Source: a virus
Length of the DNA stretch: 23,150 nt
Strand: one strand, 5' to 3'
Virus record (IMG/VR): IMGVR_UViG_3300025674_000417
Span: 1-23,150 of that record
The notes below the pieces were generated by a model, which was not told where the DNA came from, did not search any database, and worked only from the letters and a program-made list of their open reading frames with translations. Positions 1-23,150 of the stretch are shown here, piece by piece. The stretch's first letter is position 1; every line of letters begins with the position of its first letter. The position numbers were made by a program, and so were the translations under genes.

Positions 1-171
1 TCTGAGGGCCTCTGAGAGGCATGTTGAGCTCGTATATTCCTGCTTTTTTAGATTACAGAATAGACGTTTGGAATCAACGGCTTACCGGATTCGAGTTTTG
101 CTCTATTTTGTGTCTGGGAGGGTGCCAATTATAATCAAGAGTAGCGTTCCCTGCCCCAGGGGGTCTCAATT

Positions 172-311
172 GGTCAGATTGACCACATATTAGCGGATTT
201 GACCTGGCGTTAGCGGATTTGACCACATTGCGGCGCAGTTAGCCAGGATGACTACATGTTGGCGAGATTGACCAAGTGGTGAGATTGACCCCCAGGATGG
301 TGAGATTGGCC
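172..311 (+). repeat. Iteron-like direct repeat array, about 20-bp period
   Basis: A core reading GATTTGACC or GAGATTGACC recurs, with its terminal GACC (or GGCC/AGCC) ending at 184, 204, 224, 244, 273, 290 and 311. The first intervals are exactly 20 bp; later ones are 29, 17 and 21 bp. Two copies share TAGCGGATTTGACC (191-204 and 211-224). Two share GGTGAGATTG (278-287 and 299-308). The first copy is also a dyad, GGTCA-N3-TGACC (172-184). Direct repeats at about two helical turns are typical of iterons or cooperative regulator sites. No initiator gene is visible nearby, so function is inference. Confidence 0.6.
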
Positions 312-393
312 AGGTGTGTGAGTGTGTGCAGGACCCTCAGAGACACCCTCTGTTGACCCCTGATCATATGCACAGTGATGTACAGGTAGCCAG

Positions 394-413
394 TACTGTA
401 CAGCCATGCAGTT
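394..413. promoter_or_regulatory. LexA (SOS) box-like operator 1
   Basis: Reads TACTGT-ACAGCCAT-GCAGTT. The left half matches the gammaproteobacterial LexA consensus TACTGT-N8-ACAGTA exactly; the right half has two mismatches (GCAGTT for ACAGTA). It shares CCAGTACTGTACAGCCAT with box 2, located 52 bp downstream, so the two are clearly related copies. Confidence 0.5.
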
Positions 414-445
414 GTATAGCCGCACAGTAGTGATCATACATCCAG

Positions 446-465
446 TACTGTACAGCCATACAGTA
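446..465. promoter_or_regulatory. LexA (SOS) box-like operator 2, full consensus half-sites
   Basis: Reads TACTGT-ACAGCCAT-ACAGTA. Both 6-bp half-sites match the E. coli-type LexA consensus with the correct 8-bp spacer. This is the best of three related sites. A phage-encoded repressor using a LexA-like site is the main alternative. No lexA, umuD-like or cI-like gene is in the window. Confidence 0.6.
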
Positions 466-619
466 AAGAGGTATTAGACAACAGAAACAGGGAAAAGTTC
501 CCGACCATGTCCAGGTCGTGTTCAGAAACAATGGAGGAATAATGGAGGATGCGTTCATGGGTTGGAATCGAGACCGAGACGTGCTAGGGATCCGCAACTG
601 TATCACCAGGCAGGTACAG

Positions 620-639
620 TACTGTATATCCATACATGC
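620..639. promoter_or_regulatory. LexA (SOS) box-like operator 3
   Basis: Reads TACTGT-ATATCCAT-ACATGC. The left half-site and the A/T-rich spacer start fit the LexA consensus; the right half matches ACA then diverges. It overlaps a perfect 12-bp palindrome, TACAGTACTGTA (615-626). Third copy of the operator family in this control region. Confidence 0.45.
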
Positions 640-843
640 GAAATCCGCAGGAGGCGATTTCGGGTAGTAGGCAATGCCATAGCTTAGGGTAGAGCAAAAA
701 CGCCTCAGAGAGGCTCAGATTGCGTCCTGGCGCACAGTGGAGAAAGGGCGCAGATTTACGTATATATGTAGTAGTGGCGCAGGATCCAGCCAGACCAAAC
801 AATGGAAAGATAATGGAACATGCAAAAAAACTTAAAATAATTG

Positions 844-871
844 TTGACGGCATCCGGGATCGTGCTAAAGT
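844..871 (+). promoter_or_regulatory. Possible sigma70 promoter for the first early transcript
   Basis: TTGACG (844-849), a 16-bp spacer, then TAAAGT (866-871): five of six and four of six consensus matches. A start near 878 would place the hairpins at 928-997 and both hammerhead ribozymes in the transcript. Prediction by eye only; upstream promoters near the LexA-like boxes could also read through. Confidence 0.35.
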
Positions 872-927
872 ACACCCATCAAGCAACACAACACAGGCAC
901 CCGCAGCCTAGCACCCCAAAACAGCGG

Positions 928-957
928 CCTTGACCCTCGACAGAGGATCGACCAAGG
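928..957 (+). other. Leader RNA hairpin A
   Basis: CCTTG (928-932) pairs with CAAGG (953-957), and inside it CCTC (935-938) pairs with GAGG (943-946) around a GACA loop, with an asymmetric internal loop. It lies in the untranslated leader upstream of the first hammerhead ribozyme. Confidence 0.45.
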
Positions 958-960
958 ATA

Positions 961-997
961 AGAGCCTGAACCGGCAGCAACGACCGGGTGAAGCTCT
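961..997 (+). other. Leader RNA hairpin B, directly before ribozyme 1
   Basis: AGAGC (961-965) pairs with GCTCT (993-997), and CCGG (971-974) can pair with CCGG (984-987). The symmetric internal loop is CTGAA opposite GTGAA. It ends 10 nt before the predicted cleavage site at 1007/1008, so after cleavage it would cap the 3' end of the upstream fragment. The second ribozyme also has a hairpin in the matching position. Confidence 0.5.
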
Positions 998-999
998 CA

Positions 1000-1055
1000 A
1001 TAGTGTCATCGGCTACCAGCCGGTCTGACGAGCTCCAGTAAGAGCGAAACACTAT
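1000..1055 (+). ncRNA. Type III hammerhead ribozyme, copy 1
   Basis: A complete hammerhead fold can be drawn by hand. Stem III is ATAGTG (1000-1005) with CACTAT (1050-1055). The cleavage triplet is GUC (1005-1007), giving predicted cleavage between 1007 and 1008. Stem I is ATCGGC (1008-1013) with GCCGGT (1019-1024), including one U-G pair, and loop TACCA. The first core strand is CTGACGA (1025-1031). Stem II is GCTC (1032-1035) with GAGC (1042-1045), loop CAGTAA. The second core strand is GAAA (1046-1049). All conserved residues (C3 U4 G5 A6 N7 G8 A9, G12 A13 A14, A15.1-U16.1, H17 = C) and the preferred G10.1-C11.1 and C15.2-G16.2 pairs are present. Stem III is the open end, hence type III. 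It sits 20 nt upstream of the ATG at 1076. Self-cleavage is inferred from the motif, not demonstrated. Confidence 0.92.
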
Positions 1056-1075
1056 ACAACAGAGAGACAGAGATA

Positions 1076-1351
1076 ATGACTACATACACAGCAAATGAGC
1101 AGCGAATCTTTAACATGATTGCAGACGAGTCACTGAGCGGAGGCCTTTTGGACGTGTCCGACATTGCCCGAGCCGATGAAATGACAGTAGCCCAGATCAA
1201 GGGCGTTGTATCCTCTCTGGTTCAGAAGGGCCGCATTATGGCCGATGAGGATTGCCTGTGGCCGATCCACAGCGAGTACGGTCCCTGCTTCTGGTGCGAC
1301 TACGTGGCAGAGGGTGAGGAAGAATTTATTACCGACGATGAGGTAGCATAA
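1076..1351 (+). CDS. Small winged-helix-like protein of unknown function
   Basis: 91 aa, starting at ATG 1076 behind a purine-rich AGAGAGACAGAGA ribosome-binding region that follows hammerhead ribozyme 1. Residues about 7-55 have the look of a winged helix-turn-helix: an N-terminal helix, then DVSDIARADEMTVAQIKGVV as the HTH pair and SSLVQKGRI leading into a wing. The C-terminal third is acidic and carries a CFWC pair. The family is not recognised; a DNA-binding regulator is a reasonable guess from the fold pattern. It is the only gene between the two predicted ribozyme cleavage sites, so it would be released as a separate 375-nt message, uncoupled from the rest of the operon. Confidence 0.75.
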   Translation: MTTYTANEQRIFNMIADESLSGGLLDVSDIARADEMTVAQIKGVVSSLVQKGRIMADEDCLWPIHSEYGPCFWCDYVAEGEEEFITDDEVA

Positions 1352-1358
1352 CCACAAA

Positions 1359-1374
1359 GCCCCCACTTGGGGGC
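1359..1374 (+). other. Strong GC hairpin before ribozyme 2
   Basis: GCCCCC (1359-1364), loop ACTT, GGGGGC (1369-1374): a perfect 6-bp stem starting 7 nt after the stop codon of the 91-aa gene. No T-run follows, so it is not a normal intrinsic terminator. It ends 8 nt before the predicted cleavage site at 1382/1383, where it would protect the 3' end of the released message from exonucleases (inference). Confidence 0.7.
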
Positions 1375-1376
1375 AA

Positions 1377-1428
1377 GGTGTCATCGGCAAGCAGCCGGTC
1401 TGACGAGTCCCAGCATGGACGAAACACC
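1377..1428 (+). ncRNA. Type III hammerhead ribozyme, copy 2
   Basis: Second complete hammerhead. Stem III is GGTG (1377-1380) with CACC (1425-1428). The cleavage triplet is GUC (1380-1382), giving predicted cleavage between 1382 and 1383. Stem I is ATCGGC (1383-1388) with GCCGGT (1394-1399), loop AAGCA. The core strand is CTGACGA (1400-1406). Stem II is GTCC (1407-1410) with GGAC (1417-1420), loop CAGCAT. The second core strand is GAAA (1421-1424). Stems II and III differ from copy 1 on both strands while still pairing (GCTC/GAGC against GTCC/GGAC; ATAGTG/CACTAT against GGTG/CACC), which is covariation between the two copies. Stem I is identical in both. The ATG of the 22-aa ORF follows 16 nt later, behind the same type of AGAGAGAGA ribosome-binding region as at copy 1. 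Confidence 0.92.
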
Positions 1429-1444
1429 AAAACAGAGAGAGACA

Positions 1445-1513
1445 ATGAGAGTAACCATCACACAAAACTTTATACTGGCTGCTGTAGTTGTGGCAGCCTT
1501 CATCATTATCTGA
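1445..1513 (+). CDS. 22-aa single-pass membrane peptide
   Basis: ATG 1445, TGA 1511-1513, directly behind hammerhead ribozyme 2 with an AGAGAGAGAC ribosome-binding region. The peptide starts MRVTITQN and continues as an uninterrupted hydrophobic run rich in Ala, Val and Ile to its end, enough for one membrane helix. There is no signal peptidase site. The next gene starts 10 bases later with its own GAGGA. Function unknown; a membrane-acting micro-protein made early in infection is the simplest reading. Too short for homology to help. Confidence 0.6.
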   Translation: MRVTITQNFILAAVVVAAFIII

Positions 1514-1523
1514 GGAATTGAAC

Positions 1524-1760
1524 ATGAGAGAATTTACTACATTTGAATTTATTTTGGACGGCGGCGACACAACCGAGGATGATGCGCGGGACTGCGCACT
1601 TGGCATAGATTGGATGGAAATTGAGACCAGTCGCCAGACTATCCGCTACCATAGGCACATCGGCACGTGGGATGGCGTCGACGTATATTACGACTATGGG
1701 GCTGACTATTTCTTCTTTTGCCCTGCCGATGAATCAGAGGAGTACGATAATGACATCTGA
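1524..1760 (+). CDS. Hypothetical acidic phage protein
   Basis: 78 aa from ATG 1524, chosen over an in-frame upstream ATG because TGAGGA lies 7 nt before it and because the longer form would overlap the 22-aa gene. It is acidic and aromatic, with a Tyr/Phe/Asp-rich C-terminal half (DVYYDYGADYFFF). No motif I recognise. It overlaps the next gene by 11 nt, so it belongs to a translationally coupled chain of small early genes that now lies downstream of the second ribozyme cleavage site. Confidence 0.7.
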   Translation: MREFTTFEFILDGGDTTEDDARDCALGIDWMEIETSRQTIRYHRHIGTWDGVDVYYDYGADYFFFCPADESEEYDNDI

Positions 1761-1956
1761 ACAGGAAATAAACACAGCGCGTATGATGTATCAGCAAGAT
1801 AAAGCCGGCTGGTTACAGCGCCAAGTTGAGGCGGGCAATATCGCCAGCCACAGCGAGCTAGTATCTATCGCCAGCAAGATTGAAGCATCGGGAAAGGTGC
1901 TGTTTATGGTACAGGACTATTTCGGAACAAAATTGGCCGCAAAGGAGGCACGATAA
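1750..1956 (+). CDS. Hypothetical small helical protein
   Basis: 68 aa from ATG 1750, with GAGGAG 7 nt upstream. It overlaps the preceding gene by 11 nt and shares TAATG with the next. The sequence is predicted mostly helical (for example ARMMYQQDKAGWLQRQVEAG), without Cys clusters or membrane segments. No family recognised. Coupling and size suggest an accessory early protein. Confidence 0.7.
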   Translation: MTSEQEINTARMMYQQDKAGWLQRQVEAGNIASHSELVSIASKIEASGKVLFMVQDYFGTKLAAKEAR

Positions 1957-2228
1957 TGCAAACAATTACTGTAAAATACTTAGGACCGACTAACACGCTA
2001 GGCGCGCGATTCAAAGCAACCACTAGCGGTAAAACAAGGTCTGTGGCCTTGCCTTATGACTACGCCCTGAGCGCTGCCGAAAATGAGTGGCAGGCTGCAA
2101 AGGCGCTTATCGCTGAGCTTGGCTGGTACGAGAACATTTCCCAGTGGGTGCGCGGCACGATCAACAATCGTGGTGACGCTGTGTTTGTCGGACTCTATCA
2201 ACATGAGATTAGGAGTATTGAGGAATGA
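1956..2228 (+). CDS. Hypothetical phage protein, likely small beta-rich fold
   Basis: 90 aa. Start ATG 1956 overlaps the upstream stop as TAATG and has a near-perfect AAAGGAGG ribosome binding site. The N-terminal half, ITVKYLGPTNTLGARFKATT followed by basic residues and a strand-like segment, resembles small phage proteins with a beta-sheet N-terminus (a pattern I associate with orphan early genes, not a named family). The C-terminal half is helix then strand (AKALIAELGWYE). Ends in ATGA overlap with the next gene. Confidence 0.7.
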   Translation: MQTITVKYLGPTNTLGARFKATTSGKTRSVALPYDYALSAAENEWQAAKALIAELGWYENISQWVRGTINNRGDAVFVGLYQHEIRSIEE

Positions 2229-2428
2229 TCGAAGTTATCGTTAAAGAGTATGACGGATGGTTTGACGTACTGGAAACGGCAGACCTGTATGGAGTGGTTG
2301 ACATGGGCGCCGTCATGGAGGAGATGGACCATGAAAAGTGCAAGAATTGCCGGCTCGACATGGTTGACGCGACCGAGGATTACTGCATGGAAGGGCTGGC
2401 GCGCCTCGGCGTGGTGTTCGAGCTATGA
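2225..2428 (+). CDS. Hypothetical acidic protein with Cys pair
   Basis: 67 aa, ATG 2225 overlapping the upstream stop (ATGA), with GAGG just before it. Strongly acidic. It holds a CKNC motif near the middle and a further Cys later, which could bind a metal, but this is not diagnostic. It shares ATGA with the next tiny ORF, continuing the coupled chain. Function unknown. Confidence 0.65.
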   Translation: MIEVIVKEYDGWFDVLETADLYGVVDMGAVMEEMDHEKCKNCRLDMVDATEDYCMEGLARLGVVFEL

Positions 2429-2517
2429 ACGGATCCAGGACGCGTGTAGAAATACACCTAACACCATATTTACTGTCAGCGGCATTGCTGCTAATGTTCG
2501 CTGACTACTTTATTTAG
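2425..2517 (+). CDS. 30-aa single-pass membrane peptide
   Basis: ATG 2425 overlaps the upstream stop codon (ATGA), and TAG is at 2515-2517. A charged N-terminus (MNGSRTRVEIH) is followed by a hydrophobic stretch, LTPYLLSAALLLMFA, ending DYFI. It fills the otherwise empty gap before the gene at 2532, and the overlap is the start-choice evidence. Similar in design to the 22-aa peptide at 1445 and the 28-aa peptide at 8544. Function unknown. Confidence 0.55.
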   Translation: MNGSRTRVEIHLTPYLLSAALLLMFADYFI

Positions 2518-2531
2518 AGGAGAAATACCCA

Positions 2532-2864
2532 ATGTTTACAAATGACGAATTGACAACCATAGCCGGCCAACTCAGAGCCAGCGCGAACGCAACGCTTAGG
2601 CGATGCCCGGAGCATACCTTCGCCGAACGGCTGCTAGAAATAGCGGCAAAGGCCGATGATGCCATCATTGACAACACGCCTATCGAGCGCGCGGATGACC
2701 TCGCTGATTACGTGTCGTTTATCGACTCGCGCAACCTTATCAGACTGAAGAATGAGAGCCGAGAGAAGTACGTCGCGCAGCGTGACGCGTCATCGCTAAA
2801 CCGCCACAACACGGCACTGAGGTACGATTACCCGGACACCCATGCGAGGATGTATGGCGACTAA
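2532..2864 (+). CDS. Hypothetical helical protein
   Basis: 110 aa from ATG 2532, with AGAGGAGA 9 nt upstream. Predicted mainly alpha-helical: helices around TNDELTTIAGQLRASANA and AERLLEIAAKADDAII, then a basic, Arg/Asn-rich C-terminal third (RLKNESREKYVAQRD). No membrane segment and no recognised motif. It overlaps the next gene by 11 nt. Confidence 0.7.
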   Translation: MFTNDELTTIAGQLRASANATLRRCPEHTFAERLLEIAAKADDAIIDNTPIERADDLADYVSFIDSRNLIRLKNESREKYVAQRDASSLNRHNTALRYDYPDTHARMYGD

Positions 2865-3054
2865 GCAGACGTTTAATGATGAGAAGCATGGCCCCGTCGT
2901 GTTCACTGACGCGCGTGAGAACGTGCACAGCGACAAAGCTAGGGTCCGAGACATACGCGTGAGGTCTAAGGGCGATTACGAGGTGGCCAGACTAAAACGC
3001 GATATTTGTGAAGATATAAACCAATCCTATTATCTAGAGAGAGTGAAGAAATGA
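2854..3054 (+). CDS. Hypothetical basic protein
   Basis: 66 aa from ATG 2854, preferred over ATG 2842 because GCGAGG precedes it. A highly charged small protein with many Lys, Arg, Asp and Glu (KARVRDIRVRSKGDYEVARL). It could bind nucleic acid, but no family is recognised. Its stop overlaps the next ATG (ATGA), and it overlaps the preceding gene by 11 nt. Confidence 0.6.
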   Translation: MATKQTFNDEKHGPVVFTDARENVHSDKARVRDIRVRSKGDYEVARLKRDICEDINQSYYLERVKK

Positions 3055-3356
3055 ACAATCCAACTGAACAAAACGAATACACTGATGCGCAAGTTGCAGA
3101 CATTGTAGACGAATATCTTGGCGTGAGTGTCGATCAGGATGATCTGGCATTGTACGCCGAGGGCGAGCGTAGAGCGTCCGGCACGTCGCAGACATTCATG
3201 GTGGCTAAAGCCATGGTGAAGAAGTACGGGGATGAGAGGGCGTTTCAGGTTGCCAATAACAAGGCATTCGGCGCGATGCGAGACTCTGAACAAGACTACT
3301 GGTACCAAGTCGCTGCCATCGTCTCATACTTCCAAGATGGTGTGTATCATGCCTAG
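3051..3356 (+). CDS. Hypothetical acidic protein
   Basis: 101 aa from ATG 3051, overlapping the upstream stop, with GAGAGAGTGAAG in front as ribosome binding site. Acidic N-terminal half (DAQVADIVDEYLGVSVDQDD), then a helical segment (MVAKAMVKKYGDERAFQVAN). Directly upstream of the ninG-like gene, which it overlaps by 8 nt. No domain recognised. Confidence 0.7.
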   Translation: MNNPTEQNEYTDAQVADIVDEYLGVSVDQDDLALYAEGERRASGTSQTFMVAKAMVKKYGDERAFQVANNKAFGAMRDSEQDYWYQVAAIVSYFQDGVYHA

Positions 3357-3756
3357 AAAGCCACTGACGATTCCTAAGCTGGTCAAAAAGCTGGACCGAC
3401 TGTTTAGCCTGTACGTGAGGCACAAAAGCTCGCCCGATGGTGAGCATTGCGTCTGTGTGACGTGTGGTAAGTGGGTTCCGATCAAAGAGGCAGACAATGG
3501 GCATCACCTTTCTCGCAGCTTTGGACCCACTCGCCACTCTGAGAGCAACTGCTTCAGCCAGTGTCGCCACTGCAACAGATTTCGCGAGGGTATGCAGCAT
3601 GAGTTTGCCAAGTATATTCAGTTGTACATCGGGCAAGACGCTTATGACCAGATGATCGAGGAAGCATACAAACCGTGGAAGTGGGACAGAGAGAAACTGG
3701 AATCCGATATTAAGCATTACCAGAATGAGCTGAAAGCAATGGGGGTGAAGTACTGA
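3349..3756 (+). CDS. ninG: NinG/Rap-like recombination endonuclease
   Basis: 135 aa from ATG 3349, which overlaps the previous gene by 8 nt. The longer upstream frame has no family resemblance. The pattern is that of lambda NinG (Rap), a structure-specific endonuclease that acts on recombination intermediates: a basic N-terminus, a zinc-binding CVTC (residues about 36-39), an HNH-like NGHHLSR (about 50-56), then a second knuckle CRHC (71-74) and a helical C-terminus (KYIQLYIGQDAYDQMIEEAY). Together with the exonuclease at 4134 and the annealing protein at 5203 it makes a phage recombination set. It is the last gene before a promoter-containing gap. Shorter than lambda NinG, mainly at the N-terminus. 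Confidence 0.85.
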   Translation: MPRKPLTIPKLVKKLDRLFSLYVRHKSSPDGEHCVCVTCGKWVPIKEADNGHHLSRSFGPTRHSESNCFSQCRHCNRFREGMQHEFAKYIQLYIGQDAYDQMIEEAYKPWKWDREKLESDIKHYQNELKAMGVKY

Positions 3757-3781
3757 AAACCTCCATTATATCTCCACGGTT

Positions 3782-3810
3782 TTATCATTACATCTCAACT
3801 ATCGTATGAT
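3782..3810 (+). promoter_or_regulatory. Sigma70-like promoter of second early operon
   Basis: TTATCA (3782-3787), 17-bp spacer, TATGAT (3805-3810): four and five of six consensus matches with ideal spacing. The dyad overlapping and following the -10 (CGTATGATAAAATCATA) could be an operator. Predicted start near 3817, leaving a leader of about 130 nt before the ATG at 3950. Confidence 0.5.
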
Positions 3811-3877
3811 AAAATCATATACGTATGAGCGTAACGGGTAAGCTGTAGTAGGCCAAACGTTATTAAAACACTGGTTT

Positions 3878-3936
3878 ATCAGGACAAGGTGGCCCTCAAG
3901 ACTATCGCGAGGGTCTCCACCTGATTAACCTTTTTT
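3878..3936 (+). terminator. Hairpin plus T-run in leader: terminator or attenuator
   Basis: ATCA (3878-3881) with TGAT (3922-3925), GGTGG (3888-3892) with CCACC (3917-3921), and CCCTC (3893-3897) with GAGGG (3909-3913) form a long interrupted stem with an 11-nt loop, followed by TAACC and six T (3931-3936). This is an intrinsic-terminator layout, but it lies downstream of the promoter at 3782 and its T-run abuts the ribosome binding site of the next gene. A leader attenuator is therefore the likely reading; termination of upstream transcripts is the alternative. Confidence 0.55.
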
Positions 3937-3949
3937 AGAGGAGTTTGAC

Positions 3950-4141
3950 ATGAAGAAAGTTAAACGGGTGCCTAACAGGATCGTGACCGGGTGGTGCGAT
4001 CCGGAGGCATTCGCAGAATACAGGTCAGGAAACAAGTTTGACGAAGCCGGCATGGCAATACTGCCACCGGTAAGACGACTCAAAGAGCGCGACGACGCAG
4101 TGCGGGTCATGGTAACAGTGGAGGCAGTTAAGAATGGCTGA
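3950..4141 (+). CDS. Hypothetical small basic protein
   Basis: 63 aa from ATG 3950 with a strong AGAGGAG 7 nt upstream. First gene after the attenuator-like leader. Basic N-terminus (MKKVKRVPNRIVTGW), no recognised domain. It overlaps the exonuclease gene by 8 nt and so probably sets its translation by coupling. Confidence 0.65.
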   Translation: MKKVKRVPNRIVTGWCDPEAFAEYRSGNKFDEAGMAILPPVRRLKERDDAVRVMVTVEAVKNG

Positions 4142-4976
4142 ACGAATAGAGCTAGAACAAAACACACCGGAGTGGCTGGACTACAGGTTTGACCACAGAA
4201 ACGCATCTGAGGCAGGCACTGTCATGGGTGTCAATCCATACCAGAGCATCGCCAAACTTCGCAAGATTAAGCAGAGCCGCGAGGATTCGTTCACTGGGAA
4301 CGCTGCTACCGAGTACGGCCATAAGTGGGAGGATGCTGCTAAAGAGAAGGCTGAGTTCCTGCTTGGCGTTGACCTGGAGCCGGCAATCTTCCGTGATGGG
4401 GTCTACAGCGCCTCTCTGGACGCTTATGGCGAGCAGGGCAATGAGTCCTATAAGGTTGAGATAAAGTGTCCCTACGGTCGTCAGGGCTCGCGTCTGTGGA
4501 AGCAAGCGCAGATCGAAGGAAGCTGGGATCAGGTTATCCCTGAGTACTACGTCTGGCAGATCGTGCACCAGCATATGGTGATGCCGACCGCTAGAACCTT
4601 CTTCTTTATCTTCATCCCGAATGAGGACTTCAGGCTGATCGAATGCTTCGTTACCGATGAGCAGGTGGCAGCGCTAAGGGAAGCGTGGGAGAAGTTCGCT
4701 AATCCAGACGATGAGCTGACCACTGAATACTTGCGCCCAGTAGTTGAGCGCAGGGCTGAACTGAAACTGCAAATTGCGCAGCTCTCTGACGAACTGAAAA
4801 CGCTGGAGAGCGAGCTAAAGGATTCCGGGGAAGTTGAGTTTCCCGGTGGTTTGAGGCTGGTTGAGAGAATCCGCAAGGGTTCGATTGATCAGAAGAAGAT
4901 GGAAAGGTTTGGATTGACGGTTGATAACTTCCGCAAGCCTGATCTGGTCTACAAGACATTTACGGAGGCATCATAA
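4134..4976 (+). CDS. YqaJ/lambda-exonuclease-like recombination nuclease
   Basis: 280 aa from ATG 4134, overlapping the previous gene. It matches the YqaJ viral recombinase fold of the PD-(D/E)XK superfamily: EWLDYR (residues 13-18) and ASEAGTVMG at the N-terminus, the conserved Glu in YGHKWED (61-67), catalytic D96 and E109-I-K111 in VEIKCP, and a Q142-x3-Q146 helix in YVWQIVHQ. Members degrade one strand of linear duplex DNA to give 3' single-stranded tails for an annealing protein. The partner here is the SAK3-like protein at 5203. The C-terminal region about 200-230 is a heptad-rich coiled coil (ERRAELKLQIAQLSDELK), probably for oligomerisation. All key residues appear present, so it should be active. 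Confidence 0.9.
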   Translation: MAERIELEQNTPEWLDYRFDHRNASEAGTVMGVNPYQSIAKLRKIKQSREDSFTGNAATEYGHKWEDAAKEKAEFLLGVDLEPAIFRDGVYSASLDAYGEQGNESYKVEIKCPYGRQGSRLWKQAQIEGSWDQVIPEYYVWQIVHQHMVMPTARTFFFIFIPNEDFRLIECFVTDEQVAALREAWEKFANPDDELTTEYLRPVVERRAELKLQIAQLSDELKTLESELKDSGEVEFPGGLRLVERIRKGSIDQKKMERFGLTVDNFRKPDLVYKTFTEAS

Positions 4977-5206
4977 TGATTGCACAGGAGAGCACGATTA
5001 ACGCGGCCATCGGTCGCACTGAACACCACATCGACCTGCTAGTCAGGAAGCGCCGCAAGCTGGCACGCACTGAGGCAAAGGACAGGGACGAGGAAGCGCG
5101 CATCAATGCTGAATTCGAGCTGGTATCATGGCTCGTCAGGGAGGAGCGCAGAACCTTGAAAAACCTGGAGGAAACATTGAGCTTTAAATACGGGGTAACA
5201 CGATGA
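4976..5206 (+). CDS. Hypothetical helical protein between exonuclease and annealing protein
   Basis: 76 aa, start in a TAATG overlap with the exonuclease stop, end overlapping the annealing protein gene by 4 nt. Charged and predicted to be almost all helix (RKRRKLARTEAKDRDEEARI), likely a coiled coil. No family recognised. Its place between two genes whose products act together suggests it assists them, but this is only context. Confidence 0.65.
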   Translation: MIAQESTINAAIGRTEHHIDLLVRKRRKLARTEAKDRDEEARINAEFELVSWLVREERRTLKNLEETLSFKYGVTR

Positions 5207-5691
5207 GCGAACCATCACTCTTTGACCGGCTTTCAGCCGTAGATTGTCGAGACCACATCGAGAAGAAGGGCAAGTTTAGCTATCTGTCTTGGACGTGGGC
5301 TTGGACCACGCTAAAGCGGCACTGCCCTGAGGCGCGATTTCAGAAGCACTCGTTCGAGGTTATGGGGCGTGAGGTTCCATATATGACAGATGAGAACGGA
5401 TTTGCCTTTGTCAAGGTGACAGTGTTCACCAATGACGATACGCAGACGGAAGTATTCCCGGTGCTGAATCACAGCAACCGGCCTATACAAAACCCGAACG
5501 CTTTTGATGTCAACACAGCGCTGCAACGATGCCTGGTAAAGGCTATCGCAATGCTGGGGCTGGGGCTTTACATTTACGCAGGCGAGGATGTGCCAGAAGG
5601 CGCTGAACCGCTGTCACCATACACCAAGCAGGAGGAAGATGAGATGGTTAAGCAGTATTCATCGTCTACCGATCTGGGGGACATTTTCTAA
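5203..5691 (+). CDS. SAK3-type (DUF1071) single-strand annealing protein
   Basis: 162 aa from ATG 5203. The motifs fit the DUF1071/SAK3 group of phage annealing proteins, placed in the Rad52-like superfamily. They include FSYLSWTWAWTTLK near residues 25-38, a central beta segment (FAFVKVTVFTND), the run NAFDVNTALQRCLVKAIAMLGLGLYIYAGEDVPEG (given here in two parts: NAFDVNTALQRCLVKAIA, then MLGLGLYIYAGED), and an acidic tail. Such proteins coat 3' single strands and anneal complementary sequences, working with the exonuclease at 4134. The C-terminus ends DLGDIF, faintly like an SSB tail tip. Gene overlaps by 4 nt upstream and by TAATG downstream. Confidence 0.88.
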   Translation: MSEPSLFDRLSAVDCRDHIEKKGKFSYLSWTWAWTTLKRHCPEARFQKHSFEVMGREVPYMTDENGFAFVKVTVFTNDDTQTEVFPVLNHSNRPIQNPNAFDVNTALQRCLVKAIAMLGLGLYIYAGEDVPEGAEPLSPYTKQEEDEMVKQYSSSTDLGDIF

Positions 5692-5924
5692 TGACCACTA
5701 GGGATGAACAGGAAAACAAAAGAAGGGGCCTTGATCTATCACAAGTTGAAGGCAACTTCCATCGCCATAGCGTCAAGGGGCGCGGGTTCAAAGAGCGAGG
5801 CACAGAAGGGACATTCCCGACTCTTGCAGCTTCTACCAACCCAGTCCTCCAGATGAGATGGCACCAAAGCAAGATCAGGTCTGTTGAGGGCCTGTACACT
5901 AAACCACACCTTTACTACGCATAG
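5691..5924 (+). CDS. Hypothetical basic protein
   Basis: 77 aa, start in TAATG overlap with the annealing protein stop. Basic, Gly- and Arg-rich (HRHSVKGRGFKERGTEG), possibly nucleic-acid binding, without a recognisable fold. Lies between annealing protein and SSB-like protein, followed by a 10-nt gap. Real by position and coupling rather than by homology. Confidence 0.6.
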   Translation: MTTRDEQENKRRGLDLSQVEGNFHRHSVKGRGFKERGTEGTFPTLAASTNPVLQMRWHQSKIRSVEGLYTKPHLYYA

Positions 5925-5934
5925 GATATTTATT

Positions 5935-6231
5935 ATGACAGAACAATACGACAACCGCGGACAGATCGCACTCTGGGGCAAGCGCGAGGACGCATCACCT
6001 AACGCACCTGTTGCAAAGGGGCACTTCTTCGCTCACCGCGACATCAAGGAAGGCGAGAAGATCGACGTGGCCTTGTGGCTCGCTGACAACCCGAACGCCA
6101 ACCCGAACGCGCCTAAGATGAAGGGCAAGGTATCTGACCCCTATCAGGCTGACGGCAACTTTGGCGGATCTCAACCCGCAGCGGCACCGGCGCCGACCTC
6201 GGCACCTGCTGGCGACGGCATCCCGTTTTAA
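5935..6231 (+). CDS. Small protein with SSB-type C-terminal tip
   Basis: 98 aa from ATG 5935, with AGGAT 9 nt upstream. The upstream in-frame ATG 5884 would run into the previous gene. The N-terminal part (EQYDNRGQIALWGKRED) resembles small phage proteins with a short OB-like or DUF736-like beta core. It is followed by an Asn/Pro spacer, an Ala/Pro linker (PAAAPAPTSAPAG), and the end GDGIPF. That end mimics the acidic DDDIPF tip through which SSB recruits repair and replication enzymes. A single-strand-binding or SSB-mimic function is inferred; the core is too short and diverged to call a true SSB from sight. It sits among recombination genes and directly before the helicase. Confidence 0.7.
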   Translation: MTEQYDNRGQIALWGKREDASPNAPVAKGHFFAHRDIKEGEKIDVALWLADNPNANPNAPKMKGKVSDPYQADGNFGGSQPAAAPAPTSAPAGDGIPF

Positions 6232-6244
6232 GGAGCTGTAAACT

Positions 6245-7693
6245 GTGGACCTTAGAGACTACCAAGTAGATGCTGTCTACCAGACTCGAAAGGCTGCTGC
6301 TCAGGGGAGCGTGATTCTTCAGCTCCCCACGGGTGCAGGCAAGACGGTCGTGGCCGGCGATATGATCAAGAGGGCACTCGCCAAGGGAAGGAGGGTGGCC
6401 TTTTTAGTACCCTACATTTCCCTGATTGATCAGACGTGGCAGTCTTTCACCAAGCAGGGGATAACGGATATAGGTGTTGTACAGGCAGACCACTGGCTGT
6501 ATGACCCTGCCGCCCCTGTACAGGTGTGCTCAGTCGATACGCTCGCTAGGCGCTTGGCCTTTCCCGAGGTCGACCTAGTGATAATCGACGAGGCTCACAG
6601 GCGCTCATCATTCGTCAATGCGTGGATGCGGAAGGGTGGACCGAAGTTTGTCGGCCTGACCGCTACACCATGGGCCAAGGGTATGGCTAACCATTGGGAC
6701 CACCTGATCATCGGTGAGACAGTACGCGGATTGATTGATCGCGGCTTCCTGTCCGATTTTCGAGTGTTCGCCCCATCATCGCCAGACCTGAGAGGCGTGA
6801 GAGTTGTTGCAGGTGAGTATCATCAAGGACAGTTAGGCGAGGCGGTATCTACCCGCAAGCTGATAGCGTCCATCACTGATACTTGGCTTGAGAGATCGAC
6901 GGGAGAAAAGACGATCCTGTTTGCTGTCAACCGTGCTCACGCGGCAGAGTTGCAGGCATCATTTATCGAGCGCGGCATTCCGGCTGGATACATTGATGCT
7001 CACACCACGCCGCAAGAGCGCAGCCTTATCGCTGACCAGTTTCACTCTGGAGAGGTCAAGGTTGTGTGCAATGTAGGGTGTCTAGTCGCCGGCGTAGACT
7101 GGGACGTGAGAACCTTGATACTGGCAGCGCCTACGCGCTCTGAGATCAAGTACGTTCAGATGGTGGGCCGAGCACTGAGAACGGCTCCAGGGAAAGAGTA
7201 CGCGCTCATACTCGATCATTCAGACACCACGCAACGGCTAGGCTTTGTGACAGACATTCACTACGACGAGCTGTGCGACGGTAGCCCTGATAATAAGAAG
7301 GAGAGGAAAGAAAAAGAAGAAGTGCTACCTAAACCCTGCCCGAATTGCGGAGCCTTGAAAACGACCAAAGTTTGTCCTGCCTGCGGCTATCAGTACGTGC
7401 CAACGGGACAGATAGAGACAGAGGACGGCCATTTGGTCGAGGTCAAGGCGCCAAAGTTCACGCAGCAGCGAGTCGCTGAAATACACGGGATGTTTCTGTC
7501 CCATGCACGAGAGAAGGGGTATAAGGACGGATGGGCCTATCACAAGACAATGCAGATGACTGGTTTAGCGCCGAGAGGTCGAGGGACGCCGACCCCACCC
7601 GACCAAAAGGTGCTGGACTACATCAAACACATCAACATAAAGAATGCGAGGCAGAGGAAATCTTCTACAGAGACCTCTACAAGCAACTCTTGA
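6245..7693 (+). CDS. SF2 DEAH-box helicase with C-terminal zinc ribbon
   Basis: 482 aa starting at GTG 6245, behind AAGGAG. Superfamily 2 motifs occur in order: Q-motif-like RDYQ (4-7), Walker A PTGAGKT (28-34), DEAH (115-118) in VIIDEAH, motif III GLTATPW, then in the second RecA domain motif V-like VGCLVAGVDWD and motif VI QMVGRALRTAPGK. After the helicase core comes a four-Cys zinc ribbon, CPNCGALKTTKVCPACGYQY. The family is close to the type III restriction/UvsW/RadD-like helicases common in phages; the zinc ribbon is also typical of phage members. Probable role: branch migration or unwinding in replication and recombination. Nothing appears to be missing. Confidence 0.93.
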   Translation: MDLRDYQVDAVYQTRKAAAQGSVILQLPTGAGKTVVAGDMIKRALAKGRRVAFLVPYISLIDQTWQSFTKQGITDIGVVQADHWLYDPAAPVQVCSVDTLARRLAFPEVDLVIIDEAHRRSSFVNAWMRKGGPKFVGLTATPWAKGMANHWDHLIIGETVRGLIDRGFLSDFRVFAPSSPDLRGVRVVAGEYHQGQLGEAVSTRKLIASITDTWLERSTGEKTILFAVNRAHAAELQASFIERGIPAGYIDAHTTPQERSLIADQFHSGEVKVVCNVGCLVAGVDWDVRTLILAAPTRSEIKYVQMVGRALRTAPGKEYALILDHSDTTQRLGFVTDIHYDELCDGSPDNKKERKEKEEVLPKPCPNCGALKTTKVCPACGYQYVPTGQIETEDGHLVEVKAPKFTQQRVAEIHGMFLSHAREKGYKDGWAYHKTMQMTGLAPRGRGTPTPPDQKVLDYIKHINIKNARQRKSSTETSTSNS

Positions 7694-7707
7694 ATGACTA
7701 CAGAGAA

Positions 7708-7806
7708 ATGGAGCTAAAACTATGGCACCTAGAGTGGGAAAAGCAGGACCTAGAACGCAGGCTGGAAGCCGCTCGAAGGTGGTACCGATTGACCTACCCG
7801 GAGTAA
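7708..7806 (+). CDS. Possible short coiled-coil peptide
   Basis: 32 aa from ATG 7708 (MELKLWHLEWEKQDL and on), a charged, heptad-like helix. The same frame is open upstream inside the helicase gene, so the true start could be earlier (a TTG at 7690 is possible). It overlaps the gene at 7722 for most of its length. Supported only by its helical, charged composition in contrast to random frames. Low confidence. Confidence 0.3.
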   Translation: MELKLWHLEWEKQDLERRLEAARRWYRLTYPE

Positions 7807-8255
7807 AGGCCGAGGAATATCAAGGCAAGGCGAACAGCAGAGAGGCTCTGATAGAGAGCATTGAGAGCGCCACAGCCACGATAGACTTCAAGTATCCGGT
7901 GAAGATCAGGATCGAGCACGACGCCGGCGTGATGGACTGTTACGCGGTGTTCTGGATCTGGATGCGGCACATCAGTATGCACCTGAAGGAGCGCTGGCCT
8001 GACGCCTACGCGAAGCTGGATCACAAGGGTGAGATGATGCACGACATGGTGTGTCAGATGTTCCTTGGCACGACCAAGCCAGCGAAGGTTGGCAAGACGA
8101 TACTGTCTGGCCGGCAAAAGACACTAACGTCACCCAGGATGAGCAAGGGTGAGCTGATCGACCTGCTGCGCCGCATTGAGGAGTGGGCTGTCAGTATTGG
8201 CATCACACTGCCTCAGCCAAGAAGCGAGTACACGCAACACAAGGGACTTGAATGA
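7722..8255 (+). CDS. NinB/Orf-like recombination-associated phage protein (tentative)
   Basis: 177 aa from ATG 7722, with GGAG 8 nt upstream. The N-terminal 20 residues are basic and variable. The core resembles the NinB-type family in layout: a strand-rich segment (PVKIRIEHDAGVM), a helical middle (WIWMRHISMHLKERW), then TSPRMSKGELIDLLRRIEEW and GITLPQP. The MSKGE(L/M)-x-x-L(I)-x-x-I motif followed by a Leu-Pro ending is common in phage proteins annotated near NinB/Orf, which load recombinases onto SSB-covered DNA. Context (helicase, SSB-like, annealing protein) agrees. The match is by memory of motif shape, so treat the name as tentative. Confidence 0.5.
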   Translation: MAPRVGKAGPRTQAGSRSKVVPIDLPGVKAEEYQGKANSREALIESIESATATIDFKYPVKIRIEHDAGVMDCYAVFWIWMRHISMHLKERWPDAYAKLDHKGEMMHDMVCQMFLGTTKPAKVGKTILSGRQKTLTSPRMSKGELIDLLRRIEEWAVSIGITLPQPRSEYTQHKGLE

Positions 8256-8289
8256 TATTCATTTGTGTCAACAAGGGAGCAAGGATAAA

Positions 8290-8544
8290 ATGAGCGGATC
8301 TAAAGCAATGAGAGTTGTGTTTATTGAATGGACTGACGCTTGCGGCTGTGCTGCGGGTTGGGATGACAGGACAAAGCTGGAGGAGTTCGAAGGCAACTGC
8401 TACACCTCGGGCATCGTGCTAGACGAGGATGAATACTTCATTCTGGTAGCATCGTCTGTTACAGCAGACCTAAAGACACAACAAGGCGGGATAGCAATCC
8501 CCAAGGAGATGATCAAATATATAACCGACTTAGAGCTGCCCTGA
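8290..8544 (+). CDS. Hypothetical phage protein
   Basis: 84 aa from ATG 8290 with AAGGA just upstream; ATG 8308 (MRVVFIEW) is an alternative. Begins with a strand (RVVFIEWTDACGCAAGW), then a small mixed alpha/beta protein with the later strand EYFILVASS and IPKEMIKYI near the end. I recall small phage proteins with the same layout (short strand with W-x-D, then 'IPKE' at the end), all of unknown function. Stop overlaps the next tiny ORF (TGATG). Confidence 0.7.
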   Translation: MSGSKAMRVVFIEWTDACGCAAGWDDRTKLEEFEGNCYTSGIVLDEDEYFILVASSVTADLKTQQGGIAIPKEMIKYITDLELP

Positions 8545-8630
8545 TGGGGTACAGGTGGCACCTTCTGGCGATGGCCGGGGTGGCGCAATGGATTTTCCTG
8601 ATTTCACTAATAGCAAGAGACATGACATGA
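8544..8630 (+). CDS. 28-aa membrane peptide
   Basis: ATG 8544 overlaps the upstream stop (TGATG), and its TGA 8628-8630 overlaps the ATG of the phosphoesterase gene (ATGA). The peptide starts MGYRWHLLAMAGVAQ and continues hydrophobic (WIFLISLIA), ending RDMT. Overlaps at both ends make it a credible coupled gene and fix the phosphoesterase start. Function unknown. Confidence 0.55.
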   Translation: MGYRWHLLAMAGVAQWIFLISLIARDMT

Positions 8631-9340
8631 GCAAATATGACACACTGATGACGCACTCGGTAGGTGGAAACCCTATCCAGAATGCGGCACGATACAGCCA
8701 CAACTCAATCCAGGGGCACCATCATAGCGTGTTCGGCATTGCGTACCACGCCGACATGAATAACCTGCGCTGGCATATGAGCGTAGGCTGCCTGCTGGAC
8801 CAGAATAGTCCGGCTGCGCGCTACGGCAAGATGGCGGTGCTGAAGCGTCCGATACTGGGCTGTGGCGTCATCCTGAGCGATCTGGGGAACTTTCTGGTCA
8901 TATCTGACCTGCACATCCCCTACCATCACAAGCATTCGTTCGACTTCCTGTGGGCCGTGGCAGAGGCATACGACTGTGTGAACATCCTGAACGTGGGTGA
9001 CGTTATTGACCACCACGCAGGATCCTTCCATGAGTCTGAGCCGGACGCTTACTCTGCTGAACAGGAGTACGAGCTGGCGAAGATATACGCGCAGGAGCTG
9101 GAGGAGATGTTCCCGCAGATGGTCATTACCACTGGTAACCACTGTAACATCCCTGTACGCAAGGCGAAGGCTGCCGGCCTTCCTACGTCAATGCTGAGTG
9201 ACTTTAATCACCTGTACGACTTGAAGGGCGGATGGGATTGGGTTGACATCCACAAGTTCGCGACAAAGGGTGGCACCCCGATGCTGGTGCCGATGACGCT
9301 GAACAAGCGAGGCTGGGACAAGAAGGTGCGACCGTTATGA
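8627..9340 (+). CDS. Metallophosphoesterase with circularly permuted motif order
   Basis: 237 aa from ATG 8627 (ATGA overlap with the peptide before it). All calcineurin-like phosphoesterase metal-binding motifs are present but in shifted order. The usual C-terminal half comes first: TH (9-10) in LMTHSVGGNP, then GHHH (30-33), SVGCLLD, YGK and RPILGCGVI. The usual N-terminal half follows: SDLH (93-96), GDVIDHH (124-130), GNH (170-172) and the GGWDWVD segment. The normal C-terminal tail (GTPMLVPMTLNKRG) is still last. In the phage phosphoesterases I know, the order is SDLH, GDxxD, GNH, H, GHxH, tail. So segments A-B-C have become B-A-C with all ligands kept, which could still fold and bind two metals. 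Probable hydrolysis of a phosphomonoester or phosphodiester; substrate unknown. Misassembly has to be excluded. Confidence 0.85.
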   Translation: MSKYDTLMTHSVGGNPIQNAARYSHNSIQGHHHSVFGIAYHADMNNLRWHMSVGCLLDQNSPAARYGKMAVLKRPILGCGVILSDLGNFLVISDLHIPYHHKHSFDFLWAVAEAYDCVNILNVGDVIDHHAGSFHESEPDAYSAEQEYELAKIYAQELEEMFPQMVITTGNHCNIPVRKAKAAGLPTSMLSDFNHLYDLKGGWDWVDIHKFATKGGTPMLVPMTLNKRGWDKKVRPL

Positions 9341-9513
9341 GATTCGGATGCGGATTTAGGAATGGGTTTTGCTTTGGGTTCGACCTGTCGTCTATCGAGA
9401 AAACGATAGTTGTCTATGAGGACGGAGCCGTGTTAAGTCACGGCCTCTGCCTCATGGTAGGGCCGATGTACTTGTGCGTAATGTTTGAGGTGGAGGTGGA
9501 GATAGATGAGTGA
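9337..9513 (+). CDS. Hypothetical small Gly/Cys-rich phage protein
   Basis: 58 aa from ATG 9337, overlapping the phosphoesterase stop (ATGA) and the next gene by 8 nt. Gly- and Phe-rich start (MRFGCGFRNGFCFGFDLS), then strand-like segments (KTIVVYEDGAVLSHGL, LMVGPMYLCVMFEVEVE). The pattern of a hGl-x-l-x-x-GP ending in a beta strand is familiar from other phage orphan proteins. Function unknown. Confidence 0.6.
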   Translation: MRFGCGFRNGFCFGFDLSSIEKTIVVYEDGAVLSHGLCLMVGPMYLCVMFEVEVEIDE

Positions 9514-9934
9514 TATATGCGCGAACTGTCCTCACCCGAGCTACTGCGGGTACAAGGACGTATGCGTCAGCCGCATTGTTGCCGTTGCTGGCGACACTGT
9601 TGGGGATCCTGTCGAGAAAACTGGATTCGAATCGGCTCCAGATGAAGTCAGAAAGGCTACACCAATCGACGCCATCTTCAAGTTCTGGCCGGACGCTATG
9701 GTTGCGCTGGCTCAGCATATCTGGAAGGGCAACGAGAAGTACAACCCTGAACATCCCAAGATCGGCTGGATCAGGGAAAAAAGCAGCGATCACGTTGGAT
9801 CAATGACCCGCCACTTGTGCTATGACTACGTGAAGGCTTCCACCAGGGAGGCCAAGATCAAGGTGATGAGCGCAATAGCGTGGAGGGCGCTGGCTGAGCT
9901 GCAACTGCTGGCCGAGGAGAAGGATGATGAGTGA
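9506..9934 (+). CDS. DUF5664-type protein (dATP/dGTP diphosphohydrolase N-terminal family) with Cys cluster
   Basis: 142 aa from ATG 9506. From about residue 45 it fits DUF5664: RKATPIDAIFKFWPDAMVAL, then HIWKGNEKYNPEHPKIGW, the SSDHVGSMTRH helix and a C-terminal AIAWRALAELQLLAEE. This family is annotated as the N-terminal domain of dATP/dGTP diphosphohydrolases and is all-helical, MazG-like. A role in trimming the nucleotide pool is inferred from that name. Unusual here is a Cys-rich N-terminus (C5, C8, C14, C20) that looks metal-binding. No PurZ or DatZ homologue is in the window, so a modified-base pathway is not supported. Confidence 0.75.
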   Translation: MSDICANCPHPSYCGYKDVCVSRIVAVAGDTVGDPVEKTGFESAPDEVRKATPIDAIFKFWPDAMVALAQHIWKGNEKYNPEHPKIGWIREKSSDHVGSMTRHLCYDYVKASTREAKIKVMSAIAWRALAELQLLAEEKDDE

Positions 9935-10016
9935 CAGATTGTGCGGGGAGTGCTGGCTGCTGTACGGCAACCCAGAATGTAAATGTAGACCAATCGAGGA
10001 AAAGAAGGATGACTGA
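9927..10016 (+). CDS. 29-aa Cys-rich (zinc-knuckle-like) peptide
   Basis: ATG 9927 with GAGGAGAAGG in front, overlapping the previous gene by 8 nt; TGA 10014-10016 overlaps the next start. Contains CGEC near the N-terminus and CKC about nine residues later, a spacing that could bind one zinc ion, and a charged C-terminal tail. The upstream gene also has a Cys cluster at its N-terminus. Function unknown. Confidence 0.5.
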   Translation: MSDRLCGECWLLYGNPECKCRPIEEKKDD

Positions 10017-10161
10017 ACTAGCATATGAAGCAATGGCCTTTGTCGGCCTTCACAGCCTGACCCTGAGTGAGGCGTTATTCACGGGCGTAGTACTGACTAG
10101 CATGGCCCTGGGTCTGCTGGGCAATCTGCCGCCGGCAAGCAGACTGGGAGGCGACAAGTGA
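10009..10161 (+). CDS. Small membrane protein
   Basis: 50 aa from ATG 10009 with GAAGG close upstream. The frame is open further upstream, but ribosome binding site and overlap with the 29-aa peptide (8 nt) favour this start. A short N-terminal helix (TELAYEAMAFVGL) is followed by a hydrophobic segment (SEALFTGVVLTSMALGLLG) and a short tail. Ends in GTGA overlap with the next gene. Function unknown. Confidence 0.55.
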   Translation: MTELAYEAMAFVGLHSLTLSEALFTGVVLTSMALGLLGNLPPASRLGGDK

Positions 10162-10361
10162 AGTTCGTCATTACAGTGATATTCATACTGTCGAGTGGCG
10201 AGCGTGTTGTCGACACCGCCTACACCAGCAACCTGCGGTTCTGTGAGACTACGACAGAGATGTACAAGCAGCTTGGCAGGGTGGCTAGGCAGCAGTCTGG
10301 AGGGCAGCTTCAGGACGTTATAGCGTTCTGCCGATCAGCAGGGGAGGAAAGCAGTGTCTAG
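10158..10361 (+). CDS. Hypothetical small protein, hydrophobic N-terminus
   Basis: 67 aa starting with GTG 10158, overlapping the upstream stop (GTGA) and preceded by GGGAGG. The N-terminus MKFVITVIFIL is short and hydrophobic, then SSGERVVDTAY; two Cys (in NLRFCETT and IAFCRSAG) could form a disulphide. A weak signal or anchor sequence is possible. No family recognised. It overlaps the next gene by 8 nt. Confidence 0.6.
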   Translation: MKFVITVIFILSSGERVVDTAYTSNLRFCETTTEMYKQLGRVARQQSGGQLQDVIAFCRSAGEESSV

Positions 10362-10578
10362 TCACAAGTGGCGCAGGGCAAAGAATTCCGCCGACATCAT
10401 TACCCACGGCACGGTCTGGGGAACTGTTGTGTTTGCGCTGGCATCTACGGTAGACTCTGCTCTCTCTAACCCGCATTACTTAGGCATATCGCTTGCTGTG
10501 GGTTTTGCGTGGATTGGGGTAGTAGAGTATATAGACAGAAAACACGAGGAGGAGGATCGTCGTGAGCGAGAAAGTTAG
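10354..10578 (+). CDS. Small protein with two predicted membrane helices
   Basis: 74 aa, start GTG 10354 with GGGGAGGAAA upstream. A basic N-terminus, one hydrophobic segment (GTVWGTVVFALASTV), a short turn, a second (YLGISLAVGFAWIGVVEYI) and a highly charged tail (DRKHEEEDRRERES). Size and layout match small phage holins, but so do many other early membrane proteins, and no endolysin is adjacent. Holin is only one possibility. Confidence 0.55.
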   Translation: MSSHKWRRAKNSADIITHGTVWGTVVFALASTVDSALSNPHYLGISLAVGFAWIGVVEYIDRKHEEEDRRERES

Positions 10579-10738
10579 AAGATACACTCTGGATGAGATT
10601 TTCACGTATGAAGTGCGCGAAGATGTCATCAGGGAGTTTTGCGAGGATCACCTCGAATTCGAGGAGGAGGCCGAGGTGCGTGAAGCGCTGAGGGTTGTGC
10701 TTGATTATATCACGCCACCTAGACCACGGGAGGATTAG
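10562..10738 (+). CDS. Hypothetical acidic protein
   Basis: 58 aa starting with GTG 10562, with GAGGAGGA 6 nt upstream. Overlaps the preceding gene by 17 nt. Strongly acidic and helical (EFCEDHLEFEEEAEVREAL), ending in a Pro-rich tail. No recognised motif. Its stop is one base before the ATG of the next gene. Confidence 0.6.
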   Translation: MSEKVRRYTLDEIFTYEVREDVIREFCEDHLEFEEEAEVREALRVVLDYITPPRPRED

Positions 10739-10739
10739 T

Positions 10740-10967
10740 ATGTCTGAGTCACTGACCGATAAGTTCTACACAAGATTAGAGATCAAGCGGAAACACCTGA
10801 CACAAGACAGCACCATGAACACGTCTGAGAAGCTCGCATGGGCGAAGTCTATGGAGTGGTGCTATGATACCCTTATCGCGCTACAAGACGCTGAGGAAGC
10901 TCAGGAGGCCCACAGAGAGCCTCCCGAGATGCCTGACGGTCTATCGTGCGAGACCTGTGACGACTAG
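10740..10967 (+). CDS. Hypothetical helical protein, last early gene
   Basis: 75 aa from ATG 10740, with GGGAGG 6 nt upstream; the longer frame lacks a ribosome binding site and overlaps its neighbour. Helical N-terminal two thirds (TDKFYTRLEIKRKHL) and an acidic end carrying CETC. Last gene of the + strand block, with the - strand late block ending two bases away. Confidence 0.65.
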   Translation: MSESLTDKFYTRLEIKRKHLTQDSTMNTSEKLAWAKSMEWCYDTLIALQDAEEAQEAHREPPEMPDGLSCETCDD

Positions 10968-10969
10968 CC

Positions 10970-13399
10970 TTACTGGTTGGTCAGCATTCCCGCCCTAGCA
11001 GCGGCAGCCCTCTGAGCTCGATCAATAGCTCTCAGGGCTTGCCCTGCGCTGTTGCTCTGCGACAGCATTCCCAACGTGCCCTCCTGAACCTGCGGAATCA
11101 TGTTCTGCTGAGCCCTCTGCACCGCATTTCTGGCCGCCTCCTGCGCCCCAGTTTGTCCGGCAACCAAAAGCTGTGTACCTTTAGATGACAGCGGTCTACC
11201 TAACGCCGCACCGAGCGCGAGGTTCGGCACTCCAGTCAGAATTTGGGGAATTGACGCAAGGATGCCGGTAGCCGCAAGCGTATGGAACCATGACGGCTTC
11301 TCTGGCGACCTAAGATCGCTAAGCAGCTTCAGGTTGGCCTCGGCCTCGTCTGCCGCCTTTTGCAATGGCTTTATTTCTTCTGTAGCTCTAGCCAGTCTTT
11401 CCGCGGCAGCGCTATCGGTCCTCAGCTTGGCCTTGTCGGCCTCAATGGATCGTGCCAGCTCGGAGATTCTCTTGTCAGTCGCAGCCTTCAGCTTAGCGAC
11501 CTCTGCCTGCATCGCGTCCCCAACCCTGCGGGCGTATCTTGTAGAGATGGCGTTAGCCTTCTTCTCCGCCGCCCTCGACGCGGCTCGCATTGCTACAGCC
11601 TCCTGCTGAAGCCTATCACCAACACCGCGACTGGCCTTCTTATCACCGAAAGCAACAGCTTCAATCCAGTTGTCCTCCGTAAACAGCAGGTCTCTGGCGC
11701 TGTTGTTCGCCTTGCTGGAAGCGTTCTCAAAGGTTAGGCGAGTCTTGTACGCAGCCTTGTCGGCGTCCCACGCTTTGTGTGCGCTCTTTGGCAACTGGGA
11801 CTTGAGCAGATTGTCAAACTCGTTCTGCATCTCAGTGTAAGCCCGGTATGCGTCGGGGTTGTCACCCTGGAATGCAGAGGACCGCCGAGTGCCGATCAAT
11901 GACCGAACCTTTGCTGCATCGTCGCCAGTAATGTACCCGCCACTCTGGAGTCTGCCGGACAGGAGGTTCCTGAATTCGTCGGCAAAGTCCGCCGCACCCT
12001 TCTCGCCCAAAGCGCCCTTGGCTGTAACTGAGGGCAGCGCAACCTCATCCTGCAACACCCTTGACATTCTGCTCGTGAGCTTGTCTAGGTCCAGATTGTA
12101 CCCCTGCTGCTTGATAACCTGAAAGCCGTGCTTGTTCCACAGCTCATTGAGAAAGTCGTTCTGCTCTCGGACCGGCATGGAGAAAAGCCTTTGCTTCTCT
12201 GCGGGAGTGACCCCGGCAGGCAGCGCCTCATCCATCGCTTGAGTTCTGAACAGGACTCGCTGAGACTCCAGCCGACTATCCAGTTTCGACTTTACAGTTT
12301 TGAGTACCTGATTATACCGACCTGTCTGGTTGAGCATTTCCTCCGACCTGTTGACAGCGCCCTGTATCGTTTCATCCTCACGCTTCGCTGCCGCCTTGAG
12401 CTGCGCGTTCAAGATGGACTCCTCAGCTTTAACAAAGTCGTCCAGCTCCTTGCTGGCGTCAGCCTGCTTCTTTATGCTGGCCTTTAAGGCTTCTCGGCTG
12501 CCCTCTGCAATGTCTGTCGCCTCATTGATAACCCTGTCCTGCTGCGCCTTCATTCTCGTCTTGCCAAGGAATGACGGGGCGACAATATCCCTGTAGAACC
12601 CTCTAATCGAGTCCTGCATCGCGCTGTCGGCGTCAATCTCAACCATGTTGATAGGGGTGAAGTTGCCGTCAGCGTCCACAAGGTCGCCCTTGATGTTGCG
12701 AGAGATCAGCTTACCGCCCACTGCGCCGAGGCCGCCTAGAACAGCCTTGCCAACGACAGCACCACCAGCACCGCTGACAGCGCCGCCACCGACAGCCTCA
12801 AGCCCTTCCCCTGCCTCAGCAGAACCGGCAGCGTACAGAGCGCCTTCTCCAGCCCCACGAGAAGCTGCGGCGGTGGTCCTTGCGGCGGTGCCTGTTAGCC
12901 CTTGGAGCTTGGCAAGTCTAGCCGTCACGGCTGCGGGGCCGCCGATGAAGTTGGCAGGCGAAAGCACCGCGCCACCGAGCTGTGTAGCGAGAGCTGCGTT
13001 AGGGTTGGCTGCGGCATATTCCTGCTGACGCTGGCTTCTGAGCGCTTCCATGTCCATCATAATCTGACCGGCACTTCTGGGGTCGTCTGTCAGGGTAGAT
13101 GCAAGTCCTGCAATCGTAGCCTGAGCAACCTCGTCAGCCCAATCGAACAGCATGGCATTGGCCGTCATCTCTACAGCCGTATAGCTCCAGGGGTCCGGCT
13201 CGCCTCGCTCCTCTCGCTCAACAGCCTCCTTGAACGCTTTAGGCCGATCCATGTCGACAAACTCTTGCATCATCTGATCTGTGGCAGCGGCCTCCTCCTC
13301 TGGGGACATGTCCGGCTTTGCTTGTTGTGCGGCAGGGTTGCTGACAGAAAACTCTGCCATCATGTCCTTGATTGCCTGATCTTCTTCCTGCTTGTTCAT
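10970..13399 (-). CDS. Large internal virion (ejection) protein
   Basis: 809 aa, ATG at 13399. Last gene of the late cluster. Acidic N-terminus, then an Ala/Gly-rich hydrophobic region (about 135-235, including GGGAVSGAGGAVVGKAV) that could insert in membranes. Long helical segments follow, with coiled coils near 600-690 (RISELARSIEADKAKLR). A second hydrophobic stretch, HTLAATGILASIPQILTGV, comes before the Gln/Ala-rich end. Size, composition and place behind the tail genes match the largest of the internal or DNA-ejection proteins of podoviruses (functional analogues of T7 gp16 or P22 gp16/gp20). No enzymatic motif (such as a transglycosylase) is visible. Role by composition and context, not by family match. 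Confidence 0.7.
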   Translation of the reverse strand: MNKQEEDQAIKDMMAEFSVSNPAAQQAKPDMSPEEEAAATDQMMQEFVDMDRPKAFKEAVEREERGEPDPWSYTAVEMTANAMLFDWADEVAQATIAGLASTLTDDPRSAGQIMMDMEALRSQRQQEYAAANPNAALATQLGGAVLSPANFIGGPAAVTARLAKLQGLTGTAARTTAAASRGAGEGALYAAGSAEAGEGLEAVGGGAVSGAGGAVVGKAVLGGLGAVGGKLISRNIKGDLVDADGNFTPINMVEIDADSAMQDSIRGFYRDIVAPSFLGKTRMKAQQDRVINEATDIAEGSREALKASIKKQADASKELDDFVKAEESILNAQLKAAAKREDETIQGAVNRSEEMLNQTGRYNQVLKTVKSKLDSRLESQRVLFRTQAMDEALPAGVTPAEKQRLFSMPVREQNDFLNELWNKHGFQVIKQQGYNLDLDKLTSRMSRVLQDEVALPSVTAKGALGEKGAADFADEFRNLLSGRLQSGGYITGDDAAKVRSLIGTRRSSAFQGDNPDAYRAYTEMQNEFDNLLKSQLPKSAHKAWDADKAAYKTRLTFENASSKANNSARDLLFTEDNWIEAVAFGDKKASRGVGDRLQQEAVAMRAASRAAEKKANAISTRYARRVGDAMQAEVAKLKAATDKRISELARSIEADKAKLRTDSAAAERLARATEEIKPLQKAADEAEANLKLLSDLRSPEKPSWFHTLAATGILASIPQILTGVPNLALGAALGRPLSSKGTQLLVAGQTGAQEAARNAVQRAQQNMIPQVQEGTLGMLSQSNSAGQALRAIDRAQRAAAARAGMLTNQ

Positions 13400-13403
13400 C
13401 TAC

Positions 13404-14789
13404 TTAGAAGCTCCAGTTGTTTTTCTTTCCGATGTCGCTGTTGTTCAGCTCGTTCGACAGATCACGCGCCTCTGTTTCGAGAGAGATCAGGTTCTTAATG
13501 TCGGGATGCTGCTTCGCCATGACCTTCAGGATATTTTGGGAGTTAGTGTCGCCCCGCTGGAGCAACTCTCTGACCTTCAGCCTAACGCTGTCTCTCTCCT
13601 GTATCATGCTGCCGAGCTGATATGTCTCAGCGCCGAGAGAGTTCATCGACTTCTCTCTAGCCTTGAGCAGCTTTCGGTAGTTGGCGTGATGGACAGTCTC
13701 GATGCTGTCTGTTTGTGACGTAATCATCCGGTTGTTTTCCGCGATCTCAGCCTGATGCTCCTCAGCCTTCGACATGAGCACCAGAACCCGTTGAGCCTCC
13801 GCGTTCGTCAGGCTGTTAAAGTCGGCAGCACCTCTAGCGACCAGCTCCATATCCTTGTCGGATGCGACGCCGGGAGGCAGGTTCGCAATCATTCCGGACA
13901 CGCGAATCTCCTCCAGCTCCCGCCTCAAGGTGTCAGCATCATTACCAACACCGAGGGCTTCTCTGGTTTTGCTGAACATCTCGCCAATCGTGCCGGTCTC
14001 GGTCAAGCCCCTTTCCGCCACACTCGTTGCCAGCCCTGCGTACCTTGATGCGTTGCTGCCAGCCGCTTCAACCCTCTCGTCCAGCTCGGTTAATCGCTTA
14101 TTGACCTCTGGCGTCCTGAATGTTGTCCCCGTGTCTTGAACTTCGCCCGATGAGGGGTCGACCAAGAATATCTTGCCGCCCTCAACCCTGACCGTCTTGT
14201 TAACTTTCGAGTCTTTGTTGCGATCCAGAACCTTCTGGAGCGAGCCTGAGAGCTCTTTCAGGGCTTCCTCGCTCAACTGGGAGTCGCTCTCCTTGAGGCT
14301 TTTGCTTACACTCTCGACATAGCTTCTATCCCTAATGGAGAGGGTGTCGTCATTCGCGAGCGACTCGAATACGCTGGAGATGTTCGCCTGCTGTGCCACT
14401 AGGCTTTTCTGAGCTGCCTTCCGGTCCGCTGCATCGTTCTCGGCTTCTGTCTCAAGGTTTGCTGTCTCAGCTTCGGCCTTGGCTGTCTGCGCGACCGCCT
14501 TGTTAATGTTTGCCGTGTTAACCAGCCCGGACGATCTAAGCTCCTCAGCCTTCTGGGTAAGTGCGGCTGCCGTTTGGCGATCACCGCGCTCAAGAGCCTG
14601 CTGAGCCATGAGCTCGAGCTTAGCGACGGGGCTGGAAGCGGTCTTGATGGCCTCAGCCTCTTTCCTGGCCTCATCTCTAGCGCGTTTCTTGGCGCCTAGC
14701 CCACCGAGCTGCTGACCAACAGTGAACAAGCCGGCACCTTGACCGGCCTGCCCAATCGTGTTGAGAACTGTGTTTGATAATCTAGGCAT
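13404..14789 (-). CDS. Coiled-coil internal virion protein
   Basis: 461 aa, ATG at 14789 with AAGGAGG 6 nt upstream. A Gly-rich N-terminus (QAGQGAGLFTVGQQLGGLG) is followed by a long Ala/Glu/Lys helical region (EAEAIKTASSPVAKLELMAQ; AKAEAETANLETEAEN). A short beta insert comes next (VRVEGGKIFLVDPSSGEV), then further helices. This is the layout of the middle member of podoviral ejection protein sets. It lies between the 262-aa and 809-aa proteins, 4 nt upstream of the latter. Confidence 0.65.
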   Translation of the reverse strand: MPRLSNTVLNTIGQAGQGAGLFTVGQQLGGLGAKKRARDEARKEAEAIKTASSPVAKLELMAQQALERGDRQTAAALTQKAEELRSSGLVNTANINKAVAQTAKAEAETANLETEAENDAADRKAAQKSLVAQQANISSVFESLANDDTLSIRDRSYVESVSKSLKESDSQLSEEALKELSGSLQKVLDRNKDSKVNKTVRVEGGKIFLVDPSSGEVQDTGTTFRTPEVNKRLTELDERVEAAGSNASRYAGLATSVAERGLTETGTIGEMFSKTREALGVGNDADTLRRELEEIRVSGMIANLPPGVASDKDMELVARGAADFNSLTNAEAQRVLVLMSKAEEHQAEIAENNRMITSQTDSIETVHHANYRKLLKAREKSMNSLGAETYQLGSMIQERDSVRLKVRELLQRGDTNSQNILKVMAKQHPDIKNLISLETEARDLSNELNNSDIGKKNNWSF

Positions 14790-14798
14790 GGTGCCTCC

Positions 14799-15587
14799 TT
14801 ATGAGAATAGACCTGCAAGGGCGCCTGACATGAGGCCGCCGCCCAGTGAGCTGGCTAGATTAGCCTGAGACATGCGTGATTGCAACAGGGCATCGAGACC
14901 GCTGGTGTACGTTTCGCCGTATGCCTGTGCTGCCGCCGCCTGATTGAGTCTGGCCTGCTCTGCCGCACTCATGCCCGGCTGGATGCCTGCAAGCAACTGA
15001 GCCTGCGGAACGTAAGCGGATGCTAACATGCCTTGACCGAGACCGGCCTGACGCTGCTGCTCCTGTCCAGCGAACTGCATGGCTGCCAGCATAGACTTGT
15101 CACGCTGCTCTGCTTGAGCCTTAGCCATTGCCAGTTGCTCCGGTGTGCCACCGAACATTGCGCTCCTGACGCCGCCTCGACCCTGGTTGTACAGCCTGCT
15201 CTCTAATGCTAGACGCTGACGCTCCTCCTCGGGAGATTGCGCTGCTCGCATCCGGTTGTATACTTCCTGCTCACGCTGCGCGGTGGGCATGGCTGCCTGA
15301 TTGAAGAACATGCCGGCGTTAGCCATCTGTTGTTCATACAGAGCCTGCTCCTGCGGGGAAAGCTGCATGGACGTGCTGACCTGTCCGTTAGGGCCCTGAG
15401 AAACATTGAACTGGCCTCCCGTGGCTGAGGTAATGCCGTAAGGCTTGAATCCGAGCTTCTGCTCCATTGTGCCGGCGAGATCTGTCAGCTCCTTGCGAGC
15501 ATCATCGCCTGCCGAACCGATATTTTTGTATGCCTCGTATGTCAGGGCGCCGCCTGCACCCAGTCCCAATAATTCCGAAAGACTCAT
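14799..15587 (-). CDS. Ala/Gln/Met-rich internal virion protein
   Basis: 262 aa, start in an ATGA overlap with the nozzle gene stop. N-terminal Gly/Ala stretch (LSELLGLGAGGALTYEAYK), a short polar region, then Gln/Ala/Met-rich helices with a conserved-looking SRLYNQGRGGVRSAMFGG and a Gly-rich hydrophobic end (SSLGGGLMSGALAGLFS). The ends could act as membrane-active segments. It resembles the smallest member of podoviral ejection protein sets (analogue of T7 gp14 or P22 gp7). Assigned by composition and order. Confidence 0.65.
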   Translation of the reverse strand: MSLSELLGLGAGGALTYEAYKNIGSAGDDARKELTDLAGTMEQKLGFKPYGITSATGGQFNVSQGPNGQVSTSMQLSPQEQALYEQQMANAGMFFNQAAMPTAQREQEVYNRMRAAQSPEEERQRLALESRLYNQGRGGVRSAMFGGTPEQLAMAKAQAEQRDKSMLAAMQFAGQEQQRQAGLGQGMLASAYVPQAQLLAGIQPGMSAAEQARLNQAAAAQAYGETYTSGLDALLQSRMSQANLASSLGGGLMSGALAGLFS

Positions 15588-17113
15588 AAGCTACGTCCTG
15601 TTAATAATAGCATGTTGATTTCCTGTATAGATAGTTCGTTCCCGTTTACATCACTTTCCAGCGTTACCGATACGGTTGCACCGCTGCCGTTAGCGTTAAG
15701 CGATTGCCTGATAGCCAGGATGCCAGAGCTAAACTCACCCACCCCAAACTCCGCTTGGCCGAACTGCGCGACCCCGGCTGTACTCGGGGTAAATGACGAC
15801 GATCCGACCACCGAGTCGAAGTCGTAGCCCCACCTAAGCGTGACAGGCTGTCCGATGTTGCCGATGAGCGTGGGCCTGATCTTTTTGATAAACTTCAGTT
15901 GAGCTGTATCGCCAAGCGACAGCTCTGGACTCTTGTAGGTAAGTCGATAAGGGGTTCCGTCGTCGGTATACCCTTCATACTTGCCGATGCCGCCAGAATA
16001 CCCGACAAGCATCTCCCCGGTAATCCTGTCCCCCGCATACAGCGCACTGATGGGCGAGTTCGGCCAGAACGTCGCTCTCCATGCGCCACTCTCCAGAGCG
16101 CCCCTGGTGTCGAAGCAGTATATCTTGCTCTGGCTCCTGAACAGCAGCAGATAAAACTTCTGCTCGGGGAAGTAGGCAGAGTCGAACTCGCTAGTCTCGC
16201 CGTCTATCAGCCCGATGATGTCGCTGGTGACACTGCTGGACAAGGAGTTGATGCTGGCCGACTTCTCCTGAATCGTCCGACCGAGACTTCTGAGGCCGCT
16301 GTGGGAGAGGAACACAAGATCACGCCCGGTGGACTGAATGGTATGCCTAGATACGCACCCCACGCCCGTAATGGTGTCGGATAGAGCCATTGTGGTCGGA
16401 TCTTCTGCGCCAGCGTACACCAGAATCGACTGAGTGCCAAATACGACAAGGAAGTCGTTGTGGGCAGCCAGCCCCACGATCTGATCGAAACCGCTGGGCC
16501 ACGCCTCTGAAACGTCAATAGAGCCGGAGGACCCGCCAGTCCAGACATGCCCTTGCAGAAGGTCTGACCAGTATATAGTGCTTTTGTCAAAGGTGAAGTC
16601 TGCCGTCCAGAGCCGGCCATATGCGCCAATAACCTCATTGCCGTATATGGCGGAGGTTACACCAGCAGCGCCAGAGACAGTGGACATAGGCTCGACCAAG
16701 AGTGTACTGTGCGAGTACACCAGCGGCTCGTACCCTCTCTGGAAGAAATAGATCGAGTCGTTGAAGTTGACAATCCTCCAGTCATCAGAGGTGATCGTGT
16801 AGGCCGGCGGGGTAAAGTCCACAAGCGTGGCCTCGCCCAAGAGTATCTTGTTGTTGCCGGCGGAAAACGTGCCGGTATTGCCGCCGCTGTCCCGGAACTT
16901 GTGGATCCGCGTTATGGGCTCCCCGCCTAAAGCTGCTATGTTTGAGCTAAGATTCGTTATCCCCTTACGAGATGCAAGGCGACCGCGCTTGTCGATAACA
17001 GCATTGTCTGCCTGCTCGGCAAAGGATGGATCCTGCGCCAGGATCGCGTCCTCCGTGTTCAGACCCTTGAATGCCGGAGCGACAAGGTTAATGCTTTTCA
17101 GTTCTTGTGCCAT
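15584..17113 (-). CDS. Tail tube/nozzle-type protein
   Basis: 509 aa, ATG at 17113, AAGGCGG upstream. Starts with a pattern typical of podoviral and related tail proteins, APAFKGLNTEDAILAQDP and NAVIDKRGRLASRKG. Beta-propeller-like repeats follow (RIVNFNDSIYFFQ, IVGLAAHNDFLVVFGTQSI, RDLVFLSHSGLRSLG, FYLLLFRSQSKIYCFD, SALYAGD), then a C-terminal beta domain. This is the layout of proteins that build the tail below the adaptor ring (analogues of T7 gp12 or P22 gp10). The gene directly downstream of the adaptor gene supports this. Confidence 0.75.
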   Translation of the reverse strand: MAQELKSINLVAPAFKGLNTEDAILAQDPSFAEQADNAVIDKRGRLASRKGITNLSSNIAALGGEPITRIHKFRDSGGNTGTFSAGNNKILLGEATLVDFTPPAYTITSDDWRIVNFNDSIYFFQRGYEPLVYSHSTLLVEPMSTVSGAAGVTSAIYGNEVIGAYGRLWTADFTFDKSTIYWSDLLQGHVWTGGSSGSIDVSEAWPSGFDQIVGLAAHNDFLVVFGTQSILVYAGAEDPTTMALSDTITGVGCVSRHTIQSTGRDLVFLSHSGLRSLGRTIQEKSASINSLSSSVTSDIIGLIDGETSEFDSAYFPEQKFYLLLFRSQSKIYCFDTRGALESGAWRATFWPNSPISALYAGDRITGEMLVGYSGGIGKYEGYTDDGTPYRLTYKSPELSLGDTAQLKFIKKIRPTLIGNIGQPVTLRWGYDFDSVVGSSSFTPSTAGVAQFGQAEFGVGEFSSGILAIRQSLNANGSGATVSVTLESDVNGNELSIQEINMLLLTGRSL

Positions 17114-17122
17114 TCTGCCGCC

Positions 17123-17779
17123 TTACGGTGTGTAGAAGATGGTGTCCTCGGGGTGCAGCGCAGCATCCAGTGCGACCGCATCACCCAGCAGACTCTTGGC
17201 TATCTGGAAGTATTCCTGTGTTGACGTGCCACCAGTCTCGCCGCGCTCACGAGCCGCCAGGGCCAAAGCAAGATGCAGGACAGGCATGTATGGTATCTCA
17301 AGCACATCCGCGTCAGCAGACAGTCGGTCATTCCTGACCACCGCATCGAACCTGATCGTGTACGCTGCATCTGGCAGTGGGTACAGGTCTATCGTCTGGT
17401 CGCCGTTGGAGTCGGTCTCTCCGAAAGTGTAGTAGCGAGGAGCGCCGGAGGTTGATCCATCGATAAAGTACTTCTCATCGAACCAATCCGAAGTCCGGTA
17501 TTCCATCACCCAGTTAGACGTATCATTGATGACGTTGAGCTGCTTGCCCTGCCATCCAGTGCCGGTCAGGGCGTAGTTCTTGGTGCTGGCGACCGTGTTG
17601 ATAGATATGGTAGACCGGAGCGTAGTCCAGTCCCATGCGTTCTCAACCGTGACCTTTGCGTCATTTACAAAGTCCCCGATCAGGGTGCTGTAGTCGCTGC
17701 TCGCAACGGTAGCCACTGTAGGCTCTCTGAGGCGCCTCAGAACGCCGTTTACCAGCTCTAGGTATGTCATTGTTGCCAT
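17123..17779 (-). CDS. Tail adaptor (T7 gp11/P22 gp4-like)
   Basis: 218 aa, start in TAATG overlap with the fibre gene stop. The N-terminus MTYLELVNGVLRRLREPTV plus FVNDAKVTVENAWDWTTLR is the helical signature of head-to-tail adaptor or tail tubular A proteins. It is followed by a beta insertion (GAPRYYTFGE, IDLYPLPDAAYTIRFDAVV) and a C-terminal helix (HLALALAARERG). It would ring the portal and carry the nozzle protein. Normal length for the family. Confidence 0.85.
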   Translation of the reverse strand: MATMTYLELVNGVLRRLREPTVATVASSDYSTLIGDFVNDAKVTVENAWDWTTLRSTISINTVASTKNYALTGTGWQGKQLNVINDTSNWVMEYRTSDWFDEKYFIDGSTSGAPRYYTFGETDSNGDQTIDLYPLPDAAYTIRFDAVVRNDRLSADADVLEIPYMPVLHLALALAARERGETGGTSTQEYFQIAKSLLGDAVALDAALHPEDTIFYTP

Positions 17780-20700
17780 TATATCATGTCCTTGAATAAG
17801 CTCTTGGAGATCATGCGCTCCAGGTCAGCCATTGGATCACCGACCTTGTATATTACACTCTGGAGAGGGCTGTAGTCAACCCCGATGCCGCCTGTAAACA
17901 TACCGCCACGACCGCCGCCAGGGGCGCCATCAGCGCCATCAGCACCATCTTGACCATCGGCACCGTCCCGGCCATCAGCACCATCTTGACCATCGGCACC
18001 GTCCCGGCCATCCTGACCATCTTGACCATCGGCACCGTCCCGACCATCTTGACCATCTTGGCCGTCCTGACCGTCTTGGCCGTCCTGACCATCTTGGCCG
18101 TCGACACCATCCTTCCCGTCTTGGCCGTCTTGACCGTCGACGCCATCCTTGCCGTCCTGACCGTCTTGGCCGTCCTGACCGTCTTGGCCGTCTTGACCAT
18201 CCTGGCCGTCCCGACCGTCATTCCCATCCTGACCGTCCCGACCGTCATTCCCATCCTGGCCATCTTGCCCGGCACTCCCGTCCTGACCATCTTGACCATC
18301 TTGACCGTCTTGACCATTTTGACCGTTGGCGCCATCCTGGCCATCAGCACCATCTTGGCCGTCTTGGCCGTCGTTAGCAGAACCATCACTGGAGCCATCA
18401 TTCGAACCGTCATTCGAACCGTCATTCGAACCGTCATTCGAACCGTCATTTGAGCCGTCATTTGAGCCGTCATTTGAGCCGTCATTTGAGCCGTCAGAGG
18501 AGTCGTCTACAGAGCCGTCAGATGAGTCGTCAGTGGAGCCGTTAGCGGAGTCGTCTACAGAACCGTCAGCCGAGTCATCAGCGGAGTCGTCTGCGGAACC
18601 GTCAGATGATTCTTCGCCCTCACCTTCCGTGATATCGCCCTCACCTTCCGGGGTTTCGGTCTCGTCACCTTCCTCGGCATCCTCACCCTCACCCGGGCTC
18701 AGGTCTACAGAATCGTCGGATGAGCCATCTCCGCCATCGTCCCCGCCAGCGTCCCCGCCAGCATCTCCTCCAGTGTCTCCACCGGATTCTTCGCTAGAGT
18801 CTCCGCCGGCACCGGGTTCTTCAAAGATATCGCCGCCCGAGCTGTAATCAGGAACCTCTATCAAGCCGCCTTCGACGTTGGCCAGGATCAGGTCCTTCAG
18901 CCAGCTAGATGCATCCTCTGGACCAATCATCCCCTTCAGAAGCTCCCACGGGGCGCCTACGATGGAACCGATCTTCTCTAGGGCGGTAGCATCCTCGCTG
19001 CCCCAGATGCTGCCAATCTCCTCAGCAGCGCCCAGAACGGCGTCCTTAATGTCCTGTAGAGGCTTTGTTGCCGCGTCAATAACGCCGCCAGCGATCTCTC
19101 CAGCAGGGAGCCAATCGCCTTGCTCGTTGGTCAGGGGTATCTCCGCAGGGTCTCCGGGGATACCAGGAATCGCCAAGATCAGGGTCTTTGTGAAACCGCC
19201 GTCCGGGCTCTCCACGGGGGAGACTCTCACCCCGACAATGGAGCCTGGAGCAACCCAGTTCTCAAGGTCCTCTCCAGTCGGGATTGCGCCCTCAAGGATG
19301 TCCACTATGCCGGCAGGAAGCTCGCTCGCGCTATCCAGAACCCCGCCCAATGCGCCCTTGATCTGCTCAAGAATGCCTGCGTTCTCAGGGTTGGCCAGAT
19401 CTTCACCGGAGATAGTACCTCCGTTATCCACCCAATCCCATGTTCCAGTGTCCGTATTCCACTGGTACTCGCCTGTCCCGCTCAGAATTGGCGGAGCTTC
19501 GTTTACGCCCTCAACCCATTCGTAATCCTGCATTTCAGGATCCCACTGCCACTCGCCGGTCGGGCTAATAGGTTGCGGTGGGTCGAAGAATGCGCCGTCA
19601 CCCTCCAGATCCGGGTCCGCCACCAGATCTTGATATTGAGCCCACTCCTGGTCGCTCACTACGCCGTTACCGTCTAGGTCGGCCTCTGGGTGTGTGGCAT
19701 TCACATAGTCGATATGGGCGAGAGCTTCCTCAAGCGTATTGATGTTGTTGTCGCTCGCGATCAGGTCGTCAATAACGCTCTGCCACTCATCGGGGTACAC
19801 GTCGGTGGGTTGGTCTTGCGTTTCATCCGGGCCTGGAGTCTCGTCGGTTTCAGGCGAGTCCGTCACAGAGTCGTTAAGGATCTCCTCCAGGCTCTCGTCT
19901 GCGTCAGGGGTGTCCTGTATGTCTAGCAACCAGTTTACCTGATCCTGGTTCAGCCCCTGCTCCTTCAGCTTTTCCGGGTCCAGCTCTCCAGCCTCGTATA
20001 GCGCCTTGAGGTCTTGGCGCATAGCGAGCGTGCCAATGGGGATTCCGGCAATCATCACGGGGTCGAGATCCATCTCGCCGCCCTTCTCGCCAGTGCCAAA
20101 GATGACGTCGTAGATTGGGCTCATGTCGGCGGAGTCTGAACCAACAAGCACCCAGTTTCCGTTAGAGTCCTGCACCGGCAAGCCAATAACCGCATCCGAT
20201 CCTGACGTGCTCCCGCTAGATGACCCTGTGTAATCGCCCCCGCTTCCCGCTGTAGCTTCCCTGACTGCGTCGAGGTAGCCCTGGAAGATTTCGTTCATGG
20301 TTGCGTTGGGGTCTACGTTGGGGTCGGCCAGGATGGCATCTACAACGTCTTGCTGAGTGTAGTCTGGGGGCAGGTTGGTCCACCAGCCTGTTGGGCTTGA
20401 GGAGCCCCCTGAAGCGCCTCCCGTTGTACCGCCGCCGGTAGTCGAGCCTGTTGCTGCGCCGCCGGTAGTCGAGCCTGCCGTGGGCATGAGAGCGCTGATC
20501 ACCTGTTGCGCTACCGGGCCGCTAAGCATTCCGCTGCCCACTGCCGCGCCCAGCTTTTGAGTCCACTGCTGCCCATACCCGGCATCCGCGCCCTTGTTGA
20601 GCATCCAAGTGACCCACTCGTCGGCAGATATGGTGCCGTCGCTGTTAGCGTCCCCGCCGTCACGAGAGATTCGAGTGTAGTCGTCTTGAGTGAACGCCTT

Positions 20701-21243
20701 GTTGTCGCCAGGGCGGAAGCCGTAGTTAGTCTGCGAGGCGGGTTGGCTGTTTACTGGCGCACCGTATATATCGTTATACATGGCCTGCACTTGCTCCCGC
20801 TGAGCGCCGGACAGGGATTGTATGCCTGTACCCAGGGCATTTTGCAGTTTGCTGTAGTTCTCCGGGTTTGCTGCCCAGCCAGACGTCCATCTGTCAGAGT
20901 CAGCGCCAAAACTTAGCTGATATGCAGCCCATTCCTCCGGGGTGATAACGCCGTCAGCAGTGGACTGAGGGTTCCATGCAGTGTACCGATCTACCGTGGC
21001 CTGATTGTACTCCTGGCCCGTGCCGGGGTTGATGCCGTAGCTCTGCTGCTGCTGCGTGAGCATGCCGCCTTGGTTGGCATCCGCGTAACTTCCGCCCCCG
21101 TATGAGCTGATGGTGTCGTTGAGGCCGAGATCGATAAAACTCCCGCCCCCGTCAAGCCTTATGAGCGTATCGCCATACAGCTCGTATGTGCCGCTATCGC
21201 CTGTACCGCTTCCTGATGCCCCCGGTGCTCTCTGTGCACTCAT
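17779..21243 (-). CDS. Asp-rich tail fibre with EF-hand-like loops and collagen-like tract
   Basis: 1154 aa, ATG at 21243. Three EF-hand-type calcium loops: a degenerate one at about 93-104 (ADGVITPEE), a perfect one at 198-209 (D-x-N-x-D-G-x-I-S-x-x-E), and a perfect one at about 520-531 ([12 protein letters not shown]), each followed by a Trp helix start. A Gly/Ser/Thr linker lies near 250-285. Two copies of a G-E-W/Y-Q-W-(D/N) repeat (about 560-615) follow. After a hydrophobic, Gly/Pro-poor region comes a Ser/Asp/Gly tract with eight NDGS units, then an uninterrupted Gly-X-Y collagen-like tract (about 955-1105) rich in Asp-Gly-Gln. A short C-terminal end of about 50 aa follows. Probably a trimeric, calcium-stabilised fibre or tail appendage; there is no obvious receptor-binding end domain or pyocin-type knob. 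Confidence 0.75.
17926..18380 (-). repeat. Collagen-like low-complexity tract in fibre gene
   Basis: A tract built from 9-bp units read as Gly-X-Y on the - strand ([18 protein letters not shown]). On the + strand this shows as repeats such as CCATCTTGA, CCGTCTTGG and CCGTCCTGA. Such DNA is open in all frames, which explains long false ORFs on both strands here. Prone to recombination and slippage in steps of 9 bp. Confidence 0.85.
18399..18494 (-). repeat. Eight tandem 12-bp units encoding NDGS
   Basis: Four exact copies of CATTCGAACCGT (18399-18446) are followed by four exact copies of CATTTGAGCCGT (18447-18494). The two sub-types differ at two synonymous positions. Each unit encodes one Asn-Asp-Gly-Ser (phase dependent). 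Block homogenisation within each sub-type indicates recent copy-number change. Confidence 0.9.
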
Positions 21244-21597
21244 CTACCATCTACCTCGTGTCCAGCCACCAGCTCGAACGCCAGTGTAATAAATATATGC
21301 GGTGAACTTGCTCACACCTCTCGCTATCAGCATCTCACGGAACGCCTGGTCACACTCCTTGCGAGTGCGCCACTTGGTTGCGTACATGTGATCGTGGAAT
21401 ACTGCCGGCTTCCTGCTACGCCCCGTCTTGCTGAAGATGGGCGTAAGTAGCCGTGGAATACTCGCGAGGTCTGTAACGAACCCGTTGGGAACAGTGTAGT
21501 GGAAGCTGCCGCAGTAGGCTACGTTGCCGACTACCGCGAAGTGCCCCGGCTTACTGTCTATCGAACGTAGCGTAAGATCGGTGAAGGTGCCGCTCAA
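21244..21597 (-). CDS. DUF1353 family phage protein
   Basis: 117 aa; the start is a TTG at 21597 just after the upstream stop, the only plausible in-frame start. The hallmark PNGFVTDLASIPR (about 37-49) is followed by VFHDHMYAT with the conserved His-Asp and a C-terminal helix with a small-residue end. DUF1353 proteins are common among phage tail or lysis genes; function is not known, though a peptidase-like role has been discussed because of the conserved His/Asp residues. It lies between a lipoprotein and the large fibre gene. Confidence 0.85.
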   Translation of the reverse strand: MSGTFTDLTLRSIDSKPGHFAVVGNVAYCGSFHYTVPNGFVTDLASIPRLLTPIFSKTGRSRKPAVFHDHMYATKWRTRKECDQAFREMLIARGVSKFTAYIYYTGVRAGGWTRGRW

Positions 21598-21599
21598 TG

Positions 21600-21860
21600 C
21601 TAAGCCCCTGTTGTCGGAGCAGGTTGGTCAGGAATGATACCGCCTGATTGCCCCTCTGCAGGAGCAGGTTGGACAGTAGTAATACTGATCTCAGGATTGA
21701 ACTCGCCATCTCCTATCTTACCGCAGATGTCGAGATTAACAACCTCCCCAAGCACTCCAGTCTTGATGCAACCACTGATTGGTTTTATTGTACCACATGA
21801 GGCTGATAAACACAATACCCCTGCCACGATTGTGTTTCTAAAAGTGGAGAGAATCTGCAT
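21600..21860 (-). CDS. Small lipoprotein
   Basis: 86 aa, ATG 21860 in a TAATG overlap with the stop of the preceding gene, and GGAGG 9 nt upstream. A signal II peptide (FRNTIVAGVLCLSASCG) with lipobox LSAS-C, then a short mature part ending in a Pro/Ala-rich tail. Three further Cys are in the mature part. A lysis lipoprotein (o-spanin, Rz1-like) would fit the size and Pro content, but no matching inner-membrane spanin is adjacent, so the role is open. Confidence 0.7.
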   Translation of the reverse strand: MQILSTFRNTIVAGVLCLSASCGTIKPISGCIKTGVLGEVVNLDICGKIGDGEFNPEISITTVQPAPAEGQSGGIIPDQPAPTTGA

Positions 21861-22435
21861 TATACATCCTCCGGCGTGTATGCGTTAGGGTTCTTGCGCT
21901 TGTTGCGTTTCTTGCCAATGGCGGTGCCGATCACAACAGCGAAGGCCGAATTCTTGGCGAGAATGTTGTCTACAACGTCCTGCTTAACCTCGCCAGACTC
22001 TGCGATGATGGCGTCGATGAGCGGTGTAGGAGCCGCATTGTCAGCCTGAAAAGCTTGAGCCTCCGATAGCTGAACGTGCCATGAAGCGATCTCTGAGGGA
22101 GAGTATTCCTGCGTGAGAGGGTCAACCTCGTCCTCCAGAAAATCTTTCAGGCTCTTGTCGACGCGCCGCTGCTCAGCCTCTTGCTCTACGGCAATCTCCT
22201 CAGCGGTCTTGGCAACAACCTGCCATCGCTGGCACTTGCCGTCCTCAATGAACGGGGTTACGCTGACGCGCTTGTGTGTCGACCGGTCGTAGCTCGGGGC
22301 TTTTGCGAACGGCACAACACCGTTCTGAGCCATCCACTCGGCATTCGGTCCTCGGGCGGGGAATGACACGTTGGGCCACTCCGACGCGCTACCAACAATC
22401 TCGATAACGCCGTCTGTTACTTTAGCTAGTTTCAT
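21860..22435 (-). CDS. Tail-fibre-assembly/DUF4376-like protein
   Basis: 191 aa, start in an ATGA overlap with the upstream fibre gene. The N-terminal part resembles fibre assembly proteins (GVIEIVGSASEWPNVSFPAR and PFIEDGKCQRWQVVAKTAEE, the usual phrase before the EIA helix). The C-terminal half fits DUF4376-type ends (PTPLIDAIIAESGEVKQDVV, NSAFAVVIGTAIGKK). Position directly behind a fibre gene supports a chaperone or fibre-associated role. Lys/Arg/Asn-rich last 15 residues. Confidence 0.65.
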   Translation of the reverse strand: MKLAKVTDGVIEIVGSASEWPNVSFPARGPNAEWMAQNGVVPFAKAPSYDRSTHKRVSVTPFIEDGKCQRWQVVAKTAEEIAVEQEAEQRRVDKSLKDFLEDEVDPLTQEYSPSEIASWHVQLSEAQAFQADNAAPTPLIDAIIAESGEVKQDVVDNILAKNSAFAVVIGTAIGKKRNKRKNPNAYTPEDV

Positions 22436-23150
22436 GTTTGTCGAGTCTCCGCTGCTCTTTCTGGTGGTGTGAAGGATCCTGTGTACCTGGCCACACCCTT
22501 GGTGTACCTGAAGTCGTCAATGTTGCCGTCAAGCAGGAAGCTGGTGCTGTACCAACCCCCGATGTTGATGTTTGTATCGGTGTAGTTGGTGGTGTCAGCT
22601 ATGCTAATCTCCTCCACGCCGTCGATGTAGAGCTTGCTCACACCAGAGCTTCTGACATAAGCGACATGATACCAAGTGCCTGAAGATGGGGTGTTCGTTC
22701 CGCCGAACTGATTGGCGCCTGCATACATGTACCAAACATTCCCTCCACCGTTGGAGTATCCCGCTGCCGGACCTTGGATTGCGTCTCCCAGAGTAGCGTC
22801 CAGCTGAAACAGCCCCTCCCCTGGGCTTACAGAATCAAACCTAGCCCAGCACTCAATAGTGAAATCACCCGTACCCGGAGCTTCGACTGTAGCTTGGAGG
22901 TAGTCACCCGTTCCGTCAAACAACAGAGACCCTGTGCCGTACTTGAAAATAGCCGTGTCCATTTGGGCATCGCCTGCCTCGGTCACAATAGCTCTTCCGG
23001 TCAAGTCTCCACATGCTGCTTCATTAAACTGAATTAGCTTGGTGGTGTTGGCATCGCTCGTGAGTGGCGCAGTAGGAGGCGTGAAGTCAGCAGTCTCTCG
23101 AACCGTGTCGCTCAGGCGAACGTCGGATATAAGCCCTCTATAATATCTAG
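22432..23150 (-). CDS. LamG-domain tail fibre, C-terminal part (truncated by window edge)
   Basis: The frame is open to the right edge, so only the last ~238 codons are visible. Text before the last domain (GLISDVRLSDTVRETADFTP, then PTAPLTSDANTTKLIQF) is the typical junction after a preceding LamG (concanavalin A-like) unit. So at least one more domain lies off the edge. The complete last domain starts about at TEAGDAQMDTAIFKYGTGSL and contains DFTIECWARFD, WYHVAYVRSSGVSKLYIDG and DGNIDDFRYTKGVARYTG, all strands of the LamG fold. Likely binds host surface glycans. A TTG at 23004 is only an internal codon, not the start. Confidence 0.85.
   Translation of the reverse strand, partial: RYYRGLISDVRLSDTVRETADFTPPTAPLTSDANTTKLIQFNEAACGDLTGRAIVTEAGDAQMDTAIFKYGTGSLLFDGTGDYLQATVEAPGTGDFTIECWARFDSVSPGEGLFQLDATLGDAIQGPAAGYSNGGGNVWYMYAGANQFGGTNTPSSGTWYHVAYVRSSGVSKLYIDGVEEISIADTTNYTDTNINIGGWYSTSFLLDGNIDDFRYTKGVARYTGSFTPPERAAETRQT

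Follow-up and report, generated by a model that had tools for sequence, protein, structure and literature searches.

The window analysed here, a 23,150-nt stretch of viral DNA (IMG/VR record IMGVR_UViG_3300025674_000417, positions 1 to 23,150), carries two genuine type III hammerhead ribozymes, HHR1 and HHR2, whose cleavage is predicted from sequence. Comparison of their relatives suggests a simple design rule, read from sequence alone, that relates the type of a hammerhead to the presence of an extra hairpin upstream of it. The pair itself belongs to an already known kind; the hairpin rule is the part worth testing. The hammerheads likely cleave and process early RNA, and we consider it moderately probable that they would divide a polycistronic early RNA into one message per gene, with a hairpin closing each of the new 3′ and 5′ ends. 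We infer that these ends would be protected and that the phage would benefit.

The hammerhead pair and its surroundings

Both copies contain CTGACGA, GAAA and the GTC cleavage triplet with the U16.1–A15.1 pair, and in both three stems meet at this core, with stem III open and stems I and II closed by loops, as in type III. The layout is ATAGTGTC/ATCGGCTACCAGCCGGT-CTGACGA-GCTCCAGTAAGAGC-GAA-ACACTAT for HHR1 and GGTGTC/ATCGGCAAGCAGCCGGT-CTGACGA-GTCCCAGCATGGAC-GAA-ACACC for HHR2, the slash marking the predicted cut (after 1007 and 1382, respectively). The minimum-energy fold of each is the hammerhead; in HHR2 the outer two pairs of stem III are unformed. When the whole window was searched against all 4227 Rfam families, Hammerhead_3 (RF00008) aligned full-length to HHR1 (E-value 1.4e-5) and HHR2 (0.0017), and no other family reached E ≤ 0.5. 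The window copies share the topology and core of this family but deviate from its consensus in their loops (loop I ANC, loop II CAGTA), and they score under its gathering score of 48.5, which is a database cut-off and not a chemical criterion; a scan at gathering level by itself misses both. These low scores are what could suggest chance or decayed look-alikes, a reading that we find scarcely credible, given the full core in both copies, the covariation and conserved place in relatives, and a strict structural test in which 1000 dinucleotide shuffles of the window yielded one hammerhead in total. The earlier claim of two complete type III hammerheads is thus borne out by core, fold, full-length Rfam matches and shuffles. 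Across six relatives, the loop I ANC and the loop II C-G-A positions, which may take part in a tertiary contact between the two loops, are invariant.

HHR1 and HHR2 are co-oriented and lie 375 nt apart with a single ORF between them, in a virus record with phage genes (Table 1). The start codon at 1076 is 20 nt past HHR1 and that at 1445 is 14 nt past HHR2, with ACAGAGAGACAG or a similar sequence in between. Genes for a RecE-like exonuclease, a Sak annealing protein, a helicase and a NinG-like protein follow downstream, which supports the placement of the hammerheads as 5′-UTR modules of consecutive early genes. The ORFs behind the two hammerheads had been described as unrelated; they do differ, but the one behind HHR2 is merely 22 codons long. 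The candidate promoter has similar spacing in relatives by eye, and the evidence for it is weak because three promoter-like sites were seen against 2.3 expected. Leader hairpin 1 has an inner stem of CTCC/GGAG in L013 and L004, two compensating pairs from only two distinct relatives, and leader hairpin 2 is kept in L013 and less perfect in L004.

Table 1 Features around the hammerhead pair (window coordinates)
Feature	Position	Strand	Basis and remarks
Candidate sigma-70-like promoter, TTGACG-16-TAAAGT, TG before the -10	844-871	+	consensus scan; transcript start would lie near 877
Leader hairpin 1, CCTTG...CAAGG with inner CCTC/GAGG stem	928-957	+	sequence; on the leader that the first cleavage would release
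Leader hairpin 2, AGAGC...GCTCT, ending just 5′ of HHR1	961-997	+	fold
HHR1, type III hammerhead	1000-1055	+	Rfam RF00008 (39.8 bits), fold, relatives, covariation; predicted cut 1007/1008
Purine-rich ribosome binding region	1056-1075	+	sequence; conserved behind hammerheads in relatives
91-aa ORF behind HHR1	1076-1351	+	matches no family; its relatives in L045/L046 are not preceded by a hammerhead
Hairpin GCCCCCACTTGGGGGC (GCCCCC/GGGGGC), directly 5′ of HHR2	1359-1374	+	fold, -16 kcal/mol; potential 3′-end closure for the upstream message
HHR2, type III hammerhead	1375-1430	+	Rfam RF00008 (32.4 bits), fold, covariation; predicted cut 1382/1383
Purine-rich ribosome binding region ACAGAGAGAGAC	1431-1444	+	sequence
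22-codon hydrophobic peptide ORF MRVTITQNFILAAVVVAAFIII, behind HHR2	1445-1513	+	sequence
30-aa hydrophobic ORF, no hammerhead in front	2425-2517	+	shares 73% identity with the ORF that the last L010 hammerhead precedes

Three further observations concern the rest of the window. Non-coding short repeats (TTAGCGGATTTGACC, GTGAGATTGACC and similar) at 170–310 are possibly origin iterons. The repeated palindrome-like CAGTACTGTACAGCCATACAGT (370–460 and 610–640), 5′ of the early promoter, is operator-like and partly kept in L013. On the minus strand, 17779–21243 encodes a tail-fibre-like protein of 1154 aa, whose long QDGQDG and SNDG repeats are collagen-like.

Covariation and gene linkage in close relatives

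A search of IMG/VR with a pattern of stem I and the core retrieved four more contigs. L003, its near-duplicate L006, and L004 have the leader in common with the window and a single hammerhead at the operon head, and L005/L010 (contig G003, made up of L010 and L047) holds two intact hammerheads 359 nt apart and a third without its 5′ half. The GC hairpin of the window also precedes both intact L010 copies, the last of which likewise stands before a small hydrophobic ORF. In the three gene-following copies the hairpin flank is predicted to pair with the stem III strand in a 3-bp CAC/GUG clamp, too short to carry an argument. The third hammerhead (L010 4815–4867, minus strand) keeps stem II, the 3′ half of the core and the ribosome binding region (96% identical to HHR1) and has lost the cleavage-site strand, and it looks like a recombination scar. 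Because no partner strand was recognised by eye, we rejected a permuted form for the L005 half hammerhead and regard it as a remnant. L007 and 17 stretches besides L005 that matched a hairpin-plus-GGTGTC pattern have no hammerhead of the window's kind and were judged chance matches; L028, among the latter, carries four type II hammerheads. DNA-level relatives in cultured phages and helicase relatives in genomes were not found, nor was the same module in bacterial genomes by pattern search.

The related contigs keep the core and alter stems I and II in compensating fashion. Within this lineage (six sequences) 7 of 18 pairs are changed on both sides, as against no double changes once partners are slid by 1–3 columns. 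Stem II occurs as GCTC/GAGC, GTCC/GGAC, GCTA/TAGC, GCCA/TGGC and GCCG/CGGC, and one copy has a stem I of wholly different sequence that still pairs (TACAGCT/AGCTGTA). The first-pass annotation had taken stem I and the core to be fixed and had argued for selection on the RNA fold: the former is true of the two window copies, but stem I varies with compensation in relatives, and the strong covariation there upholds the latter.

Presence of the module does not follow presence of the gene. L004 has lost the second hammerhead and retains its upstream hairpin and GGTG, and in L013 that hammerhead and its hairpin are both gone. The 30-aa hydrophobic ORF has a hammerhead in front of it in G003 and none in the window. 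Helicase relatives with 60–77% identity have no hammerhead in the stretches examined, from which we conclude that the module is dispensable; at the same place in L015–L023, other ribozyme classes gave no Rfam match at gathering level, and these stretches match neither of the models R1 and R2 (R2 was built from 66 hammerheads). A link to a particular gene was rejected, since same-gene relatives occur without the hammerhead and G003 shares little else with the window. Relatives with the same genes and no core nucleotides had initially been regarded as evidence against the ribozymes; such cases occur (L004, L013, L045/L046, and the 30-aa ORF in the window), and they imply that the module is not bound to a given gene rather than that the ribozyme is spurious. 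Gene-by-gene presence and loss, together with the G003 comparison, point to a module that passes between phages which are otherwise unrelated, and that is open to loss.

Such mobility might mean that the repeated sequence serves as a cassette boundary that aids gene exchange by recombination, or is a small mobile piece, with cleavage incidental. DNA-level overlap between G003 and the window is indeed confined to the hammerhead modules and the 30-aa ORF, different ORFs stand behind the hammerheads, and the 5′-truncated L010 and 3′-lost L004 copies resemble exchange scars. However, stems that change with compensation around a fixed core argue that the fold is selected and not the DNA sequence, and we consider this explanation improbable beside the processing of early RNA.

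Placement and hairpins across phages

A looser pattern (GTGTC...CTGANGAG...CGAAACAC) that demanded no context was run against IMG/VR, so that the sample depends on a single stem III sequence, and R2 was built mostly from the loci so retrieved. In the 66 phage type III hammerheads of the R2 set, double-changed cells number 349, versus 98 in shuffles (15 of 18 pairs). With R2 we counted at least 128 confident type III hammerheads in at least 111 viral loci, 16 of which hold two or three. Removal of redundancy, by shared 8-mers only, leaves 74 among the matches listed; in 72 of these an ORF starts 5–45 nt downstream (median 17), the loci being cropped and the gene calls simple ORFs. An ATG with a Shine-Dalgarno sequence accompanies 47 of these 74, again among the matches listed, versus 81 of 2280 random places (4%; Fisher 1.6e-44), and on the opposite strand 1 of 76 among the matches listed.

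Our own structural finder identified at least 42 type II hammerheads in the loci examined, and runs reach at least ten hammerheads in one contig, one per gene and all on one strand. L075 (IMG/VR contig 3300047297_000136, 9100–13550, minus strand) has one type III followed by nine type II hammerheads over 4.3 kb, one between each consecutive gene pair; the type II count is from our finder, and Rfam backs just part of these copies, weakly. L079 carries five hammerheads, and L077, L102, L103 and L140 carry four each, the type II numbers again being those of our finder. For Streptomyces phage Alvy (L165, NC_054669.1; 42560–51528, minus strand) Rfam lists eleven type II hammerheads, ten above cut-off, and our rigid finder recovers five of the eleven. 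Of the 18 loci that combine the two types among the matches listed, 17 have type III as their 5′-most hammerhead; several of the 18 are closely related to one another, and the number of independent cases is accordingly lower.

Stem III of a type III hammerhead is open, so the upstream cleavage product would end bare, and from this reasoning we predicted that type III hammerheads located behind a gene would have an extra hairpin in front and that type II would not. The prediction was made before the data were split; an overall excess of hairpins upstream of type III had been seen earlier. A hairpin was scored at a folding z < -2 in the 43 nt upstream, and a type III hammerhead counted as gene-following if a stop codon lay ≤60 nt upstream. 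Among the matches listed, the extra hairpin precedes 18 of 37 gene-following type III hammerheads, compared with 3 of 26 type III that lack an upstream gene (Fisher 0.003), 1 of 27 type II located behind a gene (Fisher 7e-5) and 38 of 302 other gene ends (Fisher 1e-6); about half of the gene-following type III copies in this set have no significant upstream hairpin. HHR2 fits the rule, as the GCCCCC/GGGGGC hairpin ends directly before it. Type II hammerheads adjoin or overlap the upstream stop codon, mostly at -3 to 0 nt, which we attribute to their own stem III, the hairpin that would remain at the 3′ end of the upstream piece. In L075, the stop codon of a gene often lies partly within the following type II hammerhead (TAGGTCGAAACC). 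Of the hairpins listed, at least three (L061, L067, L072), each situated directly before a type III hammerhead, have a T run behind them and look terminator-like.

The same placement could reflect natural insulation, in which each gene receives a fixed 5′ end and an exposed ribosome binding site, translation becomes independent of the leader or neighbouring gene (as with the synthetic RiboJ), and end protection is secondary. The constant start-codon distance of about 17 nt in unrelated phages (among the matches listed) is consistent with this, as are the removal of the whole leader by HHR1 and a ribosome binding site that is mostly unpaired in the predicted cleavage product. Insulation leaves the extra hairpin on the upstream side, and its absence before type II, unexplained, and on balance we think it unlikely as the main role, less so than a cassette boundary.

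Proposed processing and known counterparts

Under our preferred reading, the cutting of early RNA into hairpin-closed messages, HHR1 and HHR2 would both cut in the nascent early transcript as the RNA emerges. The HHR1 cut would release a leader of about 130 nt with two hairpins, and the HHR2 cut would separate gene 1 (91 aa) from gene 2 (22 codons), yielding, without any protein enzyme, the leader, a gene 1 message of about 375 nt (1008–1382) and a downstream message. Each downstream piece would begin with a 5′-OH directly followed by the stem I hairpin, its ribosome binding site lying 50–60 nt beyond, and the gene 1 piece would end in the GC hairpin, 8 nt and a 2′,3′-cyclic phosphate. Type II cleavage would leave the stem III hairpin on the upstream 3′ end and the stem I hairpin on the downstream 5′ end. 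Each early gene would thereby obtain its own message, with closed ends that should be poor substrates for 5′-end-dependent RNase E and for 3′ exonucleases, and translation would be uncoupled from upstream sequence. 5′-hydroxylated RNA is poorly cut via the 5′ sensor of RNase E, and E. coli seemingly has no kinase for the 5′-OH that hammerheads make (PMC4191395). Against this reading stand the dispensability of the module, the gene-following type III copies with no significant upstream hairpin, and the terminator-like hairpins; moreover, RNase E also cuts by direct entry, for which the 5′ end is not needed (PMC4191395), and the host of this phage may not use RNase E. More broadly, and tentatively, many phages may run ribozyme-delimited operons in which each early gene has its own message with both ends hairpin-closed, type III standing at the head and type II, or type III with a hairpin, between genes.

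The excised 375-nt RNA, with its 5′-OH and cyclic phosphate, might instead circularise and, in that form, encode the 91-aa protein. Its end chemistry would fit ligation by an RtcB-type enzyme or by a reverse hammerhead reaction, and in the G003 pair joining of the ends would restore a hammerhead at the junction. The junction of the window pair folds otherwise, not as a hammerhead, so circular RNA is not supported for this pair, whose ribozyme-bounded unit may or may not be comparable with those of retrozymes and viroid-like RNAs, which circularise and replicate or retrotranspose. Perreault et al. (2011) detected neither circles nor spliced products when they looked for them with tandem phage hammerheads (PMC3088659), and we hold circles to be very improbable.

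The first-pass annotation had considered a duplicated pair on consecutive early genes undescribed, which does not hold. Perreault et al. report multiple hammerheads flanking individual genes in prophages, with three tandem sets cleaving in vitro and, for Agrobacterium, cleavage in vivo in E. coli, and they propose processing to single-gene messages (PMC3088659). Those clusters (Agrobacterium, Azorhizobium and Clostridium scindens) resemble the window in having several hammerheads per transcript that flank single, varied genes, but they belong to different phages; the text searched makes no mention of an extra 5′ hairpin at gene-following type III hammerheads or of a fixed start-codon distance (PMC3088659). 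As described there, HHphage of haloviruses HF1/HF2 is also a hammerhead near an early-gene start codon, 13 nt upstream of a helicase gene, with a mapped transcript 5′ end ≤3 nt from the cut; unlike the window pair, it is a single copy with a variant core and an archaeal host (PMC3088659). According to Weinberg's group, hammerheads are over-represented in the vicinity of Mu-like phage genes and of other ribozymes (PMC10085705), and a review by De la Pena notes the phage link and treats the role of hammerheads in prokaryotes as open (PMC6155905). Our search of the open-access literature found no statement of a start-codon distance or hairpin rule. The fixed place, an extra hairpin only where a bare 3′ end is expected, and type II hammerheads that abut stop codons together offer a concrete and cheap hypothesis on this role. 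If true, such processing would parallel, without a protein, the cleavage of T7 early messages by RNase III, and it would amount to a natural form of the insulators employed in synthetic biology.

The type II arrays of Alvy and L075 resemble the window in that one hammerhead lies between consecutive operon genes with a start codon shortly downstream; they differ in type, and it is stem III itself that would stay behind as a hairpin at the 3′ end of the upstream piece. Such arrays are borne by cultured phages of Streptomyces lividans, Alvy among them, whose hammerheads sit among small hypothetical genes, two of the predicted cuts being only about 70 nt apart.
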